DNA from: Phycisphaerae bacterium
Lineage (GTDB): Bacteria; Planctomycetota; Phycisphaerae; JAJVII01
DNA: 64,000 nucleotides
Assembly (NCBI GenBank): GCA_022072085.1
Contig: JAJVII010000041.1
Coordinates: forward strand, 1-64,000
Direction: 5' to 3'
The notes below the pieces were generated by a model, which was given only the letters and a program-made list of their open reading frames with translations, did no database searches and was not told the origin of the DNA. The translations under genes were made by a program, and so were the position numbers. This document shows positions 1 to 64,000 of the stretch, piece by piece; within the stretch, counting starts at the first letter, position 1; each line of letters opens with the position of its first letter.

Positions 1-152
1 GACAGGAAGATTATCGGCCGACCGCCCAATGCAACCGAAGGAAAAACGCTTGACAACGATCAGGCGGCGACGGCAACATGATGCGTGGACTGGCGGGGTG
101 GACCGGCTACCCCGCTAAACAGATACAGACAACGAGATCGCGGAGGTGCCTG

Positions 153-2222
153 ATGAAGGCTCGCCTGATTGCAGCCCTTGCGGCGTTGACCCTACTGACT
201 CTCGCGGCCACGTCCCCGGCCGCCGTCGTCTACACGTTCACCACCTACAACGGCAATCAGACCGTCAGCGCCAATCTGGACGATTCGCTGGCTTCGCCGG
301 ACCAGGTGGGCGTGAAGGTGCAGAGCGGCATCGTTGAGTTCACCGGCAACAACAGCTACACCGGCGGAACGATCGTCGAGGGCGGGACGTTCAAGCTCAG
401 CTCGCTGACCGGCTGGGCCGGCGGGCCGGTCGAGGTGCAGAACGCCGCGACGCTGTGGATCAACCAGACGGTCACCAAGACCAACTCCATCGGCGGCAAC
501 CTGGTGCTGAACGCCGGGGCGATCGTGAAGGACTCGGGCGGGACCTGGAACGCCGAGACGACCACCACGCTGACCGGCGCGGTCAGCCTGGGCGGCCAGG
601 TCACCTTCAACATCGGCGACCCGGGGCAGACCTTCCCGATCCTCAAGCTGTCCGGGCAGGTCAGCGATCAGTCCGGCAAGGTCGGCAGCATCGTGGTCAA
701 CGGCGTCGCGACGACGCCGGCCTATCAGCGATACCTGATGCTGGCGGGCGACAATAACTTCACCGGCGGGGTGACGATCAACACGCAGGGCCAGGTCTAC
801 GTGACTCACAACCACGGCCTGGGCACGGGGACAGCCACTGTCAACAGCGGCGCCCTGCTGAACCTGAAGGCCACGACGATCACGAACAACATCAACCTGA
901 ACGACGGTGGTGAACTGCGCAGCGACGTGGCCCTCGTATACGACGGCACCATCACCTTGACCGGGACCGGCAAGATTACCAGCAACGTCCAGAACTACAC
1001 GCTGAAGTTCAACCAGACATCGGGCAAGTTGACCGGGACCGGCGGGGTGAACTTCGACGGGATCTACTACAACGGCTACACCAAGTTCTACCTCTACGGC
1101 AACAACGACTACACCGGCGCGACCCAGGTCTCCAGCGGGGCGATCGTCTATGTCGTGAACGCCAACTCCCTCGGCACCACCGCTAACACGGTCACGGTCT
1201 CCGGGACAGGTACGGGCGGCACGGGTCAGGGCGAATTGGTCATCGATTCGACAGCCACCACCGGCCTGAACGTGAACAAGACGATCTCGGTGGGCCAGTA
1301 CGGCCGGCTGTCGGTGGCCAATGGCGTGACGATGAGCAATGCCGTTCAGATGAACGACGGCTCGACCCTGAATGCCATCAGCGGCGGGGCTGGCGACCGC
1401 TTCTACATCGGCAACATGACCCTCACCGGGACGGCCGCCGTGAATGTCTACTACTCAGGCGGCGGCACCTGGAAGCAGGGCATCAACTCCACCGGCGTCA
1501 AGAGCGGCACGATCGACGGCGCGGGCAAGCTGGTCATCGGCGGGATCCAGTGGTACAGCGCCCCGACCCTTTACCTCTACGGCAACAACAGCTACCAGGG
1601 CGGGACCGATGTCTACCGCGGCAACTCCGGCCTGACCGACATCGTCCGCATCGGCAGCAACACCGCCTTCGGCGCCGGCCTGGTCCACCTGATCTCCGTC
1701 AGCACCGGCGGCTACCTGAACAGCAACACGGTCTCGCTGCTCCAGAACGTCTCGCTGGCCAACGACTTCTCCGGCACCGGCAAGATCGGCACCGGCGCCT
1801 ACACCTTGACCGCGACCGGCACGTGGTATCCCGGCGACAGCATCGGCGAGATCAAGGTCGAGAACCTCGATTTCCGCGGCGGGTACGTCTGGGAGTATGA
1901 CGGGACCAGCGCCGACCTGATCTCCGCGACCAACCTGACCTTCGGCGGACCGGCCGTCATTGGCGTCTCATGGATCGGCAGCGGCGACGCGGTCACCGGC
2001 GACTTCGTGGCCTTCACCTACACCGGCGCCGACCCGAACCTGGCCAACGTCTCGGTGGTCGCACCTGAGGGGTTGGCCGGCAGCGTCCTCGCCAGCGGCG
2101 GACAGGTCATCGTCCACCTCACCGAGGCCGTCTCCGTTCCCGAGCCGGCGACGCTGGCCTTCCTGGCCCTGGGCGGCCTGGTTTTGGCCGGCGGAACCCT
2201 CCGTCGCTGCCGGCGTGCGTGA
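153..2222 (+). CDS. PEP-CTERM surface protein with autotransporter-type beta-strand repeats
   Basis: Predicted secreted or surface protein of 689 residues. The chosen ATG at 153 has GGAGGT at 142-147, five bases upstream, and opens a classic signal peptide (MKARLIAALAALTLLTLAAT). An in-frame ATG at 78 would add 25 non-signal residues and is less likely. The body holds at least four repeats that begin with G/DNN-x-(Y/F)-x-GG (NNSYTGG, NNFTGG, NNDYTG, NNSYQGG), typical of the autotransporter-associated beta-strand repeat family (PF12951), which folds as a right-handed beta helix. The C-terminus reads VPEPATLAFLALGGL, then a hydrophobic stretch and RRCRRA. That is a PEP-CTERM sorting signal, known from other bacteria to be processed by an exosortase. 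No exosortase is in the window. Function beyond the cell surface or exopolysaccharide layer cannot be given. Confidence 0.9.
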   Translation: MKARLIAALAALTLLTLAATSPAAVVYTFTTYNGNQTVSANLDDSLASPDQVGVKVQSGIVEFTGNNSYTGGTIVEGGTFKLSSLTGWAGGPVEVQNAATLWINQTVTKTNSIGGNLVLNAGAIVKDSGGTWNAETTTTLTGAVSLGGQVTFNIGDPGQTFPILKLSGQVSDQSGKVGSIVVNGVATTPAYQRYLMLAGDNNFTGGVTINTQGQVYVTHNHGLGTGTATVNSGALLNLKATTITNNINLNDGGELRSDVALVYDGTITLTGTGKITSNVQNYTLKFNQTSGKLTGTGGVNFDGIYYNGYTKFYLYGNNDYTGATQVSSGAIVYVVNANSLGTTANTVTVSGTGTGGTGQGELVIDSTATTGLNVNKTISVGQYGRLSVANGVTMSNAVQMNDGSTLNAISGGAGDRFYIGNMTLTGTAAVNVYYSGGGTWKQGINSTGVKSGTIDGAGKLVIGGIQWYSAPTLYLYGNNSYQGGTDVYRGNSGLTDIVRIGSNTAFGAGLVHLISVSTGGYLNSNTVSLLQNVSLANDFSGTGKIGTGAYTLTATGTWYPGDSIGEIKVENLDFRGGYVWEYDGTSADLISATNLTFGGPAVIGVSWIGSGDAVTGDFVAFTYTGADPNLANVSVVAPEGLAGSVLASGGQVIVHLTEAVSVPEPATLAFLALGGLVLAGGTLRRCRRA

Positions 2223-2247
2223 CGGCGCCCCCTCGCGATTTCATCCA

Positions 2248-2282
2248 GGCCCGTCGGCCCGACGCCGGCGGGCCTCTTTCTT
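2248..2282 (+). terminator. Rho-independent terminator after the PEP-CTERM gene
   Basis: An 11-bp G+C-rich stem, 2248-2258 with 2264-2274, has one G-T pair and a 5-nt loop. It is followed directly by TCTTTCTT (2275-2282) and lies 26 nt after the stop codon at 2222. Confidence 0.85.
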
Positions 2283-2328
2283 GCGCGGCGGCTGATCCGC
2301 CGGTTGCTTGGCCTCGTCCGGTCGACGG

Positions 2329-2455
2329 GACCTGCGAATACGTCCGCCGAAACAGCGGCGACCTCTGGACCCCCTACGCCCAGTTCGCGGTCAGTGGCAA
2401 CTCGATGATGTTCACCTTTGCCGACGGCAGCAAAGAGTTGTGGGAACACCAGTAG
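2329..2455 (+). pseudogene. 3' remnant of a lost gene
   Basis: About 40 codons open in one frame, ending with a TAG at 2453-2455. They have the strong G/C third-position bias of the neighbouring genes and encode a sensible C-terminus (...YAQFAVSGNSMMFTFADG then SKELWEHQ). No start codon with a Shine-Dalgarno sequence precedes it, and further upstream the frame runs into the terminator at 2248-2282. The last strand pair (V-x-G-N-x-(M/V)-x-F-T-F-x-DG-x-x-E-x-W) resembles the end of lipocalin-like small beta-barrel domains, a family guess only. I read it as the tail of a deleted gene. A very short real gene is possible but less likely. Confidence 0.35.
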
Positions 2456-2492
2456 GGCAGGTCAACTCTCTGTCTGTTGCCTTTGCGCCCCC

Positions 2493-2536
2493 TGACGGTC
2501 GCGGCCAAGTGTCTAGCCGCGAGCGTCAGCGAGCGC
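2493..2536 (+). repeat. Palindromic repeat, copy 1 (CCGCGAGCGT type)
   Basis: Inverted arms at 2493-2505 and 2516-2528 match at 12 of 13 positions around a 10-nt loop. The segment from 2512 to 2536 (beginning TCTAGCCGCGA) matches the reverse complement of 7101-7125 at most positions, so the window holds two copies in opposite orientation. I recall similar words as abundant interspersed repeats in planctomycete genomes. The rest of 2223-2651 holds only the terminator and the gene remnant. Confidence 0.6.
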
Positions 2537-2651
2537 GGTCGGCCGGGCGCTTGTCGGAATCGCCGCGCTGGAATATAAGGGCGTCGAACGGGCGTCAGCC
2601 GAGGTCGGCTGCCCGCCCGCAGCCGACAGCGCCCAACCCAGCGAGGACACG

Positions 2652-4001
2652 ATGCCCGACGTTCTACCGTTCCAGGCCATTCGATACAGCACCCGCGGCG
2701 GGTCCGACCTGACCGGCCGCATCGCTCCGCCCTACGACGTGCTGGGCGCCGCCGACAAGGAGGCGATGCTGGCCGCCGATCCGCACAACATCGTCGCGAT
2801 CGACCTGCCGCACATGCCGCCCAAGTCGCTCGGGCCGGCCGACGCCTACCGCCGGTCGGCCGACCTGCTGCGGCAGTGGCTGGCGGACGGCGTGCTGGTC
2901 CGCGACGACGCCCCGGCGATCTACGCCTATCAGCAGACGTTCGCCGCCAGCGACGGCTCGACCGTGACGCGGCGCGGCTTCATCGCCCGCGTCCGCATCG
3001 AGGAGTTCCGCGCGACCCCGGCGGGCATCTACCCGCACGAGCAGACCTTCGGCGGGCCCAAGGAGGATCGGCTGGCGCTGACCCGGGCGACGGCGGCTCA
3101 GCTCTCGCCGATCTTCGGCCTGTTCGCCGATGAGGGCAACGCAATCACTGACTTGCTCTACGCCGGGCTGAGCGATCCGCCGCTGATGACCGGCACGATC
3201 GGCGGCGTGGCCCACGCCGCCTGGCGCGTCGCCGACGCGGGCAAGGTCGCGGCGCTGACGGCGGCGATGGCGTCGCGGCCGGTCTTCATCGCCGACGGCC
3301 ACCACCGCTACACCACGGCCCTGAACCACATGAACGAACTGGCGGCGGCCGGCCGCCTGGGGCCCGACGACCCCGCGCGGTTCTGCATGTTCGTCTGCAT
3401 CAGCATGGACGACCCGGGGCTGGTCATCTGGCCGACGCACCGGGTGGTCACCGTCGCCCCGTTCGACCTGGACGAGCTGGCCAAGCGGCTCAAGCCGATT
3501 TTCACAGTTGACCGCACCGGGGTCGAAGCGCGGATGCTGGAGACGCAGGTTCTGGCCAACGGGCCGGGCTGGTTCGCCCTGCGGACCTCGCGGGCGGCTG
3601 ACCCCGGGCTGCTGCTGGAGCTGAAGGACCGCAAGGTGCTCGACCGGCTGGAGCCGGCCCGCGGCCAGGCCTGGCGGCGGCTGGACGTGGCCCTGCTGCA
3701 CAGCTATCTGATCGACGAGTTGCTGACCCCGCTGGCCGGGGCGCCGGCGGCGATCGAGTATCCCCACACCGGCGCCGACGCGGCGGCGGCGCTTGGCCGC
3801 GGGCTGGATGCGGCGACGAGCTTCGGCACGGCCGGCGAGTCGGCTGGCGGCGGGGAGCGGATCAAGCTGGCGATCCTGACGGCGCCGGCGCCGTTGGCGT
3901 CGGTGCGGGACGTCTGCCTCTCCGGCGAGCTGATGCCGCAGAAGTCGACCTACTTCTATCCCAAGCTGGCGACGGGCCTGACGATCTATCCGCACGCGTG
4001 A
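2652..4001 (+). CDS. DUF1015 family protein
   Basis: 449-residue cytoplasmic protein of the DUF1015 family (PF06245), full length. Family hallmarks seen: the N-terminal 'PF.AIR' start with IAPPYDV near residue 25, the IYPHEQTFGGPKEDRL segment in the first third, and FIADGHHRYTTAL in the middle. GAGGACACG before the ATG provides a Shine-Dalgarno sequence. The molecular function of the family is not settled. Members are often found beside serine-biosynthesis genes in other bacteria, but no such gene is adjacent here, so that role is not supported by context. It is followed by the mlaEFD-type operon on the same strand, 109 bp downstream. Confidence 0.85.
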   Translation: MPDVLPFQAIRYSTRGGSDLTGRIAPPYDVLGAADKEAMLAADPHNIVAIDLPHMPPKSLGPADAYRRSADLLRQWLADGVLVRDDAPAIYAYQQTFAASDGSTVTRRGFIARVRIEEFRATPAGIYPHEQTFGGPKEDRLALTRATAAQLSPIFGLFADEGNAITDLLYAGLSDPPLMTGTIGGVAHAAWRVADAGKVAALTAAMASRPVFIADGHHRYTTALNHMNELAAAGRLGPDDPARFCMFVCISMDDPGLVIWPTHRVVTVAPFDLDELAKRLKPIFTVDRTGVEARMLETQVLANGPGWFALRTSRAADPGLLLELKDRKVLDRLEPARGQAWRRLDVALLHSYLIDELLTPLAGAPAAIEYPHTGADAAAALGRGLDAATSFGTAGESAGGGERIKLAILTAPAPLASVRDVCLSGELMPQKSTYFYPKLATGLTIYPHA

Positions 4002-4049
4002 GCCGCAGCCAGCCCGGTCGCGTTGCGGGGAGGCCGCCGCGGGTATTGC

Positions 4050-4078
4050 TTCTCTTGCGCTCCCGGTTGGACTAAAAT
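4050..4078 (+). promoter_or_regulatory. Possible promoter for mlaE
   Basis: A good -10 box TAAAAT lies at 4073-4078, 32 nt before the mlaE ATG. The -35 region 17 bp upstream (TTCTCT) is poor, so this is tentative. Confidence 0.3.
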
Positions 4079-4110
4079 CAGGCACCGAAACTCTGGGCGG
4101 GGAGCGTGTC

Positions 4111-4950
4111 ATGAGCAGCCGGGTTCCCATCGTGTTGCGTCCGGTCGAGCGGCTGGGCGTGCGCGCCATCGACGGGGTGGCGGGCTTCGGCGACTTCTGC
4201 ATCTTCTCCGGCAAGGCCATCGTGCGCGGGTTCGCCGGCGGGCTGCACTGGCGGAACTGGCGGCTGCTCTGGCCGCAGTTGTTCGAGGTCGGCACCCGCA
4301 GCGTGCCGGTGATCCTGATCACCGGTGCGTTCATCGGCATGGTGCTGGCGGTGCAGGCGTATCTCCAGTTCGCCTCAGCCGGTCTGGCCGACCGCCTGGG
4401 CGCGGTGGTGAACATCAGCGTGGTCAAGGAACTGGGCCCGATACTGGCTGGCGTGATGGTGGCCGGCCGCGTCGGCGGGGCGCTGACCGCGGAGCTGGGC
4501 ACGATGCGCGTGACCGAGCAGATCGACGCGGTGCGGGCGATGGGCTCGGACCCGATCCGCTACCTGGTCGTGCCGCGGTTCCTGGCCTGCCTGCTGCTGA
4601 CGCCGGTGCTGACGGTGTTCTGCGACCTGACCGGCGTGCTGGGCGGCTACTTTATCTCGACGCACGTCTACACGGTCAGCGAGGTTCCGTACTGGCGGCA
4701 CTCGCAGTTCGCGGTGGCCAACTGGGACATCGCCACCGGGCTGATCAAGAGCCTGTTTTTCGGCGGCAGCATCGGGCTGATCAGTTGCTACAAGGGGTTC
4801 AACTGTCGCGCGGGCGCCGAGGGCGTCGGACGGGCGACGACCGACGCGTTCGTGACCAACTTCGTCGTGCTGCTGGCGATGGATTTTTTCCTGGCCGTCG
4901 CCATGCAGGCCATGGGCATTCACCTGTACGGCTACAAGCAGATCCTGTAG
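4111..4950 (+). CDS. mlaE: MlaE-type ABC permease (phospholipid/MCE transport)
   Basis: 279-residue integral membrane permease of the MlaE/YrbE family, the membrane part of the MCE-type ABC importer that moves phospholipids between outer and inner membranes. The family core is clear: the GAFIGMVLAVQAY helix near residue 75, then LGAVVNISVVKELGPILAGVMVAGRVGGALTAELGTM, and AMGSDPIRYLVVPRFLA. The start has GGGGAGCG upstream of the ATG. The gene leads a three-gene unit with the ATPase (20 bp downstream) and the MCE protein (overlapping the ATPase gene). Accessory mlaB and mlaC are not present here, so only the core transporter is encoded locally. Confidence 0.9.
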   Translation: MSSRVPIVLRPVERLGVRAIDGVAGFGDFCIFSGKAIVRGFAGGLHWRNWRLLWPQLFEVGTRSVPVILITGAFIGMVLAVQAYLQFASAGLADRLGAVVNISVVKELGPILAGVMVAGRVGGALTAELGTMRVTEQIDAVRAMGSDPIRYLVVPRFLACLLLTPVLTVFCDLTGVLGGYFISTHVYTVSEVPYWRHSQFAVANWDIATGLIKSLFFGGSIGLISCYKGFNCRAGAEGVGRATTDAFVTNFVVLLAMDFFLAVAMQAMGIHLYGYKQIL

Positions 4951-4970
4951 CGGTGTCGTCCGGGCAAGGC

Positions 4971-5768
4971 ATGAGCGACGCGATTATTCAACTGGTGGAC
5001 CTGCACAAGTCGTTCGGCGGCCAGCCGGTGCTGCGCGGCGTCAGCGTCGAGCTGATGCGCGGGCAGACGACGGTCGTGCTGGGCCCCAGCGGGTGCGGCA
5101 AGACGGTGCTGCTCAAGCACGTGATCGGCCTGCTTCAGCCGGACCATGGACGGGTGATCTTCGACGGGCAGGATCTGACCGCGATGGGCGAGCGGGCGCT
5201 CTGCCGCGTGCGTACGCGGTTCGGGTTCCTGTTCCAGGGCGGGGCCCTGTTCGACTCGATGAACGCGGTGGAGAACGTGATGTTCCCCCTGCGCGAGCAC
5301 CACCCGCAGCAGAAGGAGCACGACGCCCGGGCCCGGGCGATGGAGTGCCTGGGCCTGGTCGGACTGGCCGACTTCGCCGGCCGCATGCCGGCGGACCTGT
5401 CCGGCGGGCAGCGCAAGCGCGTCGCGCTGGCCCGGGCGCTGACGCTGCGGCCGGAGGTGCTGCTCTACGACGAGCCGACCACCGGGCTGGACCCGATCCG
5501 CGCCGACGTGATCAACGAGCTGATCGTGCGGATGCGCGACGAGCTGAACGTGACCGGCCTGGTCGTGACGCACGATATGGCCAGCGCGTTCAAGGTGGGC
5601 GATCGGCTGATCATGCTGCACGAAGGGCAGGTGTTGGCCGACGCGCCGGCTGACGAGTTCCGCGCGCTGGACGAGCCGCGCGTGCAGCGGTTCATCCGCG
5701 GGCAGGCGGACGACGAGGACCTGAAAGGCCTGCGCCCCGGCCGGGGGCAGTCGGGAGGCGAGACATGA
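4971..5768 (+). CDS. mlaF: MlaF-type ABC transporter ATP-binding protein
   Basis: 265-residue cytoplasmic ATPase that should drive the MlaE permease. Visible motifs: Walker A GPSGCGKT at 38-45, signature LSGGQ at 143-147 followed by RKR, Walker B VLLYDEP at 163-169, and the switch histidine in VVTHDM near 201. The LSGGQRKR and DEPTTGLDP wording is typical of the MlaF/Ttg2A group. The start is taken at ATG 4971, which gives the normal family N-terminus (IIQLVDLHKSFG); the same frame is open far upstream but overlaps mlaE. Its TGA overlaps the ATG of mlaD, so the two are probably translationally coupled. Confidence 0.92.
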   Translation: MSDAIIQLVDLHKSFGGQPVLRGVSVELMRGQTTVVLGPSGCGKTVLLKHVIGLLQPDHGRVIFDGQDLTAMGERALCRVRTRFGFLFQGGALFDSMNAVENVMFPLREHHPQQKEHDARARAMECLGLVGLADFAGRMPADLSGGQRKRVALARALTLRPEVLLYDEPTTGLDPIRADVINELIVRMRDELNVTGLVVTHDMASAFKVGDRLIMLHEGQVLADAPADEFRALDEPRVQRFIRGQADDEDLKGLRPGRGQSGGET

Positions 5769-6778
5769 ATGCGGCAGTCAGGAACATCGCGGTCGGTCTG
5801 ACGGTGCTGGTGGCGCTGATCGTGCTGGGCGGGCTGATTGTCCTGTTCGGCGGGCGGCCGCAGGCGCTGGAGTCGACCTACCAGGTGCGAATTCAGTTTC
5901 CCGACGCCGGCCCGATCGACACCGGCTCGGAGGTCCGCGTCTCGGGCGTGACGGTGGGCCAGGTCAGCCGCGTGCGGCCGATGAACAACTTCCGCGACGG
6001 CGTGATGGTCTACGCGGACATCAAGCAGGGGTTCGACATTCCGCGCGACAGCGAGGCGACGATCCAGCCACGGGTGCTGGGCATCGGCAAGCCGACGATC
6101 GACATCCGCGTTCACGAGAACGCCGGTCCGGAAATGATCAGCAAGGACGGCAAGGCGATGCTGGCCGGCGTCGTGCTGACGGGCTTCGAGGGGATGTTCC
6201 CCGAGGAAGCCAAGGAGCGTCTGGCCCGCGTCGCCCAGGCCATCGAGGAGATGCTGGGCACCAGCGACAGCCGGGGCGCGACCACGCAGCCCGACAAGCC
6301 GAGCATCCGCCGGCTGATGACGGGCCTGAACGAACTGCTGGCCCACGTCAACGGCATCATGGGCGACGAAGGCAGCGACATCCGCGCGACGCTTCAGAAT
6401 CTCTCGGCGGCTTCGGCCGACATCCGCGCCTCCGCGGCCCATCTCACGCAGTTCATGGAGCAGGCCAAGGGACTGCCCGGCCACCTCGACCGCACGCTTG
6501 GCCAGGCCGACCAGACCCTCCAGACCGCCCGCGACGAGATGACCCGCCTGCGCACCGACATGTCCGACAGCCTGACCAAACTGGCCGCCACGCTCGACCG
6601 GGCCAACAAGCTGATCGACGCGGTCTCCCACGGCCGGGGCACGGCCGCCAAGCTGGTCAACGACCCGCGCCTGTTCGACGAACTCGTACTCACCGTCGAC
6701 CGGATGAACCAGACGCTGGCGCAGTTGCAGGAGCTGCTGAAAATCTGGGCATCCCGGGGCGTGCAGTTGAAGATGTGA
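5765..6778 (+). CDS. mlaD: MlaD/MCE-domain substrate-binding protein
   Basis: 337-residue MCE protein. A single N-terminal membrane anchor (about 9-32, VGLTVLVALIVLGGLIVLFG) is followed by an MCE domain (about 37-117) with the usual VRVSGVTVGQV motif, then a long helical region rich in A, D, Q and R (about 140-337) that probably forms a coiled-coil barrel or extension. It should sit in the periplasm and bind lipid for the MlaEF transporter. The start overlaps the mlaF stop (ATGA). The C-terminal helix is longer than in E. coli MlaD (about 180 residues in total) and closer to the longer MCE proteins of other phyla. Confidence 0.9.
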   Translation: MNAAVRNIAVGLTVLVALIVLGGLIVLFGGRPQALESTYQVRIQFPDAGPIDTGSEVRVSGVTVGQVSRVRPMNNFRDGVMVYADIKQGFDIPRDSEATIQPRVLGIGKPTIDIRVHENAGPEMISKDGKAMLAGVVLTGFEGMFPEEAKERLARVAQAIEEMLGTSDSRGATTQPDKPSIRRLMTGLNELLAHVNGIMGDEGSDIRATLQNLSAASADIRASAAHLTQFMEQAKGLPGHLDRTLGQADQTLQTARDEMTRLRTDMSDSLTKLAATLDRANKLIDAVSHGRGTAAKLVNDPRLFDELVLTVDRMNQTLAQLQELLKIWASRGVQLKM

Positions 6779-6807
6779 CGGGCGCCTCAATGCGGGTGTT
6801 CTCTTCT

Positions 6808-6975
6808 CCCTCTCCCTCGTCTGCGAGGGAGAGGGCCGGGGCGAGGGTGTCCTGGGAAACTGCGGAAGTCGTTGCCTCGGCCGAACGTATTCGTGAACTG
6901 TCACCCTCACCCGGCCCCATGTTCGCTGGCGCGACCGTGGGGCCACCCTCTCCCTCGCAGAGGCGAGGGAGAGGG
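6808..6975 (+). repeat. Composite inverted repeat with two CCCTCTCCC hairpins
   Basis: The 352-bp gap between mlaD and dacB holds no gene. Hairpin 1 (6808-6835) has 12-bp arms CCCTCTCCCTCG/CGAGGGAGAGGG and a 4-nt loop. Hairpin 2 (6946-6975) has the same arms and a 6-nt loop. The segment after hairpin 1 (6835-6848) is imperfectly complementary to 6901-6918, so the two hairpins are linked by a further inverted pair. The architecture is that of an intergenic repeat (REP/MITE type). The rest of the gap, apart from the repeat at 7101-7125, shows nothing I recognise. Confidence 0.75.
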
Positions 6976-7100
6976 AAGAAGGGCAGTCCCTGTTTGATCT
7001 CCGGCGCAACTTCAACTTCCGCCGTTGCCCCTGGGGCTGGACTGGATCGCCCCGGTTGGCCGATGATAGGGTGTTCCTGATCCTTCAGGTTGCCCGTGAC

Positions 7101-7125
7101 GCGCTCCCTTACGGTCGCGGCTAGA
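7101..7125 (-). repeat. Palindromic repeat, copy 2 (CCGCGAGCGT type), opposite strand
   Basis: The reverse complement of 7101-7125 begins TCTAGCCGCGACCGTAAGG and matches copy 1 at 2512-2536 with a few substitutions. It ends five bases before the first ATG of dacB at 7131. Confidence 0.55.
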
Positions 7126-7130
7126 CAAGG

Positions 7131-8621
7131 ATGTTTGACTGCACGATGCGACGCGCTCCATACATCATCGCCGTTCTGGTTGCGGGATTGACGTTCCCGG
7201 TTGCCCGCGCTGCCCGCGCCGACGACCTGGCCGCCCGGATCGACAAGATTCTTGCCGATCCGATCGTGTCGGCGTCGCACTGCGGGCTGCGGGTCTGGGA
7301 CGTGACCGGCCGGCGCGAACTCTACAGCCGCAACGACCAGGAGCTGTTCAGCCCGGCGTCGAACATGAAACTGCTGACCACCGCGGCGGCGATCGACCGG
7401 CTGGGCGCCGACTTCGCGTTCGTCACGCTTTTTGCCACCCGCGGCGACGATCTGCTCGTGCTGGCCAGCGGCGATCCGGGCATGGGCGATCCGCGGCTGG
7501 CCAAGGAAGCCGGCCAGCCGGTCGAGCGCGTCTTCATCGAACTGGCTGAGCGGCTCAAGAAGCAGGGGGTCGCGCGGATCAAGGGCGACCTGGTCGTCGA
7601 CGACACGGTGTTCGACCGCGAGTTCTTCCACCCCCACTGGCCTCGGGAGCAGGCCGGCGAGTGGTACGAGGCCGAGGTCGGCGGGTTCAACTTCAACGAC
7701 AACTGCATCGACATCCGGCTGGCGCCGTCGGCGTCGGGCGACGGGGTCGATGTCGAACTGACGCCGAACACCGGTTATGTGCAGGTGACCAACACGGCCG
7801 TGCGCGACGCCAAGCAGCACCTGGTCTGGTTCCGCCGCCAGGGGGTGAGCAACCGATTCGTCGCCGGCGGCAAGGTAAAGGCGCGCATGTGGACGCCCGA
7901 GTCGCTGCCGATCCACGACCCGCCGGCGTTCGCCGCCCAGGTGCTGGCCGACACGCTGGCCCGCAACGGCGTGGCCATCGACGGCCGCATCCGCTTTCAG
8001 CGCCTCCGCGGCGACGACGGCCGCCCGCCGCGCGACGCCCAGATCGTCATGCGGCACGAGCAGCTCCTGGGCCCCTGCCTGTGGCGGTGCAACACGTTCA
8101 GCCAGAATTTCATCGCCGAGTCGCTGTTCAAGGCCCTGGGCGCCTACGAGAGCGGCTCGCCCAACCCGCGGGGGCAGGGCAGTTGGGCCAGCGGACGGGC
8201 GGCGGTCCTGGCGAGCCTCAAGCGCGGCGGCCTGGCGATTCCCCAGGGGCTGGTCATCGACGACGGCTCGGGGCTGAGCAAGCAGAACCGTGTCAGCCCA
8301 AGGCTGATCTGCGAACTGCTGGACCACATGGCCCGCGACGAGGCCGCCGAGTTGTGGTTCGACTCGCTGGCCACCGGCGGCGTGGACGGCACGCTGCGGA
8401 AGCGATTCCGCGACCTGGACGGCAAGGCGGAGGTGCTGGCCAAGACCGGCACGCTCTCGGACGCCGCGGCGCTGAGCGGCTACGTCAAGACGGCCGACAA
8501 GCGGATGCTCGCCTTCTCGATCCTCTTCGACCAGGTTCGGCCTGGCAACACCTGGCGGGCCAAGCGGGTGATGGACCAGGTCGTGGCCGTGCTGGCCGAC
8601 AGCGGCAAGGGCGCGAAGTGA
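7131..8621 (+). CDS. dacB: D-alanyl-D-alanine carboxypeptidase/endopeptidase, PBP4 (S13) family
   Basis: 496-residue penicillin-binding protein of the PBP4/DacB type, which trims or opens peptidoglycan peptides in the periplasm. All three active-site motifs are in place: SxxK as SNMK at 77-80 (inside SPASNMK), SxN as SQN at 324-326 followed by FIAE, and KTG at 438-440. The long insert between the first two motifs is characteristic of S13 peptidases. The signal peptide is MRRAPYIIAVLVAGL...ARA. ATG 7146 would give the cleaner signal peptide; ATG 7131 is kept as the longest start, and neither has a good Shine-Dalgarno sequence. It stands alone, downstream of mlaD, and is followed by a palindromic repeat. 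Confidence 0.93.
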   Translation: MFDCTMRRAPYIIAVLVAGLTFPVARAARADDLAARIDKILADPIVSASHCGLRVWDVTGRRELYSRNDQELFSPASNMKLLTTAAAIDRLGADFAFVTLFATRGDDLLVLASGDPGMGDPRLAKEAGQPVERVFIELAERLKKQGVARIKGDLVVDDTVFDREFFHPHWPREQAGEWYEAEVGGFNFNDNCIDIRLAPSASGDGVDVELTPNTGYVQVTNTAVRDAKQHLVWFRRQGVSNRFVAGGKVKARMWTPESLPIHDPPAFAAQVLADTLARNGVAIDGRIRFQRLRGDDGRPPRDAQIVMRHEQLLGPCLWRCNTFSQNFIAESLFKALGAYESGSPNPRGQGSWASGRAAVLASLKRGGLAIPQGLVIDDGSGLSKQNRVSPRLICELLDHMARDEAAELWFDSLATGGVDGTLRKRFRDLDGKAEVLAKTGTLSDAAALSGYVKTADKRMLAFSILFDQVRPGNTWRAKRVMDQVVAVLADSGKGAK

Positions 8622-8654
8622 GAAGTCAGGGACGCAGGGAACTTTTCATGACTT

Positions 8655-8781
8655 GCCGCTGAGACGCTGAATCGCAGAGGGGTGATGGTTTCCGGATGAC
8701 ATTGCGGCGGAGTGTTTCAGTTGCTTCCGTTGCCCGTCTTCATCCAAGTCGCATGCCTCAGCGTCTCTGCGCCTCAGCGGC
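8655..8781 (+). repeat. Imperfect palindrome, CGCTGAG/CGCAGAGG word type
   Basis: Outer arms GCCGCTGAG (8655-8663) and CTCAGCGGC (8773-8781) pair perfectly. The flanking arm sequence (to 8680, and from 8756) is made of shuffled copies of the same words on both sides. It lies 33 nt after the dacB stop, between dacB and a convergent SDR gene. The 219-bp gap 8622-8840 contains nothing else recognisable. Confidence 0.6.
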
Positions 8782-8840
8782 GAACTGAATCTTGAAAGAC
8801 TTGCACATTCCTGTCGAACTGTGGCGCCCGTCCCGCAGGG

Positions 8841-9587
8841 TCAGTTCGTGTGCGGCTTGAGGAAGTATCCCCCGTCCATGTAGAGGACCTGCCCGGTCAC
8901 CACGTCGAACACCGGCGAGGCGATCGTCACGCACATGGCGGCCAGCTCGTCGGGGGTGACGATGCGGCCGAGCGGCGTGTTGGCGGCCCGCGTGCGGCGG
9001 AGGTCGGCGTCGGTGCTTTCCAGGTCGATCAATCCCGGCACGATCGTGTTAACCGTCACTTCCGGCGACAGCTCGAAGGCGAGGAAACGCGTCATTTCGT
9101 TGACGGCCGCCTTGGCCAGGCCGTAGCTGGCATGGCTGAACTTGTGAGCGCTGGTCGCGCTGAACAGGATGATCCGCCCGCGGCCGGCGGCCTTCATCAG
9201 GTTGCCCGCGTCGCGGCAGAGGAAGAGGTTGCCGGTGAGTTGGCCCTGGATGGCGGCGGAGAAGGTCTTCGCGTCCACCTCGCGCAGCGGTGTGTAGCTG
9301 GGCCCGGCGGCCGCGTTGGCGACCAGCATGTCCAGCCCGCCCAGCGCGGCAGCGACGAGGCCGGCGAACCCCACGCACTGGTCGAGGTCCAGCAGGTCGA
9401 GGGGGAAGAGTTCGACGGAGGCGGCGCCGTCCCGGCGGCACTGCCCCGCGACGCGCTCGGCGGCGGCGCGGTCGGTGTGGTAGGTGAGCGCCAGGGCATC
9501 GCCGGTGCGGGCGAAGGCCCGGGCGATGTGCGGGCCGGTTTCGTTGGAGGCCCCGGTGATCAGGATGCGTCGCGGTTCGGCGGGCAT
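8841..9587 (-). CDS. Short-chain dehydrogenase/reductase
   Basis: 248-residue SDR with a full set of classical motifs: cofactor-binding TGASNETG at 11-18, the NAAAG motif at 91-95, and the catalytic triad Ser143, Tyr155, Lys159 (in SATSAHKF...SYGLAKAA). The C-terminus (VTGQVLYMDGGYFL) is that of FabG-like and related SDRs. It should reduce or oxidise a carbonyl or alcohol group with NAD(P)H. The substrate cannot be told from sequence. There is no partner gene on its strand: dacB converges on it and the CPBP protease gene diverges. Confidence 0.85.
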   Translation of the reverse strand: MPAEPRRILITGASNETGPHIARAFARTGDALALTYHTDRAAAERVAGQCRRDGAASVELFPLDLLDLDQCVGFAGLVAAALGGLDMLVANAAAGPSYTPLREVDAKTFSAAIQGQLTGNLFLCRDAGNLMKAAGRGRIILFSATSAHKFSHASYGLAKAAVNEMTRFLAFELSPEVTVNTIVPGLIDLESTDADLRRTRAANTPLGRIVTPDELAAMCVTIASPVFDVVTGQVLYMDGGYFLKPHTN

Positions 9588-9615
9588 GGCGGTTCTCCCT
9601 CGGCGACAGGCGTCA

Positions 9616-9645
9616 TTGACAGCCCCCCGACAGGGCTAGTATAAG
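9616..9645 (+). promoter_or_regulatory. Promoter for the CPBP protease gene
   Basis: -35 TTGACA (9616-9621), an 18-bp spacer, and -10 TATAAG (9640-9645). The first coding ATG is 91 bp downstream, at 9736. Confidence 0.75.
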
Positions 9646-9735
9646 CCGGAGACGCCGCATGACCAGCGGGGCGACGTAAGACCCGCCGGCGGCCGCACTC
9701 GGCTGCCGACAGCAGCCCTCGGTCGGGAGGGGCGG

Positions 9736-10560
9736 ATGGACAACCTGGTCAAGTCGAACGCCGCTCCGATCGCGCAGGCGGAACCGGCCGAGTTCTGTTC
9801 CTATTGCGGCGCCCAGCTCTTCCCCGGCTTTTACTTCTGCACGGTCTGCGCGACTCCCTACAAGAGCGTCGAACTGGTGGTGCCGGCTGCCCGGCCGCGG
9901 ACGCTGACCACCGGCGAACTGGTGGAGATGAAGGCCCCGCGGGTCGCGTCGCTGTTCTGGACCTACTTCTCGGTGGTCGTGGCCGTCGGCATCTTCTCGC
10001 TGTTTGCCCTCGAAGGGCTGGGCGTTCAGACGATCATGCTGGTCGCGACGGCGGCGATGCTCGTGGTGACCTGCGTGTTCACGGTGATGTACTGGCAGTC
10101 GCTGGCGGTGCAGTTTCGGAACCTCGGGTTCCTCTCGCCCTGGGCGTGGGTGGCGCTGGCGATCCTGCCGCCGCTGCTGGCGGTGAACTGGGGCTATCAC
10201 GAGGGGGTCCGCCACCTGCTGGGCGGCCTGCTGGAGGACGCGGACAAGACCCTCGGCTCGCAGATGGGCCGCACGGCCATGGTCATCTGCTTCTGCGTCT
10301 TCCCGGCGGTGTTGGAGGAGATCGCCTTCCGCGGACTCGTGCAGCATTGGTTGCAGGTGGCGATTACGCCGGCCAAGGCGATCGTGATCGCGTCGGCGCT
10401 GTTCACGGTGCTGCATTTCAATATCATCAGCGCCCCGTATCTGTTCGGCGTGGGGCTGCTGCTGGGCTGGGCGAAGTACAAGACGGGCAGCCTGTACCCG
10501 TCGATCCTGATCCACTTCCTGCACAACTTCGTGGTGGTTGTCTATTTTCAGGGCCCGTGA
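9736..10560 (+). CDS. Zinc-ribbon CPBP-family intramembrane metalloprotease
   Basis: 274 residues. The N-terminus carries a zinc ribbon with cysteines 21, 24, 35 and 38 (CSYC...CTVC). The rest is a multi-helix membrane domain of the CPBP/ABI family (PF02517) with the glutamate motif EEIAFRG (194-200), the FxxxH motif (FTVLHF, His227) and late histidines 260 and 263 (HFLHNF). Family members related to Rce1 are membrane proteases; many bacterial ones have unknown targets. Fusion to a zinc ribbon suggests that a partner or regulator binds on the cytoplasmic side. GGGAGGGGCGG before the ATG is the likely ribosome site. It is followed by a GYF-domain membrane protein. Confidence 0.85.
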   Translation: MDNLVKSNAAPIAQAEPAEFCSYCGAQLFPGFYFCTVCATPYKSVELVVPAARPRTLTTGELVEMKAPRVASLFWTYFSVVVAVGIFSLFALEGLGVQTIMLVATAAMLVVTCVFTVMYWQSLAVQFRNLGFLSPWAWVALAILPPLLAVNWGYHEGVRHLLGGLLEDADKTLGSQMGRTAMVICFCVFPAVLEEIAFRGLVQHWLQVAITPAKAIVIASALFTVLHFNIISAPYLFGVGLLLGWAKYKTGSLYPSILIHFLHNFVVVVYFQGP

Positions 10561-10653
10561 TATCCTGATCGCGGGCCTCATGGGCGGGTCTGCAATATGC
10601 GATTCCGGGCGGGGGCAATTGAGCGAGTCAACCCGGGACGAGGGCAGTGGGCT

Positions 10654-11289
10654 ATGGAAGCAGGATTCCTTGTCATCATTCTGCTGATCCGCGTGGTCTT
10701 CGCGATCGCGTCGGCCGCGATCGCCAGCAGCAAGGGCCGCAGCGTCCCGGGCTGGTTCTTCGGGGGCCTGTTCCTGGAACTGATCGGCCTGGTCATCGTA
10801 GCCTGCCTGCCCAACCTCAAGGCCCAGAAGGCCCGGCAGGAAGCGTCGATGTACGAGCAGCAGCGGCTGCGCGAGATGCTCCGCCAGGAGCAGATGAAGA
10901 ACGAGGCCTTCCGTCAGTACTCCACCCAGCGGCTGGACGTTCACGACCAGGCGCTGAACCTGGACACCCGCACCTACACGGCCCTGCCCGGATCCCAGCA
11001 ATATCAGCAGGCCCTGCCCGGCCAGACGCAGGAGGATCCGGCCTCGGCGCTGGCCGGCATGGCCCAGGGGCAGGGCTCCGTACAGGCCTCGACCGCGACC
11101 GGCGGCAACAACGGCCGATGGTTCTACGAGGCCGGCGGAGTGTCACACGGGCCGGTCAGCGAGCTTGACATCAAGATGATGCTGCGTGGCGGACGGCTGC
11201 CGCCCACCGCGCTGATCTGGGCCGAGCACCTGGCCGACTGGACCGCGGTCAACCGGGTCGAACCTTTCCGATCTGTTCTGGAACAATGA
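10654..11289 (+). CDS. Membrane protein with C-terminal GYF_2 domain
   Basis: 211 residues from ATG 10654 (an upstream in-frame ATG at 10597 adds 19 charged residues with no signal). Two hydrophobic segments (about 4-26 and 35-52) are followed by a charged coiled-coil region, a Q/A/G-rich linker, and a C-terminal GYF_2-type domain (PF14237): WFYEAGGVSHGPVSELDI...LPPTALIWAEHLADWTAV. Such domains are thought to bind short peptides and often cap membrane proteins of unknown function. Its stop overlaps the next start (ATGA at 11286-11289), so it forms a coupled pair with the following unknown gene. Confidence 0.75.
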   Translation: MEAGFLVIILLIRVVFAIASAAIASSKGRSVPGWFFGGLFLELIGLVIVACLPNLKAQKARQEASMYEQQRLREMLRQEQMKNEAFRQYSTQRLDVHDQALNLDTRTYTALPGSQQYQQALPGQTQEDPASALAGMAQGQGSVQASTATGGNNGRWFYEAGGVSHGPVSELDIKMMLRGGRLPPTALIWAEHLADWTAVNRVEPFRSVLEQ

Positions 11290-12197
11290 ACGAAAACACC
11301 GAAGGCACGATCGTACTGGACGGCCTGCTTCAGGGGCCCGTTCCGACCGAACCCGACGGCGAGGGCCACCTCCGCGACTGGGTCGCGCGGGCCCAGGCGC
11401 GCGGGTTGGTCTGGCTGCTGGAGATCGACGGCGGCTCGTTCAGCCTGCTGGCCGACAAGGCCCCCGTCGAGATCGAGCGGCTCGGGTCCAACCCGGCCAA
11501 CGTCATAGCCGACGCCCTGGAGGAACTGGTCAAGCTCTTCTCCCCGCCGCAGCGGCTGAAGCTGACCTCGACGATCCGCAGCCAGGAATTCCAGCCCGGG
11601 CTGGCCATCCAGACGCTCTACGCCGTCGGGCCCGACGGGGCGATCCACACGCGCGACCGGACCATCGACTGCCAGACCACGGCCCCGCCGCAGAGGCTCT
11701 CGACGGCGCAGCTGTGGCGCCGCGTGGCCATCGGCGCGGGCGTGGCCGTCGTGCTGCTGGGCGTGTCGGCCATCTTCGTCCCCTACGGGACGATCATCCG
11801 GAACATCACCGAGCGCCTCCGCCACTTCGACCCGGAGGAGGTGGAGGTCCAGCCCGGACCCGCCGGCCAATACTTCACCGTCGAGAATCGCGAGAAGCGC
11901 GGCGCCGGCGACGGGCGCATCGAACTGGTCCTGACGCTCAAGCGCACCGAGGCCTACCTGTCGGCCGTCCGCGTGGCCGCGACGCAGCCCGAGCAGGCCG
12001 ACCTGTCCCTGGAGCAGCGGATGGCGCTGGAGGCGGTCGTCCGCGGCTACCTCACCTGCGAGATGTTCGACAAGGAGGGGAACTACCTGGGCTCGGCCTA
12101 CGTGCGGATCGCCGGCCTGCGCGACAAGGAGACCATCGAGGTGGCGATCCTGCTGCCCGAGAAGACCCGCCCGACCCGCCTGACGTTCACGTTCTGA
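11286..12197 (+). CDS. Unknown membrane protein
   Basis: 303 residues, not recognised. The N-terminal half (about 1-135) is soluble and looks globular. One membrane helix follows at about 148-165 (VAIGAGVAVVLLGVSAIFV), and then a soluble C-terminal domain of about 130 residues, probably outside the membrane. That domain holds a conserved-looking beta-rich stretch (IELVLTLKRTEAYL...LTCEMFDKEGNYLGSAYVRI). It is translationally coupled to the GYF-domain gene, so the two probably act together. Confidence 0.7.
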   Translation: MNENTEGTIVLDGLLQGPVPTEPDGEGHLRDWVARAQARGLVWLLEIDGGSFSLLADKAPVEIERLGSNPANVIADALEELVKLFSPPQRLKLTSTIRSQEFQPGLAIQTLYAVGPDGAIHTRDRTIDCQTTAPPQRLSTAQLWRRVAIGAGVAVVLLGVSAIFVPYGTIIRNITERLRHFDPEEVEVQPGPAGQYFTVENREKRGAGDGRIELVLTLKRTEAYLSAVRVAATQPEQADLSLEQRMALEAVVRGYLTCEMFDKEGNYLGSAYVRIAGLRDKETIEVAILLPEKTRPTRLTFTF

Positions 12198-12228
12198 CCG
12201 GCCCCGTTCCCGCCCGGAGCCCGCGGCG

Positions 12229-12256
12229 TTGACAACGCGCGGGCCGGCCTTAGGAT
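12229..12256 (+). promoter_or_regulatory. Probable lysS promoter
   Basis: -35 TTGACA (12229-12234), a 16-bp spacer and TAGGAT (12251-12256). The start codon is at 12311. The -35 box is perfect; the -10 box is moderate. Confidence 0.5.
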
Positions 12257-12310
12257 ACACTCTTCTGTCACGCGCCTGCACCCGCGGGCCCAACCGAAGG
12301 CGACCCGACG

Positions 12311-14002
12311 ATGAGCGAATCGCAACTGGAGCAGGACCGCCAGCAGAAGCTGGAGAAGATCCGCGCGCTGGGCATCGACCCCTATGGCTGGCGGTTCGAC
12401 GGCGCCCGCCCGCTGGCCGACGTCCGCGCGGGCTTTGACGCCAGCCCTCTGCCGCAGGGCGAGAAGTCGACGGACCCCGTGCGGGTGGCCGGCCGCATCA
12501 TGCTCCACCGCGACATCGGCAAGCTGATCTTCATGACGATTCAGGACAGCAGCGGCCGCATGCAGGTGGCGTTGAGCAAGCGCGACGCCGACGAGAAGGC
12601 CTGGAACCTGGCCAAGCTGCTGGACCTCGGCGACCTCGTCGGCGCCGACGGGAACCTCGGCCTGACCAGGACCGGCGAGCTGACCGTCTGGGCGACGTCG
12701 CTGACGATCCTGAGCAAGTGCCTGACCCCGCCGCCAGAGAAGTGGCACGGGCTGACCGACGTCGAGGCCCGCTACCGCCAGCGCTACGTGGACCTGTTCG
12801 CCAACCCGGACGTGGCGGCTGTCTTCAAGAAGCGCAGCCGCATCATCGACCACATCCGCCGGTTCCTGGGCGACCGCGGGTTCCTCGAGGTCGAGACGCC
12901 GATGATGCAGCCGATCTACGGCGGGGCCGCGGCCCGGCCGTTCGTCACGCATCACAACACGCTGGACATCGACCTCTACCTGCGGATCAGCCCGGAGCTG
13001 TATCTGAAGCGGCTGCTGGTCGGCGGGCTGGAGCGGGTGTTCGAGATCAACCGCAACTTCCGCAACGAGGGCATCAGCACGCGGCACAACCCCGAGTTCA
13101 CCATGATGGAACTCTATATGGCCTGCGGGGACTACAACGACATGATGGAGCTGACCGAGGGGATGGTCAGCTCGGCGGCGGCGGCGATGCCGATCGATGA
13201 GGACTTGGAGCGGGCGAAGAAGGGGATAAACGAAAAAGCCGAAGACTACCAAGCCTTCGACAAGATCGTCAAGGCTTCGGAAGGGTCGGAGGATTTTCTG
13301 GCGTGGCGCAAGATGCTGGAAAACGAAAATATATTTGTTGCTCTGGACGAGAAGATCAAGAATTTGTTAGTCAAGGTCGCCCTTCTCCGCGAGGCACGGC
13401 ACTTGCAGTCAAAAGGGCAGATTGTCCTACCATTTGGGAATCAATTGATCGACTTCACCCCGCCGTGGCGGCGGGAGACCTACGCCGGGCTGCTGGCTGA
13501 GCACGCCGGCGTGGACATGCGCGACGCCGCAGCTGTCCGGGCCAAGGCCCGCGAGCTGGGCATCGCCGAGGCGGGCAAGGCCGACGAGGTCGTCATCAAC
13601 GACCTGTTCGAGCGAGCGGTCGAGCCGGCGCTGGCCCGGCTGAACTGCCCGGTCTTCGTCAAGGACTACCCCGCGGCCCTCTGCCCGCTGACGCGGCGCG
13701 ACCCGAACGATCCGACGCTGGCGCTGCGGTTCGAGTGCTACATCGCCGGCATGGAGGTCGCCAACGCCTACACCGAGTTGAACGACCCGGCGGTGCAGGA
13801 AGCCAACTTCCGCACGCAACTGGCGGGGCAGGGCGACGAGACGATGGCCGTCATGGACGAGGATTTCGTCGCGGCGCTGCGCTACGGCATGCCGCCGGCA
13901 GGCGGGCTGGGCATCGGCATCGACCGCATCGTGATGCTGCTGACCAACAGCCCGAGCATCCGCGACGTGATCCTCTTTCCGCAGATGAGGCCGACGGAGT
14001 GA
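12311..14002 (+). CDS. lysS: Lysyl-tRNA synthetase (class II) with an in-frame insertion
   Basis: 563 residues against about 500 in the family. It attaches lysine to tRNA-Lys. The N-terminal OB-fold anticodon domain (about 55-140: VRVAGRIMLHRDIGKLIFMTIQD) and class II catalytic core are present: motif 1 near 176-200 (FLEVETPMM), motif 2 near 243-262 (FEINRNFRNEGISTRHNPEFTMMELY, split here by position), and motif 3 near the end (GLGIGIDRIVMLLTNSPSIRDVILFP). Residues about 295-368 are a K/E-rich insert between SSAAAAMP and GQIVLPFGNQLIDF, a point where E. coli LysS has a short loop. The reading frame is kept. The DNA there is about 50% G+C (121 of 240 bases at 13201-13440), against 67% just before and 78% just after. 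Confidence 0.93.
   Translation: MSESQLEQDRQQKLEKIRALGIDPYGWRFDGARPLADVRAGFDASPLPQGEKSTDPVRVAGRIMLHRDIGKLIFMTIQDSSGRMQVALSKRDADEKAWNLAKLLDLGDLVGADGNLGLTRTGELTVWATSLTILSKCLTPPPEKWHGLTDVEARYRQRYVDLFANPDVAAVFKKRSRIIDHIRRFLGDRGFLEVETPMMQPIYGGAAARPFVTHHNTLDIDLYLRISPELYLKRLLVGGLERVFEINRNFRNEGISTRHNPEFTMMELYMACGDYNDMMELTEGMVSSAAAAMPIDEDLERAKKGINEKAEDYQAFDKIVKASEGSEDFLAWRKMLENENIFVALDEKIKNLLVKVALLREARHLQSKGQIVLPFGNQLIDFTPPWRRETYAGLLAEHAGVDMRDAAAVRAKARELGIAEAGKADEVVINDLFERAVEPALARLNCPVFVKDYPAALCPLTRRDPNDPTLALRFECYIAGMEVANAYTELNDPAVQEANFRTQLAGQGDETMAVMDEDFVAALRYGMPPAGGLGIGIDRIVMLLTNSPSIRDVILFPQMRPTE
13195..13450 (+). other. Low-G+C inserted or recombined segment inside lysS
   Basis: Hand counts: 13141-13200 has 40 of 60 G/C, 13201-13440 has 121 of 240, and 13501-13560 has 47 of 60. 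The A+T-richer tract covers the ~70-residue extra segment and also the first codons of the conserved stretch that follows (ending about 13450). That fits a recombination tract from a donor gene as well as a simple insertion. No flanking direct repeat or palindrome is evident. Confidence 0.7.
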
Positions 14003-14006
14003 GGGG

Positions 14007-14106
14007 AATTTTGGATTGCAGATTTGAGATTGCAGATTGAAGAACATCCGGCTGGGGCGGCTTGGGCGATCCCCAATCAACAATCTGCAATCTAGAATCT
14101 GAAATT
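14007..14106 (+). repeat. Imperfect palindrome, GATTGCAGATT word type
   Basis: Left arm 14007-14040 and right arm 14077-14106 are inverted copies made of the word GATTGCAGATT. They surround a G+C-rich centre. It starts 4 nt after the lysS stop and ends 30 nt before the next start. The arms are far more A+T-rich than the surroundings. Confidence 0.75.
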
Positions 14107-14136
14107 GGCCCGGGGAATAGAACTACCGAGCGCTGA

Positions 14137-15879
14137 ATGTACAAGCTCTTCCTCACCCTGCGATACCTGCTGCATCGGCGGATCACCATCGTGCCGATCC
14201 TGGCGGTCATGCTCTGCGTGGCGATGGACCTCATCGTCGCGTCGGTCATGGGCGGGTTCCTGGACGAGGTGCGGTCGGCGGCCCGGGGCCTGTTTGGCGA
14301 CGTGATTGTCAGCGACGAATCGCTCTCGGGCTTCGGCTACTACGACACCTGGACCGACGCTGACGGGAAGACCCACGACGGCCTGATCCAGTACATCCGC
14401 AGGCAGAAGGAGGTCGCCCAGGCCACGCCGGTCATCGAGACCTTCGGCATGATCCGCCTGCCCGAGCAGAAGGGCTTTTCCAAGCCGGTCAACGTGCTGG
14501 GCATCGTCCCCGACCAGTACGCCCAGGTGACCGATTACCAGAAGAGCCTCTACTACCAGAACAGCCCGAACTGGACCGGCCTGCCGAGCTTCGACCAGGT
14601 GCCCGACCCGGTCACCGGCAAGCCCGTGCCGCTCCAGCCGCCGGGCGCGACGACGGCTGCCCCCAAGGGCCTGGTGCTGGGCGTGCGGGTGCTCTGGCCC
14701 AAGCGCGACGAGAAGGGCGGCTTCCCCCGCGAGGAGCTGCGCCCCGGCACCGAGCCGGTGCAGTTGACCGTGGCCCCCATCCGCGCCAGCGGCATGGCCG
14801 ACACTCAGGGCGCCGTCACACGGAACTTCTACCTCGTGGACACCAGCCACACGCGGATCCAGCAGATCGACCAGATGGCCTGCTACGTCCCGTTCAGGGA
14901 CCTCCAGGAGTATCTGGAGATGGGCGCGTCGGCCAGGCCTGACAAGGACGGCTTCCTCTCGCCGGCGCGGGCGACGCGGGTGCTGGTCAAGACCGCCCCG
15001 GGCTACACGACCGACCAGTGCCGCGACGCCGTCGCCCGCGCGGTGAAGGAGTGGAAGCGGGACCGCCTGACGCGGCTGTTCGGCGCTCCCGACGCCGCCC
15101 GCCAGAAGATGCAGTATTACGAGCCGTTCACCTGGCAGCCGCCCGACTACGTCGTGCGGGCCGGCGACACGATCCACCTGCGCTTTCCCGGGCAGGCCGA
15201 TCTGAACCAGGACCTGGCCGTGGCCGACGACGGCAGCATTCGCCCGCTGAAGCTGGACGCGGCGATCAGAGTTGCGGGCCTGCCGCTGGCCCAGGTTCGC
15301 GCCATGCTGGCGATGCGGTACGAGCCGGTCGCCCACGGCGGAGGTTTCGCCTCCGTCGTGCTCAACCCCAACTTCGGCGTGCAGGCCAAGGTGTGGGAGG
15401 AGGCCAACGAGAAGTATTTTTCCGCGATCGAGAACCAGCGGTTCATCGCCCTGTTGATGGTCGGCGTGGTGTCGCTGACGGCCATCGCCCTGGTGTGGGT
15501 CATCTTCGTGATGATCGTCGTCGAGAAGACCAAGGACATCGGCATCGTCAAGAGCGTGGGCGGGTCGGCCGGCGGCGTGATGGCGATCTTCCTGATCTGG
15601 GCCGGCCTGATCGGACTGATCGGCACGGTGCTGGGCGGGGCCCTGGGCAGCCTGTTCGTCGCCCACATCATGGGCATCGAGCAGTGGCTCAGCCACCTGC
15701 TGCACACGGAACTGTGGGACCCGTCGGCCTACCTGTTCGAGACGATCCCCGCGCGGTTCCGCTGGAACGAGATGCTGACCATCGGCGGCGGCGCGGTGCT
15801 GGCGGCGATGCTGGGCGCCCTGCTGCCGGCTTTCCGAGCCGGCCGCATGAGCCCGGTCGACGCCCTGCGGTGGGAATAG
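14137..15879 (+). CDS. LolC/E or MacB-type ABC permease with embedded polysaccharide-export-like domain
   Basis: 580 residues. The first helix is at about 16-40 (ITIVPILAVMLCVAMDLIVASVMGGFL split here by position). A long extracytoplasmic region follows (about 45-435), then three C-terminal helices (about 436-463, 483-512, 545-570) with the FtsX-family end AAMLGALLPAFRAGRMSP..ALRWE. This is the usual FtsX/MacB permease layout and the ATPase follows. The unusual part is residues about 337-410. DYVVRAGDTIHLRFPG, then DLAVADDGSIRPLKL and VAGLPLAQVRAML, follow the pattern of the Poly_export domain of Wza-type exporters (PF02563: Y.l.pGD.l.I, V..dG.I..pl, v.G.tl.e....i). So a periplasmic export-type domain seems built into the permease. 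The substrate is unknown; lipoprotein or glycan traffic is possible. Confidence 0.82.
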   Translation: MYKLFLTLRYLLHRRITIVPILAVMLCVAMDLIVASVMGGFLDEVRSAARGLFGDVIVSDESLSGFGYYDTWTDADGKTHDGLIQYIRRQKEVAQATPVIETFGMIRLPEQKGFSKPVNVLGIVPDQYAQVTDYQKSLYYQNSPNWTGLPSFDQVPDPVTGKPVPLQPPGATTAAPKGLVLGVRVLWPKRDEKGGFPREELRPGTEPVQLTVAPIRASGMADTQGAVTRNFYLVDTSHTRIQQIDQMACYVPFRDLQEYLEMGASARPDKDGFLSPARATRVLVKTAPGYTTDQCRDAVARAVKEWKRDRLTRLFGAPDAARQKMQYYEPFTWQPPDYVVRAGDTIHLRFPGQADLNQDLAVADDGSIRPLKLDAAIRVAGLPLAQVRAMLAMRYEPVAHGGGFASVVLNPNFGVQAKVWEEANEKYFSAIENQRFIALLMVGVVSLTAIALVWVIFVMIVVEKTKDIGIVKSVGGSAGGVMAIFLIWAGLIGLIGTVLGGALGSLFVAHIMGIEQWLSHLLHTELWDPSAYLFETIPARFRWNEMLTIGGGAVLAAMLGALLPAFRAGRMSPVDALRWE

Positions 15880-15884
15880 GACGA

Positions 15885-16022
15885 CATCACCGCAAAGGCG
15901 CAAAGGGCGCAAAGAGGGGCGAAGGATGAGAGTGATCGGAATGCGACTCGCAGACGGGTTCTGAATCTCTGATTTCTCGTAAAGGACTCTTCTCTTTGGG
16001 TCCTTCGCGTCTTTGCGGTGGA
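15885..16022 (+). repeat. Imperfect palindrome, CACCGCAAAGRCGC word type
   Basis: Left arm 15885-15917 (TCACCGCAAAGGCGCAAAG...) and right arm 15994-16022 (...CGCGTCTTTGCGGTGGA) are inverted copies. The element starts 5 nt after the permease stop and ends 10 nt before the ATPase ATG at 16033, so it fills the junction between two genes that should be co-expressed. Confidence 0.8.
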
Positions 16023-16032
16023 ATCTGACTTG

Positions 16033-16758
16033 ATGGCTGATGCGAAACGACAACCTGAAGGCCCGTTGATGCTGGTCAGGCAACTGGCCAAGACCTACCG
16101 GCTCGGCCGCGTGGACGTGGACGTGCTGCGCGGGGTGGACCTGTCGGTCAAGGCCGGGGAGTTCGTCGCGATCATCGGCGCCTCGGGCTCGGGCAAGAGC
16201 ACGCTGCTGCACCTGATGGGGCTGCTGGACCGTCCGACCGAGGGCAGCGTCAGCTTCCGCGGCCAGGACATCCACCGCCTGTCGGCCCGTCGGCGGAACC
16301 ATCTGCGCAACCGGGCGTTCGGGTTCGTCTTCCAGTTCTACCACCTGCTGCCCGAGCTGCGGATCGTGGACAACGTCCTGCTGCCGGCCATGGTCAGCAG
16401 CTCGACGCTGGGCTGGTTCTCCCATCGCCGCCGGCTGCGGGCGGCGGCCGTCGAGTCGCTCACGCTGCTGGGGCTGGGCCACCGCCTGGGCCACCGGCCC
16501 GCGGAACTGTCCGGCGGCGAACGCCAGCGGGTGGCCATCGCACGAGCCCTGGTCAACAGTCCCGAGGTCCTGCTGGCCGACGAGCCCACCGGCAACCTGG
16601 ACGCGACCAGCGGATCGGCGATCCTGGACGTGCTGGCGACGCTGAACAAGGAGCGCGGCCAGACGGTGGTGATGGTCACTCACGACCCGAAGGTGGCGGC
16701 CTACGCCCACCGGACGGTGGAACTCCGCGACGGCCGCCTGCGAGCCGCGACCGGCTGA
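16033..16758 (+). CDS. LolD/MacB-type ABC transporter ATP-binding protein
   Basis: 241 residues from ATG 16033. Walker A GASGSGKS is near residue 50, the Q-loop is FVFQFYHLLPEL, the signature is LSGGERQR, Walker B is VLLADEPTGNLD, and the switch histidine is in MVTHDP. The wording is that of the LolD/MacB/FtsE group, so it should power the preceding FtsX-family permease. No clear Shine-Dalgarno sequence precedes 16033, because the palindromic repeat ends 10 nt upstream. ATG 16069 has GAAGG eight bases upstream and would give a normal family N-terminus (MLVRQLAKTYRLG), so the true start may be there. Confidence 0.9.
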   Translation: MADAKRQPEGPLMLVRQLAKTYRLGRVDVDVLRGVDLSVKAGEFVAIIGASGSGKSTLLHLMGLLDRPTEGSVSFRGQDIHRLSARRRNHLRNRAFGFVFQFYHLLPELRIVDNVLLPAMVSSSTLGWFSHRRRLRAAAVESLTLLGLGHRLGHRPAELSGGERQRVAIARALVNSPEVLLADEPTGNLDATSGSAILDVLATLNKERGQTVVMVTHDPKVAAYAHRTVELRDGRLRAATG

Positions 16759-16838
16759 AGCCCCGGGTCGCATTCCGACGATAGATATGGGCGACCGCAT
16801 CGTGTTGACATGATGGCTATTATCTATCTTGGCGCCCG

Positions 16839-16868
16839 TGGCGTCTTTGTCTTGGCGCCTTGGCGGTT
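16839..16868 (+). repeat. Half copy of the CACCGCAAAGACGC-type repeat
   Basis: GGCGTCTTTGTCTTGGCGCC then TTGGCGGTTG resembles the right arms at 15994-16022 and 24186-24212. I see no matching left arm after the ATPase gene, so this is a partial or decayed element. It lies 30 nt before ilvE. Confidence 0.45.
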
Positions 16869-16897
16869 GTCTTCTCTTTTCTCTGGGCAGGTGTGCA

Positions 16898-17764
16898 ATG
16901 AAGGTCTGGCTCAATGGCAAACTCGTGGAAGAGGAAAACGCGACGGTTTCGGTCTACGACCACGGCCTGCTCTACGGCGACGGCGTCTTCGAGGGCATCC
17001 GCGCTTACAACGGCAAGGTCTTCCTGGTCCGTGAGCACGTGCGGCGGCTGTTCGAGTCGGCCCACGCCATCCGAATGAAGGTCCCCTACACGCAGGCACA
17101 GGTCGCGGAGTATATCGCCGACACGCTTAGGGCCAACAAGCTCAAGGACGCCTACATCCGCGTCGTCTGCACGCGCGGCTACGGGTTCATGGGGCTTGAC
17201 CCCGACCGCTGCACGCACCCGACCTTCTTCATCATCACCACCTCGATTACGCTCTACCCCGACGAGTGGTATGACCACGGCATGCCGATCGTCACGGCCT
17301 CGACAATCCGCAACCATCCCGACGCGATGTCGCCGCGGATCAAGAGCCTGAACTACCTCAACAACATCCTCGCAAAGATCGAGGCCAAGGACGCCGGCGT
17401 CATTGAGGCCGTCATGCTCAACCACGTCGGCAACGTCGCCGAATGCACCGGCGACAACATCTTCATCGTCGCCGGCGGCGAGCTGATCACCCCGCCGATC
17501 GCCTCGGGCATCCTGGTCGGCTGCACGCGCAACTTCGTCATGGGCCTGGCCCGCAAGGCCCGCATCCCCGTCCGAGAGATCGACATCACCCGCCACGACC
17601 TCTACACCGCCGACGAGTGCTTCCTCACCGGCACCGCGGCCGAGGTCATCCCCGTCTGCTCGGTGGACAAGCGGCTGATCGGCGACGGCAAGCCCGGGCC
17701 GATTACGAAGAAGCTGATGGCCGGTTTCGCCCGGGCCATCGGCCGATCGGTCCGCAAGGCATAG
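16898..17764 (+). CDS. ilvE: Branched-chain amino-acid aminotransferase (class IV)
   Basis: 288-residue PLP enzyme that transfers the amino group between glutamate and the 2-oxo acids of Val, Leu and Ile. Family features: WLNGKLVEEENATVSVYDHGLLYGDGVFEGIR split at the N-terminus, the PLP lysine at 149 in SPRIKSLNYLNNILAK, and ECTGDNIFIV and GTAAEVIPV toward the C-terminus. The length is normal for the short IlvE/DAAT group, so a D-amino-acid aminotransferase or aminodeoxychorismate lyase cannot be fully excluded. The ..YGDGVFEGIR and SLNYLNN motifs favour IlvE. Start ATG 16898 is preceded by GGCAGGTG. Confidence 0.88.
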   Translation: MKVWLNGKLVEEENATVSVYDHGLLYGDGVFEGIRAYNGKVFLVREHVRRLFESAHAIRMKVPYTQAQVAEYIADTLRANKLKDAYIRVVCTRGYGFMGLDPDRCTHPTFFIITTSITLYPDEWYDHGMPIVTASTIRNHPDAMSPRIKSLNYLNNILAKIEAKDAGVIEAVMLNHVGNVAECTGDNIFIVAGGELITPPIASGILVGCTRNFVMGLARKARIPVREIDITRHDLYTADECFLTGTAAEVIPVCSVDKRLIGDGKPGPITKKLMAGFARAIGRSVRKA

Positions 17765-17789
17765 CACCGCTCGCGTCGCGACAATCTGC

Positions 17790-17818
17790 TTGACCGCTTG
17801 TCCCCTCCTGGACAGAAT
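17790..17818 (+). promoter_or_regulatory. Promoter for the MttB-family gene
   Basis: -35 TTGACC (17790-17795), a 17-bp spacer and -10 CAGAAT (17813-17818). The start codon is at 17850. Confidence 0.55.
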
Positions 17819-17849
17819 CGCCCTGTCGCGGTCTTCCGGGAGGATCATC

Positions 17850-19286
17850 ATGCGAATGCGTCGCCTGGCCTATCGCGTCCTTGATGAGCAGGGCATCCGC
17901 CAGATTCACGCCGCCAGCCTGGAGATTCTCCAGCGGACCGGCAACGAGTTCCAGGATCCCGGCGCCCTCGAGCTGCTGGCCAAGGCCGGCTGCAAGATCG
18001 ACGGTCGGCGCGTCCGCATCCCCGAGAAACTCGTCGCCCGGGCCCTGGAATCGGCCCCGCCGAGCGTGACGCTCTATTCCCGCGACGGCTGCGAGGCCAT
18101 GGTTCTTGAGGGCTCGCGGACCTACAACGGCACCGGTTCGGACTGCCCGTTCACCATCGACGTGCAGACCGGCCTGCGGCGCGAGACGGTCAAGCAGGAT
18201 GTGATCGCACTGGCCCGCCTGGTCGACGGCCTGCCCAACCTCGACTTCGTCATGTGCATGGCTATCGCCAAGGACGTGCCTCGCCACGCCAGTTACGTTC
18301 ACCAGTTCGCCGCGATGGCCGCCGGCACGACCAAGCCGCTGGTCTACACCGCCGCCAATCTGGCCGACCAGGTGGCCATCCACCGCATCGCTTCGGCAGT
18401 CGCTGGCGGGGATGAGGCCCTGGCCGAGCGGCCGTTCCTGCTGCTCTACGCCGAGCCGATCCCCCCGCTGCTGCACACGCGGATGGGAATGGAGAAGCTG
18501 CTTTACTGTGCCCGCCACGGCATCCCCGTGACCTATCCGACCGGGGCGATGGCCGGCGCAACCGCCCCGGTCACCCTCGCCGGCGCCCTGGCGATGGGCA
18601 ACGCCGAGTGCCTCGCGGGCCTGGTCGCTCATCAACTCGCCGCCCCCGGCGCCCCCTTCGTCTACGGCGGAAACACCACGGCTATGGACATGCGTACCGG
18701 CTCGTTCACGTACGCCTCGCCGGAATTCCATCTCTGCTTCTCGGCCTACGCCGACCTGGCCCACCACTACTGCCTGCCGGTCTGGGCCCTGGCCGGAGCT
18801 TCCGACGCCAAGACCGTCGACGCCCAGGCCGGCGCTGAGGCGGCGATGCAGATCCTCATGGCCGAGCTCTCCGGCGCCCAGCTCATCCACGACATGGGCT
18901 ATCTTGACAGCGGGCTTTGCTCGTCGCCCGAGATGATCGTGCTGGCCGACGAGCTGGCGTCGATGGCCCGCTACATCAGCCGCGGCATCGAGATCAACGA
19001 CCGGACGCTGGCCCTTGACGTGATCGACCAGGTGGGCCCGACGGGCAACTACCTGATCCACGAGCACACGCTTGCCAACTTCCGCGAGGAGATATGGTTC
19101 CCCGATTCGATCTTCCGCGGCACCTACAGCTCGTGGAAGGAGGCCGGCGCCCGCGACATCCGGGCCGCGCTGCTGGCCAAGGCCCGCCGTATCCTGGATG
19201 AGCACGAAGTCCCGCCGCTGCCCGTCGACGTGCAGGCCGCTATAGCCGCGGTTCTGGCCGACTACGACGCCGCCACACCGACTTGA
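17850..19286 (+). CDS. MttB-family (non-pyrrolysine) methyltransferase
   Basis: 478 residues, trimethylamine methyltransferase superfamily (PF06253). Family members move a methyl group from a quaternary or tertiary amine to a corrinoid protein. Typical stretches are YNGTGSDCPFTIDVQTGLRR, TTKPLVYTAANL, GMEKLLYCARHGIPVTYPTG and FVYGGNTTAMDM. The frame has no internal amber codon. Pyrrolysine MttB carries Pyl in its central barrel; here the comparable region reads PVWALAGASDAKTVDAQAGAEA split by position, so it belongs to the non-Pyl group, which includes the glycine-betaine enzyme MtgB and relatives for other betaines. Start ATG 17850 has GGGAGG six bases upstream. No corrinoid protein, activase or partner methyltransferase is nearby. 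Confidence 0.85.
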   Translation: MRMRRLAYRVLDEQGIRQIHAASLEILQRTGNEFQDPGALELLAKAGCKIDGRRVRIPEKLVARALESAPPSVTLYSRDGCEAMVLEGSRTYNGTGSDCPFTIDVQTGLRRETVKQDVIALARLVDGLPNLDFVMCMAIAKDVPRHASYVHQFAAMAAGTTKPLVYTAANLADQVAIHRIASAVAGGDEALAERPFLLLYAEPIPPLLHTRMGMEKLLYCARHGIPVTYPTGAMAGATAPVTLAGALAMGNAECLAGLVAHQLAAPGAPFVYGGNTTAMDMRTGSFTYASPEFHLCFSAYADLAHHYCLPVWALAGASDAKTVDAQAGAEAAMQILMAELSGAQLIHDMGYLDSGLCSSPEMIVLADELASMARYISRGIEINDRTLALDVIDQVGPTGNYLIHEHTLANFREEIWFPDSIFRGTYSSWKEAGARDIRAALLAKARRILDEHEVPPLPVDVQAAIAAVLADYDAATPT

Positions 19287-19333
19287 GGCGGCCCGTAGGA
19301 CGCGGCAGAACTCACTCGGACTGGAGCTGCAAC

Positions 19334-19945
19334 ATGCACATCGCGTTGCGGTCGCTCGGGTTTGTGGCGTCGTTCCTGTCGATGGCGGCGTTGGCCGGGT
19401 GCGCGACTCAGTCGCCAGCCGCCGCCGAGGCGACGGATCTGCTGTCGGCCGATCGCATGTCGCACTGGCATCTGGCGGCGGGTTACGAGAAATCCAAGCC
19501 TTGGACGCTGGCCGACGGGGTTTACCACGGCTACGGCAGCATCGTCTGCTACGACGAGGTCTTTACCGACTACGTGCTCGACGCCGACTTTCTGTTCAAC
19601 GACGCGGAGGGGGGCATTCACGTCCGCAGCGACGGCTCGGCCCGCCGGTCATGGGAGGTTGGCTACGAGCTGGACATCGACTGGGCCGGCGATCTCAGGG
19701 AGGGCCACATTCACTTTCCCGTCAAGCCCAAGCCCTACGCGGGCGAGGGCCGCTTCGAGCCGGGCAAGTGGCACCACGTCCGCATCGAGGCCGTCGGCCC
19801 GCACGTCACGGTCCAACTCGACGGCCGGCCGGTGCTTTCGTTCAAGGACAACGGGTATCGCAGCGGGCAGATATGCCTTCAGGGGGAGAGCAACGGCGTG
19901 CGCTATCGTAACATCCGCGTGACGCGCCTCGCGCCGGCGAAGTAG
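19334..19945 (+). CDS. DUF1080 (3-keto-disaccharide hydrolase-like) lipoprotein
   Basis: 203 residues. The signal peptide ends in a lipobox (ALAGC near residue 22), so it should be lipid-anchored. The mature part is one DUF1080 domain (PF06439), a concanavalin-like beta sandwich: [25 protein letters not shown] split by position, [33 protein letters not shown], and [19 protein letters not shown]. The family is greatly expanded in Planctomycetota and is linked to glycan breakdown. The substrate here is unknown. GGAG lies 8 bases before the ATG. A perfect 11-bp hairpin spans the stop codon. Confidence 0.85.
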
Positions 19946-19958
19946 ACGCGCGAGGCGC
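19924..19958 (+). terminator. Hairpin enclosing the DUF1080 stop codon
   Basis: Arms GCGCCTCGCGC (19924-19934) and GCGCGAGGCGC (19948-19958) are perfectly complementary. The 13-nt loop contains the TAG at 19943-19945. No T-run follows, so a simple rho-independent terminator is not certain; it may instead protect the 3' end. Confidence 0.5.
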
Positions 19959-20082
19959 ATTCCCGGGCCGAAATAGTCGCTGGCGGGGGGGCCGCATCCG
20001 GCTTAAGATGGTGCACGGCTGCACGCCGTGCGGGGGTGGCGGCGGCCGCGAATCTTACACGGCACCAGCCCTCGGAGAGGAC

Positions 20083-21234
<1,152 letters not shown>

Positions 21235-21238
21235 TTTA

Positions 21239-21321
21239 TCCGCAGAATTCGGGACACGGAATTTCACCTGTGGGACGCGACCGGCCGACCTGACACCGAA
21301 ATCCTCATTCCGCATTCCGCA
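21239..21321 (+). repeat. Imperfect palindrome, GGAATGCGGAAT word type
   Basis: Left arm about 21239-21267 (CCGCAGAATTCGGGACACGG...) and right arm 21298-21321 (GAAATCCTCATTCCGCATTC...) are imperfect inverted copies. It begins 4 nt after the moxR stop and ends 8 nt before the DUF58 start. Confidence 0.6.
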
Positions 21322-21329
21322 CTTGTGAC

Positions 21330-22226
21330 ATGGCAACCGCGACGGAATACCTTCGGCCAGACGTGATCAGCCAGGTGGAGAACCTGGAACTGCGGGCCCG
21401 GTTCATCGTGCAGGGGTTCCTCTCGGGGCTCAATCAGTCGCCCTATCACGGCTTTTCAGCGGAGTTCAGCGAGCACCGCAAGTACGAGCGCGGCGATGAC
21501 CTGCGGACCATCGACTGGAACGTCTTCGCCAAGACCGACCGCTACTACATCAAGAAGTTCCAGGCCGAGACCAACCTGGACACCTTTCTCCTTGTAGACA
21601 CCTCGGCGTCGATGGACTACGGCACGGAAGGCTACATGACCAAGTTCGACTACGCGATCTGCATCGCCGCGGCGCTGGGCTACATGTCGCTCAGCCAGCA
21701 GGACGCCGTCGGGCTGGCGATCTTCGACGACAAGCTCCGCGCCTTCCTGCCGCCCAAGAGCAAGCGGACGCACCTGTTCAACATCCTCTCGCACCTGGCC
21801 AACACCAGGCCCAAAGGCGAGACCAACCTGGCCGAGTCGCTCCACGCGATCGCCGGGCGCGTCAAGAAGCGCGGACTGATGATCGTGCTCTCGGACCTGC
21901 TGGCCGATCAGGAGCCGGTCATCGAGGCCCTGCACCACCTCCGCTTCCGCGGCCACGACCTGATCGTCATGCAGGTGCTGGACGTCTCCGAGGCCACGTT
22001 CCCCTTCCAGGGCCAGGTGCGGTTCGAGGACGCCGAGTCGGCCGACCGCCTGGACGTCGACCCGGTGAGCATCCGCGCCGGCTATCTCGAGAGCCTCCGC
22101 AAGTTCATCGGCGTCTATCGCCACGAGTGCCTGCTGATGCAGGCCGATTTCACGACCGTCGACACCTCCATGACCTTCGACAAGGCCCTGCTCGAATTCC
22201 TGATCCAACGCCAGAGCCGGTTCTGA
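21330..22226 (+). CDS. DUF58/VWA-like protein of the MoxR operon
   Basis: 298 residues, DUF58 family (PF01882). Family start: LELRARFIVQGFLSGLNQSPYHGFS...F.E.RKYERGDDLRTIDWNVFAKTDRYYIKKF, split by position. A VWA-like metal site DTSAS (90-94) lies inside LLVDTSASMDYG, followed by ALGYMSLSQQDAVGLAIFDD. DUF58 proteins are the usual partners of MoxR and are encoded directly after it. The start has no visible Shine-Dalgarno sequence because a palindromic repeat ends 8 nt before the ATG; coupling to moxR translation is possible. Confidence 0.9.
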   Translation: MATATEYLRPDVISQVENLELRARFIVQGFLSGLNQSPYHGFSAEFSEHRKYERGDDLRTIDWNVFAKTDRYYIKKFQAETNLDTFLLVDTSASMDYGTEGYMTKFDYAICIAAALGYMSLSQQDAVGLAIFDDKLRAFLPPKSKRTHLFNILSHLANTRPKGETNLAESLHAIAGRVKKRGLMIVLSDLLADQEPVIEALHHLRFRGHDLIVMQVLDVSEATFPFQGQVRFEDAESADRLDVDPVSIRAGYLESLRKFIGVYRHECLLMQADFTTVDTSMTFDKALLEFLIQRQSRF

Positions 22227-22237
22227 GAACCGGAAGG

Positions 22238-22363
22238 ACAAACGCAGAGGGACAGAGGGGGAACAGAGGTGCAGAGGAGGATTGCAGGAACGGGGCGAAG
22301 GCAGAATTCCGAATCGAAAATCACTCTGTCTTATCTCTGCCTTCTCTGCTCCTCTGCGTTCGT
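22238..22363 (+). repeat. Imperfect palindrome, CAGAGG word type
   Basis: Left arm 22238-22280 is built from AGAGG words (AAACGCAGAGGGACAGAGG...). Right arm 22324-22363 is the inverted counterpart (...GCTCCTCTGCGTTCGT). It begins 11 nt after the DUF58 stop and ends 23 nt before the next ATG. Confidence 0.7.
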
Positions 22364-22386
22364 CTTATCTTCTTCCTGAGACGCAC

Positions 22387-24054
22387 ATGGCCAAAGAAAT
22401 TGAAATTCCTCAGCCGCGAAAGCCGGTCGGACCCGGACGGCTGGCCCTGCGCATTTTCGGCTTGGCCGTGGCGCTTCTGATCGTCTGGCACATCATCGAA
22501 TGGTTCACCGTGTCCAGCAGCCGCATCGAGGTCGGCGCCGCCACGACCGTGCTGACCGCTCCGCTGGACGCCCAGGGTGTCCCGGATTATCGGGCTGCGC
22601 TGAACGCGGAATACGGCCGCGGCGCGACGCCCGCCGACAACGTGGCCGTCGCCCTGCTCGACGCATTCGGGCCCGACGTGCTCCCAAAGGATAAGGCCGT
22701 CCGCGCCGACGTGCTGGCTCTGCTGGGCGTGGCCGAACCGCCTGCCGGCGGCGATTACTTCACGGACGTTGCGTCGGCTGCTCGAATCCTCGAAAAGGGG
22801 ACCGCCACCGAGCCGGCCTCCGACGAGGCCGTCAAGGAAACCGCCGACTCGATCAACCGCGACCTGGACGCCGCGCTGCTCGACCCCTGGACCGCCGGCG
22901 ATCACCCCCTGCTGGCGGCCTGGCTGGAGATGAACCGCGCTCACCTGCCGGCGATCCAGTCGGCCAGCCGACGGGGCCGCTTCTTCTGGCCGCTGATCCC
23001 CGATGACCTCTCGCCCGGGTCAGCCGACGGCCAGCCGGCTGACCCGCGCTACTGGAACATGGTTCCTGACGCCGGCTGGGCCCTGGTCGCCGACGCGATG
23101 CTCCAGATCGGGCGCGGGCAAGCGGCGCCGGCCATCGACGACCTGCTGGCTGCCCATCGCCTGGCCCGGCTCCAGGGGCAGGATCCGACGCAGCTCGGCC
23201 GATTCATCGCCCTGCTGCTTCGCTGGCGGGCCGCCCGCGGGGTCACCTGCCTGGCCCAGCGCGAGCTGCTCGACGGGCCGACGGCCCGCTCGCTGCTGGC
23301 CAGCCTGAACGCGCTGGACGAGCTGCCGCCGATGGCGTCGATTGTCGATCACGGGCAGCGGCTGGTCGTGCTGCGTTCGCTGATCGCCCAGTCGCATCGC
23401 GAGACCTGGTGCGACTGGAACGCGATTCTGAGGCGGACCAACGGCTACTTCGACCAGCTCGTCGCCGCCGGGCGGATCGCGGACTATCCGGAGCGGGCCA
23501 AGGCCTTCGAGGAACTGCTGAGCCGCCAGCCGCCCGGAGTCGGCGGCGGGGCGGTGTTCAAGTCGCTGGTCGCCCGGCTGGTGCTGACCGGCCCGACGCT
23601 GCGGCAGACGCTCAGCGGCGGCTACGCCTACATGCTGTTCGCCCAGGCGTTCGGGCCCAACGTGGTCGGCGTCTCGCGGGCCGACGAGCAAGCCCGCATG
23701 GCCGACATGGTCTCGCGGCTTGCGTTGTCGCTGGCGGCCTACAAGGCCGACCACGGCGGATACCCCGACGCCCTGGCGGCGCTGGCCCCGGACTACGTGC
23801 CGGCGGTTCCAGCCGACTGGTTCGTCAACCAGCCGCTGCACTACGCCCGCGAGGGGGCCGGCTACCTGCTCTACAGCGTCGGAGCGAACATGACCGACGA
23901 CGGCGGCCAGATGGACGTCGTCCGCCGCGACCAGAAGGACGACAAGGGCCCGAACAGGGACGACATCGCCGTCCGCGTGGCCCCCGCCGCCGCCAGCCAG
24001 CCGGCGGCGGAGATCGCGGGCGACCAGGAGACGACGACGGCGCCGGCCCGTTGA
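22387..24054 (+). CDS. Unknown membrane-anchored protein of the MoxR operon
   Basis: 555 residues, no family recognised for most of it. One N-terminal helix (about 22-40, LALRIFGLAVALLIVWHII) anchors a large extracytoplasmic domain that looks mostly alpha-helical, with several A/L-rich repeats (about 110-440). The end of the domain (LAAYKADHGGYPDALAALAP, then VPAVPADWFVNQPLHY, LLYSVGANMTDDGG) matches the C-terminal pattern of type II pseudopilin-like proteins (YpdsL..L.P.yl...P.DpF.g.pL.Y...g.gf.lYSvG.n..DdGG), although no prepilin N-terminus is present. Its position between DUF58 and BatA-like genes suggests a role with the MoxR machine. The tail (about 515-555) is polar and low-complexity. 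Confidence 0.8.
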   Translation: MAKEIEIPQPRKPVGPGRLALRIFGLAVALLIVWHIIEWFTVSSSRIEVGAATTVLTAPLDAQGVPDYRAALNAEYGRGATPADNVAVALLDAFGPDVLPKDKAVRADVLALLGVAEPPAGGDYFTDVASAARILEKGTATEPASDEAVKETADSINRDLDAALLDPWTAGDHPLLAAWLEMNRAHLPAIQSASRRGRFFWPLIPDDLSPGSADGQPADPRYWNMVPDAGWALVADAMLQIGRGQAAPAIDDLLAAHRLARLQGQDPTQLGRFIALLLRWRAARGVTCLAQRELLDGPTARSLLASLNALDELPPMASIVDHGQRLVVLRSLIAQSHRETWCDWNAILRRTNGYFDQLVAAGRIADYPERAKAFEELLSRQPPGVGGGAVFKSLVARLVLTGPTLRQTLSGGYAYMLFAQAFGPNVVGVSRADEQARMADMVSRLALSLAAYKADHGGYPDALAALAPDYVPAVPADWFVNQPLHYAREGAGYLLYSVGANMTDDGGQMDVVRRDQKDDKGPNRDDIAVRVAPAAASQPAAEIAGDQETTTAPAR

Positions 24055-24060
24055 CCGGAG

Positions 24061-24212
24061 TTCACCGCAAAGACGCGAAGAACGCGAAGAAGAGAAGACG
24101 GGGATTGAACCGCCAAGAGCACGAAAGGCACTGACGATCTCATTCCCTTGGTGTCCTTCGTGTTCTTGGTGATTCAATTCCCATTCTTTGCGCCCTTTGC
24201 GTCTTGGCGGTG
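24061..24212 (+). repeat. Nested palindrome: one repeat inside another
   Basis: Outer arms are 24061-24089 (TTCACCGCAAAGACGCGAAG...) and 24186-24212 (...CCCTTTGCGTCTTGGCGGTGA). Inner arms are 24104-24131 (ATTGAACCGCCAAGAGCACG...) and 24148-24179 (...TCGTGTTCTTGGTGATTCAAT). The outer pair is of the same type as 15885-16022. The element starts 6 nt after the upstream stop and fills the gap before the BatA-like gene. The remaining 93 nt before the ATG at 24306 show nothing else. Confidence 0.8.
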
Positions 24213-24305
24213 AGGGCTTCTCCGCCTTGACGCCCGCGGCGGTCAGGGGTAACGTCGAGTGATCGGCGATCGTGCCACCCCCGCGACCCGAAGCGGTGCC
24301 GCCTG

Positions 24306-26663
24306 ATGAATCCGACGCTGGCCATCACGTTCGTTCACACCGCCATCCTGGGGGCGGCGGCGGCGGCTGTGCTGCCGGTCATCATCCATCTGCTGCTCCG
24401 CTCCAAGCCGCGGCTGGTCGTTTTCCCGGCCATGCGGTTCGTCCGCCAGACGCACATGGCCAACGTCAGCATGAACCGCATCAAGCACCTGATCCTGCTG
24501 ATGATGCGGATGGCGGCGATCGCGCTGATCGCGTTCGTGCTGGCTCGGCCGATGATCCGGACCGAAGGCTCGATCCACCTCGGGGCCAAGGAGCCGGTCT
24601 CGGCGGTAGTCATCATGGACGCCTCCGGCTCGATGTCCTATCGCGTCGCCCGCGAGAACCGCCGCACCCGCCTGGATGTCGGCAAGGACAACGCCATCCG
24701 CCTGCTGGAGAAACTCCCCGACGGCTCGCAGTCGGCGGTGCTCTGGCCGGGTCGGCCGACGGCGGACCTGAAGGTTGCGCCGGGGGTCAAGACCTCGGTC
24801 GATCTGATCCAGGAGCTGTCGGACAGCCCCGAGGCCCAGGACAAGGGGCTGGCCAGCTACCGCCGCGGGCAGCGGGCGAACATGGTCCAGATGGTCGACC
24901 AGGCCTACACGATCCTCAAGGACGCTCCGAACAAGAAGCACGAGATCTACATCGTCAGCGACCGCGCTCAGGACAGTTGGTCGGGGCTGAGCCCTGGAAC
25001 CTGGGCCAGCCGGGACGACGTAAACGTCTTCCTGCTGGACGTCGCGGCCAGCGACAACCAGGACTTCCTGATCTCGTCGGCGCGGTGGGAGGCCGAGGTC
25101 ATCAGCCCCAAGCGGCGCGGGCGGCTGACCGTCGAGGTCCGCTCCAACGACCTGGCGGCCGATTTGCGGACGCTGTTCCTTCAGATGCAGCAGGTCCACG
25201 CGGAGCCCGGCGGGCCGGCCCGGGGCGCGGACGCCGGGGAGGCGGCCACCGAGACCGGCAAGCTGCGGGCCGAGGTGAAGCTGCCCGGCAAAGCGACGAC
25301 GGCCGCCGCGACGTTTGAGCTGCCGCTGCTGGCGCCGGGGCTCTACGCGGGCAAGGTCTGGATCGACGACGAGGACGAGATCGACGAGGACAACGTTTAC
25401 TACCTGGCGCTGGAGGTGGGCAACCTGCCGCTGGTGATGGTGATCGAGAAGGACGTCGCCCAGGAGTATTCGACGCCGCGCTTGGTGCGGGCCGCCCTGG
25501 CCCCGCCGCACCTGGAGGTGCACGGGGAGGCGAAGTTCGACCTGGTGCGGATTCCGGCGACGGACTTCGTGGTCAAGCGGCCCCAGGACCGCAAGCTCCT
25601 GGAAGGGGCCCAGGCGGTGATACTGGCCGACGTCGATGCCCTGGTCGAGGGGCAGTGGACGGCGCTGAAGGACTACGTCGGCGGCGGGGGCACGCTGGTC
25701 ACACTGCTGGGTCCGACGACCAACGCCCAGTCGCTGGTGACGACCGAATCGCTGGGCGTGCTGCCGATCCGCGGGCTGGTGGGCAGGATCCAGTCGCCCG
25801 AAGGCGTCCAGCCCGCGCTGCCCGACTTCACGCACAACGCTGTCATGCGGACCTACCTCCAGAACGACCTCAAGCCGATGCTCGACCGCGAGAAGGTCTA
25901 CCAGTACTGGGCGATCCAGGACGCCGACAAGAAGCAGCCCGGCGTCGACACTCTGCTGCATCTGGCGGGCGCCAACCCGGCGCCGCTGCTGCTGGAGCGC
26001 CAGTTCGGCGCGACTGGCGGCCACAGCCTGCTGCTGACCACCTCGCCCCAGCCGGCCTGGAGCGAGTGGATCCAGATGGGTTCCAACACCTGGACCACGC
26101 TGCTCTACTCGATGGTCATGGGCTACAACCGCGGCACGCAGCAGGCCTACCAGTTCGTCATGGACGCCAAGACCAGTGAGACCGTGCTGACCGCGCCACC
26201 CAGCTTCCGCGTTGGCGACGCCGTCGAAATCCCGCCGGACGGGCGGAAGCGCGGCTCGCTGACCGTCGGCGCCACCACGGGCAAGGCGGCTCTGCACACG
26301 CAATACACCGGCGTGTGGGAAGTGGATTTCCAGGGGGCCAACGGGGCCACGCGGCCGGTCATCTACGCCGTGAACGCCGACCCGCACGAATACGACCTGG
26401 TGAAGATCGACGCGGACCAGATCGCGGCCGGTTTCCCGCGGGACCGGTTCATCCTGGTCCAGGACCCCTCAGACCTGGAACGGGGCCAGGCCCGGGCCCG
26501 CTCCAGCCAGGAGGAGATCGGCGCCCTGGTCGGCTTGGCGTTGCTGCTGCTGTTGATCGGGGAGTCGTTCTTCTCCAACCGCTTCTACCGTCGGCCCGCG
26601 GCATCGGCCCTGGACAGGCCCGGAGGGCTGCCAGGGCCCGGGGCGGAAACCGACGCCGCCTGA
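24306..26663 (+). CDS. BatA-like VWA membrane protein
   Basis: 785 residues. The N-terminal BatA region (PF07584) has two helices: about 10-30 (including LPVIIHLLLRSKPRLVVFPA) and 61-80, with the usual HLLLR...FPAMRFV spacing. A VWA domain follows with MIDAS DASGSMS (105-111). Further on is a glutamine-amidotransferase-like stretch (YVGGGGTLVTLLGP) and a last helix at about 738-757 (IGALVGLALLLLLIGESFF). This is the layout of large planctomycete BatA proteins. It should be one of the VWA clients of the MoxR ATPase, at the inner membrane, with most of the mass outside. Confidence 0.87.
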   Translation: MNPTLAITFVHTAILGAAAAAVLPVIIHLLLRSKPRLVVFPAMRFVRQTHMANVSMNRIKHLILLMMRMAAIALIAFVLARPMIRTEGSIHLGAKEPVSAVVIMDASGSMSYRVARENRRTRLDVGKDNAIRLLEKLPDGSQSAVLWPGRPTADLKVAPGVKTSVDLIQELSDSPEAQDKGLASYRRGQRANMVQMVDQAYTILKDAPNKKHEIYIVSDRAQDSWSGLSPGTWASRDDVNVFLLDVAASDNQDFLISSARWEAEVISPKRRGRLTVEVRSNDLAADLRTLFLQMQQVHAEPGGPARGADAGEAATETGKLRAEVKLPGKATTAAATFELPLLAPGLYAGKVWIDDEDEIDEDNVYYLALEVGNLPLVMVIEKDVAQEYSTPRLVRAALAPPHLEVHGEAKFDLVRIPATDFVVKRPQDRKLLEGAQAVILADVDALVEGQWTALKDYVGGGGTLVTLLGPTTNAQSLVTTESLGVLPIRGLVGRIQSPEGVQPALPDFTHNAVMRTYLQNDLKPMLDREKVYQYWAIQDADKKQPGVDTLLHLAGANPAPLLLERQFGATGGHSLLLTTSPQPAWSEWIQMGSNTWTTLLYSMVMGYNRGTQQAYQFVMDAKTSETVLTAPPSFRVGDAVEIPPDGRKRGSLTVGATTGKAALHTQYTGVWEVDFQGANGATRPVIYAVNADPHEYDLVKIDADQIAAGFPRDRFILVQDPSDLERGQARARSSQEEIGALVGLALLLLLIGESFFSNRFYRRPAASALDRPGGLPGPGAETDAA

Positions 26664-26697
26664 GCCCTGCTGGGGCCCCGAAACCGCGGTTTTTGCT

Positions 26698-26726
26698 TTG
26701 ACTTGCCTGTTCAGGCGGGATTTAAT
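26698..26726 (+). promoter_or_regulatory. Promoter for the Hc1-like gene
   Basis: -35 TTGACT (26698-26703), a 17-bp spacer and -10 TTTAAT (26721-26726). The coding start is at 26814. Confidence 0.7.
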
Positions 26727-26813
26727 GGGCACTGCCCGGGGGCGGGTTGGCCGGCCCCGGGCCGGTCAGGCTCCAACGGCCGATCCGGTCCCCTACCGCA
26801 AGGAGGTGCTGGC

Positions 26814-26996
26814 ATGTTCGAGTTTGATAAACTCAAGGAACTGGTCGTCGCGGCTGAGGAAGACATCGCCAAGGCCGAGGGCGGCAACAAGGCCGCAGGC
26901 ACCCGCGCTCGCAAGGCCATGCAGGATATCAAGTCAGCCGCCCAGGACGTTCGTAAGAAGATCCTCGAGTTCCGCGACGCCGGCAGCGAGGCGTAG
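26814..26996 (+). CDS. Hc1-like histone H1 mimic, 60 residues
   Basis: A short basic and acidic helical protein: MFEFDKLKELVVAAEEDIAK, then AEGGNKAAGTRARKAMQDIK, then SAAQDVRKKILEFRDAGSEA. The pattern FDKLKEL...A.....KAAGTRARKAMQ..K..AQ..RK.I is that of Hc1-type (PF07432) nucleoid proteins. Those are widespread as small proteins in Planctomycetota and related to the chlamydial histone H1 mimic. It lacks the long lysine/alanine tail of chlamydial Hc1, so it is the core only. A perfect AGGAGGT (26801-26807) lies 6 nt before the ATG, and a near-consensus promoter sits upstream, so strong expression is likely. The longer upstream reading has no support. Confidence 0.88.
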   Translation: MFEFDKLKELVVAAEEDIAKAEGGNKAAGTRARKAMQDIKSAAQDVRKKILEFRDAGSEA

Positions 26997-27015
26997 CCGA
27001 CTGGATTGCGTCCGG

Positions 27016-27052
27016 GCCGACCAGCCGCCCCCTGGCGGCCTGAGCCGGGTCG
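27016..27052 (+). ncRNA. Hairpin after the Hc1-like gene
   Basis: An inner CCGCC/GGCGG stem (loop CCCT) lies within an outer CCGACC/GGTCGG pair. It sits 20 nt after the Hc1-like stop, with no T-run after it. It could be a 3'-end structure; no known RNA family is recognised. Confidence 0.3.
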
Positions 27053-27119
27053 GTTCCGGGCAATGAACAGATTGTGAAGCGGGTCGCCGTCGGCTGATCG
27101 CCGCGGCGGCCCCCATGTT

Positions 27120-27211
27120 GTGAACGCCGCATGCCCGCCCGTGCGGGACGGTTCCCGCCGGGCCGCCATCCGGGGTCCCGGGTCGGGCAATCGGGCGTTC
27201 ACTCTCTTTTT
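27120..27211 (+). ncRNA. Candidate structured RNA or attenuator ending in a U-run
   Basis: A closing stem GTGAACGCC (27120-27128) / GGCGTTCAC (27194-27202) brackets 65 nt that contain further G+C-rich hairpins (for example CCCG...CGGG). It is followed at once by TCTCTTTTT (27203-27211). The FabZ-like start codon is at 27230. It could terminate the Hc1-like transcript or act as a leader attenuator for the next gene. Confidence 0.45.
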
Positions 27212-27229
27212 CAAGGGACCGGGACGTCC

Positions 27230-27703
27230 ATGCCAGCACAATCCATCGTCGATCTCGCCGCGCTCGACTTCGACCACCCCATCGCCACGATAGAGGGCAT
27301 CCGAAAGGTCAACCCCCATCGCTTCGAGTTCGAGCAGCTCACCGCGATCATCCACGACGATCCGGCGACGCAGACCTTCGCCGCCTATCGCGAGGTCCGC
27401 GAGGACGAGTTCTGGGTCCGCGGCCACATCCCCGGTCGGCCGATCATGCCCGGCGTGCTCATCATCGAGTCGGCGGCCCAGATGTGCAGCTACTTCATCA
27501 AGCAGCGGCTGGAGGACACCCGCTTCGTGGGGTTCGGCGGGGTGGAGGCGGTGAAGTTCCGCGGCCAGGTCATCCCGCCCTCGCGCCTGGTATTCGTGGG
27601 CAAGATGCTGGAGCTTCGTCCGCGCCGGGCCATCTGCGACACGCAGGCCTTCGTCGACGGCAAGATGGTCTTCGAAGGCCGCATCATCGGCATGCCGCTG
27701 TAA
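27230..27703 (+). CDS. FabA/FabZ-like 3-hydroxyacyl-ACP dehydratase
   Basis: 157 residues, one hotdog domain. The catalytic pair is visible: His66 in VRGHIPGRPIMPGVLIIES (GHfPGrPimPGVL is the FabZ/FabA hallmark) and Glu80. It would remove water from 3-hydroxyacyl-ACP in fatty acid elongation. It could also be a polyketide- or hydroxymyristoyl-type relative, because the N-terminal 30 residues (LDFDHPIATIEGIRKVNPHR) extend beyond E. coli FabZ. GGGACG precedes the ATG at 27230. It stands alone; no other fab gene is nearby. Confidence 0.87.
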   Translation: MPAQSIVDLAALDFDHPIATIEGIRKVNPHRFEFEQLTAIIHDDPATQTFAAYREVREDEFWVRGHIPGRPIMPGVLIIESAAQMCSYFIKQRLEDTRFVGFGGVEAVKFRGQVIPPSRLVFVGKMLELRPRRAICDTQAFVDGKMVFEGRIIGMPL

Positions 27704-27758
27704 CACGGCTTCCTTCCCGCCCCGTTCGAAACGCTTGCCGCGCCGTCCGCATGCCTGC

Positions 27759-27785
27759 CCCCGGGTCCCATTGAACCGGGGCCTT
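27759..27785 (+). terminator. Weak hairpin between convergent genes
   Basis: CCCCGG (27759-27764) pairs with CCGGGG (27776-27781) and is followed by CCTT. It lies in the 90-bp gap between the FabZ-like gene and the convergent BNR gene. The T-run is poor. Confidence 0.3.
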
Positions 27786-27793
27786 CTGCGGCA

Positions 27794-29083
27794 TCACTTC
27801 TTCGGCGGCGGCCAGGCCATTAGCGATGTGTGGTAGTCGGTCCAGTAGACGTAGCGGCCGCGCATCCAGAGCACCTGCATCTCGTCGCCGTGGCCGCGGA
27901 CCACGAAGGGGCGGACGTTCTTTTCGCTGTCGGGCCTGGAGTCGGAGGTAATCGCCTCCGACTTCCACGTTGCCCCGCCGTCGGCGGTCTCCCATCGTTC
28001 GATCTCGTGTACGCCTTTGACCTGCCGCGAAAGGAACAGCACACCCGGGTTCGCGGGGTCCAGGGACATGCCGCCGCTGTAGCACCACTCGCGCGGGCCG
28101 TCGATCGAGGCGCCGGCTTCGATGACGTCGTGGCGGACCCACGCGCGGCCGTCAAAGCGGGCGTAGTGGTAGCGGTGCGGGCCGGTCTGGTCGGGGATCG
28201 TTGCGTAGACGAGCACCGGTCGGCCGGCCTTGTCGATGGCGATGTCCCAGATCCACCCGCGGCCGACGGCGTCCTTGGCTGACGCGTCGTAGATCGTGTC
28301 GCCGTCGCCGACCGCGACGGGCATGTCGGCCAGGCCCGCGATCCGCGTGCCGTCGGCTTTCCAGAGCGAGCCCTTGCGGTAGCAGAGGTAGTGGATGCTG
28401 TTGTGGGGCAGGGGGTGCGGGTGGCCGTCGGTGTAGGCGATGTGGATCGTGCCGCGTCCGTCGGAGGCGACCTTGAAGTAGGGGCGGTGTCCCGCGGCGG
28501 CGATCAGCCTGCGGGCCTCCGCCCAGGTCGCGCCGCCGTCGTCGCTGGTCGCATAGGTCGGGTTCCAGTCGCCGCCGCGCCACAGCAGGTAGATGCGGCC
28601 GTTCTCATCGGCCAGTTGCACCGGCGAGGGATAGGTGAAGCCCATGCTGCCGGCGCTGTTGGTCTTCACCTCACGCTCGTCGCTCCAGGCCGACACGTTG
28701 TCCGGCTGCGTGGTCGTGCGGAAGAACATCTGGCGCCCGTTGTGGGCGGAGTAGAAGACCGTCAGGCGGCCGTCGGGGCGCAGCAGCAGCGCCGGGTTGG
28801 CGTGGTCGTCGGCCTGGAGTCGGGGATGGAGCGTGGCGTCGGCCAGGCGCCCGGCGGCGTGGTTCCAGGCCGACACGCGGATGTCGCCGGCGCTGGTGAC
28901 ATAGCCGATGAAGGTGACGTTGCCGTGCCGGAGGGCGCGGGGGTCGGCGAACCAGCACCACGCGCCGTCGTCAGTCACCTGGAACATGCGGGGCTTCTCC
29001 TGCGCGGGCGGAGCGGGGTCGTCGCCACGTGCAACCGGAATCCAGGGCCCCAGCGTCGCCGCGATCAGGAGGATTATTCGCAT
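27794..29083 (-). CDS. Secreted BNR-repeat (sialidase-like fold) protein
   Basis: 429 residues from the ATG at 29083 (complement), with GAGGTG four bases upstream. A signal peptide (MRIILLIAATLGPWIPVARG) is followed by one beta-propeller domain with Asp-box-like turns (SDDGGATW, TADGGATW), of the BNR_4-type group (PF15892). GAWCWFADPRAL and ..NPALLLRPDGRLTVFYSAH.GR are typical of this group in Planctomycetota and Bacteroidota. Members are assumed to act on or bind polysaccharide, but the catalytic residues of true sialidases are not evident. A longer GTG start at 29089 has no ribosome site. Confidence 0.82.
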   Translation of the reverse strand: MRIILLIAATLGPWIPVARGDDPAPPAQEKPRMFQVTDDGAWCWFADPRALRHGNVTFIGYVTSAGDIRVSAWNHAAGRLADATLHPRLQADDHANPALLLRPDGRLTVFYSAHNGRQMFFRTTTQPDNVSAWSDEREVKTNSAGSMGFTYPSPVQLADENGRIYLLWRGGDWNPTYATSDDGGATWAEARRLIAAAGHRPYFKVASDGRGTIHIAYTDGHPHPLPHNSIHYLCYRKGSLWKADGTRIAGLADMPVAVGDGDTIYDASAKDAVGRGWIWDIAIDKAGRPVLVYATIPDQTGPHRYHYARFDGRAWVRHDVIEAGASIDGPREWCYSGGMSLDPANPGVLFLSRQVKGVHEIERWETADGGATWKSEAITSDSRPDSEKNVRPFVVRGHGDEMQVLWMRGRYVYWTDYHTSLMAWPPPKK

Positions 29084-29114
29084 CGTCACCTCGAATTGCC
29101 ACTGGTCGCCTTCG

Positions 29115-30485
29115 TTACTTCGCGGTCAGCTTCGTCCAGAGCTGGTAACGCCCGCGGACGAAGGTCATCTGTAGCGTCTGCCCGGGCGGCACGCCCTTGA
29201 GCGCCTTGCCCAGATCGTCCAGCGAGTTGACCCGCAGCCGGTCCACCTGCACCAGCAGGTCGCCGACCTGGAGGCCGATGCGGTCGGCCTGCGAATTCTC
29301 AGCCATCTGCACGACCATCAGCCCGGCCCCGGGCTGGAGGTTGAATTTGCGGGCGGCGGCCGCGTCAACCTCGCGGACCTTCAGGCCGAAGTGTTCCCAC
29401 AGCAGCGCGTTGCCGTCGGGCTTGGGGGCCGCCAGCAGTTGCACCTTCAGTTCCTGGTTCTTCCCGTCGCGGACGACGGCCAGCCGGCAGGTCTGCCCGG
29501 GCGCCTTGCCCAGCATCATCACGTTGAAGTCCATCAGCGTCGGGCACTCCTTGCCATCGACCGACCGCACGCGGTCGCCGGCGGCCAGTCCGCCCTCGGC
29601 TGCCGGCGTGCCGGCCTTCACCTCGTTGACGGTCAAGCCTTCCTTGGCGTCGGCCAGCGTCGCGCCGAACAGCAGGTCGTTCACCCGGGCGAAGTCCAGC
29701 AGGTAGGCCAGGTCGTCCCGGGCCGTCTGGATCGGGATTGCAAAGCCGATGTTCTGGGCGTCGCCGCGGATCGCGGTGTTCACACCGATCAGTTCGGCGT
29801 TGACGTTCAGCAGCGGCCCGCCGCTGTTGCCCGGGTTGATCGACGCGTCGGTCTGGATCAGCCCCTTGAGCACGAGCTGCTGGCCGAGCTGCACCTCGCG
29901 CTCGACGGCCGACACCACGCCGGTGGTCACCGTATGCGAGTAGCCCAGCGGGTTGCCGATGGCGATGACGGTTTCGCCGATCATCAGGTCGTCGCTGCGG
30001 CCCATGCGGACGTAGGGCAGCGGCTTGGGCGAGTCGATCTTGAGGATCGCCAGGTCGTGGGCCGGGTCGGCGCTGACCAGCCTGGCCTTCACCTGCGTCT
30101 GCTGGCCGAACGTGCAGGTGATTTCGCTCGCCCGGGCGACGACGTGGGCGTTGGTCAGCACGTAGCCGTCAGGATGGATCACGACGCCCGAGCCCAGGCT
30201 GGTGGCCTTGACCGTTCGGCTGAACGGGTCGGGCATGCCGAAGAACCGCTCGAACTCCTCGTCGTTGAAGATGCCCGTGCTCACCTGGACCAGCCGGGTC
30301 GAGGAGATGTTGACGACGGCGTCCTTGACCTGCTCGACGGCGACGACCACCGGCGAGCGGCGGTCGTAGTGGAGCTGCTGGGGCGTGGGAGCCCGGGGCA
30401 GGGGGGCCGGATCGGCTGCCAGGGCCGTGGAGAGAGCGATCAGCATGGCCATCGGGATCAGCCGCAGGGGTTTGCATTCGTTCAT
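29115..30485 (-). CDS. HtrA/Deg-type serine protease with two PDZ domains
   Basis: 456 residues. Signal peptide about 1-23. The trypsin-like domain carries the full triad: His114 (TNAHVV), Asp144 (AHDLAILKI) and Ser221 (NPGNSGGPL). Two PDZ domains follow, about 275-350 (EVKAGTPAAEGGLAAGDRV) and 370-450 (MAENSQADRIGLQVGDLLV). It should degrade or refold damaged proteins in the periplasm. A TCGACC-17 bp-TAGAAT promoter lies upstream. The BNR gene follows 31 bp downstream on the same strand and may be co-transcribed. Confidence 0.92.
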   Translation of the reverse strand: MNECKPLRLIPMAMLIALSTALAADPAPLPRAPTPQQLHYDRRSPVVVAVEQVKDAVVNISSTRLVQVSTGIFNDEEFERFFGMPDPFSRTVKATSLGSGVVIHPDGYVLTNAHVVARASEITCTFGQQTQVKARLVSADPAHDLAILKIDSPKPLPYVRMGRSDDLMIGETVIAIGNPLGYSHTVTTGVVSAVEREVQLGQQLVLKGLIQTDASINPGNSGGPLLNVNAELIGVNTAIRGDAQNIGFAIPIQTARDDLAYLLDFARVNDLLFGATLADAKEGLTVNEVKAGTPAAEGGLAAGDRVRSVDGKECPTLMDFNVMMLGKAPGQTCRLAVVRDGKNQELKVQLLAAPKPDGNALLWEHFGLKVREVDAAAARKFNLQPGAGLMVVQMAENSQADRIGLQVGDLLVQVDRLRVNSLDDLGKALKGVPPGQTLQMTFVRGRYQLWTKLTAK

Positions 30486-30521
30486 CGCGGTTCCTCGTCT
30501 GAATTCGCGGGCGGATTGACT

Positions 30522-30550
30522 ATTCTAAGCGACACCGCGGGCGGGGTCGA
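30522..30550 (-). promoter_or_regulatory. Probable promoter of the HtrA-type gene
   Basis: On the minus strand: TCGACC (30550-30545), a 17-bp spacer and TAGAAT (30527-30522). The start codon is at 30485. Confidence 0.45.
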
Positions 30551-30576
30551 GGATGGGCGCCGTGGTCAGACAGGGC

Positions 30577-31449
30577 CTAGATCTCCAACTCCAGCTTTCG
30601 CTTGGTGTGGTAGTTGCTGCCGACGTTGTGGCATTGGATGTGGCCTTCGCGGATCGTCAGCGGCTGGTGGGTGTGGCCGCAGATCACGTCGGTCACTTTC
30701 GGCTGGGCGAGGCAGGCCTGGCCGAGCAGCTCGCTTCCCATGTACGCGGCGACGAACTGCCAGTTGGCTCCCGGCGGCAGCTCGGGCATCATCCGGGCGA
30801 AGGGCACGTGGTGGATCGCGACCACGATGCGGTCGACTTCGCGGGCGACGGCGTCGAGCTGCGTCGCCAGCTTGTCGGCCAGCATCCGCGTGAATGCCTC
30901 GTCGCCGGCCGGCAGGTTGACGTGGACGCCGTCCATCCAGCGGGCGGTCAGCTCGTGGTGCCCGTCGGTCAGGTCGTCGGCGTTCTCCAGCAGGTCACGA
31001 TGCTCGGTGAAATAGCGGGCTGCGCCCGGCGAAACCTTCCGCCGGTAGAACCGCAGGGGCAGATCCAGCGCCGGGTCGCGGAAACTGTAGTCGTACCAGC
31101 CGACCGTGCCGACGATGGCGACCGGTCCGAGCAGGACCGGCTGGTATTCCAGGCAGGCGAACCCGTGTCGGGCGCCGCGGGCGGGCAGTTCGTCGCGCAG
31201 CAGGGCCAGCGCGTCGGTCGCCCCGCGGCTCCACAGTTCATGGTTGCCGGCGACGAAGAGCTTGCGCCCGGGGAAGCCGCCAAACAGCGCCAGGCACTCC
31301 TCGAAGGGCCCCTTGTCCGCGCCGGCCAGGTCGCCGACCAGCAGCAGCACGTCGCCGCCGCGGGCGACGATGTCGGCAGCCAGGGCTTCGGTCGGCCCGC
31401 GCGACCGGGCGATGTTGTAATGCAGGTCGGCCGTGGCGATCAGTCGCAT
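30577..31449 (-). CDS. Calcineurin-like metallophosphoesterase
   Basis: 290 residues with all metal-binding motifs: DLH (Asp8, His10), GDL (Asp40), GNHE (Asn69-His70), IHHVPF (His213) and GHTH (258-261). It belongs to the dinuclear metallophosphoesterase superfamily (PF00149) and should hydrolyse a phosphoester. The substrate (nucleotide, phospholipid or protein) cannot be told. It is divergent from the ABC ATPase gene at 31571. Confidence 0.87.
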   Translation of the reverse strand: MRLIATADLHYNIARSRGPTEALAADIVARGGDVLLLVGDLAGADKGPFEECLALFGGFPGRKLFVAGNHELWSRGATDALALLRDELPARGARHGFACLEYQPVLLGPVAIVGTVGWYDYSFRDPALDLPLRFYRRKVSPGAARYFTEHRDLLENADDLTDGHHELTARWMDGVHVNLPAGDEAFTRMLADKLATQLDAVAREVDRIVVAIHHVPFARMMPELPPGANWQFVAAYMGSELLGQACLAQPKVTDVICGHTHQPLTIREGHIQCHNVGSNYHTKRKLELEI

Positions 31450-31499
31450 GGGTTGTTCCGAAGACGCGGGCTGACGATTTCCAATCCCGATTCGACCCG

Positions 31500-31528
31500 T
31501 TGCCGGGCGCCGGCGGGGTTATTATAGT
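31500..31528 (+). promoter_or_regulatory. Promoter of the second ABC ATPase/FtsX operon
   Basis: -35 TTGCCG (31500-31505), a 17-bp spacer and -10 TATAGT (31523-31528). Confidence 0.55.
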
Positions 31529-31570
31529 GCAGCTACAGTTGTCCCAGAGCCGCCGGGTTGGATTCTGTGT

Positions 31571-32371
31571 ATGCCTCGGGGCCCAGGAGCCGGCGGTCCG
31601 TTGCCGCATCCGTATTGGAGAGGCCGGCTCATTTCAGAGAAGATCCTGCATATCGAAAACCTGGTCAAGGTCTACGGCAGCGGATCGACCGCGGTCCGGG
31701 CCCTGGACGGGGTGAACCTGGAGGTCCATTCCGGCCGGTTCGTCGCGGTGATGGGCTCGTCGGGTTCGGGCAAGAGCACGCTGCTGCACATGATCGGCGG
31801 GCTGGACCGGCCCAGCGGCGGGCATATTCACATCCGCGGCCAGGAGATCACGAGTCTGAGCGACAGCCAACTCACGCTGTTCCGCCGACGCCACCTGGGC
31901 ATCATCTTCCAGTCGTTCAACCTGCTGCCGATGCTGACGGCTGAGCAGAACATCGCCCTGCCGCTGATGCTGGATGGGCGACCCAAACGCGAGGTCCGCG
32001 CCCGCGTCGCGGAGTTGATGGATATCTGCCGCCTGACCCACCGGGCCGACCACCTGCCCGACGCCCTCTCCGGCGGCGAGCAGCAGCGCGTCGCCATTGC
32101 CCGGGCCCTGATGAACGAGCCGGCCCTGCTGCTGGCCGACGAGCCGACGGGCAACCTGGACTCCAGCACAGCCGAGGCGATCCTCGCGTTCCTGCGGCGG
32201 CTGGTCAGCGACATGAACAAGACCGTCGTGATGGTGACCCACGAGCCCAAGGCTGCGGCGCTCAGCGACGTGCTGGTCGTGCTCCGCGACGGCTGCATCA
32301 TCGAGCGGGCCGATCTGGACGGCAGCGGCGACACGGCCAAGGTGATCGCGCACTACAATCGGGACATGTGA
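31571..32371 (+). CDS. LolD/MacB-type ABC transporter ATP-binding protein
   Basis: ATPase with Walker A GSSGSGKS, Q-loop IFQSFNLLP, signature LSGGEQQR, Walker B LLLADEPTGNLD and switch MVTHEP. It pairs with the FtsX-family permease gene that starts 55 bp after its stop. The start is uncertain. ATG 31571 gives 266 residues but adds about 20 that do not fit the family and has no ribosome site. An in-frame TTG is at 31601. The best ribosome site, GGAGAGG at 31616-31622, stands 8 nt before an ATT codon at 31631. Starting there would give the normal family N-terminus (MSEKILHIENLVKVYGSG). The longest conventional start is listed. Confidence 0.9.
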   Translation: MPRGPGAGGPLPHPYWRGRLISEKILHIENLVKVYGSGSTAVRALDGVNLEVHSGRFVAVMGSSGSGKSTLLHMIGGLDRPSGGHIHIRGQEITSLSDSQLTLFRRRHLGIIFQSFNLLPMLTAEQNIALPLMLDGRPKREVRARVAELMDICRLTHRADHLPDALSGGEQQRVAIARALMNEPALLLADEPTGNLDSSTAEAILAFLRRLVSDMNKTVVMVTHEPKAAALSDVLVVLRDGCIIERADLDGSGDTAKVIAHYNRDM

Positions 32372-32426
32372 AGCGGGCCGGCCGGGGAGGGCTCAGCCTC
32401 CGGCCCCGCAAGTCCTCTGACCGCGA

Positions 32427-35231
32427 ATGACTATGCGCCTGTTCAGGATGTTGGCCAGTGTGGTCCTCGTGGCGACGACGAATCTTCGCGCCCGCTGGGG
32501 CCGCGCGCTGGTGGCGCTGATCGCGGTCATGCTGGGCGTGGCCCTGGTGGCGGGCGTCACGACGGGCTACTCGTCGGCCCGCCAGACGATCCTGGACTGG
32601 AACTACAGTTGGGTCGGCCAGAGCCAGGTGCACATCCAGCCGCTGCCCGGACAGACGGTCGTGGACGCCCTGCCGCAGAAGCTGGCTGACCGCATCGGGG
32701 CCTTGCCCGGCGTCAAGCAGGTAGTAACCCGCCAGAAGAAGAGCCTGACGATCCCCGCGGACCAGTTCCCCCAGGGCCAGGAAAACCAGGTCGTCGACGG
32801 CTACGGCATCCAGGTCGGTGGCGAGGAGAAGGTGCGCCCGTCGGGCCTGAGGCTGGCGGCCGGTCGGCTGCTCGCGCCGGACGGCGGCCACGAGGTGTTG
32901 ATCGAGAAGGCCCTGAGCAAGCGGCTGGGCAAGGGCGTCGGCGACGAACTAGTCATCAAGGGCTTCGGGAGCAACGAGGGAAAGTTCAGGATCGTCGGCG
33001 TGCTCGAGCGGCCGCGGCTGGGGCTGATCTCTCGTCAGGACCTGGACGAGGTCGTCCCGGACCTGGTGATGATGTCGCAGAAGGATCTGGAGGAACTCTG
33101 GCAGGGGTTCTTCCCGATGTTCGGGCCCGGTCCGATCGACCTGGACAGCATCGACGTGGTCCTGACGGCGGCCAGCACCCCCGCGATGCAGGAGGCGGAC
33201 AGGCGGATCGAGGAACTGGCCGACTCGGGGGACAGGGACCTGCGCCTGGCGGTGCGGCACAGCCAGATCGAGCTGGCTGTGGACCGGCTGGATCAGTTGG
33301 ACCGCAACATGCGGCTGTTCCGCCTGCTCAGCCGACTGGTGTCGGTGGTGGCGCTGCTGACGGCCAGCTACATCATCTTCACGACGCTGGGCATGGGGAT
33401 GGTGCAACGGCAGGCGGAACTGGGCATGCTGCGCTGCGTCGGGGCCGGCCGTGTGCAGATCGCGCTGTCGACGGTGGCCGAGGCGGTCCCGATCGCGATC
33501 CTGGGCACGTTGCTGGGGATCGGGCTGGGATTGGGGGCCGCCAAGGGGGTGACGGTCTACTACAGCCAGTTCTTCACCCGGATGGTGGTCAGCCAGCAGG
33601 GGCTGTTCTGGGCGGGCGTGGGCGGAGTGGCGTCGGTGGCGCTGGCGGTGTCGCTGCCGGTCTACCTGGCGACGCGGGTAAGCCCGCTGGCTGCCAGTCG
33701 CCCGCAGTCCAAGGCCATGCCCTTCTCGCTGGACCTGGCAGTGGGGCTGGCGGGGCTGGGGCTGATCGCCCTGTCGTTCTGGCTGCGCTCGACCAAGCTG
33801 CCGTGGGTGCAGACGGAGTTCCAGGCGGCGCTGGTCTACATGACGGTGGGCGTGCCGGTGCTCTTCCTGGGGTATTTCCTGGTGGCGCCGCTGGTGGTGG
33901 CGACGGTCGGCCGGGCGGTAAAATACGTCGCGGCCCTGCTGGTGTGGGTGCGGCCGCAGCTCGTTCACGACCAGATTCAGACCGCCCGCTGGCGCACCGC
34001 GGCCACCTTCTGCGCCCTGATGGTCGGGATCAGCATGCTGGTGAACCTGAGGGTGCACAGCCAGTCGATCATGAAGGGTTGGGAGCTGCCGGCTGACATG
34101 CCGCCCGGATTCATCTTCTTTTATCCCGAGCTGGACCGCTCGCAGTTGGACGAGGTTAAGAGTCTGCCCGATGTGGAGAACCCGCTGCCGATGATGGCGA
34201 TCTGGGCCCGCTACCGGCCGCCGGACGAGAAGGGGGACCACTCCGAGGAGACGCACATCCTGGCCGGTCCGATTCTGGAGATGAGCAAGCTGGTCACGCT
34301 GAATTTTCAGGAAATTCAGGGCGGCCACGACGGCAAGTGGGCGATGGAGGAGTTCGCCAAGGGCGGCGCCATCTTCGCCACGCGGGAATTCGCCGCCCGC
34401 TACAACGTTCGCGCGGGTGACGTGGCGCAGTTCTACCGCGAGCACAACTACCGCGACAAGGCGGTCGGCCTGAGGGTCGTTGCCATCGTCGAGGCGCCTG
34501 CACTGAACATGGCCATCGACTTCCTCAACGTGCGCGACCGCTTCAGCACGGTCGCGTCGGGCTCGGTGGTCTGCTCGATCGTCGACGCTAACCGCGTGCT
34601 GCTCCAGACCGGCGTGCCGGAAACGCAGGCCGGTCCCGTCAACCTGACCGATCCCCGGCTGACGCGCATGCTGTTGTTCGACTTTGCCAAGGGGCGGACG
34701 ACCAAGGACGTCGCCGAGGACCTGGACGCGCTGAACAGCCGGCGGCTGGCCCAGGGCCACGAGGGGATCCACTACTATGCCGGATCGATCCAGGACCTGC
34801 TCCAGATGATCAGCGGTGAGTTCGAAGCGGTGGTCGCCATCCTTCAGAAGATCGCCTTGTGGGCAATGGCGCTGGCGTCGCTGGGCGTGGGGTTCGCGAT
34901 GGCGGCCAACGTCCAGAGCCGCCGCCGCCAGCTGGCCGTTCTGCGGGCGATCGGCATGACCCGCTTCCAACTCGCCCGGCTGGTGCTGGCTGAGGCGGTC
35001 ACAATCGCCCTGATCGGCTCGCTGCTGGGGATCATTCACGGCGTGCACCTGGCGGTGAACGCCAACCACTTCGACAAGCACCTGTTCGGCCTGCCGACCA
35101 AGCTGACGCTCCAGCCGCAGACGATGGCCCTGGCGATCGGCTTCGCGGTGCTCTGCTGCCTGGTGGCGTCGGTCCTGCCGGCGATGCGCGCCGGACGGAC
35201 GAACATCCTGGCTGCCCTGCGGCACGTGTAG
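32427..35231 (+). CDS. FtsX-family ABC permease with two FtsX domains
   Basis: 934 residues. An N-terminal helix (about 20-38, ALVALIAVMLGVALVAGVTT) and a MacB-like periplasmic domain are followed by a first FtsX domain with helices near 300-325, 352-378 and 391-412. Two more helices lie near 433-450 and 467-495. A second periplasmic domain (about 530-780) and a last FtsX domain (helices near 805-830, 855-875, 895-920) complete it. The permease ends with LPAMRAGRTNILAALRHV, typical of the family. With the preceding ATPase it should form a complex that extracts or exports lipids or lipoproteins, or works mechanically. The substrate is unknown. Size and two-module layout match the duplicated DUF214-type permeases. 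Confidence 0.87.
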   Translation: MTMRLFRMLASVVLVATTNLRARWGRALVALIAVMLGVALVAGVTTGYSSARQTILDWNYSWVGQSQVHIQPLPGQTVVDALPQKLADRIGALPGVKQVVTRQKKSLTIPADQFPQGQENQVVDGYGIQVGGEEKVRPSGLRLAAGRLLAPDGGHEVLIEKALSKRLGKGVGDELVIKGFGSNEGKFRIVGVLERPRLGLISRQDLDEVVPDLVMMSQKDLEELWQGFFPMFGPGPIDLDSIDVVLTAASTPAMQEADRRIEELADSGDRDLRLAVRHSQIELAVDRLDQLDRNMRLFRLLSRLVSVVALLTASYIIFTTLGMGMVQRQAELGMLRCVGAGRVQIALSTVAEAVPIAILGTLLGIGLGLGAAKGVTVYYSQFFTRMVVSQQGLFWAGVGGVASVALAVSLPVYLATRVSPLAASRPQSKAMPFSLDLAVGLAGLGLIALSFWLRSTKLPWVQTEFQAALVYMTVGVPVLFLGYFLVAPLVVATVGRAVKYVAALLVWVRPQLVHDQIQTARWRTAATFCALMVGISMLVNLRVHSQSIMKGWELPADMPPGFIFFYPELDRSQLDEVKSLPDVENPLPMMAIWARYRPPDEKGDHSEETHILAGPILEMSKLVTLNFQEIQGGHDGKWAMEEFAKGGAIFATREFAARYNVRAGDVAQFYREHNYRDKAVGLRVVAIVEAPALNMAIDFLNVRDRFSTVASGSVVCSIVDANRVLLQTGVPETQAGPVNLTDPRLTRMLLFDFAKGRTTKDVAEDLDALNSRRLAQGHEGIHYYAGSIQDLLQMISGEFEAVVAILQKIALWAMALASLGVGFAMAANVQSRRRQLAVLRAIGMTRFQLARLVLAEAVTIALIGSLLGIIHGVHLAVNANHFDKHLFGLPTKLTLQPQTMALAIGFAVLCCLVASVLPAMRAGRTNILAALRHV

Positions 35232-35266
35232 CGGCAACGGCTGGTCGGCCGGAAGAGAGGCAACGC

Positions 35267-37870
35267 ATGAGACGGACACGATGCACCGCCGTGGCGATGG
35301 TCGTCGGACTGCTGTTGACGCTCGTTCCCGGCCTGGAGCCCGCCGGCGGCGCCGAACCCGCGTTCGCGTCCAAACCGGTCGTGTCCAAATCCGGTGGAAA
35401 GACACGCATCTCCTTCGCCGTTACGGCCCCGACGGACGTCGAGGTCGCGGTGCTGGACTCGGCCGGGCGGGTCGTCCGGCATCTGGCAGCCGGCATGCTG
35501 GGCGGCCGGGACGCGCCGCCTCCGCCGCTGGTGCCTGGCCTGAGGCAGGAGATCGACTGGGACTTGCGGACCGACGCCGGCAAGCCTGCACAGGGCGGTC
35601 CGTTCAGGATTCAGGTCCGCCTCGGCCTGGGCGTGAAGTTCGACGGCTTCATCGGCGAGAACCGTTTCCACATCGGTGCGCCCTACGGGGTTGCCACCGA
35701 CGACGCCGGCAACGTCTACCTCTGCACCGCCTCGACCGGCAATAAGGGGCCCGACGGCGCTGCCTACCTGCTCAAGTTCGACCGGTCGGGCAAGTACATC
35801 CGCACGCTGATGCCCATGCCCGCCGACCTGGCGGCTGACCGGGTGAAGGGCTTTGATCCCATCCCGGCGCCCGGCGGCTACATCGTGCCGCGAAACGTCC
35901 GCGACACGTGGCCGGTCTTCTATCCCGGCGGCCAGCCCGGCGCCCTGGCGGCTCGGGTGTCTGCCGACGGGACGATCTGCTTCTTCAGTTGGGACGCCCT
36001 AAGCCGCCTGGCTCCAGACGGCGGCTGCGTGGGCGACGCGTTCGGCCGATCCATCTGGCCGCCCAACGGCAAGCCCGCCTACTCCAAGTGGCAGTGGCAG
36101 ATGGTCAAGGACGAATATGCCGCCCTGTCACCTGATGGCAAGTTCGTCTACGCCGCGGGCCTGCGCGACAAGAAGCCCGGCGGCGACTACCCGGCCGACC
36201 GCGTTTATCGCATCGCCATCGACGGCGGACACATCGAGAAGTTCGCCGACGTGGCCGGGGACGCCCCGGTCCGCGGCCTGGCTTTCGACCGCGACGGCCA
36301 CCTGCTGGCCTGCGCCCCCGACCGGGTCGCGGTGCTGGATGCAGCCGGCAAGGAGATCGGCGCGATCAAGATCGCCAACCCCCTCCATGTCGCCTGCCAC
36401 CGCAAGACCGGAGCGGTCTACGTGCTGACGGACAAGGAGTCAGGCTGGTGGCAGGCCAAGAAGAGCCTGGTTGCCTTCGATGGCTGGAAGGACGCCCGCG
36501 AAGTCGCCCGCCTGGACTTGCGCGACCTGGGCTACAACGCGGTCATGGCCCTGGACGACACGGGCGAGCAGCCGGTGCTTTGGGTGGTCATCGAGCGAAC
36601 CAAGGGGGCCAGCCCCTACAATCCCGGCCACCATTCGCAGCTTCTCCGCGTCGAACAGCAGGGCGACAAGTTCACGGCCGGCGACCCCGGCATCCGCTGC
36701 CAGGGCGATCCGATGGGCGTGGTCACGCGGCTGGCGGTGCATCCGGACACCGAAACGGTCGTCTGCCGCGGGGAGTACTCCGAGGCGGCCGGATACGAGG
36801 GGTTGACCGGTCGGCCCGTCAAGCTTCCCTTCCGTCACGCCCCGGACATGGCGGCGGGGCTGGACGGCAACTGGTACGTGATGACCGGCAACAACTGGCA
36901 GGGCCCGCTGTGCCGCTACGATCGCGACTTCAAGCCCCTGGAGGTGTCGGCTGACCTGTCCAAGGCGCGCGGCGCCGTCAACGCGGTGGGCTGGGCCTAT
37001 GGCCGATACGGCAGCGGCTTCGGCGTGGGGGGCATCGCCGCCGACGCCGACGGGCGGGTTTATTCGCTCCAGATGGTCAACCACCGCACCAACAGCAGCG
37101 ACTGCGTGGTGGTCTTCGGGCCCGACGGCCAGTGCGAACTGGGCTCGCGGATGAAGGGCAACCCGCTGCTGGCCGAGCAGAAGCCGGCCCGTTTCGACGG
37201 GGCGATCTTCGGCCCGATCGAGATCACCAACGTCGGCAACATCGCGGTCGACTGGCAGGGGAACATGTACGTGGCCCTGCGCTGCTACCCGGTGGGTTTC
37301 AAGGGGCCGCCCGGTTTTGAAAAGGACGCCGGGTACTGGCAGTCGACCGGTTCGGTGATCAAGGTGCTTCCACAGGGCGGATCATACTTCTTCATCGACG
37401 GACCTGAGGCCCGCCCGCCGCGCAAGACCAAACCGCCGGCCGGTATGAAGGGTCTGGTGATGACCCGGCTGGGCGGCGGTTGGCCGACCGGCCCGGGCTT
37501 CTGCGAGAACGGCGTGGTCGCGTATCCGGACCTGGGGGCCATGTCTGGCGGATTCCCCGGCTGCCACTGCCGCCAGCCGATGTTCGCGCTGGATGGCTGG
37601 GGCCGTGTCTGGGTGCCCAACGCATTCACCTACGCGGTGAAGGTCTACGACAACGCAGGGACCGAGTTGTTCAACTTCGGCCACTACGGCAACGCCGACT
37701 CTCGCGGGCCGGGGGCGGATTCGCCGATAAAGACCCCGGCCGTTCCGCTGGGCTGGCCCGAGGCCGTCGCGGTCAGCGACCGGGCGGCCTATGTCGCGGA
37801 CGTGCTGAACCGGCGGATCGTGCGGCTGCTCAAGACCTTTGCCGCCGAGGAGGTCTGCCAGGCGGAGTGA
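35267..37870 (+). CDS. Secreted beta-propeller (NHL-type) protein
   Basis: 867 residues. Signal peptide about 1-28. A FlgD-Ig-like domain (about 35-120: ISFAVTAPTDVEVAVLDSAG, then VVRHLAAGMLGG) is followed by many NHL/propeller blades (for example GVATDDAGNVYLC, GLAFDRDGHLLACAPDRVAVLD, IAADADGRVYSLQ, IAVDWQGNMYVAL, VAVSDRAAYVADVLNRRIVRL). Such fusions are common in Planctomycetota. They are presumed extracellular binding or glycan-related proteins. Activity is unknown. It follows the FtsX permease by 35 bp, with GAGAGG before the ATG, and may be in the same transcript. Confidence 0.8.
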   Translation: MRRTRCTAVAMVVGLLLTLVPGLEPAGGAEPAFASKPVVSKSGGKTRISFAVTAPTDVEVAVLDSAGRVVRHLAAGMLGGRDAPPPPLVPGLRQEIDWDLRTDAGKPAQGGPFRIQVRLGLGVKFDGFIGENRFHIGAPYGVATDDAGNVYLCTASTGNKGPDGAAYLLKFDRSGKYIRTLMPMPADLAADRVKGFDPIPAPGGYIVPRNVRDTWPVFYPGGQPGALAARVSADGTICFFSWDALSRLAPDGGCVGDAFGRSIWPPNGKPAYSKWQWQMVKDEYAALSPDGKFVYAAGLRDKKPGGDYPADRVYRIAIDGGHIEKFADVAGDAPVRGLAFDRDGHLLACAPDRVAVLDAAGKEIGAIKIANPLHVACHRKTGAVYVLTDKESGWWQAKKSLVAFDGWKDAREVARLDLRDLGYNAVMALDDTGEQPVLWVVIERTKGASPYNPGHHSQLLRVEQQGDKFTAGDPGIRCQGDPMGVVTRLAVHPDTETVVCRGEYSEAAGYEGLTGRPVKLPFRHAPDMAAGLDGNWYVMTGNNWQGPLCRYDRDFKPLEVSADLSKARGAVNAVGWAYGRYGSGFGVGGIAADADGRVYSLQMVNHRTNSSDCVVVFGPDGQCELGSRMKGNPLLAEQKPARFDGAIFGPIEITNVGNIAVDWQGNMYVALRCYPVGFKGPPGFEKDAGYWQSTGSVIKVLPQGGSYFFIDGPEARPPRKTKPPAGMKGLVMTRLGGGWPTGPGFCENGVVAYPDLGAMSGGFPGCHCRQPMFALDGWGRVWVPNAFTYAVKVYDNAGTELFNFGHYGNADSRGPGADSPIKTPAVPLGWPEAVAVSDRAAYVADVLNRRIVRLLKTFAAEEVCQAE

Positions 37871-37928
37871 TCGGGCATCCGGGCTGTCCTCGCTGCTCGA
37901 GCACGCGTTTTTTTTGTTTCACCGGCCC

Positions 37929-37957
37929 TTGACGTTGCGCGTGCTACCCGATTACCC
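37929..37957 (+). promoter_or_regulatory. Possible promoter of the kinase-like gene
   Basis: -35 TTGACG (37929-37934), a 17-bp spacer and a weak -10 TTACCC (or TACCCT one base on). A run of eight T at about 37911-37918 just upstream may belong to a terminator of the previous gene. Confidence 0.4.
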
Positions 37958-38026
37958 TGAACCGGGTACTGAAAGGCCTCCGGACTCGGGCGCCATCGGA
38001 CCGAGCCCTGGGGTCGTTGGCGGACG

Positions 38027-39154
38027 ATGACTCAAACGCCCAACCAACCAGTCGATCCGTCTGCGGCGTCTTCCGGCGCTGCCGTCGGCCTGTCGAACAT
38101 CACCGGGCTCTCTGCGCTGGTGGCGCCCGACGGGCGCGAACTGTTCAGTGCGCCCGAGCTGGCCATCGTCCTGAGCCACTACGACATCGGCATCATTCGC
38201 AGGATCCACCCCTACAACCGCGGATCGCGCAAGGCCCCCAAGGCCCTGATCGAGAGCGAGCAGGGCGTCTACCTGCTCAAACGCCGCGCCCGCGGACGCG
38301 ACGACCCATACAAGGTTGCGCTGGCCCACACGCTCCAACTCTTCCTGGCCGGCCGGCAGTTCCCCCTGCCGCACCTGCTGGGTACGCGCAACGACAACAA
38401 CTCGATGCTCCAGTTGTTCAGCGCGATCTACGAGATGTTCGAGTACATCCACGGCCAGGCCTATGACGGCGACCTGAACGCCACCTTCGACAGCGGGCGG
38501 GTGCTGGGGCTCTATCACAAGCTGCTGCTGGATTTCCAGTCGCCCTATACGCCGCCGGCTGGCAACTACCACAACAGCGAGCAGGTCCGCAACGCCCTGC
38601 TGGTGGCGCCCGGCAACATCAACAAGAGCGAGGTCGACCCCGAGGAGGCCGCCCAGACCCTCGGCTTCCTCAACCAGAGCTACATCCAGGCCGCCGACAA
38701 GGCCGAGGCCGTCGGCATGAGCAGTTGGCCCATGCAGATCGTCCACGCCGACTGGCACCCGGGCAACATGCTCTTCCAGGACAACCGCGTCGTCGCAGTG
38801 ATCGACTACGACTCCACGCGGATGGGCCAGCGCGTGACCGACCTGGCCAACGGGGCCCTCCAGTTCTCCATCGTTGGCGGATCCGGCGACCCGTCGCAGT
38901 GGCCCGCCTATCTGGACAACACCCGCTTCAAGCGGTTCATCCGCGGCTACGAGGCGGCCACTCCCATCAGCGAGGCCGAAATCCAGGCCATCCCCTGGCT
39001 GATGATCCAGGCCCTGATCGCCGAAGCCGTCCTGCCCATCGCCGCGACCGGGACCATCGGCCGGCTCAAGGGCTATCCCTTCCTCAAGACCGTCGTCCGC
39101 AAGGTCGAATGGATTCAGAAGAACGCCCAGGACCTGATGGACGTCATTGCCTGA
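38027..39154 (+). CDS. APH/CotS-like phosphotransferase
   Basis: 375 residues with a kinase-like fold of the aminoglycoside phosphotransferase family (PF01636). The nucleotide lobe has YLLKRRARGRDD near 82-93. The catalytic loop is HADWHPGN (240-247), with the metal motif IDYDS (259-263). The order and long helical insert resemble CotS-type or homoserine-kinase-II-like proteins. It should phosphorylate a small molecule; the substrate is not clear. The first 25 residues (T/P/S/A-rich) are probably disordered. Confidence 0.75.
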   Translation: MTQTPNQPVDPSAASSGAAVGLSNITGLSALVAPDGRELFSAPELAIVLSHYDIGIIRRIHPYNRGSRKAPKALIESEQGVYLLKRRARGRDDPYKVALAHTLQLFLAGRQFPLPHLLGTRNDNNSMLQLFSAIYEMFEYIHGQAYDGDLNATFDSGRVLGLYHKLLLDFQSPYTPPAGNYHNSEQVRNALLVAPGNINKSEVDPEEAAQTLGFLNQSYIQAADKAEAVGMSSWPMQIVHADWHPGNMLFQDNRVVAVIDYDSTRMGQRVTDLANGALQFSIVGGSGDPSQWPAYLDNTRFKRFIRGYEAATPISEAEIQAIPWLMIQALIAEAVLPIAATGTIGRLKGYPFLKTVVRKVEWIQKNAQDLMDVIA

Positions 39155-39268
39155 ACCCGGCGGCCGTCTTCCCTTCGCCGTGAACCTTTGCGTCCGTCCG
39201 GCGTTTAACCTTACCGGGACGGCGTCCGGCTTCCCTCGTCGGGCCAGGCCGCATACAATGGATACGGA

Positions 39269-40123
39269 ATGAACAGGTGGGCACAAACCTTGCTGCCGGT
39301 CGTCCTGCTATGGGCCTGTCCGGCCGTCCTGTCGGCATTCGACGCCCGCATTCCAACGACCCAGCCGCAGGAGATGAACGACAGACAACTGGCGTCGGCA
39401 GCCGGCCTGCTGGGCGACCCCTCCTACAAGGTCCGCCAGGCGGTCAGCGTCTGGCTGGAGCAGTTGCCCGACGATCAGCTCGGCCGCCTGGCCCCGATCT
39501 ACCGCCGCACGACGGACCCGGAGGTGCGGACCCGGCTGCGGCTGGCCGCCAACGACATCTTTGTCGCCGCCCGTCAGGCCGGCCGCCGCCCGCAGGGCTT
39601 CCTGGGCATCACGCACGTGCAGGACTCGATGGTCTCGCCCGCCGACGGCGGCATGATCGACTGCGTCAGCGTTCGCGAGGTCTGGCCGGACTCGCCGGCG
39701 GCGGCGGCGGGGTTCAAGGCCGGCGACGTGGTCGTCAAGATCAACGGCAAGCCCGTCGCCCCGCAGGAGGAGGGGGGCTTCGCCGCCCAGGTCCGCGTGA
39801 TCAAGCCGGGCGAGGATGTCGCGTTCACCGTCGTCCGCGACGGCAAGCGAGAAGAGCTCAAGGCCAAGCTCTCCAGCCGCCGGCAGTTCAACATCGTTGA
39901 CGACGACTCGGGCATCTGGCAGGAGCAGTTCGAGCAGTATTTCCGCAAGACGTTCGAGCAGCCCGACGCGTCGGGCCCGCGGGCCGAGGCGCCGGTGGGT
40001 CGGCCGGGCCAGGCCGGGGCTCGCCTCTTCGGCCCGGACGGGGTTAAACGCGATTTCGTGATTGTCGATGTGAGGGACCTTGGGCTCATCGCGCCGGTTC
40101 GCGATGAGCCTCTGGAGCCGTAG
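39269..40123 (+). CDS. Secreted PDZ-domain protein
   Basis: 284 residues. Signal peptide about 1-24 (MNRWAQTLLPVVLLWACPAV). A short helical region (about 36-105) resembles HEAT-type repeats (GDPSYKVRQAVSVWLEQLP), followed by a PDZ domain at about 108-205 (GFLGITHV...VSVREVWPDSPAAAAGFKAG, DVVVKINGKPV split by position) like those of HtrA. No protease domain is present, so it is a binding protein. The C-terminal 75 residues are polar. A TACAAT box at 39254-39259 is only 9 bases before the ATG, which would leave almost no leader; this start is not certain. Confidence 0.72.
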   Translation: MNRWAQTLLPVVLLWACPAVLSAFDARIPTTQPQEMNDRQLASAAGLLGDPSYKVRQAVSVWLEQLPDDQLGRLAPIYRRTTDPEVRTRLRLAANDIFVAARQAGRRPQGFLGITHVQDSMVSPADGGMIDCVSVREVWPDSPAAAAGFKAGDVVVKINGKPVAPQEEGGFAAQVRVIKPGEDVAFTVVRDGKREELKAKLSSRRQFNIVDDDSGIWQEQFEQYFRKTFEQPDASGPRAEAPVGRPGQAGARLFGPDGVKRDFVIVDVRDLGLIAPVRDEPLEP

Positions 40124-40178
40124 CGTATGGAGCGGCCGAACCTCTCCAGTTCATATCTGCGAGTCGAGAAAGGAACCC

Positions 40179-40634
40179 ATGCAAACCAAGACGCAGTACT
40201 CAGTGTTCCTGGTCAACAAGCCCGGCGTGCTGGCCCAGGTCTGCCAGACGCTGGCTGACGACAAGATCAACATCATGGCCATGACGCTGGTCGATTCCAG
40301 CGAGCATGGCGTGTTGCGGCTGGTGGTGGAAGACGGCCAGAAGGCCGAGCAGTCGCTGGCCGGTCTGAACCTGCCGATCACCAGGACCGACGTGCTCTGC
40401 GTGACGATGCCCAACAAACCCGGGGCCCTGGCCGACGTGGCCGCCAAACTGGGCGAGGCCCACATCAACATCAACTACGCCTACGTCACCAGCGGCGCCG
40501 CCGGCGGCCGAACCGTCTGCGTACTGAAGGTGGCTGACGTGAAGAAGGCGATCAAGGTCCTGGGCGACAGTGGCAACGTCGGCTCGCGCGACAAGAAGGG
40601 CAAGCTTCGCGCCGCTCCCAGTCAACGCCGGTAG
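40179..40634 (+). CDS. Tandem ACT-domain protein
   Basis: 151 residues from ATG 40179 (AAAGGA upstream). Two ACT domains are joined head to tail: about 4-70 (YSVFLVNKPGVLAQVCQTLA, then INIMAMTLVD) and 71-135 (LCVTMPNKPGALADVAAKLG, then INYAYVT). ACT domains bind amino acids and regulate enzymes. Proteins of this two-domain type often sit next to phenylacetate-CoA ligase in other bacteria, but no such gene is near. The C-terminus is basic (about 138-151: RDKKGKLRAAPSQRR). A longer reading from 40080 is not supported. Confidence 0.82.
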   Translation: MQTKTQYSVFLVNKPGVLAQVCQTLADDKINIMAMTLVDSSEHGVLRLVVEDGQKAEQSLAGLNLPITRTDVLCVTMPNKPGALADVAAKLGEAHININYAYVTSGAAGGRTVCVLKVADVKKAIKVLGDSGNVGSRDKKGKLRAAPSQRR

Positions 40635-40689
40635 GGCAGGATTCTCATTGAGACGGTGCGGTCGCGCCGGGAGTCGCAATGATCCGGCG

Positions 40690-41916
40690 TCAGTCTCCCT
40701 TGTCCCAGCCCCAACTCGAGTACCAGGGGACCTGGAGGCGCGTCGCCAACTTCAGGTGCAGCACAAGGCTGTAGCCGGTCGAGCGGTGATGGATGCGGTC
40801 GCGCGACACGCCGTAGCTGCTCTGGCCGTAGAACCCGCCATAGGCCCGCAGGTCGTCGCTCTCGCGTTCCTGGAGTGTCAGGCCGAACCGCACTGTCTTC
40901 ATGATCCGCTCCCACAGCGCCGCAAGGTTCTCGTCGATCTTCTCGGCCTGGCAGAGGCGGTAGTACTCCAGGTTATTGTTATTGCAGACGAACGTGCCGG
41001 CGAAGCTGGGATAGCTGCCGTCCTCGTCGGCGACGCTCCACAGCCTGGCCATGTGATGTCGCAGCGTCTTGAGCCAGCCGGCTTCCCGCCACTGGCGGTA
41101 GGCGCAGATCAGCGCGATGATCGCGAAGTCGTCGTTGCCGTAGGTGATTTCCGTATCGCCGTGGAAGCCGCCCAGGTTGATCTTCCGGTCCGCGTTGCGC
41201 TCGTAGAGTTCGATCAGCGGATCGATGAGCTGCCGGAAGTACTCCAGCCACTTCTTCTCGCCGGTCAGCTTGTAGAGCTGCCAGTAGACCAGCCCGCCGC
41301 CGGCCTGCCAGTCGCCCTTGACCCGCTTCTTGTCCTTGTCGGTTTCCTCGCCGGCGATCTCGGCGCCCTCCTGGGTCATGCCGCCGCGCCCGGTCTTGAA
41401 GCTGAAGAAGTTCCAGGGCCAGCCGCCTTCGTCGCTGCCGTAGCGGTGATACCACTCGGCGAACGCCCGGGCCCGTTCCAGGTACTCCTCGTTGCCCGTC
41501 TCCTTGTAGAGGCAGCACAAGCCCATCCCGCCGGTGGCCGCGTCGCGCGGGAAAGACCACTGCGTCTGGGGCGTGTGCTCGCGGAACCCGCCGTGACAGG
41601 CGGCGTTGGAAGGGTTGATGATCTGGAGGCTCTTGAGGTATTCGCCGGCCAGGATCGCCGCGTCGCGCATCTTCGACGAGCCGGACGCCTTGCTCAGCGA
41701 CATCAGGCCCATGATCGCCAGCGCCTGGCCCCACACGCCCATGCCCCGGCACCAGCCGGTATGCTTGAAGTATTCGTACATGAACCGGCCTTCGTCGGCC
41801 GACTCGTGCATCCCGCCCCAGGGGTGCTCCTCGGTGTTCTGGTTGTTGAGGTACCACTGACCGGCCAGCCTGGCCGATTCCATGATCCGTTCGCGCAACT
41901 TCAGGGTCATGTCCAT
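40690..41916 (-). CDS. Predicted (alpha/alpha)6-barrel protein
   Basis: 408 residues from ATG 41916 (complement). Regular helix pairs with aromatic clusters at the turns (GGMHESADEGRFMYEYFKHT, GWCRGMGVWGQALAIMGLMS, GGFHGDTEITYGNDDFAIIA) suggest a six-hairpin glycosidase- or epimerase-like toroid. Related folds occur in unsaturated glucuronyl hydrolases, N-acylglucosamine epimerases and prenyltransferases, and I cannot choose between them. No signal peptide is evident, so it is probably cytoplasmic. It lies alone on the minus strand, 92 bp before the VWA gene on the same strand. Confidence 0.7.
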   Translation of the reverse strand: MDMTLKLRERIMESARLAGQWYLNNQNTEEHPWGGMHESADEGRFMYEYFKHTGWCRGMGVWGQALAIMGLMSLSKASGSSKMRDAAILAGEYLKSLQIINPSNAACHGGFREHTPQTQWSFPRDAATGGMGLCCLYKETGNEEYLERARAFAEWYHRYGSDEGGWPWNFFSFKTGRGGMTQEGAEIAGEETDKDKKRVKGDWQAGGGLVYWQLYKLTGEKKWLEYFRQLIDPLIELYERNADRKINLGGFHGDTEITYGNDDFAIIALICAYRQWREAGWLKTLRHHMARLWSVADEDGSYPSFAGTFVCNNNNLEYYRLCQAEKIDENLAALWERIMKTVRFGLTLQERESDDLRAYGGFYGQSSYGVSRDRIHHRSTGYSLVLHLKLATRLQVPWYSSWGWDKGD

Positions 41917-42008
41917 TCGTGTGCCGCTTTCCGTGGTTGGCTTGTGCGAGTCCGGTCCGTGACGCACCAATCTAGAGTTTCCCAACCGCTTGGCAAGTGG
42001 GCAGTGGC

Positions 42009-44576
42009 TTAGGCGTTCCCGGCCGCCGGGCGCGAGACGACCACGTCAGCCAGCAGCGCCACCGCTGCCGCCAGCAGCAGGACCGGCCACAGCGCCGTCG
42101 CGGCCGGCGTCGGCGCCGGCCTCAGGGCCGGCAGTTCGTCCAGCGAGTCCAGCAGCCGCCCGCCGTGCGCGCGGCAGAGCGCGTCCAACGTTGCCGGCTG
42201 AGGCGTCAGCCGGGCATACTCGGCTTCCACCGGCGGGCCCAGCGTGCGACGCAGCACCAGCCGGCGATCCGGGCCGACCCCTTCAAGGATCAGCAGCGTC
42301 CGCGGCCCGCCCGCGACCACCGTCGCGGCGTATCGGCCCGGGGCGACCTGGAGCAGGGCCGACTCCTCGCGATGCCCGGCGGCGTCATCGATCTGCGCCG
42401 TCAGCGCCAGCAGGTTGATCGGCGCCGCCGTCGCGTCGGCTGAGCGGACCTCCAGTTCCAGCGAGAGAGCGCCGGCTTCGCCCGGCGAGACGGTCAGCGC
42501 GAATCGCGGGTCGTCGCGACCGGCCACGTCAGCCAGCAGCCGGGCCAGCAGGTCGGCGGCTGCCTGCCCGCGCCAATTCGCCGCCCAGCCGTCGGCCGGC
42601 GTGGTCGTGACGATTGCCGACCGGCCGGCCGACACCGGCCCGACCGCGACCAGCGGCCAGGCCGCCCCGCCGCCGGGCGACTGGGCCTGGTACCACAACT
42701 GCGCCCCCTCGCGCAACTCACTGGTCAGAACCCGCTCGACCGCCGGCAGCGCCGCCCATCCGCCCGCGGCGATCACGTTCAGCGGGCCATCGGCCGTCGG
42801 CTGGGCCATCGCGCCGGTCAGGTCGTCGTGGAACCGCTGCCCCAGCAGACCCCAGTCGCCCGGGCCGTAGTAGCGGCCGTTCATCTGCCTGGCCAGTTCC
42901 GGCAGGAAGCCCTCAGCCGCCTGCCGCGTGGCGGCGAACGTCGAGACGGTCACCCCTTCGCCCGCGGACTTGAGGATCTCCCGCGCCTGCGCGAGCGTGA
43001 CGTCGTTGAACTTGCCGTCGGTCAGCAGCAACACGTGCTTGCGCGGCACGTCGACGCCCGCCAGCCATGCGGCTGCATTCCGTAGCGCGGGGCCCACCTC
43101 CGTGCCGCCGGCGGCCTGCATGTCCAGCAGCGCCCGGCGGACCTGCCGCCAGTCGACCGGCCCGTCGGCGGGCGAGGCGTAGAAGGTCCTGGTCTGGTCG
43201 GCAAAGCCGATCACCGCCAGCCGGTCCGACGCAATGAACAGGTCGCCCAGCGCCCCGACGGCCTGCTTGAGAAGGTCCAGCTTGGAGGCGGCCGACCGCT
43301 CGCCGGCCGGCGCGGTCGTCGGCGTGTCGGGCGGTTCGCTCATCGAGCCGCTGCGGTCGAGGATCAACACGATGGCCGCCGGCGGGCGGTTCCGCGGGCG
43401 CGAACGGACCGGCAGCAGGCGGTCCAGCCCGGTCCGGTCATAGTCGCCCAGCCCCAGGGCGTGCGGACCGCCGACGGCGATCAGCCCGCCGCCGCGCCGC
43501 AGGTGCCCGACCAGCGCGTCTCGCCCGCTCTCGCCCAGGTCGTCGGCGGCCACGTCGTCCAGCACGATCACGTCCGTCGGGCCCAGCGCTTCGACCAATC
43601 CCGAGGCGGCCAGGCCCTGCGGCCGATGCACCGCGCGGGACCAGCCGGCGGCCGCGGCCAGCGCCGCATCCGTTGCGCCGCCGGGCGAATCGGTGACCAG
43701 CAGACAGCGTCGGCCGGCCGCGTCGCTGCAAGCCAGCGCGGTCATCGCGTTGTCGCCGGGCAGTTCGTCCCAGTCGGCGGCGACGGTCACGCGGACCGCC
43801 AGCGCCTCCCGGGCGGCCGGCGTTTCCAGCGGCAGCAGCCACGTGACCGGGCGGAGTTGGCCGGGCAGCAGGTCGAGTTCTTCCGACACCGCCTCGGTCC
43901 ACGCGTTGCCGGCCGTTCCCGGCAGCAGGACCGCCACCCGCGCGGGCCCGGACCGCGTTGCAGCGACGACGGCGCGGACAGCCAGGCGCATCCGCCCGTC
44001 GGAGCCGGTCACCGCGGCGGCCAGGTCGGTCAGCCCGACATTCGCCCGGCCGCGCGGCGGGCAGAGGGCCCAGGTCTCGCGGCCGGTCGGCCAGGAGGGC
44101 GGGGCGGTCCATGCTCCGTCGGTCAGCATGAGGATCGGGGCTCGATCGCCGCGGGCCAACGGCGCCGAGAGTGCGGCGGCCGGATCGGAGCCGTCGGCGG
44201 GATCGGCCGGCGCAATCGCCGCGCCGCCGTCATGCCGTGGCGGCTGGGCCGAGCCGGGGAAGGGCAGCAGGACGACCTGCGCGTTGCCGAGCCGACGGGG
44301 CTGCTGCAACTGTTGAAGGACCGCCGCGGCCCACCCGTCGGGCATCGAGGCCGAGCGGTCCAGCAGGACATAGACGCGTCCGGGTCCGCCGCGGCCGATC
44401 CAGGTCGGCCTGGCGACGGCCGAGAGGACGAGCGCCACGATCAGGCCTCGCAGCAGGAGCGACAGGGCGTTTGGTTGTCGGCGCCGCCGCGTCCACGCAG
44501 CCATGAGGACGGCGGCCGCGACCGCCACGGCCGCCGCGATTGCCCAGCCGGGTTGTTCCAGGCGGATGTGGGTCAT
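42009..44576 (-). CDS. VWA membrane protein with two metal-site motifs and a GATase1-like segment
   Basis: 855 residues from ATG 44576 (complement); longer readings from 44699 cross the divergent promoter region. Two N-terminal helices (WAIAAAVAVAAAVLMAAW, and LLLRGLIVALVLSAVA) are followed by a VWA-like region with LLDRSASMPDG. After a beta region comes a GATase1-like segment (LRRGGGLIAVGGPHALGLGD). Then a second VWA domain with LILDRSGSMSE, LLLTDGKFND and ALGDLFIASDRLAVIGFADQ, and a final C-terminal helix (ALWPVLLLAAAVALLADVVV). It is a paralogue in design of the BatA-like protein at 24306. It is probably inner-membrane with a large outer domain; no MoxR gene is beside this copy. Confidence 0.82.
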   Translation of the reverse strand: MTHIRLEQPGWAIAAAVAVAAAVLMAAWTRRRRQPNALSLLLRGLIVALVLSAVARPTWIGRGGPGRVYVLLDRSASMPDGWAAAVLQQLQQPRRLGNAQVVLLPFPGSAQPPRHDGGAAIAPADPADGSDPAAALSAPLARGDRAPILMLTDGAWTAPPSWPTGRETWALCPPRGRANVGLTDLAAAVTGSDGRMRLAVRAVVAATRSGPARVAVLLPGTAGNAWTEAVSEELDLLPGQLRPVTWLLPLETPAAREALAVRVTVAADWDELPGDNAMTALACSDAAGRRCLLVTDSPGGATDAALAAAAGWSRAVHRPQGLAASGLVEALGPTDVIVLDDVAADDLGESGRDALVGHLRRGGGLIAVGGPHALGLGDYDRTGLDRLLPVRSRPRNRPPAAIVLILDRSGSMSEPPDTPTTAPAGERSAASKLDLLKQAVGALGDLFIASDRLAVIGFADQTRTFYASPADGPVDWRQVRRALLDMQAAGGTEVGPALRNAAAWLAGVDVPRKHVLLLTDGKFNDVTLAQAREILKSAGEGVTVSTFAATRQAAEGFLPELARQMNGRYYGPGDWGLLGQRFHDDLTGAMAQPTADGPLNVIAAGGWAALPAVERVLTSELREGAQLWYQAQSPGGGAAWPLVAVGPVSAGRSAIVTTTPADGWAANWRGQAAADLLARLLADVAGRDDPRFALTVSPGEAGALSLELEVRSADATAAPINLLALTAQIDDAAGHREESALLQVAPGRYAATVVAGGPRTLLILEGVGPDRRLVLRRTLGPPVEAEYARLTPQPATLDALCRAHGGRLLDSLDELPALRPAPTPAATALWPVLLLAAAVALLADVVVSRPAAGNA

Positions 44577-44734
44577 TGACCGTTTCGCAGGTGACCATTG
44601 CAGAGTATAAACGGAGCGACTACCCGATGACACGGGCAATCCCCGTGGCCGTCGGCCCGGGCAGTTGAGCAAAAACCCCCGGTTGCGCGTCGGGTTCAAT
44701 TCCCCAACGCCCGAACCTGCCCATGGAGGACGCC

Positions 44735-47293
44735 GTGAAGACGCCCACAGGATCGTTTGTGCTGATCGCCGGCGTGCTGGCTGTCGCCCAGCTCGGCGCG
44801 CCCGTTCGCCTGATGGCCGCTCCGCCGCCCGCCGGCGGCACGACGCTGCTGGACGCCGGCAGCTTCTGGCGGGTCTACGCGTCGTTGCGGCCGCCTTACG
44901 TCATCGGCGAGAAGGGCAAGGATGGTCAGCCGGCCATCATGCCCATCCACGTGGACTACCGCACGTACCCGGGCATCGAGCGGCTGGCCAGCCCGCTGCC
45001 GTCTGCCGACTGGGCCGCGACCGACTTCGACGACCGCGAGTGGCCGCGCCTCCGCGTCGCGTCCCGTGCCGGCGACCGGATCGGCAGCGCGATCCTGGGA
45101 CCGGGCATCAGCTATGACGTCTTCTCGCTGAGCCTGCGCGGCAAGTTCAACGTGACCGACCCGTCCGCCGTCGGCAGCCTGACGCTGTCGCTTCAGTACG
45201 TCGGCGGGGCGGTGGTCTGCCTGAACGGGCGCGAGGTCGCGCGGCAGGACCTGCCTGCCGGCGAACTGGGGCCCGACACGCCCGGGGCGGCCTATCCGGA
45301 CGAGGCCTTCGGGGCCGGCCCCGGCAGCAAAGGGCCTGCCTCGCGCGTCCGCAGCCTGGCGGCTGTGAAGCTGCCGGCGTCGGCTTTGCGCAAGGGCGTC
45401 AACGTGCTGGCGATTCACCTGCGGCGGAGCGATTACAACGCCGTCGTGCTGCGCTCCAGGTGGGGGGGCGCCTGCCCGCTGGGCATCGAGGGCGTGACGC
45501 TGACGGCCGACGGCGGGGCCCAGGCCAACACGGACCGCCCCCCTGGCGCGCAGGTTTTCAACCACGACGTCAACGACCGCGTCTGCCTGAGCGACTACGG
45601 CGACCCCTGCGAGCTGTTGGCGCCGATCCGGCTGGCCGGCGCCCGCAACGGCGTCTTCAGCGGCCAGGTCGTCGTCTCCTCGCCGAGCCCGATCAAGGGA
45701 CTGAAGGTGACGGCCGAGGCTCTCAAGACGCCGGCCGGCGGGACGATCGCCCCCGCTGCGGTGGAATTCCGCTACGGCGTGCTGGACGGGCACGGCTACA
45801 GCGTGCCGGACTGGTTCGACGGGCTGACCGCCACGGCGCCCGGGGAGGCGGCGGTCACCTCGGCCAAGGCGGCGATGGTTCCGGTCTGGGTGATGGTCCA
45901 TGTGCCGGCCGACGCGTCGGGCGGCGTCTACAGCGGCGCGGTCACGATCAGCTACGCGGGCGCCGCCCCGGTGCGCGTGCCCGTCGAACTGAGCGTGGCC
46001 GACTGGACGCTTCCGGACCCGCGGAAGTTCCAGACCTACGTGGGCATCTATCAGTCGCCGACATCGGTGGCGATGCAATACGGCGTCAAGGAGTGGAGCC
46101 CGGAGCACTGGAAGCTGGTCGAGAAGAGCTTCGACCTGCTGGCCCAACTCGGCAACAAGCTGGTCATCGTGCCGATCGTCGACCGCACGCAGTTCGGCAA
46201 CCCCGAGGGCATGGTGACCTGGATCCGCAAGCCCGACGGCGGCTACGACTACGACTTCACGGTCTTCGACCGCTACATGGCGATGGTCGACCGCGTCGTC
46301 GGCAAGCAGGACTTCGTCGCGTTGCAGGTCTGGCACAGCGGCGGATGGGAAATGCGCAAGGCCGACCAGCAGAACTCCGTGACCGTCGTGGATCAGAAGA
46401 CCGGCGCGCGCGAGCACATGCAGGTCCCCGTCTTCGGCACGGAGGAGAGCAAGAAGTTCTTCAAGCCGGTCCTGGACGAGGCCCGCAAGCACCTGGAGAA
46501 GGTCGGCATGGCCGACGCAATGTGCCTGGGCATCCTCAGTGACGGGACCGCGCCGCCGGAAGTCTTCAGGGAGTTCGCCGAGATCGCCCCGGGCGTCGGC
46601 TGGATGCGCGGCTGCCACAGCGGCACCAACGCCGACGACCCCTACACGCTGGTCCGCGGCTGCGACGCGAAAGTCGTCTGCCACGAGTTCTGCTACGGGA
46701 TGGGCATGGCCGACCCGGCCAAGGGGCTGCCGCCGATCTGGAAGTTCCGCACGCGGCCGGGCGTGGCCTACATCCGGCACAACTTCGACGACACGCTGTC
46801 GCTGCTGAAGTACCGCAACATGACCGAGCGGGCGGTCTACTGCCAGACCCGCGGGCTGGGGCGCATCTGCCTGGACTTCTGGGACGTGCTGCCCACGCGC
46901 GGCGGCAAGACCGTGATCTACAACCGCTACCCCGAGTCGAGCTGCGCCCAGCGGGCGCCCAGCCTCTATCGCCTGAGTTGCCCGGCCGAGGACGGAGCCG
47001 CCGCAACCGTCCGCTTCGAGCTGCTTCGCGAGGGGCTCCAGGAGGTCGAGGCCCTGATGGTCGTCGCGCAGGCCGCCGGCGAGCAGGCCGACCGGCTTGG
47101 GCCGGAGCTGGCTGCTCGCTGCCGGCAGGTCTATCTCGACCGGCTCAACTACGCTCGCTGGCACGCGCCCGAGAGCTACGGCATGATCTATCTGCGAAGC
47201 GACCACCAGGACTGGCGCGAGCTGGCTGCGCGGACCTACCAGGCGGCAGCCGACGCGCGGAAGGCCCTGGCCCAGGCGGGAGCGAAGCCATGA
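44735..47293 (+). CDS. Secreted DUF4091 protein
   Basis: 852 residues from GTG 44735. GGAGG at 44725-44729 stands 5 bases upstream and the signal peptide then begins VKTPTGSFVLIAGVLAVAQL. An in-frame ATG at 44723 is possible but has no ribosome site. The N-terminal region contains a sugar-binding-like jelly roll (about 75-260: ADWAATDFDDREWPRL...VNVLAIHLRRSDYNA). A beta domain follows, then a TIM-barrel-like region (about 430-720: VGIYQSPTSVAMQYGVKEWS...) and the DUF4091 C-terminus (VRFELLREGLQEVEALMVV). The family (PF13320) occurs in polysaccharide-degrading bacteria and is presumed glycoside-hydrolase-like. Its TGA overlaps the ATG of the next gene. Confidence 0.8.
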   Translation: MKTPTGSFVLIAGVLAVAQLGAPVRLMAAPPPAGGTTLLDAGSFWRVYASLRPPYVIGEKGKDGQPAIMPIHVDYRTYPGIERLASPLPSADWAATDFDDREWPRLRVASRAGDRIGSAILGPGISYDVFSLSLRGKFNVTDPSAVGSLTLSLQYVGGAVVCLNGREVARQDLPAGELGPDTPGAAYPDEAFGAGPGSKGPASRVRSLAAVKLPASALRKGVNVLAIHLRRSDYNAVVLRSRWGGACPLGIEGVTLTADGGAQANTDRPPGAQVFNHDVNDRVCLSDYGDPCELLAPIRLAGARNGVFSGQVVVSSPSPIKGLKVTAEALKTPAGGTIAPAAVEFRYGVLDGHGYSVPDWFDGLTATAPGEAAVTSAKAAMVPVWVMVHVPADASGGVYSGAVTISYAGAAPVRVPVELSVADWTLPDPRKFQTYVGIYQSPTSVAMQYGVKEWSPEHWKLVEKSFDLLAQLGNKLVIVPIVDRTQFGNPEGMVTWIRKPDGGYDYDFTVFDRYMAMVDRVVGKQDFVALQVWHSGGWEMRKADQQNSVTVVDQKTGAREHMQVPVFGTEESKKFFKPVLDEARKHLEKVGMADAMCLGILSDGTAPPEVFREFAEIAPGVGWMRGCHSGTNADDPYTLVRGCDAKVVCHEFCYGMGMADPAKGLPPIWKFRTRPGVAYIRHNFDDTLSLLKYRNMTERAVYCQTRGLGRICLDFWDVLPTRGGKTVIYNRYPESSCAQRAPSLYRLSCPAEDGAAATVRFELLREGLQEVEALMVVAQAAGEQADRLGPELAARCRQVYLDRLNYARWHAPESYGMIYLRSDHQDWRELAARTYQAAADARKALAQAGAKP

Positions 47294-48192
47294 TCGTCGG
47301 GGCCGCCATCCCGCTGGACCGCGCGGGGACGCCCAATCCGCTCTTTCTCCAGGTGCTCCGCGGCGTCGGCGGGACGGCGGCCGAGTTGCAGGGCGGCGGC
47401 TATCTCATCGAATTCGCCGACCGCCTGCGGGCGGGGGACGGTTCGTTCCTGGCGCCGCTGGCTGAGCGGTTCGCCATGCCGATCCAGTCGTTTCACGCCC
47501 CCTTCGGGCCGAAGTGCGACCTCTCCTCGCCCAGCGCGTCCGTCCGCCGCGACGCCATCGAGTCGGCCGGGCTGATCAGCGGCGTCGTGACCCGGGCCGT
47601 CGGCGGACGCTACGTCGTGATCCACCCCAGCCACCTGATGGGCCTGGCCGACGAACGGGCCGAGCGCCGCAGGCACTGCGTCGCGAGCCTTCGCAAAGTC
47701 GCGGACCTGCTGGCCGATCGCGGCCTGTGCGCAGCCGTCGAGAACATGGTGCCGAGTTGCCTGGCCAGCGACGTGCGCGAGCTGATCGAGATCGTCGACG
47801 AGGTGGATCGGCCCAACGTCGGGGTCTGCCTGGACTGCGGTCACGCCCACTTCAACCATCACATCGCCCGCTGCGAGGTGCGCTGTCCGCGCATCCGCGG
47901 GCCGTTCGACGGACCGCTGCCGACGGCGCCCGACGCGGTCCGGCTGATCGGCCGACGGCTGATGACCCTGCACGTCCACGACAACGCCGGCGATCGCGAC
48001 AACCATTTCTTCCCGCGGCTGGGGACGATCGATTGGCCGGCGTTCTTCGCGGCGCTGGGGGAGATCGGCTATCGCGGCGTCTTCATGCACGAAGTTGCCG
48101 TCGGCGAGGCCGACTTCCTGGCCGACCCAGCAGCCCGCGAGGCGTTCATCGCCGACTACCGCGAGTTCCTGGCGCCGGTCGCGGCGATGTGA
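47290..48192 (+). CDS. Sugar phosphate isomerase/epimerase-type TIM-barrel protein
   Basis: 300 residues, AP-endonuclease-2-like TIM barrel (PF01261). It shows family strands and metal-ligand positions: VIHPSHLMG, CAAVENMVPS (Glu), VGVCLDCGHAHFN (Asp/His), LMTLHVHDNAGDRDNHFFPRLG split by position (His/Asp), and GVFMHEVA (Glu). It would isomerise or epimerise a sugar or inositol derivative. Its ATG overlaps the stop of the DUF4091 gene (ATGA at 47290-47293), so the two are translationally coupled, probably one extracellular and one intracellular step of glycan use. Substrate unknown. Confidence 0.83.
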   Translation: MIVGAAIPLDRAGTPNPLFLQVLRGVGGTAAELQGGGYLIEFADRLRAGDGSFLAPLAERFAMPIQSFHAPFGPKCDLSSPSASVRRDAIESAGLISGVVTRAVGGRYVVIHPSHLMGLADERAERRRHCVASLRKVADLLADRGLCAAVENMVPSCLASDVRELIEIVDEVDRPNVGVCLDCGHAHFNHHIARCEVRCPRIRGPFDGPLPTAPDAVRLIGRRLMTLHVHDNAGDRDNHFFPRLGTIDWPAFFAALGEIGYRGVFMHEVAVGEADFLADPAAREAFIADYREFLAPVAAM

Positions 48193-48215
48193 TCGCGCCG
48201 CAGGCCGACTTGACG

Positions 48216-48244
48216 CTGACAATGAACTGAAAGCCTGCTAGACT
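48216..48244 (+). promoter_or_regulatory. Promoter of the TSUP transporter gene
   Basis: -35 CTGACA (48216-48221), a 17-bp spacer and -10 TAGACT (48239-48244). The GTG start is at 48283. Confidence 0.55.
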
Positions 48245-48282
48245 GCCGTCTTTGCCAGACCCCTGCGCCAACGAGGGTTGAA

Positions 48283-49014
48283 GTGCCGGAACAACTGCTC
48301 CTGCTGGGTGCGATCTGTCTGCTGGCGTCCCTGCTCCAGGGCGTGACCGGCTTCGGGTTCAGCCTCATCGTGATCGCCGTGCTGGCGGCCCTGGGGAGCG
48401 GCGTCCAGGAGGCCAGCTACATCGCGAACATCCTGGCCCTTTTCTGCCAGGGGCTGATCATCTACCGCCTGCTGGGGCACTTCTCATGGCGAGCGGCCTG
48501 GCCGTTCATCGTTGGCGCCGCGGTCACGCTGCCGCTGGGCGTCTGGCTGTTGATGGCCTACGGGCGGCGGCCCTGGATCGTGCAGGTGCTCGGCGTGTTC
48601 GTCATCGTCGTGGCCCTTTGGCTACTGGTGGCTCCCCGGCGCCCGCACGTCGTTCCCCGGCCGCGGCGGTTGCTGGGAATCGGCGCGGGGGTCCTGGGCG
48701 GCCTGGCCAGCGGCATGTTCAACACCGGCGGGCCGCCAGCCGTGCTGTATGTCTATTCCCGCCCGATCCCTCTGGACACGGCCAAGGCGACGATCCAATG
48801 GCTGTTCACCGGCATGTCACTGGTGCGGCTGAGCCTCCTGGTCAGCCAGGGCCGCATCGGCGGGACGCTGGTCCTGCACGCCCTTTCCGTCGCGCCGCTG
48901 GTTATCCTCGGGGCGTGGATCGGCCTGCGCATCGCCCGACGAGTCCATCCCGAGCTGCTTCGCAAGCTGGTCTATGTCCTGCTAATCGCGATCGGCGTCA
49001 AGTTGATGTTCTGA
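48283..49014 (+). CDS. TSUP-family membrane transporter (TauE/SafE type)
   Basis: 243 residues starting with GTG 48283 (GAGGG upstream). Seven or eight hydrophobic helices are seen. The family pattern (PF01925) is visible in GVTGFGFSLIVIAVL (about 20-34) and in the repeat GGLASGMFNTGGPPAVLYVY (about 140-159). TSUP proteins export or import small organic or inorganic sulfur-containing anions such as sulfite or sulfoacetate. The substrate here is unknown. It stands alone between two promoters. Confidence 0.85.
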   Translation: MPEQLLLLGAICLLASLLQGVTGFGFSLIVIAVLAALGSGVQEASYIANILALFCQGLIIYRLLGHFSWRAAWPFIVGAAVTLPLGVWLLMAYGRRPWIVQVLGVFVIVVALWLLVAPRRPHVVPRPRRLLGIGAGVLGGLASGMFNTGGPPAVLYVYSRPIPLDTAKATIQWLFTGMSLVRLSLLVSQGRIGGTLVLHALSVAPLVILGAWIGLRIARRVHPELLRKLVYVLLIAIGVKLMF

Positions 49015-49030
49015 CCCGCCTCCGTTCAGA

Positions 49031-49059
49031 TTGACAGCCCCATCGTGGCCGACTATCTT
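49031..49059 (+). promoter_or_regulatory. Promoter of the oxidoreductase-flippase-esterase operon
   Basis: -35 TTGACA (49031-49036), a 17-bp spacer and -10 TATCTT (49054-49059). The start codon is at 49081, giving a leader of about 15 nt. Confidence 0.75.
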
Positions 49060-49080
49060 GGTCGGCTTCGGAGCTTACCC

Positions 49081-50217
49081 ATGAACGCACAGCGACAGGC
49101 GTCCGCAGAACCGATCCGCGTCGGCATCGTCGGCCTGGGGGGCATGGCCGCCGGTTCGCTCGACACCATCGCCCGGACGAAGGACCTGAAGGTCGTCTCG
49201 GTCGCTGACCTGAACAAGGAAGCCGTCGAGTCGGCAGCCGCCCGGTTCTCCGCCCGCGGATACACCGACGTGCGCAGCCTGATTGTCGAGTCCGACATCC
49301 AGGCGGTGATCATGTCGCTGCCGCACCACGTCTATCCCGAATTCGTGCGCCTGGCGGCTGACCGCGGGCTGCACCTGCTCAAGGAAAAGCCGCTGGCTCG
49401 TTCGCTGGAGGAGGGGCTGGCGCTTCACGATGCCTACCAGCGGGGCGGCCGCGTCTTCATGCTTCAGACGCAGCGGCGGTTCCACCCCGGCTTCGTGCAG
49501 CTCAAGGCCCGGCTGGCCGAGGCGGGCAGGCCCTTCCTCGTCCGCAGCCGATTCCTGTTCAACTGGGGCGGCGACTTCCGCTGGCGCGGCGAGAAGAGCA
49601 AGGCCGGCTTCGGCTGCCTGGGCGACGCGGGCTACCACAACTTCGACCTGCTCCAGTGGCTGTTCGGCCCGCCGCAGCAGGTCTACTCGCTCCAGGGCGG
49701 GATCGGCCGGGCCAACCCCGCGCGGCCCTACGATACCGACGACACCGGCGTGGTGGTTCTCGGCTACGAGGGCGGCATGGTCGGGCAGATCACCGCGTCG
49801 TGGGCGACGGCGGGCGAGTCGACGCTGGACGTGATCGTGCATGGCACGGAGGCGACCCTGGAGGCGACGCCGGCGCTGTTCAGCCGCCGGACCGGCAAGG
49901 AGGGCGCCGACGAGCGCGTGCGCGTGGCGCCGGCGCGGATGGCCAAGCGGACGCGAGAGGACCTGCTGGCGGCGTTCGTCGCGGCGGTCCGGGCGTCGGC
50001 AGACGGGGCGAAGACCGATTACCCCTGCTCGTCGCGCGAGAACCTGCTGACGCTGGCCGCGGTGGAGGCGGCCTACCTGTCGGCGCGGACGGGGTCGCCG
50101 CAGTCGCCGGCGCGGATGTTCGAGGTGCACGGCCGGCGGATCGAGGACTTCCGGTTCGTCGCGCGTCCGGCGGCCGGGGCGGCGCCGCCCCGACCCGGGC
50201 AGGGAGGGCAGGGGTGA
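49081..50217 (+). CDS. Gfo/Idh/MocA-family oxidoreductase
   Basis: 378 residues. The Rossmann motif GIVGLGGMAAGSL lies near residue 16. The EKP motif LKEKPLARS (about 100-108) holds the catalytic lysine. The C-terminal substrate domain follows, with GCLGDAGYHNFDLLQWLFGP split by position. The family oxidises or isomerises sugars with NAD(P). The C-terminal 25 residues (RPAAGAAPPRPGQGGQG) are low-complexity. Its TGA overlaps the GTG start of the next gene (GTGA at 50214-50217), which makes it the first gene of a tightly coupled three-gene operon. Confidence 0.88.
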   Translation: MNAQRQASAEPIRVGIVGLGGMAAGSLDTIARTKDLKVVSVADLNKEAVESAAARFSARGYTDVRSLIVESDIQAVIMSLPHHVYPEFVRLAADRGLHLLKEKPLARSLEEGLALHDAYQRGGRVFMLQTQRRFHPGFVQLKARLAEAGRPFLVRSRFLFNWGGDFRWRGEKSKAGFGCLGDAGYHNFDLLQWLFGPPQQVYSLQGGIGRANPARPYDTDDTGVVVLGYEGGMVGQITASWATAGESTLDVIVHGTEATLEATPALFSRRTGKEGADERVRVAPARMAKRTREDLLAAFVAAVRASADGAKTDYPCSSRENLLTLAAVEAAYLSARTGSPQSPARMFEVHGRRIEDFRFVARPAAGAAPPRPGQGGQG

Positions 50218-51452
50218 CCGCGCAGCGTCGCAAGAAGCTGATCTGGTTCGTCGTGCGGCTGGCTGTCTCGATCGGCGCCCTGGTCTGGGTCTTCTGGGGG
50301 ATCCAGTGGTACGACCACGCGGTCGTTCGCCTGCCGGGGCACGAAGGGACGTTCGAGCTGCGCGTCGTCGAGCGGAACCCCGACGGCGTGACGGTCGTGC
50401 GCACCGACGCTGGTTTCGCGGGCCAACGCTTCACGGTCGCCGACGCCGACATCGTCAGGAACGAAACGACCGGCGAGGCGCTGATGAAGGTCGGCCTGCG
50501 CAACGTCGTGCGCGACATCGCCTGGTGGCCGATGGCTGCGGCGCTGGTGATCTTTGGCGGCGTGCCGTTCTTCGCGGCGCTGCGCTGGCGAGCGTTGCTG
50601 CACGTGCAGCAGGTGCGGATCTCCGTCGGCGTCTCGATGAAGCTGACGTGGATCGGCCTGTTCTGCAACCAGTTCATGCCCGGCATGACCGGCGGCGACC
50701 TGGTCAAGGCCTATTACGTCACCAAGCACACCGACACCTCCAAGGCCGAGAGCGCCATCACCATCCTGGTCGACCGCATCATCGGGCTGCTGGGGCTCGT
50801 GCTGCTGTCGGCGGTCGCGATGGCGATCGTCCTGCTCGTGCCTTCGCAGGCGTCGCGGGTTCACGATCTGCCGTGGGCCTGGCTGACGCCCGGTGTGGTC
50901 GTGCTGCTGGGCGGGGCGGCCTTCTACAGCCAGACGATCCGCCGCGTGATGGGCATCAACCGGCTGATGCACCGCCTGGGCGAGAAGCACATGCTCCATC
51001 GCCTCGATCGCGCGGTCTACCTCTACCGCCATCACAAGAAGGTCGTCGCCCAGGCGTTCGGCCTGACGTTCCTGTCGCACGCCTGCCTGCTGACGGCCGT
51101 CTACCTGATCACCCGCGCGGTGCACCTGCCCGTCTCGCCGCCGTACGTGGTGATGTTCGCGTCGCTGATCTTCGTGGCCTCGGGCCTGATCCCCGCGCTG
51201 GCGGGCCTGGGTCCGCTGGAGGCGGGCTTCGTGCTCTGCTTCGCCGCCCGGGGCATCGGGTCGCAGGCGGTCTCGCTGGCCGTCGCCCTGGTCGTGCGGC
51301 TCCAGAACGTCTTCTGGTCGCTGCCCGGGGCCGCAATGATGATGCTCGGCTCGCACCTGCCCAGCCGGGCCGAGATGCGTCACGAACTTGAAGTTGGAGT
51401 TGAAGCCGAGGCCCCCCAACCCGCAGCGGCTGCGGAGGTGGTTGCCCCATGA
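50214..51452 (+). CDS. LPG synthase/UPF0104-type integral membrane protein (flippase-like)
   Basis: 412 residues from GTG 50214 (GGGAGGGCAGGGG upstream). A first helix (about 10-28) is followed by an extracytoplasmic insert (about 30-90) and then six or more helices. Family hallmarks (PF03706): GLFCNQFMPGMTGGDLVKAYY near 145-165, and ALAGLGPLEAGFVLCF near 330-345. Members include the flippase domain of MprF and proteins thought to move lipids or glycolipids. The insert is unusual: its sequence (HEGTFELRVVERNPDGVTVV) looks like a small beta domain. It is coupled at both ends to its neighbours (GTGA, ATGA). Confidence 0.82.
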   Translation: MTAQRRKKLIWFVVRLAVSIGALVWVFWGIQWYDHAVVRLPGHEGTFELRVVERNPDGVTVVRTDAGFAGQRFTVADADIVRNETTGEALMKVGLRNVVRDIAWWPMAAALVIFGGVPFFAALRWRALLHVQQVRISVGVSMKLTWIGLFCNQFMPGMTGGDLVKAYYVTKHTDTSKAESAITILVDRIIGLLGLVLLSAVAMAIVLLVPSQASRVHDLPWAWLTPGVVVLLGGAAFYSQTIRRVMGINRLMHRLGEKHMLHRLDRAVYLYRHHKKVVAQAFGLTFLSHACLLTAVYLITRAVHLPVSPPYVVMFASLIFVASGLIPALAGLGPLEAGFVLCFAARGIGSQAVSLAVALVVRLQNVFWSLPGAAMMMLGSHLPSRAEMRHELEVGVEAEAPQPAAAAEVVAP

Positions 51453-52294
51453 GTCTGCCCGACAATGTCACCCCGATCCGCGCCGTCGCCGGCGGACGCC
51501 TCTGGGCGACGATGTTCCCCTCGCGCACGCTCGACCGCCGCTGCAACGTCTTCCTCTACACGCCGCCGGGCGTGGGACCGGGCAGCCCGAAGCTGGCGAC
51601 GCTGCCGGTGCTCTACCTGCTGCACGGCATGTGGGGCAGCGAGATCGACTGGCCCTTCAAGGGTGACGCCCATAACGTGCTCGACCGCGAAATCGCAGCC
51701 GGCCGCGTCCAGCCGATGATCGTCGCCATGCCCCACGACGGGCTGACCGACGAGGGCACGTTCTACGTGGACTGGCACGGCGGCCGACGCGAGCGGTTCG
51801 AACGCTACATGACCGGCGACCTGATCCGCTTCGTCGAAACCGAACTGACCGGCCGGCGCCGCGGCCGAAGCCGTCGGATGATCGGCGGCCTGAGCATGGG
51901 CGGCTTCGGGGCGCTGGTGCTGTCGCTCCGCAACCCGCGGCTCTACTGTGCCGCGGGCAGCCTGTCGGGCGCGGTCCGCCCGATCGGCCGACCCAAACGC
52001 CGCTCGCTGGGTGACGCGATCTTCGGCCCGCTGGACCGCGACCCGGCCAGCCATCGCCGCCAGCGCGACCCGGGCGTGCTGGTCGATTCCCTCCAGCGGA
52101 CTCGGGGGCTGGGGCTCTACCTGGACTGCGGGCGGTCGGACTTCCTGATCGCGATGAACCGCAAGTTCGACCGCCAGCTCACGCGGTTGGGCATCCAGCA
52201 CGTCTACCGCGAATACGACGGGGACCATAACTGGCCCTGCTGGCACAAGCGGCTGCCGCACCTGCTGCGTTTCCTGTCCGGCCGCCTGAAGTAG
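51449..52294 (+). CDS. Esterase, D/S-formylglutathione-hydrolase-like
   Basis: 281 residues, alpha/beta hydrolase of the putative-esterase family (PF00756). Nucleophile Ser149 is in GLSMGG (147-152), Asp231 in CGRSDFL and His260 in YDGDHNWPCW. The oxyanion region is LPVLYLLHGMWGS. No signal peptide is visible, so it is probably cytoplasmic. Its ATG overlaps the flippase-like stop (ATGA at 51449-51452). In context it may release or add an acyl group in the same glycan or lipid pathway as the oxidoreductase and flippase-like protein. Confidence 0.85.
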   Translation: MSLPDNVTPIRAVAGGRLWATMFPSRTLDRRCNVFLYTPPGVGPGSPKLATLPVLYLLHGMWGSEIDWPFKGDAHNVLDREIAAGRVQPMIVAMPHDGLTDEGTFYVDWHGGRRERFERYMTGDLIRFVETELTGRRRGRSRRMIGGLSMGGFGALVLSLRNPRLYCAAGSLSGAVRPIGRPKRRSLGDAIFGPLDRDPASHRRQRDPGVLVDSLQRTRGLGLYLDCGRSDFLIAMNRKFDRQLTRLGIQHVYREYDGDHNWPCWHKRLPHLLRFLSGRLK

Positions 52295-52617
52295 TCCGGT
52301 TGCAAATCATTTCAACAAAATAAGTTGGGTTGTTTCCGTGCTCCGCGGAAGCGGTGGCGTTTCGGCCGTAACCCGGGCCATGCCTGCCACTTGGGTTTGC
52401 CAGGGGCCTGCCTGTAATCGACAATCTTACTGACCGGGTCCAGGGCGCCTGCAAGGAGGGCAAGATCGGGTCAGACCCGGGCGGCCAGGAGCCCTTGATT
52501 ATCGCCCCGCGATGTCAAGTGGCTGCCCCGAATGGCCGAAGTCTGGGGTGGATGTCCGCCGTAGTTTCGGTGGGACATCGGTGTCATTTGCCCCACCGGA
52601 AGGCAGGTGTGCTTGTG
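52295..52617 (+). promoter_or_regulatory. 323-bp leader with mutually exclusive stems before the tandem PilZ genes
   Basis: No gene is seen. The left part (52300-52335) is A+T-rich and holds TTGCAA-15 bp-TAAGTT as a possible promoter. CTGACC (52430-52435) can pair with GGTCAG (52469-52474), while CCGGGTC (52434-52440) can pair with GACCCGG (52474-52480). These two stems share bases and exclude each other. AAGGAGGG at 52453-52460 is not followed by a start codon. No known riboswitch is recognised. Confidence 0.4.
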
Positions 52618-53397
52618 ATGAATTCCGTCACCACCGTCGAGGCTGACGTTCGCGAGAACCTGCTGGGCGACGCCGCGGCGCGGAATCTGGCGGCCGACCT
52701 GGTCGTCGTCCAGGGCGAGAACCTTCAGGCCAATCTGAAGAGCCGGTTCCTCCAGCACGAGCCCGACCGGCTGCTGCTGGAGGTGCCCTCCCACAACGGT
52801 CGGCCCGTCGTGCTTCAGCCCGGGCAGTTCGTCGAGGTCTACTTCAAGGTCGGCAATGAGCGGTTCGGTTTCGACAGCCGCGTCGTCGGGTACACGCGCG
52901 TGGACTTGAACGAGCAGACGGCGGTCGAGGCCCTGGTCGTCGCGCCGCCGCACTTCCTGGAGCGCCGCCAGCGCCGCAAGTTCTATCGCATCTCGGTCGC
53001 GACGCTGCCGACGATCGATTGCCGGTTGTGGCCGGTCGACGCCGATCCGTCCCGCGCGCCCGCCGTCAAGGCCCGGCTGTGCAACATCTCGGCAGGCGGC
53101 GTGGCCGTCCTGCTGGACGGGGAGGACAGTTGTCGATTCGTCAGCGACGAGAGCTATCGCCTGCGTTTCAGCCTGCCCGAAGGCCAGTGGGCCGCCCAGG
53201 ACGAGGCGAAGCAGTTCGAGTTCGAAGCCGTGGCCTGCCACGTGCGGCACGTATTCCAGAACCGTCGGATGATCCTCGGGCTGGCCTTCCTGCCAGGCGG
53301 GGAGCCGGTCGTGCATCGAAAAGCGATCGAGGCCATCGCCCGGTTCGTGACGGCCCACCAGCGCGAGCAGCTCTTCCAGACGCGGCGGCGGGTTTGA
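52618..53397 (+). CDS. YcgR-like PilZ protein 1 (c-di-GMP receptor)
   Basis: 259 residues. The N-terminal region (about 25-110) has the beta-barrel look of the YcgR-N or PilZN domain (LKSRFLQHEPDRLLLEVPS...FVEVYFKVGNERFGFDSRVV). The C-terminal PilZ domain (PF07238) has the c-di-GMP motifs RRKFYR (119-124; RxxxR) and NISAGG (156-161; (D/N)xSxxG). It should bind cyclic di-GMP and control motility, adhesion or export. No flagellar gene is in the window. The start may be the ATG 52618, or the GTG 52609, which has GGAAGG five bases upstream. A second copy follows 73 bp downstream. Confidence 0.85.
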   Translation: MNSVTTVEADVRENLLGDAAARNLAADLVVVQGENLQANLKSRFLQHEPDRLLLEVPSHNGRPVVLQPGQFVEVYFKVGNERFGFDSRVVGYTRVDLNEQTAVEALVVAPPHFLERRQRRKFYRISVATLPTIDCRLWPVDADPSRAPAVKARLCNISAGGVAVLLDGEDSCRFVSDESYRLRFSLPEGQWAAQDEAKQFEFEAVACHVRHVFQNRRMILGLAFLPGGEPVVHRKAIEAIARFVTAHQREQLFQTRRRV

Positions 53398-53470
53398 CCG
53401 ACCGGGACCTGAAGGGGGCGGAACGTCGCCAGGGGGTGCCCACGTTGACACGCCGGGTCGGAGCAACGAC

Positions 53471-54262
53471 GTGAGTGCGAGCCTGACCGAGATTGCAGGC
53501 GACCAGACCGCCGCTCTGCTGGCCGAGGTCGTTGACCGCAACTACCCCATCACACTGGAACTGAAACTCGGCAGCGTCTGGACGCGATACAAGAGCCGCT
53601 TCCTGGGCCAGCAGACCGGACGCCGGCCCGTCCTCTGGATCGAACTGCCCCAGAAGCTCGAGGACAACCAGTCGATCTCGCTGGACGCCGGCCAGAAGCT
53701 GGTTGCCAGCTTCACCCACTCGCAGGAGCGCTATCGCTTCGTCACCGCCGTCCTGGGCGGCGGGGATTTCGAACTCGCCGGCGGCCTGAAGACGGGCGGC
53801 CTGAGAGTCTCGCCGCCGGTGGCGATTCAGCGGGTCCAGCGGCGCAGCCACTTCCGCTACGAGATCCCGCTCCGCGCACCGATCGACGTCGCGCTCTGGG
53901 ACGGCGGCCACGCGCTGCGGGAGCAAGTTGACAAGGGCACGCGCCCGCTCTACCGCGCCAAACTGGTGGACCTCTCGCTGGGCGGGGCCCGCCTGCGCCT
54001 GCTGGGCGGGGCCGACCCGCGCCTGGGCGCCGAGGACATCATCGGCATGGTCTTCAAGCTCGATTCCAACGGGCCCGAGCTGGCCCTGGACGGACGCGTC
54101 TGCCGCGTCGTCAGGCCGCCGGGCTCCGGCATCGAGATGGGGATCCGTTTCGCCGGCCTCGGCGAAACCGCCGGCGGACGGCAGACGCTGGAGTATCTCT
54201 CCCGGGCGCTGGCTGAGATGGAACGCCGCACCATCCGCCGCTTGCGGATGGGCCTGAGCTGA
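53471..54262 (+). CDS. YcgR-like PilZ protein 2 (c-di-GMP receptor)
   Basis: 263 residues, beginning with GTG 53471. Same design as the preceding gene: an N-terminal YcgR-N-like region (KSRFLGQQTGRRPVLWIELP...LVASFTHSQERYRFVTAV), then a PilZ domain with RRSHFR (124-129) and DLSLGG (167-172). The two proteins share domain order and key motifs but differ clearly in sequence, so the pair is an old duplication or has diverged fast. It is probably in one transcript with the first gene. Confidence 0.85.
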   Translation: MSASLTEIAGDQTAALLAEVVDRNYPITLELKLGSVWTRYKSRFLGQQTGRRPVLWIELPQKLEDNQSISLDAGQKLVASFTHSQERYRFVTAVLGGGDFELAGGLKTGGLRVSPPVAIQRVQRRSHFRYEIPLRAPIDVALWDGGHALREQVDKGTRPLYRAKLVDLSLGGARLRLLGGADPRLGAEDIIGMVFKLDSNGPELALDGRVCRVVRPPGSGIEMGIRFAGLGETAGGRQTLEYLSRALAEMERRTIRRLRMGLS

Positions 54263-54290
54263 GCCTCTACCCCCTCGCGTCTACTATCGG

Positions 54291-54296
54291 TATAAT
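54291..54296 (+). promoter_or_regulatory. -10 box before apbE
   Basis: A perfect TATAAT at 54291-54296, 67 nt before the apbE ATG. No good -35 box is found 16-18 bp upstream, so an activator may be needed. Confidence 0.4.
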
Positions 54297-54363
54297 CATT
54301 CCGTCGCCGTTGAGCTGTCATTACGGACATAGGTCCGCCGCACGAGGCGGAAAGGGTTGCTCC

Positions 54364-55872
54364 ATGAAGCGTGCAACGCTGTGTGTTGCAGTCGTCGCTC
54401 TGTCGTTGGCGTTCCCGTTGGCCGCACCGGCCGGGGACCTGCCCAGGGAGTTCGTCCTCCATCACGACAACGTCATCGGCACCAGCCTGGACCTGACCGT
54501 CCTGGCGGCTGACGACAAGCAGGCGGCCGACTGCGAGAAGCGCGTCCTGGATGAGATTGAACGCCTGCGCAAGATTCTCAGCACGTGGGACGCGGCCAGC
54601 GAGATCAGCCGGCTGAACGCGACGGCCGAGCCGATGGCCTGCTCGGACGAACTGCTGGACGTGCTGGAGGCCGGTGAACGCTGGCGGACGCGCAGCGGCG
54701 GGGCCTTCTCCATCCAGTTGGGCGACCTGATCGCCCGGTGGAAGCAGGCCCAGAAGGAGAACAAGCCGCCGTCGGCGGAAGAACTGGCCGCCCTGGCTGA
54801 TCAGGTCCAGGGCCCGGCCTGCCGCATCGACCGCAAGGCCAGGACCGCGACCCGCGTGACCAAGGCCCGCCTGAACATCGACGGGCTGGCCAAGGGCTAC
54901 ATCATCGACAAGGCGATGGCCGCCGCCCGTGCCGCCCAGCCCGCGCCCGGCGGGATCATGATCAACCTCGGCGGCGACATCCTGGTCTGGGGGCGGTCGT
55001 CGCCGACCAGCCTGCTCTGGCCGATCGCGGTGGCCGATCCCTCTCACAGCGAGGACAACGCCCCGCCGCTGACCGAGCTGCGGCTGGGCGGAAGGGCCAT
55101 CGCCACCAGCGGCGACTACGCTCGCTTCTACAACATCGAGGGCAAGCGTCACTCGCACATCCTGGACCCGCTGACCGGCGAGTCGGCCGACCGGATCATC
55201 AGCGCCAGCGTCGTCGCCCCCGACGCGATGACCGCCGACGTCCTGGCAACGGCCCTGTGCGTGCTGGAACCCGACGAGAGCCTCAAGCTGCTGCGCGCGA
55301 TGCCCGGCGTTGAGGCCCTCATCATCGCCGCCGACAACAAGCAGTTCCACACGCCCGGCTGGGAGGCGCTGGAGACCCCCGAGGCCCGCAAGTCCCACCA
55401 GGCCGCCGAGTCGGCCGGCGGCAACTGGCCCGCCGGTTTCAAAGTCGACATCGCCCTGACACTGGTTTCGCTCAACAGCGGGCGGCGCGAGCACCGGCCC
55501 TATCTGGCCGTCTGGATCGAGGACGATCGGGGCAAGCCCGTCCGCACCATCGCCCTGTGGGGCCGCGAGGCGAAGTATCTCCGCGACCTGAGCACCTGGT
55601 ACCGCTACGCCCGCAACGACCCGGACATGATCCGCCGCGTCAGCCGGGCGTCGCGGTCAGCCGGGAACTACACCCTGGTCTGGGACGGCGCCGACGACGC
55701 CGGCAAGCCGCTGCCCCGTGGGCAATACACCGTGCGCATGGAGATCAATCGCGAGAAGGGCCGACACATCTCCAACATGTCGGCTGCCATCAACTGCGCC
55801 GACAAGCCCGCCGCGGCGACCATCCCCGGCAACAGCGATGTGGCCAACGTGAAGATCCAATACGGCCCTTAG
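54364..55872 (+). CDS. apbE: ApbE FAD:protein FMN transferase fused to DUF2271
   Basis: 502 residues. Signal peptide about 1-23. The ApbE domain (about 30-340) has NVIGTSLDL, the LNIDGLAKGYIIDKAM segment (170-185), INLGGDILVWG (200-210), HSHILDPLTGES (264-273) and the metal motif PDAMTADVLATALCVL (286-301). ApbE attaches FMN to a threonine in target flavoproteins in the periplasm. A DUF2271 domain follows (PF10029, about 358-485: ALTLVSLNSGRREHRPYLAV, WDGADDAGKPLPRGQYTV). Both domains also occur as separate proteins near PepSY genes in other bacteria, and here a PepSY protein gene follows. No FMN-accepting protein (for example NqrC or RnfG) is encoded in the window. Confidence 0.9.
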   Translation: MKRATLCVAVVALSLAFPLAAPAGDLPREFVLHHDNVIGTSLDLTVLAADDKQAADCEKRVLDEIERLRKILSTWDAASEISRLNATAEPMACSDELLDVLEAGERWRTRSGGAFSIQLGDLIARWKQAQKENKPPSAEELAALADQVQGPACRIDRKARTATRVTKARLNIDGLAKGYIIDKAMAAARAAQPAPGGIMINLGGDILVWGRSSPTSLLWPIAVADPSHSEDNAPPLTELRLGGRAIATSGDYARFYNIEGKRHSHILDPLTGESADRIISASVVAPDAMTADVLATALCVLEPDESLKLLRAMPGVEALIIAADNKQFHTPGWEALETPEARKSHQAAESAGGNWPAGFKVDIALTLVSLNSGRREHRPYLAVWIEDDRGKPVRTIALWGREAKYLRDLSTWYRYARNDPDMIRRVSRASRSAGNYTLVWDGADDAGKPLPRGQYTVRMEINREKGRHISNMSAAINCADKPAAATIPGNSDVANVKIQYGP

Positions 55873-55922
55873 AGCGTGTATGAAAACCTACGCGATCCCG
55901 TGTAGTTTTTCATACACGCTCT
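55871..55922 (+). repeat. Long perfect hairpin repeat between apbE and the PepSY gene
   Basis: Sixteen-bp arms AGAGCGTGTATGAAAA (55871-55886) and TTTTCATACACGCTCT (55907-55922) are perfectly complementary. After one mismatch the stem continues about seven pairs inward (CTACGCG/CGTGTAG, one G-T). The arms differ in base composition from the flanking genes. It may be a mobile repeat that now serves as terminator or as an RNA-stability element. It starts at the apbE stop codon. Confidence 0.8.
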
Positions 55923-55936
55923 TAGTGAGACCCCGC

Positions 55937-56524
55937 ATGAGCCCCGTCCTTCGCCGCGCCGTTTCGCTGCTGCGGACGCTGCACATTTACCTGACGATGC
56001 TGGCGCTGCTGCCGCTGGCCTTCATCGCGCTGACCGGCCTGATGCTCAACCACGAGTCCTGGTTCGGCCGCAACCGCCAGCCGATCGTCCACAAGCAGAC
56101 CGGGCAGTTCCCCAGCCAATCGCTGAAGGCGCCCGACAAGTTGGCCGTCGTCGAGCGGCTCCGCTCGCACTTCGACGCCGAAGGCGCGGTGGACAGTTTC
56201 GAGAGCGACGAGAACGAGGTCCGCGTCGTCTTCGCTCGGCCCGGCCGGCGCACCGATGCGTTCATCGACCGCCAGACCGGACAGGCCGAAGTGACCCACG
56301 AGTATTCCGGCGTCGCCAGCGTGCTGACCGACCTGCACAAGGGCAAGACGGCCGGCCGCACCTGGCGCTGGCTGATCGACGCGATCGCCATTCTCCTGCT
56401 CGTGGCCGCGGTCACCGGCGTGGCGCTCTGGCTGACGCTGCCCAGGCGTCGATGGCTGGGCTTGGCGGCGCTGGCTGCCGGCGTCGCCACCTGGCTGACG
56501 GTCTACTTCCTGCTCGTGCCCTGA
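55937..56524 (+). CDS. PepSY-associated transmembrane protein
   Basis: 195 residues from ATG 55937; an earlier in-frame ATG at 55880 lies inside the hairpin repeat. A first helix (about 15-38: LHIYLTMLALLPLAFIALTGLMLN) is followed by a PepSY-like loop (about 45-130, DKLAVVERLRSHFDAEGAVD...VTHEYSG), then two C-terminal helices (about 150-170 and 177-195). This is the short PepSY_TM type (PF03929/PF16357-like). In other bacteria such proteins work with ApbE, DUF2271 and iron-reduction or flavin-based redox proteins at the membrane. The 64-bp gap to apbE is filled by the hairpin repeat. Confidence 0.78.
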   Translation: MSPVLRRAVSLLRTLHIYLTMLALLPLAFIALTGLMLNHESWFGRNRQPIVHKQTGQFPSQSLKAPDKLAVVERLRSHFDAEGAVDSFESDENEVRVVFARPGRRTDAFIDRQTGQAEVTHEYSGVASVLTDLHKGKTAGRTWRWLIDAIAILLLVAAVTGVALWLTLPRRRWLGLAALAAGVATWLTVYFLLVP

Positions 56525-56576
56525 CGGTTCGGCTGCCCGGGTTGAACCGCGACTTCGGCGGGGGGATAATTCCTTC

Positions 56577-57113
56577 ATGAGCAGCCACACACACTACGCG
56601 CTGGTTCCGACCTCCCGCGGCGTCGCCGCCATCCTGTTCACCGACGCCGGCGTAACCCATTTCGTCTGGCCGGCTTCCTCCTCCGCCCGGGCCGCCGATC
56701 GGGCGCGGGCGCTCGAGCCGTCGGCCAAGCCTGCCGACCCGTCCCGCCTGCCCAGCCGACTCGCGGCCCGCGTGGCCGACTACTTCGCCGGGCGTGAGGC
56801 CGACTTCTCCCGCGTCCCGCTGGATCTGGCCGACTGCCCGCCGTTCCAGGCGCGCGTGCTCAAGGCCCTTGCGAAAGTCGGCTACGGCCGCACCGTGACC
56901 TACGGCCAACTTGCCCGACGCGTCGGTCGGCCGGGCGGCGCCCGCGCCGTCGGGCAGGCGATGGCCCGCAACCCGATCCCGGTCATCGTGCCCTGCCACC
57001 GCGTGCTGCGGAGCGACGGCGGGCTCGGCGGGTTCTCGGCTGATGAAGGCGTTGCCCTCAAGGACCGGCTGCTGGCGATGGAGCGAGCCGGCGCGAACCA
57101 GGCCGGCGGCTGA
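56577..57113 (+). CDS. ogt: Methylated-DNA-[protein]-cysteine S-methyltransferase
   Basis: 178 residues. The active-site motif IPVIVPCHRVL contains Cys140 within PCHR (139-142). The helix-turn-helix segment TVTYGQLARRVGRPGGARAVGQAM (split by position) precedes it. It takes the methyl group from O6-methylguanine in a suicide reaction and repairs alkylated DNA. The length is like Ogt, with no Ada-type N-terminal domain. GGGG lies before ATG 56577, 52 bp after the PepSY gene. Possible co-transcription with apbE has no functional logic. Confidence 0.92.
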   Translation: MSSHTHYALVPTSRGVAAILFTDAGVTHFVWPASSSARAADRARALEPSAKPADPSRLPSRLAARVADYFAGREADFSRVPLDLADCPPFQARVLKALAKVGYGRTVTYGQLARRVGRPGGARAVGQAMARNPIPVIVPCHRVLRSDGGLGGFSADEGVALKDRLLAMERAGANQAGG

Positions 57114-57329
57114 CGTTGGAATCCCCAACCGGGCAGGGCGAATCATGTTATAAAGAGGAGACCGGCGTGTTGACGGCAATGGGGCCGTCGCCGGCTGCGT
57201 TCTGTAAGGCAGGTGGGGTGCGCGCCCGTCGGCCTGGGATGGACCGGCGGGCGGCTGGCGTGTGGAAGGAATGCGGGTCTTATCGGTCCTCAAGTTCCGC
57301 CGCGATCGGCGGAATATCAGGGGAACCTT
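57114..57329 (+). other. Leader region of the ECF sigma gene
   Basis: 216 bp without a gene. TATAAA (57149-57154) is a possible -10 box without a matching -35 box. A GACGGC/GCCGTC hairpin lies at 57172-57189. I see no recognisable ECF-type autoregulatory promoter. Confidence 0.3.
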
Positions 57330-58019
57330 TTGAGCCGACAGGGCGTCAGAAAGATTGTCGATAAGTCCAGTGGGCCTCCGCCCGCCGGGACACGGGTCCC
57401 CAGGGGCGGTGACGGGCAGCCGGCGCAGCAGGAAGCGGCGCCGACTTCCGACGGCGACCTGGTCTGCCGATGCCAGGACGGTGACATCCGGGCGTTCGAG
57501 TTGCTCATGGCCCGCTACCAGGATCGGGTGTTCAACCTGGTCTACCGGTTGTCGGGCCACTACCAGGACGCCCAGGACATCACCCAGGACGTGTTCCTGC
57601 GGGTCCTGGAGCACATCGGAAACTTCAGGCAGCAGGCCCAGTTCTACACCTGGCTGTTCCGCATCGCGGTGAACGTCGCGATCAGCCGACGCCGCCGCGG
57701 ACAGCGGGTGCGATTCCACTCCCTGGACGCGACGACCGACTCGCCCGACGGCGACGGCGAGATGCGGACGCACCAGATCGCCGATCCGCGGCACGAGCGC
57801 CCCGACGATGCCGCCGACCGCGGCGAACAGGTCGAGCGCGTGACCGAGGCGATCGGCCTGCTGGACGATGAGTTTCGCTCGGTGCTGGTGCTCAAGGACA
57901 TCGAGGGTCTGGACTATCAGCAGATCGCCGAGATCCTCGACCTCCCGCTGGGCACCGTCAAGAGCCGCCTGCACCGGGCCCGCAGCGAGTTGAAGGTTCG
58001 CCTGGAGCCGATTCAGTGA
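57330..58019 (+). CDS. ECF-family RNA polymerase sigma factor
   Basis: 229 residues. Region 2 is at about 58-125 (FELLMARYQDRVFNLVYRLS, then DAQDITQDVFLRVLEHI, FYTWLFRIAVNVAI, RRRRGQ). Region 4 is at about 170-228 (LLDDEFRSVLVLKDIEGLDY, QQIAEILDLPLGTVKSRLHR split). It directs RNA polymerase to stress or envelope genes. The start is best placed at TTG 57330, which has GGGGAA five bases upstream; the first 45 residues after it are a low-complexity extension. Its putative anti-sigma factor follows 10 bp downstream. Wording is closest to SigW/RpoE-like ECF factors. Confidence 0.88.
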   Translation: MSRQGVRKIVDKSSGPPPAGTRVPRGGDGQPAQQEAAPTSDGDLVCRCQDGDIRAFELLMARYQDRVFNLVYRLSGHYQDAQDITQDVFLRVLEHIGNFRQQAQFYTWLFRIAVNVAISRRRRGQRVRFHSLDATTDSPDGDGEMRTHQIADPRHERPDDAADRGEQVERVTEAIGLLDDEFRSVLVLKDIEGLDYQQIAEILDLPLGTVKSRLHRARSELKVRLEPIQ

Positions 58020-58029
58020 GAAGCGCAGC

Positions 58030-60147
58030 ATGATTGACCGAGACGACAACCTGAACGCCGAAGACCTGTCGGCCTACCTCGACGGGGAATTGTCGGCCGA
58101 CCGCGTCGTCCTCCTGGAGCGCCGCCTGGCTCAGGACGGCGAACTGCGTCACGAGTTGGACGAGCTGGCGGCCGTCAAGCGGATCGTCGGCGAACTGCCG
58201 CACGTCAAGGCTCCCGCGTCGCTGGCCGCCGGCGTGCTGGAGCAGCTTGAGCGGCGGACGCTGCTGGCATCGGACGCGCCGTCGCCGTCCACGCCGCGGA
58301 ACTGGCGGCTGTTCGCGCGTTTCACTGCCGCAGCCGCCGCGTTGCTGATCGCCGCTTCGGTTGCAGTCATCGTCTACAACCATGTTCACGCGACCGGCCC
58401 GACGCCGGGCACGCCCGGCCCCGAGGTCGCCCTCAACACACGTGCACCCGAGAACGCGAAAGACCGCGGCGGCCAAGCGTCTGATACGCGGGTCGCGGAC
58501 CGGACTCTTGACGCGGCCGGCCACTTCAAGGCCGACGGCACGCCGGCGGAGAAGGAAGGGGTTGACGAGGCACGTAGCGCCTCCGAGGCGCCCGGGCCGA
58601 TCCTGGCCAAGGGCGGCCGCCCCGAAATGCCGGTCGGCAAGGACGGTCGGCCGCTGACGCCCACGCGGACTGACTTCGACTCCAAGCCCGGCACATCCGT
58701 CGCGATGAACACCGCCAACGCCTCCAGCCAGGCCGACAAGGCCCGCTTCGATCTCGCCCAGCAGGTCGCCAGTGGCTCGCTGGATGCCAGAAAGATGGAG
58801 GAGTATTCCTTCGCCAACGAGCCGATCGAACTGAACTGGCCGGTCGCTTCGCTCACCGAGCAGAAGCAGGCCGACAAGGCCGTCGACCGTTGGCTGAGCG
58901 TCAACAGCTTCGTGCAGGTCAACGACGACGGCAAGGTTCAGGAACTGCCGCCCGACACCCGTCAGCTTGCCCTTCGAGGCCGGGCCCAGCAGAACTTCAA
59001 CCAGGCCGCGACCGTGCCCAGCCAGTCGCAGATCGTCGTGGTGGCCGACCGGCGGAAGATCAACGAGCTGATCCACCTGTCGCAGGACCTCTCGCAGAAT
59101 CGCGCCCGCGTGCTGATTAACGTCGGCCAGGAACAGGCCGCCCGCGGCCTGATCGGGACCGAGCAGCTTGCCCTTCGCGACAATGCCGCCGGCTGGCAGG
59201 CCCTGGAGGGCGGCGCTCAGGATCAGGCCTACGGCGCCAGGCAGGGCGCGGAAGAGCCGACCGGCCAGTCGGGACAGGCGCAGCAGGGACAGCAGGCGCC
59301 TGCGCAGGTCGCGCCCAACGCCGCTCCCAAGCCGATAGACGCCCCGGGCAAGGTCCCCGGCGGCGAAGTGGTGGCCGTGGTCCCGTCGCCGGCCTTGCCG
59401 GAGACGCCTGCCAGGCCGGCCGCTCCGGATAATGCCCCAACCACTCCGACTGAACCGGCCGTCGCACCGGCAGGCCCCGCGCCGACGACGCCGCCTGCGC
59501 CGTCGACCACTCCGTCGCCGGCAGCCGGCGAGGCGGGGCACGGAACTGCTCCCAAGGTTGCGCCCGCGGACGACGCCCAGATGGGCGGCGGCAGGGGTGG
59601 CCCGCCGCGCGTCATGAATGTACAGGTCCGCCCCGATGCGGCCCCGGTGACCGGGCCTGCCGATACCGACGCCGCCGACAAACTGGTCCGTCGCGACCCC
59701 GAAGGCAAGCAGCCCGGGGCTGTCGAGGACGCTTCCGTTACCGGCGGAACCGGACGCCTGCAAACAACGCCCGCGACCCAGCCCGATGCCGCCCGGTCGT
59801 CGCTCGGCCAGGCGGTCGCGGGAACCCCGACCGGCGGTCAGGCCGGCGCCCGCGTCGACGACTCGAACGCCGAGGCCCAGGCGACCGCGCCGGTCAATGG
59901 ACCGGGGGCTCAGCAGGCTCAAGCCGGGCAGACGGGCGCGCAGGCTGTCCAGCGCAAAGCGCAGGACATCGCCGACGCCGACCTGGTCAGCATCGTGGTG
60001 AACATCTACGTGGCGTCCAGTGCCGATGCGCCTCAGAACGCTGACATCCGCGCCAAGGCGGCCGACGTGCAGACGCAACTGGAGCAGACATTGGATCGCG
60101 ACGCCGGCGCGACTTCCCAGCCGGCCGTCCCGGCCAAACGGCAGTGA
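58030..60147 (+). CDS. Membrane anti-sigma factor with very long P/A/Q/T-rich outer region
   Basis: 705 residues. The cytoplasmic N-terminus (about 8-70: LNAEDLSAYLDGELSADRVVL, split, with VVLLERRLAQDGELRHELDE) is of the anti-sigma type that binds ECF factors, but the zinc-binding HxxxCxxC motif is absent. One helix follows (about 97-117, TAAAAALLIAASVAVIVYNH). The remaining ~590 residues would face outward. They are mostly disordered and rich in P, A, G, Q and T. A more ordered stretch at about 293-375 (VNSFVQVNDDGKVQELPPDT, IVVVADRRKINELIHLSQDL) and a helical segment near the C-terminus (about 640-690) stand out. It probably senses the envelope and releases the sigma factor. Confidence 0.85.
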   Translation: MIDRDDNLNAEDLSAYLDGELSADRVVLLERRLAQDGELRHELDELAAVKRIVGELPHVKAPASLAAGVLEQLERRTLLASDAPSPSTPRNWRLFARFTAAAAALLIAASVAVIVYNHVHATGPTPGTPGPEVALNTRAPENAKDRGGQASDTRVADRTLDAAGHFKADGTPAEKEGVDEARSASEAPGPILAKGGRPEMPVGKDGRPLTPTRTDFDSKPGTSVAMNTANASSQADKARFDLAQQVASGSLDARKMEEYSFANEPIELNWPVASLTEQKQADKAVDRWLSVNSFVQVNDDGKVQELPPDTRQLALRGRAQQNFNQAATVPSQSQIVVVADRRKINELIHLSQDLSQNRARVLINVGQEQAARGLIGTEQLALRDNAAGWQALEGGAQDQAYGARQGAEEPTGQSGQAQQGQQAPAQVAPNAAPKPIDAPGKVPGGEVVAVVPSPALPETPARPAAPDNAPTTPTEPAVAPAGPAPTTPPAPSTTPSPAAGEAGHGTAPKVAPADDAQMGGGRGGPPRVMNVQVRPDAAPVTGPADTDAADKLVRRDPEGKQPGAVEDASVTGGTGRLQTTPATQPDAARSSLGQAVAGTPTGGQAGARVDDSNAEAQATAPVNGPGAQQAQAGQTGAQAVQRKAQDIADADLVSIVVNIYVASSADAPQNADIRAKAADVQTQLEQTLDRDAGATSQPAVPAKRQ

Positions 60148-60180
60148 GACGCGACCAGACCGACCGCAGGAAAGAACGAA

Positions 60181-60217
60181 GCCCGAGGCCGACCGGCCAC
60201 GGGCTCTTTCGTTTCTC
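60181..60217. terminator. Terminator between convergent genes
   Basis: Stem GCCCGAGGCC (60181-60190) / GGCCACGGGC (60195-60204), with one A-A mismatch and a 4-nt loop, followed by TCTTTCGTTTCTC. The upstream GAAAGAACGAA gives a matching A/U pairing on the other strand, so it can act in both directions. It lies between the anti-sigma gene and the minus-strand lipoprotein gene. Confidence 0.82.
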
Positions 60218-60237
60218 AGGCGTCGCGGCGTCCCCGG

Positions 60238-60882
60238 CTACTCGAGTCGCGTCAGCACGCGCTGTGTCGTCATCACCTGGTCCCACGGGGCGATGTAGGT
60301 GACCTGGAAGACGAACTTCTCGCCCACCGCCGGCACCTTTGCCCACACCAGGTTGAACCGATAGTTGCGGGAGTACTTGTCCCAGTAGAGGGCGTTCTCC
60401 TTGGCCGTCAGAATCGGCTGCTCCCATCGCGCCACGCGCTCCAGCCCGCGCCGGTCCGCGTGGGCCGGGCGGTAGGGGAACAGTTCGAAGCGGAACGTCC
60501 CGACGACTTTCGTCGCGTCGCCGAACGCGTCCAGCGGCCGGACGAGCACCTCGAAGCCGTCCTCCTTGCCGTCGCCGTCCCAGTCGCCCACGCGCGTCAG
60601 CGGAACGATCTCGATCTCCTTGGGCAGCAGCAGCCGCGCCGACGGCGGCATCTCGGGCCGGTCGAACAGCAACTGCGTCCGCAACGTGTTGACCGTGTCG
60701 AGAATCTCGTCGCGCTTGGCTGTGTCGGTCACCGTCTCGGCCTGGTCCTGAAGTTTGTTGATCGTCTCGAAGATCTGCGTCGGCGTGGGTTCGGGCTTGG
60801 TAACCGAGTAGCACCCCCCCAGCGACAGGAGCATTGCGGCGGCGGCAAGTCCACTCACGGCGGGCCACATCAATCGTCGCAT
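60238..60882 (-). CDS. Lipoprotein of unknown function
   Basis: 214 residues from ATG 60882 (complement), with GAGGA nearby. The signal peptide ends in a lipobox (SLGGC near residue 24), so it is lipid-anchored. A short helical stretch (about 35-75: QIFETINKLQDQAETVTDTAKRDEILDTVNTL split) is followed by a beta-rich domain containing DWDGDGKEDGFEVLVRPLDA, which resembles an EF-hand-like or FG-GAP-type DGDG calcium loop. The last part (VVGTFRFELFPYRPA... FVFQVTYIAPWDQVMTTQ) looks like a beta sandwich. No family is assigned. It has its own consensus promoter. Confidence 0.8.
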   Translation of the reverse strand: MRRLMWPAVSGLAAAAMLLSLGGCYSVTKPEPTPTQIFETINKLQDQAETVTDTAKRDEILDTVNTLRTQLLFDRPEMPPSARLLLPKEIEIVPLTRVGDWDGDGKEDGFEVLVRPLDAFGDATKVVGTFRFELFPYRPAHADRRGLERVARWEQPILTAKENALYWDKYSRNYRFNLVWAKVPAVGEKFVFQVTYIAPWDQVMTTQRVLTRLE

Positions 60883-60912
60883 TGCGTCCTCGCTTCCCCT
60901 GGGGTTAGCGCG

Positions 60913-60942
60913 ATTATAAAGGCCCATTTCGCGGACTGTCAA
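60913..60942 (-). promoter_or_regulatory. Consensus promoter of the lipoprotein gene
   Basis: On the minus strand: -35 TTGACA (60942-60937), an 18-bp spacer and -10 TATAAT (60918-60913). Both boxes are perfect. The ATG at 60882 is about 30 nt downstream. Confidence 0.85.
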
Positions 60943-60959
60943 GCAAGCCTCGCCGCCGG

Positions 60960-61250
60960 TCACGGCCGCGCCGGTTTCTCCGGCTCGCACCGCGCTCGCC
61001 ACGCCGACAGCAGGCCCACCAGTTGTCGCTGCGTTTCCTGAAGGCCGGTCAGTGCCGCGGTGTTCCGCTGAACCAGCTCACTGACCACCGACAGCAGGCC
61101 GCGATCCTGCATCAGCGCCGTGTGGGCCTCGCCGAGTTGCGACTCCCGCGCCCGCGACAGCCGCCGCTCCCAGATCCACAGCGCCCCCATCAGGCCGGCA
61201 GCCCCGAAGCTCGCCAGGTCCCCCGCCAGCGGCGCCAGTTCAGCAAACAT
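60960..61250 (-). CDS. Small membrane protein of the phage-like cassette
   Basis: 96 residues, with GGGAG before the ATG at 61250 (complement). One hydrophobic helix (about 9-27: GDLASFGAAGLMGALWIWE) is followed by a charged helix or coiled coil (about 28-90). The size and single-helix/coiled-coil layout are like holin-associated or hemolysin-XhlA-type small phage proteins, but I find no diagnostic motif. It is the last gene of the tail-like cassette, 33 bp after the previous stop. Confidence 0.65.
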   Translation of the reverse strand: MFAELAPLAGDLASFGAAGLMGALWIWERRLSRARESQLGEAHTALMQDRGLLSVVSELVQRNTAALTGLQETQRQLVGLLSAWRARCEPEKPARP

Positions 61251-61283
61251 CCGTTGCTCCCTTCGTGAATCGCGCCCGGCCGT

Positions 61284-62288
61284 TCACGCCGGCGGGCCGT
61301 CCAGCTCGAACTCCACCACCACCTCGACCGCGATGTGCGTCGGATCGTCGCCCCAGCCGGTCGCCTCGTCCGGCGCCAGCTTGAATGACGGCTCGGCTCC
61401 GCCGTCGGCCATCTCCTGGAGCAGTCCGGTCAGGGCCTCGCTGCCGTATTCCGTCCATGTGTTGTTGGTCAGCTCCAGGTCCGTGATGTGATCGCCGGTC
61501 GCCGCCTGGCCCGCCGCCCACGTGAACCCGTCCGGGTCCACGTACCTGCTGTGATAGACCTTCACCTTGCGGTTGCTGCCCAGCGGCTTGAGCCGCAGCC
61601 GGCTGCTCTCCAGCACCGTCACCGACTGCCCGCGCGGGCCGAGCCAGCCGTCCTCGCCGTCGTCGACCCACAACCAGTCGCGCCCGCCGAACCAGCTGTG
61701 CATTTCGTCGTCGCCGTCGCGGGCCACCGCGGGCGGCAGCCACAGCCCGCCCGGCAGCGCCTTGCTCGCCTTGGCCGCACCGCCGTCGCCGACCCACAGC
61801 GTGTATCGCCCACGGCGGAGCATCCGCGCCGCGTCGCGCAGCTCGTTGATCGGCGCCGCCGCCGGCCGCGCGCCCGACAGTTCGCCCGTCCATGTCGTCC
61901 CACCGTTGAGCTTGCCGAAGAAGCTCACCTCGCCGCCGCCGGGCGAACTGCTGTTGACGATGGCCTTGTTCTCGTCCGCGTCGGCCTGCGGCCAAAGCCA
62001 CGAGCACAGCGTGTTCAACTGTTCCCAGCCGCTGTCGTGTGCGAAGTAGGAGGTCGTCGGGACCGCGTCGGCAAGCACGCCGCGGGCCGTTTCCAGCGGC
62101 CCGGCTGTGATCCACTCGCCGCCGGTCGCCGCGATCTGCGAGGGCCAGTCGCCGTTGGGATCGAACATCAGCCGAATCCGCCGGTCGACGGCCGCGCCCA
62201 GCTCGCTCACGTCCGCGGCCGCGATCCAGCCGCCGGCCGACACGTGCCCGCTCGCGTCCTGGTTCGTCCAGCTCGTCGCGTAGCTCAT
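61284..62288 (-). CDS. Phage tail-like structural protein of unknown function
   Basis: 334 residues, not assigned to a family. Its ATG (62288-62286) overlaps the TGA of the upstream gene (ATGA), which indicates translational coupling. The sequence is W- and G-rich, likely all-beta: SYATSWTNQDASGHVSAGGW, WEQLNTLCSWLWPQADADEN, TTWTGELSGA, RYTLWVGDGGAAKASKALPG, HSWFGGRDWLWVDDG. This fits a receptor-binding or tail fibre-type protein, by inference only. It lies between two other small structural-looking genes in a uni-directional cassette. Confidence 0.65.
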   Translation of the reverse strand: MSYATSWTNQDASGHVSAGGWIAAADVSELGAAVDRRIRLMFDPNGDWPSQIAATGGEWITAGPLETARGVLADAVPTTSYFAHDSGWEQLNTLCSWLWPQADADENKAIVNSSSPGGGEVSFFGKLNGGTTWTGELSGARPAAAPINELRDAARMLRRGRYTLWVGDGGAAKASKALPGGLWLPPAVARDGDDEMHSWFGGRDWLWVDDGEDGWLGPRGQSVTVLESSRLRLKPLGSNRKVKVYHSRYVDPDGFTWAAGQAATGDHITDLELTNNTWTEYGSEALTGLLQEMADGGAEPSFKLAPDEATGWGDDPTHIAVEVVVEFELDGPPA

Positions 62289-62887
62289 CGGTACACCGCG
62301 TGCAGGGGATAGGTGAAGAACCGCCGCGTCGTCGGCGGGTCGCCGGTGTCCTGCTCCTCGAAGACACGCACCACGGCGCCGGCCGGCACGTCCGCGGTCG
62401 CGCCGGCGTCGACGGTCAGCTCCCACGTGTTGTAGGCCGTCACGTCGGCCGATCCGCCGGCGTTGGCGAACGTCGTCGCGCCGCTCGGCGTCTGGCGGCG
62501 GACGGTGTAGGCCGGCCCCGTGCCGCTGACGATCTTGGCCCAGTAGCTCGCGGCGTCACCCGTCTGGCCGCCGCTCGCGACGGCCTGCGCGAACAGCCAC
62601 AACCCCTGGCTCGGCCAGGCCAGCACGACCGTGCCGGCCGCGATCGCTCCGTCTTGGTCGTAGGGCTCGGCCACGTTCACCGCCTCGATCTGGAGCCCCT
62701 CCAGGCCAGCCGGCGAGGCGCCTGCGCCAGCATCGTCGGCCGCTTGCAGCGTGTAGCGGTTGTAGCCGACGTTCTCGACGACCAGCGCCAGCCGCGGCGT
62801 CGCGTCGGCGCCGACGCCGTCCGCCGGGGCGGGCGGCAGGTCGGCCAGCCGCGATTCCAGTTCCGCGCGTGTCACCACCTCGGTCAT
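62285..62887 (-). CDS. Phage tail-like accessory protein
   Basis: 200 residues from ATG 62887 (complement), with GGGAGC upstream. A short N-terminal helix (MTEVVTRAELESRLADLPPA) is followed by beta-rich sequence (LALVVENVGYNRYTLQAADD, SYWAKIVSGTGPAYTVRRQT, NTWELTVDAGATADVPAGAV). The pattern YTVRRQTPSG..TFANAGGSADVTAYNTWEL is like carbohydrate- or structural modules in tail proteins of phages from this phylum (inference). It overlaps the next gene by four bases and follows the partial hub-like gene by 17 bp. Confidence 0.65.
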   Translation of the reverse strand: MTEVVTRAELESRLADLPPAPADGVGADATPRLALVVENVGYNRYTLQAADDAGAGASPAGLEGLQIEAVNVAEPYDQDGAIAAGTVVLAWPSQGLWLFAQAVASGGQTGDAASYWAKIVSGTGPAYTVRRQTPSGATTFANAGGSADVTAYNTWELTVDAGATADVPAGAVVRVFEEQDTGDPPTTRRFFTYPLHAVYR

Positions 62888-62904
62888 CGCACGCTCCCTT
62901 CGCG

Positions 62905-64000
62905 TCACCGCGGCTCAAGTGAAAGTTCCAGGACCGTCTGCCACGCCCCTTCCAGGTCGTGCGTGACCGTCGCGATCAGCGGCTCGCGGGGCTGGTCCGC
63001 GTCGCCGGCAGCAAACGACAGGCCCGCCCCGCCGATGCCGCGCACGCGGTCGCCGACCTGCCAGGTCGCGCTCAGCCAGGGCAACTCCAGCCGCCCGCCC
63101 GTGGCCGCGGATGGATGGCGGGCGATCAACTCGTCCAGCATCGCGGCCGCGGCGCCGCGGTCGTCGGCCTCGTCGGCCGGTCCGCCGGCGAACTGCGAAC
63201 CGGCGTCCACCCGGCCCCGCGCGAATCTCCCGGGCAAGTCCACGACGTGCTCGACGGTACGCCGCCCGCTCGGCCGCACCGGGTCGGTGCGCTCCACGCG
63301 CAGCCGCCGGTCGCTTTCGAGCGTCGCGGTGACCCGGACCGCCAGCGTGCCCGCGACGGCCGCCTGCCAGTAATCCGGCGGCAGCGGGTCGTCGGCGATC
63401 CGCACGCCGGCTTCGTTGTCCAGCACCTCGACGCGCCCGGGATGCCGCCGCCAGCTCGCGCCCGAGTCGTAGCTGACTTCGACCACGACGCCGCGCGACC
63501 GCCCGTCGTCGTCGCTCGACAGGCAGGGCAGCAGCCGTCGCGGCCGCAGCAGCGTCGCGCCGCCGAACAGGTCCGCCAGGTTCGCCGCCGGCCCGCGGCT
63601 GAAGGGCTCGACGCTCCAGTCGCCGCTCTCGTTGAGCACCCAGCGGCGATAAACGTCGCGCACCGCCGCGAAGCCGGCGCTCTGGCGCGTGAACGTCCGG
63701 TGATCGCCGCTCTCCAGGCCGGGGTCCCACCCGGCCACCAGGGAGAAGGTCGATTCCACCCGCTCGCGCTCGCCCAGGCCGATCCAGACGTGCCGTGCAT
63801 CGTCGTGGTCGAACCCCAGCCGCCCGCCGGCGATGTTGGTGGCCGTCGGATTCATCGACGCCCCGGCCCGCTGATGCCGCATCACCACGATGCGATCGCC
63901 GCCGCGTCCGAACCAGCGCATCCGCCAGCCCGCCCCGCCCAGCAGCGACTGGAGCGGCTCGATCGCGAATCCCGCGCCGGCCAGGTCCGCGAGTTTCTCC
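62905..64000 (-). CDS. Phage tail hub-like protein (5' end outside the window)
   Basis: At least 365 residues; the frame is open to the right edge and continues beyond it. The visible N-terminal part begins EKLADLAGAGFAIEPLQSLL, then GGAGWRMRWFGRGGDRIVVM, before an in-frame ATG at 63921, so that ATG is probably internal. The C-terminal portion (VGDRVRGIGGAGLSF, then LIATVTHDLEGAWQTVLELS) has the shape seen at the end of late-control D or Gp27-type tail hub proteins (GDRV...I, V..V.HD....W.T.L.L). A central stretch has SYDSGASWRRHPGRVEVLDN. The assignment is inference from motif shape and gene order. Confidence 0.65.
   Translation of the reverse strand, partial: EKLADLAGAGFAIEPLQSLLGGAGWRMRWFGRGGDRIVVMRHQRAGASMNPTATNIAGGRLGFDHDDARHVWIGLGERERVESTFSLVAGWDPGLESGDHRTFTRQSAGFAAVRDVYRRWVLNESGDWSVEPFSRGPAANLADLFGGATLLRPRRLLPCLSSDDDGRSRGVVVEVSYDSGASWRRHPGRVEVLDNEAGVRIADDPLPPDYWQAAVAGTLAVRVTATLESDRRLRVERTDPVRPSGRRTVEHVVDLPGRFARGRVDAGSQFAGGPADEADDRGAAAAMLDELIARHPSAATGGRLELPWLSATWQVGDRVRGIGGAGLSFAAGDADQPREPLIATVTHDLEGAWQTVLELSLEPR

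Follow-up and report, generated by a model that had tools for sequence, protein, structure and literature searches.

REPs, according to PMC3733652, are 20-40 bp long, and most of them have a GTAG or CGTC foot. REPs and BIMEs (with RAYT transposases) share several properties with the hairpins that are the subject of this analysis: they are intergenic palindromes, they are found near stop codons, and other elements insert into them. The hairpins considered here, however, are 110-150 bp long and have arms made of repeated words. The block of principal interest, at 24062-24213 of the window (the window being the whole 64-kb stretch of DNA that was analyzed), has ~30-bp arms in 152 bp and an ACCRC foot, which places it outside the REP/BIME class. 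The source genome has three Y1_Tnp genes, and none of them has a word-arm closer than 1.5 kb.

The 23S rRNA IVS with S23 (PF05635) presents another likeness, that of a gene in a hairpin; in Coxiella the IVS sits in 23S helix 45, according to PMC4990558. The PF05635 genes encountered in this analysis also lie between inverted word-arms, but these hairpins are outside rRNA, and the ~7-bp words that flank PF05635 differ from the arms in the window. The block at 24062-24213 lies between protein genes, has no gene in its loop, and is not an IVS of this kind.

The more apt comparison is with MITEs. The block at 24062-24213 works like a MITE: it is short and gene-less, with terminal inverted repeats and several dispersed copies, and it is nested; a sibling family of hairpins (the CTGAG family, described below) adds target duplications to the likeness. 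There are also differences: 1) The arms here repeat a short word, and the word is specific to each copy, yet the two arms of a copy match. 2) No known transposase is linked to these hairpins. 3) Target duplication is clear in five of ten CTGAG copies, whereas the inner element of the block has only an imperfect GATTGAA/GATTCAA. A MITE also shares its ends with an autonomous transposon; the arms here are common to GxxExxY loci, although transposase activity is not proven for GxxExxY.

Words similar to these surround GxxExxY genes. The arm grammar and the inverted arrangement are the same, and in some genomes so are the words themselves; the difference is that the loop of the element in the window is without a gene. 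A search of the literature, confined to open-licence papers, yielded no description of these arms and no tie to GxxExxY; because of that confinement, absence is weak evidence of novelty.

A stacked hairpin between two genes of an operon

The source genome (5.49 Mb) is in 72 contigs, of which the window is contig 13. The block at 24062-24213 separates two genes that run in the same direction in a MoxR - DUF58 - unknown - BatA/VWA operon, with its outer arm starting about 7-8 nt past the upstream stop codon. The features of this part of the window, and two related elements upstream of it, are as follows.

15888 to 16020, no strand assigned: single un-nested outer-type element (inverted repeat I8; profile E 2.1e-4 and 4.1e-3), 9 nt past a stop codon
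22237 to 22364, no strand assigned: word-arm hairpin with CAGAGG words (inverted repeat I10, 77% over 31 nt), located one gene before the block in this operon
22282 to 24054, plus strand: upstream gene, function unknown, no Pfam match; stop codon just before the outer arm
24062 to 24091, plus strand: outer element, left arm, TCACCGCAAAGACGCGAAGAACGCGAAGAA (inverted repeat I2; GxxExxY-arm profile E 3.1e-5)
24100 to 24131, plus strand: inner element, left arm, GGGGATTGAACCGCCAAGAGCACGAAAGGCAC (inverted repeat I1; profile E 0.27, 7.8 bits, sixth-best of 64 kb)
24132 to 24150, no strand assigned: loop of the inner element, without a gene (coding is ruled out by its short length)
24151 to 24182, minus strand: inner element, right arm (inverted repeat I1; profile E 0.069, 9.7 bits, fifth-best)
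24184 to 24213, minus strand: outer element, right arm (inverted repeat I2; GxxExxY-arm profile E 1.2e-4)
24306 to 26663, plus strand: downstream gene, BatA/VWA protein (Pfam BatA E 9.9e-14)

The initial annotation had described two imperfect inverted repeats, one inside the other, and a repeat search of the window bears this out, with coordinates that agree to within a few bases: the outer pair (24062-24091 / 24184-24213) is 83% complementary over 30 nt and the inner pair (24100-24131 / 24151-24182) is 81% complementary over 32 nt. The two are stacked and fold as a single long hairpin, with z about -8: the 161-nt block gives -46.5 kcal/mol as DNA (z = -8.0), its opposite strand gives -79.6 as RNA (z = -8.65), and not one of 200 shuffles folds as well. 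The arms are built of words of ~9 bp (CGCAAAGA and CGCGAAGAA in the outer pair; CGCCAAGAG, CACGAAGGA and CACCAAGG in the inner), the left and right spacers are unequal in length and in sequence, and coding sequence is absent from both loops. The assertion that the outer copy is of the same type as an element at 15885-16022 was likewise correct: 15888-15916 / 15992-16020 pairs 86% over 29 nt. An intrinsic terminator (a G+C-rich stem followed by a T run) is absent from the transcribed strand of the block, and comparison with Rfam 15 families at the gathering threshold yielded no match, only sub-threshold miRNA-hairpin matches.

Might the hairpin have been selected in place, as a transcript stabilizer or terminator between genes of an operon, without any insertion? 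Its location directly past a stop codon and its very stable fold are what one would expect of such an RNA-level structure, but there is no T run behind the stem, the terminator scan is empty on the plus strand, and there is no Rfam family to which it belongs; moreover, the arms are members of a dispersed repeat family, and in the same-family genome the ortholog has no hairpin. On balance this explanation is quite improbable.

The window contains other intergenic hairpins without a gene, each with its own word: at 22237-22364 (CAGAGG), 14008-14105 (GCAGATT) and 6802-6979 (CCCTCTCCCT). In 12 of the 13 hairpins inspected in the source genome (L029-L037 and those of the window), the stop codon of an adjoining gene lies no more than 19 nt from the start or the end of the hairpin.

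Arms common to GxxExxY loci

GxxExxY (TIGR04256 / PF13366) is a PD-(D/E)XK family: it matches Pfam PDDEXK_3 with E 1.4e-34, and its alignment keeps D68, E78-x-K80 (where the E reaches at least 90%) and Q92-xxx-Y96. All six GxxExxY genes of the source genome have inverted word-arms on both sides, with a word specific to each copy. The generality of the arrangement was gauged with a flank score, which compares an upstream flank with the reverse complement of a downstream flank, either of the same gene (matched) or of different genes (mismatched). For 34 GxxExxY loci of the class, the matched mean is 45.8 and the mismatched 23.7, with 24 loci above the 95th percentile of mismatched pairs; for 60 loci in named genomes of many phyla (archaea included), the values are 39.9 and 20.0, with 45 loci above the same percentile limit. 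A control gene (BatA loci) scores 20.7 matched and 21.9 mismatched. The genes of PF05635, which encodes a four-helix bundle, resemble GxxExxY genes in this respect (40.7 matched vs 20.6 mismatched at 31 loci), with words of roughly 7 bp. By this comparison of flanking sequences, GxxExxY and PF05635 genes usually sit between copy-specific word-repeat arms. (PF05635 loci, L058-L065 and L166-L194, are usually present in many copies per genome, with inverted ~7-bp word arms; the words, GAGTGCT, AGATTTC, CGAATGT and others, are copy-specific and common to both arms.)

A profile HMM of 82 GxxExxY arms, all from other genomes, served to search the 64-kb window on both strands; it replaced a degenerate-regex arm finder that generated too many false matches. 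The top six matches are the four arms at 24060-24213, in the order > > < <, and two arms at 15887-16024. Their E values range from 3e-5 to 0.27, and they are the only matches in the window with E < 1 (the next has E 1.4); the inner arms score weakly, at 7.8 and 9.7 bits. The specificity of the profile at 7 bits is indicated by 72 arms, vs 3 in reversed sequence, over 1,652,945 bases of the source genome; around PF05635 loci it finds 2 arms in 117 kb. The matches to the four arms of the block start at model positions 3-6, which gives each arm its own 5' end and accordingly makes the inner pair a complete element rather than the continuation of a long arm. Chance or an assembly artefact, for which one could cite the draft state of a genome in 72 contigs, is hardly credible as the source of the block in the face of a fold with z about -8, profile matches of E < 1 restricted in 64 kb to these four arms and 15887-16024, and dozens of related loci.

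Judged by its sequence, the family is one of ~30-bp arms, each consisting of three ~9-bp words (TTNACC-RC-NNAG-NN-CRC-NNAG-NN-CRC-NNAG), inverted on two sides. The arms at 24062-24213 belong to it in that they match the profile from GxxExxY flanks of other genomes; what GxxExxY loci have and the block lacks is a gene between the arms, its loop being non-coding. The block is, at best, a putative gene-less derivative of the GxxExxY word-arm hairpin family. What links it to GxxExxY is the similarity of the arms, and the same words are found at some GxxExxY loci: CGCAAAG arms at L096, CGCCAAG arms at L206 and L218.

(Side notes on arms elsewhere: A CRISPR array at G000:C5:51586-61671 (L364/L365) has 153 repeats, and its spacer 134 (ACCGCCGAGGCGCCAAGAGCGCCAAGGCGGAAT) resembles a word-arm, scoring 10 bits against the arm profile; it is one in 152 and may be a chance occurrence. 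A 124-bp stretch with arms, next to a GxxExxY gene, differs in presence between the congeners L125 (G048:C9) and L155 (G086:C36); its 13-bp junction overlap makes recombinational deletion possible as well as insertion.)

Nested insertion or a composite unit?

If the 152-bp block were a constant unit, it should be encountered at many loci. It is not: 150 genomes of the class contain one full-length copy, this one, and in 1.65 Mb of the source genome 24062-24213 is the only > > < < cluster of 40. Its two constituents are found separately in the source genome, outer-type copies without an inner pair at C1:12228, C1:204962, C6:69039, C13:15887, C37:62585, C57 and C63, and inner-type copies alone at C9:85066 and C5:880-967.

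The flanking BatA gene was used to look for an orthologous empty site, but the sole same-family genome (47% protein identity) is without a hairpin and offers nothing alignable; a relative at that distance cannot define an empty site. A scan of genome contigs with BatA turned up nothing. An empty site in genus g14 was sought via locus L135, and the orthologous flank is absent from the other three genomes. (L135, in G084, and L133, in G039, share a 1787-bp stretch that is 100% identical across two genera, likely because of a shared contaminant or a misbinned contig.)

Half-units, in which an outer arm lies beside an inner arm, do recur: at C10:95658 in the source genome, at three G125 loci, and at one locus each in G126 and G001, with 77-83% identity. 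In these, the mirrored partner is absent, or the arms are interleaved (L137), or they form direct arrays. In G125, L126 and L148 are direct A-B-A-B arrays of alternating arm types, without inverted partners and with GACGGGGATT-type spacers. Is the block then a composite element, in which outer and inner word-arms were first joined head-to-tail and the pair was later either copied in inverted orientation or moved whole? The recurring A-B half-units argue for this, and so do the G125 arrays, whose spacer resembles the left spacer of the window's block. Arguing against it are the failure to find the full four-arm block elsewhere in 150 class genomes, the separate occurrence of the outer and inner types, the unequal length and sequence of the block's left and right spacers, and the varied topologies of the half-units (half, interleaved or direct array). 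A composite origin is unlikely. The outer and inner arms may nevertheless have a shared history, as the recurrence of half-units and the interleaved rather than nested arrangement at L137 suggest: either this or one type's preference for the other is likely.

Nested insertion is the best reading of 24062-24213, and probably the right one. The earlier proposal of insertion into an older copy is thus upheld insofar as complete separate elements exist and a sibling family nests (as described next), but an orthologous outer-only locus was not found, and the half-units weigh on the other side. The inner element is flanked by GATTGAA/GATTCAA, an imperfect direct repeat; this is also self-complementary, and for that reason does not prove a decayed target duplication.

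Palindromes in palindromes elsewhere in the genome

The process of nesting can be seen in a sibling hairpin in the same genome, also represented in the window.

8645 to 8796, minus strand: CTGAG-word sibling hairpin copy, 152-bp core; other copies lie inside other hairpins

The source genome has at least 10 CTGAG copies, with a core of 152 bp (151 bp in one copy). Six of 10 copies lie inside other word-arm hairpins, with the host assigned by reading the flanks: CACAGAG hairpins accommodate three (C1:284832, C7:34538 and C10:21235), and the others are in a GAG-word hairpin (C10:76101), in a CTGAG hairpin (C5:137016, L368), and in a GGATT-word hairpin (L387, C9). Hairpins constitute well under 1% of the scanned sequence, and random placement would therefore be expected to give far fewer nested copies than this. 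Five of the 10 have exact flanking direct repeats of 6-8 bp, and in each the duplicated sequence opens with GAG: GAGAACA, GAGAGG, GAGGTGAA, GAGACGC and GAGGAT (for the last, the longest computed match reads CTGAGGAT at shifted ends). GAG also forms the core of the words that make up the arms.

A second family has CACAGAG arms within longer terminal repeats. TA is present on both sides in 24 of 26 inspected copies, and eight of the 26 have clearly palindromic flanks. Taken together with the nesting of CTGAG hairpins, this indicates that insertion of palindrome into palindrome has happened repeatedly in the source genome. Copies of the CTGAG and CACAGAG types are near-identical, while those of the 24062-24213 type have diverged. 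(About 30 near-identical ~160-bp copies in G000, at L298, L320, L322, L379 and L400 among others, have the ends TAYTGA...TCAATA with CACAGAG arms inside; some of these sit at the TA of the palindrome GCGGCTAAACGTTTAGCCGC.)

A proposed mechanism and its implications

How might the nest at 24062-24213 have been made? We infer that it was by insertion: a gene-less, MITE-like, non-autonomous hairpin, the outer element, would have inserted just past the stop codon, and its loop would then have received another complete element belonging, broadly, to the same family. The likeliest autonomous or mobilizing partner would be the GxxExxY nuclease gene, which is bracketed elsewhere by the same arms, making GxxExxY the candidate mobilizing nuclease of the hairpins. 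The arm word may double as landing site: that CTGAG-family target duplications start with GAG suggests that existing arms act as landing pads, and the likeness of target motif to arm word would account for the frequency of nesting. By analogy, the AAG-word family presumably obeys the same target rule as the CTGAG family.

A broader proposition is offered tentatively, as a possibility that we would not yet favor: GxxExxY and PF05635 genes may be the genes belonging to two undescribed and very widespread types of mobile hairpin, in archaea as well as bacteria. The arm word of these hairpins would also be their insertion target, so that they insert preferentially into one another and give rise to nested and arrayed palindromes, with 24062-24213 as a two-level example. 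At issue is a large group of intergenic hairpins that are at present anonymous; they would become tied to an uncharacterized nuclease family that crosses phyla, with a mobilizer that can be tested, and there would be a rule for the stacking of palindromes in palindromes, namely that elements land at the arm word. If this is true, many intergenic repeats, along with many GxxExxY and four-helix-bundle genes, could be re-annotated as mobile elements.

Follow-up and report, generated by a model that had tools for sequence, protein, structure and literature searches.

An overlapping gene trio in the 64,000-nucleotide stretch of Phycisphaerae DNA analysed here (the window) has at its centre a membrane protein that would be an MprF-fold lipid translocase with an SH3-like domain in its first extracytoplasmic loop. 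Our leading explanation, to which we give an even chance, is that this protein translocates a lipid-linked sugar and is possibly linked to c-di-GMP, both substrate and link being suggested by fold and neighbourhood, with the adjoining sugar oxidoreductase and esterase as lineage-specific neighbours. The trio looks like a lineage-specific junction, not a pathway. To our knowledge, UPF0104 flippases are widespread and their substrates mostly unassigned apart from MprF. Few bacteria of this class are in culture, and a subfamily that carries an insert and adjoins a GT-C-type protein in one clade and PilZ proteins in several allows a testable guess as to what is moved and how it is controlled.

The trio and its elements are as follows.

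49031..49059, + strand: sigma-70-like promoter match TTGACA-17-TATCTT, 10/12 bases, consensus match only
49081..50217, + strand: Gfo/Idh/MocA family oxidoreductase, ATG start, TGA stop, 378 aa, EKP at residue 102
50214..51452, + strand: LPG_synthase_TM / UPF0104 flippase-like membrane protein, GTG start, TGA stop, 412 aa, MprF flippase fold in the model
50313..50495, + strand: SH3-like beta insert, flippase residues 34-94, between helix 1 and helix 2, predicted extracytoplasmic
51449..52294, + strand: PF00756 (feruloyl-esterase-like) hydrolase, ATG start, TAG stop, 281 aa

Family and fold of the flippase

All three proteins match Pfam families above the cut-offs, in agreement with the identities given in a preliminary description of this DNA. 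The middle protein, described there as LPG-synthase-type, matches LPG_synthase_TM (PF03706) with an E-value of 3.8e-41 (141.9 bits, cut-off 33.4) and TIGR00374 with 73.1 bits (cut-off 43.2), and its genome has no other LPG_synthase_TM match at E 0.001. Its predicted structure (pLDDT 90) has the MprF flippase fold, which together with the Pfam match bears out that assignment. Six MprF chains (PDB 6LVF, 7DUW, 7F47, 9GOE, 9J8Q, 9J8S) aligned to the model by VIA-align with Z-scores of 18.4-20.9 over 284-290 residues, and the first five rows of a Foldseek search were all MprF entries (E 2.6e-3 to 8.5e-3). Profile searches against solved structures with the flippase and with two neighbouring families of its relatives, c0 and c2 (see below), gave no match, and no MprF chain for the flippase. 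Judged from the model, the protein would flip lipids.

MprF differs in possessing an aminoacyl-phosphatidylglycerol synthase domain. This domain is absent from the window protein, which has PF03706 as its sole Pfam match at E 0.001 and ends at 412 residues. Stand-alone LPG_synthase_TM / UPF0104 members such as archaeal arCOG00899 and GpgF, a predicted flippase according to excerpts of PMC12713373, likewise consist of a stand-alone membrane domain above the PF03706/TIGR00374 cut-offs, and the window flippase is set apart from them by the SH3-like insert of some 60 residues that follows helix 1. In a 40-row flippase alignment of hand-chosen, mainly full-length proteins, E336 is invariant and R362 conserved in at least 90% of the rows; their spacing of 26 can be set beside the spacing of 24 in the PaMprF salt bridge E295-R319 (PMC11980842, excerpts), a comparison by spacing only.

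The fold leaves room for an ordinary translocase that, like MprF, handles bulk or modified phospholipids, with its neighbours, PilZ included, functionally unrelated to it and together by shared descent. This explanation, which we consider rather unlikely, is favoured by MprF chains being the best structural matches and is disfavoured by the missing MprF synthase domain. Since P. aeruginosa MprF is reported, in the same excerpts of PMC11980842, to scramble lipids with broad specificity, a phospholipid would be an equally possible substrate of the flippase.

An SH3-like domain after helix 1

The model contains four strands (residues 35-38, 47-55, 58-62 and 72-76) after helix 1, confirming the extra beta insert noted earlier. 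In the 40-row alignment, the region of residues 30-103 (numbering of the window flippase) comprises 62-107 residues in 35 proteins and 13 or 25 in the remaining five; of the 39 rows other than that of the window flippase, 34 have an insert of about 60 residues, and the flanking D34 and G94 are at least 90% conserved. Residues 32-95 resemble SH3-like and tudor barrels with low Z-scores of 4-6, and because the matches include unrelated proteins, they show a common shape, not function. Pfam gave no match for the window's insert; of six other inserts, three had weak matches at chance level. By lengths only (model residues 4-385 versus chain residues 28-342), the insert is apparently absent from MprF.

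The one strongly basic loop of the flippase, residues 239-275 with 10 K/R, marks the cytosol and would place the insert on the extracytoplasmic side, provided that the protein retains an MprF-like re-entrant hairpin. There the SH3-like domain may hold the product or a partner. In the sample examined, the subfamily defined by this domain is mostly planctomycetal. One insert-bearing row (L099) comes from a record titled Arenicellales; the subfamily may extend beyond planctomycetes, or L099 may be a binning error.

PilZ proteins near the flippase

Downstream of the trio, the following genes were found.

52612..53397, + strand: PilZNR-PilZ protein with RKFYR + NISAGG, coordinates of the scanned stretch, start codon uncertain
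53471..54262, + strand: second PilZ protein, RSHFR + DLSLGG, from Pfam and motif scan
54310..55872, + strand: ApbE / DUF2271 protein, after the PilZ pair and before the methyltransferase
55880..56524, + strand: PepSY_TM-like membrane protein
56577..57113, + strand: 6-O-methylguanine DNA methyltransferase-type protein (PF01035), repeatedly found downstream of the flippase in relatives

Of 120 flippase-containing loci, 101 are distinct and were used to compare relatives. This set is biased, being drawn partly from a class sample and partly from 135 loci retrieved with one pattern, of which the best 80 were taken. Their genes were called with a simple caller, which set starts wrongly in places and missed the flippase at three loci (L033, L058, L063; recovered by tblastn or profile). 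A one-protein scan of genome contigs gave no match.

A PilZ gene occurs within 6 kb of the flippase, on any strand and side, at 26 of the 101 loci, and downstream on the same strand at 19; 75 loci have no PilZ in the DNA examined, and 14 of the 101 have less than 2.5 kb downstream. The class sample includes 53 genomes with a flippase; density expectations were calculated for 40 of them, with genomes treated as independent. PilZ lies at most 3 kb downstream of the flippase, in the same orientation, in nine of these 40 genomes against 0.07 expected, or 0.6 if any strand within 6 kb is allowed, although neighbours were detected with home-made profiles (E <= 1e-5) and density with Pfam, a mismatch that may inflate the ratio. 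PilZ neighbours also recur in several separate parts of the flippase tree (97 sequences, 16 changes), which was built by a quick method from 97 of the 101 proteins, four short ones being dropped, and has 94 inner branches, 32 of them open. Both the proximity and its recurrence argue against a phospholipid translocase with unrelated neighbours. In favour of that alternative, the neighbours are heterogeneous across the tree and include the DNA-repair methyltransferase, which has no obvious link to the flippase and yet lies downstream at 20 of the 101 loci and was counted in 11 of the 40 genomes (0.03 expected). Because this gene recurs equally, gene order can persist without an obvious functional tie.

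Both window PilZ proteins carry RxxxR and [DN]xSxxG, which we take to be the c-di-GMP receptor motifs of PilZ proteins; RxxxR with [DN]x[SA]xxG, a pattern that allows Ala for Ser, was found in 40 of 44 PilZ proteins scanned. The genome of the window has nine GGDEF matches. The PilZ proteins, putative receptors, are its most telling recurrent neighbours, and the output of the translocase may be tied to c-di-GMP.

A clade with GT-C-type neighbours

In one clade of flippases, the gene immediately upstream encodes c0 (17 loci) and the gene immediately downstream c2 (13 loci). A model of c0 (pLDDT 74) aligns with ArnT over 440 residues (Z 20.8), with no convincing Pfam match; weak PMT matches were found in 2 of 11 c2 members. 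We assume both to be GT-C proteins, a label that goes beyond the structural match of c0. PilZ is present in 6 of 18 loci of this clade, convergent and not in the same operon. The window's genome has eight PMT_2 matches, seven above the cut-off, and no GT-C gene adjoins the window's flippase. The pairing counts against an ordinary phospholipid translocase. It also gives indirect support to the movement of a lipid-linked sugar proposed in the preliminary description, whose dedicated three-gene route did not hold up (see below).

Three-component extracytoplasmic glycosylation, consisting of a lipid-sugar synthase, a flippase and a GT-C protein, likewise pairs a flippase with GT-C as this clade does. 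Unlike the UPF0104 protein of the window, the flippase of that system is of GtrA/SMR or MATE type (PMC11127046, excerpts), and the system includes a donor synthase, of which none was found here. An extended version of the lipid-linked sugar explanation, in which PilZ proteins switch the MprF-fold translocase and GT-C glycosyltransferases receive the lipid-linked sugar from the extracytoplasmic SH3-like domain, appears improbable to us. On that reading, planctomycetes would control surface glycosylation through flipping.

Conservation of the gene order

The trio had been proposed to form a route that modifies, flips and trims a lipid-linked sugar, with the Gfo protein modifying it in the cytosol, the flippase exporting it and the esterase de-esterifying it, all from one dedicated operon. 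We find this quite doubtful. The layout itself is as described: three open reading frames in the stated order, joined by 4-base overlaps (GTGA between Gfo and flippase, ATGA between flippase and esterase) behind one promoter match, which agrees with consensus at 10 of 12 bases and is a match to consensus only. Overlaps and promoter match speak for such an operon. Promoter-like sites number 3 in 5 kb, both strands, compared with 0.6 (sd 0.9) in shuffles, and because 66 bases separate the Gfo start from the end of a co-directional upstream gene, read-through into the trio is possible. The overlaps are ordinary for this window, where further 4-base joints occur, and were rejected as marking out the trio as special; the others lie at 11286/11289 and 47290/47293, and perhaps at 5765/5768, where the start of the first gene is unsure.

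A precedent for a dedicated operon is gpgSDF of P. aeruginosa (synthase-deacetylase-flippase), with hexSDF of C. difficile cited alongside it in excerpts of PMC12713373; there too, a UPF0104 flippase is one of three neighbouring genes and the theme is lipid sugar. They contain a glycosyltransferase and a COG3233 deacetylase, whereas the trio has a Gfo/Idh/MocA protein and a PF00756 esterase, no glycosyltransferase, and an order that is not conserved. The Gfo-flippase-esterase triple occurs at none of the 100 other distinct flippase loci and was rejected as a conserved unit.

A same-strand Gfo gene upstream of the flippase was found at 1 of the 100 other loci, L031, the sole same-family relative, with a gap of 169 bases and no overlap. 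This kept adjacency favours the dedicated operon. The same order and family are represented by this one draft genome (720 contigs, 87% completeness), so that within-family conservation rests on a single genome. Against the operon, the esterase of this relative is separate from the flippase, on a different contig, where it is followed by PilZ-PilZ-PepSY proteins whose kin likewise follow in the window. The L031 flippase has no PilZ in 3.3 kb downstream or 8.6 kb upstream, and the genome has no 6-O-methylguanine DNA methyltransferase match. In the lipid-linked sugar explanation, the window's family would have a cytosolic sugar oxidoreductase, standing alone elsewhere, upstream of the flippase, and downstream of it a probably cytosolic esterase that stays with the PilZ pair in this one relative.

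The esterase matches Pfam Esterase (PF00756) at E 1.2e-28, above the cut-off, and has the motifs GLSMGG at 147, DCGRSD at 226 and GDHNW at 258. The Ser nucleophile of GxSxG, the Asp and the His, presumably the catalytic triad of PF00756 esterases, are in place in an alignment with 7xrt; in the 7xrv chain, Asp and His are conserved and Ala replaces the nucleophile. Inspection by eye revealed no signal peptide, which suggests that the esterase is probably cytosolic and makes trimming after flipping unlikely. Esterase relatives at E <= 1e-20 occur in six genomes outside the family, near the flippase in one (G019), antisense; those 1.5-1.6 kb downstream of the flippase on the opposite strand in L077 and L101 speak for the dedicated operon.

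The Gfo protein has both Rossmann and C-terminal domains (GFO_IDH_MocA, best E 1e-24), and its EKP is, we presume, the Gfo/Idh/MocA motif. Relatives at E <= 1e-30 were found in ten genomes outside the family, in a search that scored only 32 candidates in some genomes, and none lies beside the flippase; the two genes are on different contigs except in G009, where they are about 127 kb apart. Gfo was rejected as a regular flippase partner, which again weakens the dedicated operon, and the best reading of Gfo and esterase is that they are lineage-specific neighbours.

It is very unlikely that Gfo belongs to a sugar catabolism unit with the upstream GH123-like, TIM-barrel isomerase and TauE/SafE-type membrane protein genes (Pfam assignments), flippase and esterase being passengers: the six genes are co-directional with joints of -4, 90, 66, -4 and -4 bases, and sugar breakdown often pairs a TIM-barrel isomerase with a Gfo protein, but the three upstream genes are absent from 13 kb around the Gfo-flippase pair of L031.

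Around eight Gfo relatives (L151-L158; the caller missed the Gfo gene of L153) no common neighbourhood was found, one neighbour family occurring in two loci. A Gfo-profile match lies within 6 kb of the flippase, on any strand, at 8 of the 101 loci, namely the window's own, L031 and six others, L123 included. The divergent flippase neighbour in L123 is a weak Gfo relative with 22% identity, and the same gene occurs in L060.

The three-gene arrangement

The window's genome comprises 5.49 Mb in 72 contigs. Open reading frames and family scans confirmed the three genes of the preliminary description, with their identities, order and overlaps:

49081-50217, Gfo/Idh/MocA oxidoreductase gene, GFO_IDH_MocA domains in the family scan
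50214-51452, flippase-like gene, LPG_synthase_TM/TIGR00374 in the family scan
51449-52294, esterase gene, PF00756 in the family scan

The joints read GTGA (Gfo/flippase) and ATGA (flippase/esterase). A promoter match of 10 out of 12 bases lies at 49031-49059, and the gene upstream of Gfo is co-directional, with its stop 66 bases before Gfo. Because the window holds two, perhaps three, further 4-base overlaps, the joints of the trio are nothing unusual within it.

The proposal that the three proteins modify, flip and trim a lipid-linked sugar found no support; outside the window, the gene order was not kept among 101 distinct flippase loci (120 before removal of duplicates). Two of these have a co-directional Gfo gene immediately upstream: the window and L031, the flippase locus of the sole same-family relative. 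A Gfo-profile match within 6 kb on any strand occurs in eight loci, including L123, where it is a weak divergent neighbour. The esterase is a downstream neighbour of the flippase in the window only (1/101); in L077 and L101, esterase relatives are antisense and lie beyond the methyltransferase. Gfo relatives (E <= 1e-30) were present in 10 genomes outside the family, none of which has Gfo beside the flippase.

For the same taxonomic order and family, gene order was compared in one genome, a draft of 720 contigs. There, Gfo (54% identity to that of the window) and the flippase (48-51%) are adjacent, 169 bases apart with the start codon that we chose, and a GntR/LacI-type regulator follows the flippase. 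The esterase (62% identity) sits on a different contig, followed by PilZ, PilZ and PepSY genes, in retained order, that are kin of those behind the window's esterase. The window's trio is thus the junction of two pieces that lie separately in the same-family relative. In the window, ApbE/DUF2271 and PepSY_TM-like genes (54310-56524) lie between the PilZ pair and a methyltransferase gene.

Among the published three-gene sets consulted, the nearest are gpgSDF, and hexSDF cited with it, as described in PMC12713373, which consist of a glycosyltransferase, a deacetylase and a UPF0104 flippase; the trio has the flippase alone in common with them.

Distribution and fold of the flippase

The flippase was matched in 53 of the 61 class-sample genomes, the window's own included, which has no second match. 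L108 and L136 each carry one internal stop codon in the flippase reading-frame reference used. The family is described as comprising glycosylation flippases and the MprF domain (PMC5898192). Searches of solved structures with the flippase sequence and profile found none. An AlphaFold model built from 40 sequences (mean pLDDT 90) aligned with six MprF chains (Z scores 18.4-20.9), and the top five Foldseek hits were MprF entries, with E values of 2.6e-3 to 8.5e-3 and none below 0.001.

Residues 34-94, after helix 1, form a beta domain in the model, alignable to barrels of the SH3-like and tudor types (Z 4-6), a common shape. Measured between reference residues 30 and 103 in an alignment of 40 rows, hand-picked chiefly as full-length sequences, it falls into two length classes, 62-107 residues in 35 rows and 13 or 25 in five. 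The flanking D34 and G94 are each conserved in 90% or more of the rows. Loop 239-275, the sole strongly basic loop, would mark the cytosol, and counting helices back via an MprF-like re-entrant hairpin would place the insert outside.

PilZ and methyltransferase neighbours

Within a distance of 6 kb, 26/101 flippase loci have a PilZ gene on either side and in either orientation; in 19 of them it lies downstream and is co-directional with the flippase. At the same distance, a co-directional 6-O-methylguanine DNA methyltransferase gene is found downstream in 20 loci, including the window (56577-57113). Expectations were calculated for 40 of the 53 class-sample genomes with a flippase, those whose neighbourhoods were retrieved first, ignoring relatedness and taking near matches and density from different profiles: nine genomes have a co-directional PilZ gene downstream, where 0.07 would be expected at up to 3 kb, or 0.6 at up to 6 kb with both strands counted; the methyltransferase was found in 11 vs 0.03 expected. 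In a quick tree built from 97 flippases, those with PilZ neighbours are spread over several separate parts, with 16 state changes, compared with eight for the methyltransferase and one for the GT-C neighbours described below. Of 44 PilZ proteins scanned, 40 carry the RxxxR and [DN]x[SA]xxG motif pair; the 44 include two from L032, a locus without the flippase. The window's organism probably makes c-di-GMP, since its genome has nine GGDEF matches.

The methyltransferase was matched in 56 genomes of the 61-genome sample, just once in 49 of them, and has no obvious functional link to the flippase. Its recurrence downstream of the flippase indicates that order can persist here without an obvious functional tie. 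PilZ is absent from the available flanking DNA of 75/101 flippase loci, in the closest relative it remains with the esterase and not with the flippase, and MprF reportedly translocates many lipids (PMC11980842). Together with the recurrent methyltransferase, this makes both the substrate of the flippase and its control by c-di-GMP guesses. Among the open-licence papers that literature searches listed, no title or abstract opening linked the flippase family to PilZ or c-di-GMP.

A clade with GT-C-type neighbours

In one flippase clade, a membrane protein of about 700 residues (c0) is encoded directly upstream of the flippase in 17 loci, and a second one of about 595 residues (c2) directly downstream in 13. 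The c0 model (pLDDT 74) aligned best with ArnT (440 residues, Z 20.8), and then with other GT-C enzymes; c2 gave weak PMT matches in 2/11 members and a PMT_2 match in 1/11. As GT-C enzymes are described as using lipid-linked sugars as donors (PMC11127046), the position of a flippase between two GT-C-type proteins suggests a role in carrying these donors outward. PilZ genes are convergent behind 6/18 GT-C loci. The window's flippase lies outside this clade and no GT-C gene adjoins it. We regard a flippase subfamily with an SH3-like insert and PilZ and GT-C company as a fair lead.

The order ArnT-like protein, flippase, membrane protein with weak PMT matches and Memo-like protein is seen in L072, L073, L080, L082, L088, L110 and others; in some loci this set is followed by convergent PilZ genes, as many as three of them consecutively.

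Other recurrent neighbours

In L044, L077, L101, L120, L129 and L132, a protein kinase gene adjoins a calcineurin-like phosphoesterase gene, divergent from the flippase, the families being named from one representative each. The flippase of L033, L043, L046, L061 and L074 has a relative of the 2-hydroxyglutaryl-CoA dehydratase D-component just 5' and a PHP/CehA-McbA-like protein just 3'. A xylose-isomerase-like TIM-barrel gene is upstream, directly so in 6/7, in L114, L118, L125, L135, L139, L140 and L143, all titled Verrucomicrobia, Lentisphaerae or PVC group. Genes for acetyl-CoA carboxylase carboxyltransferase alpha and a phosphoribosyltransferase precede the flippase in L039, L045, L049 and L051.
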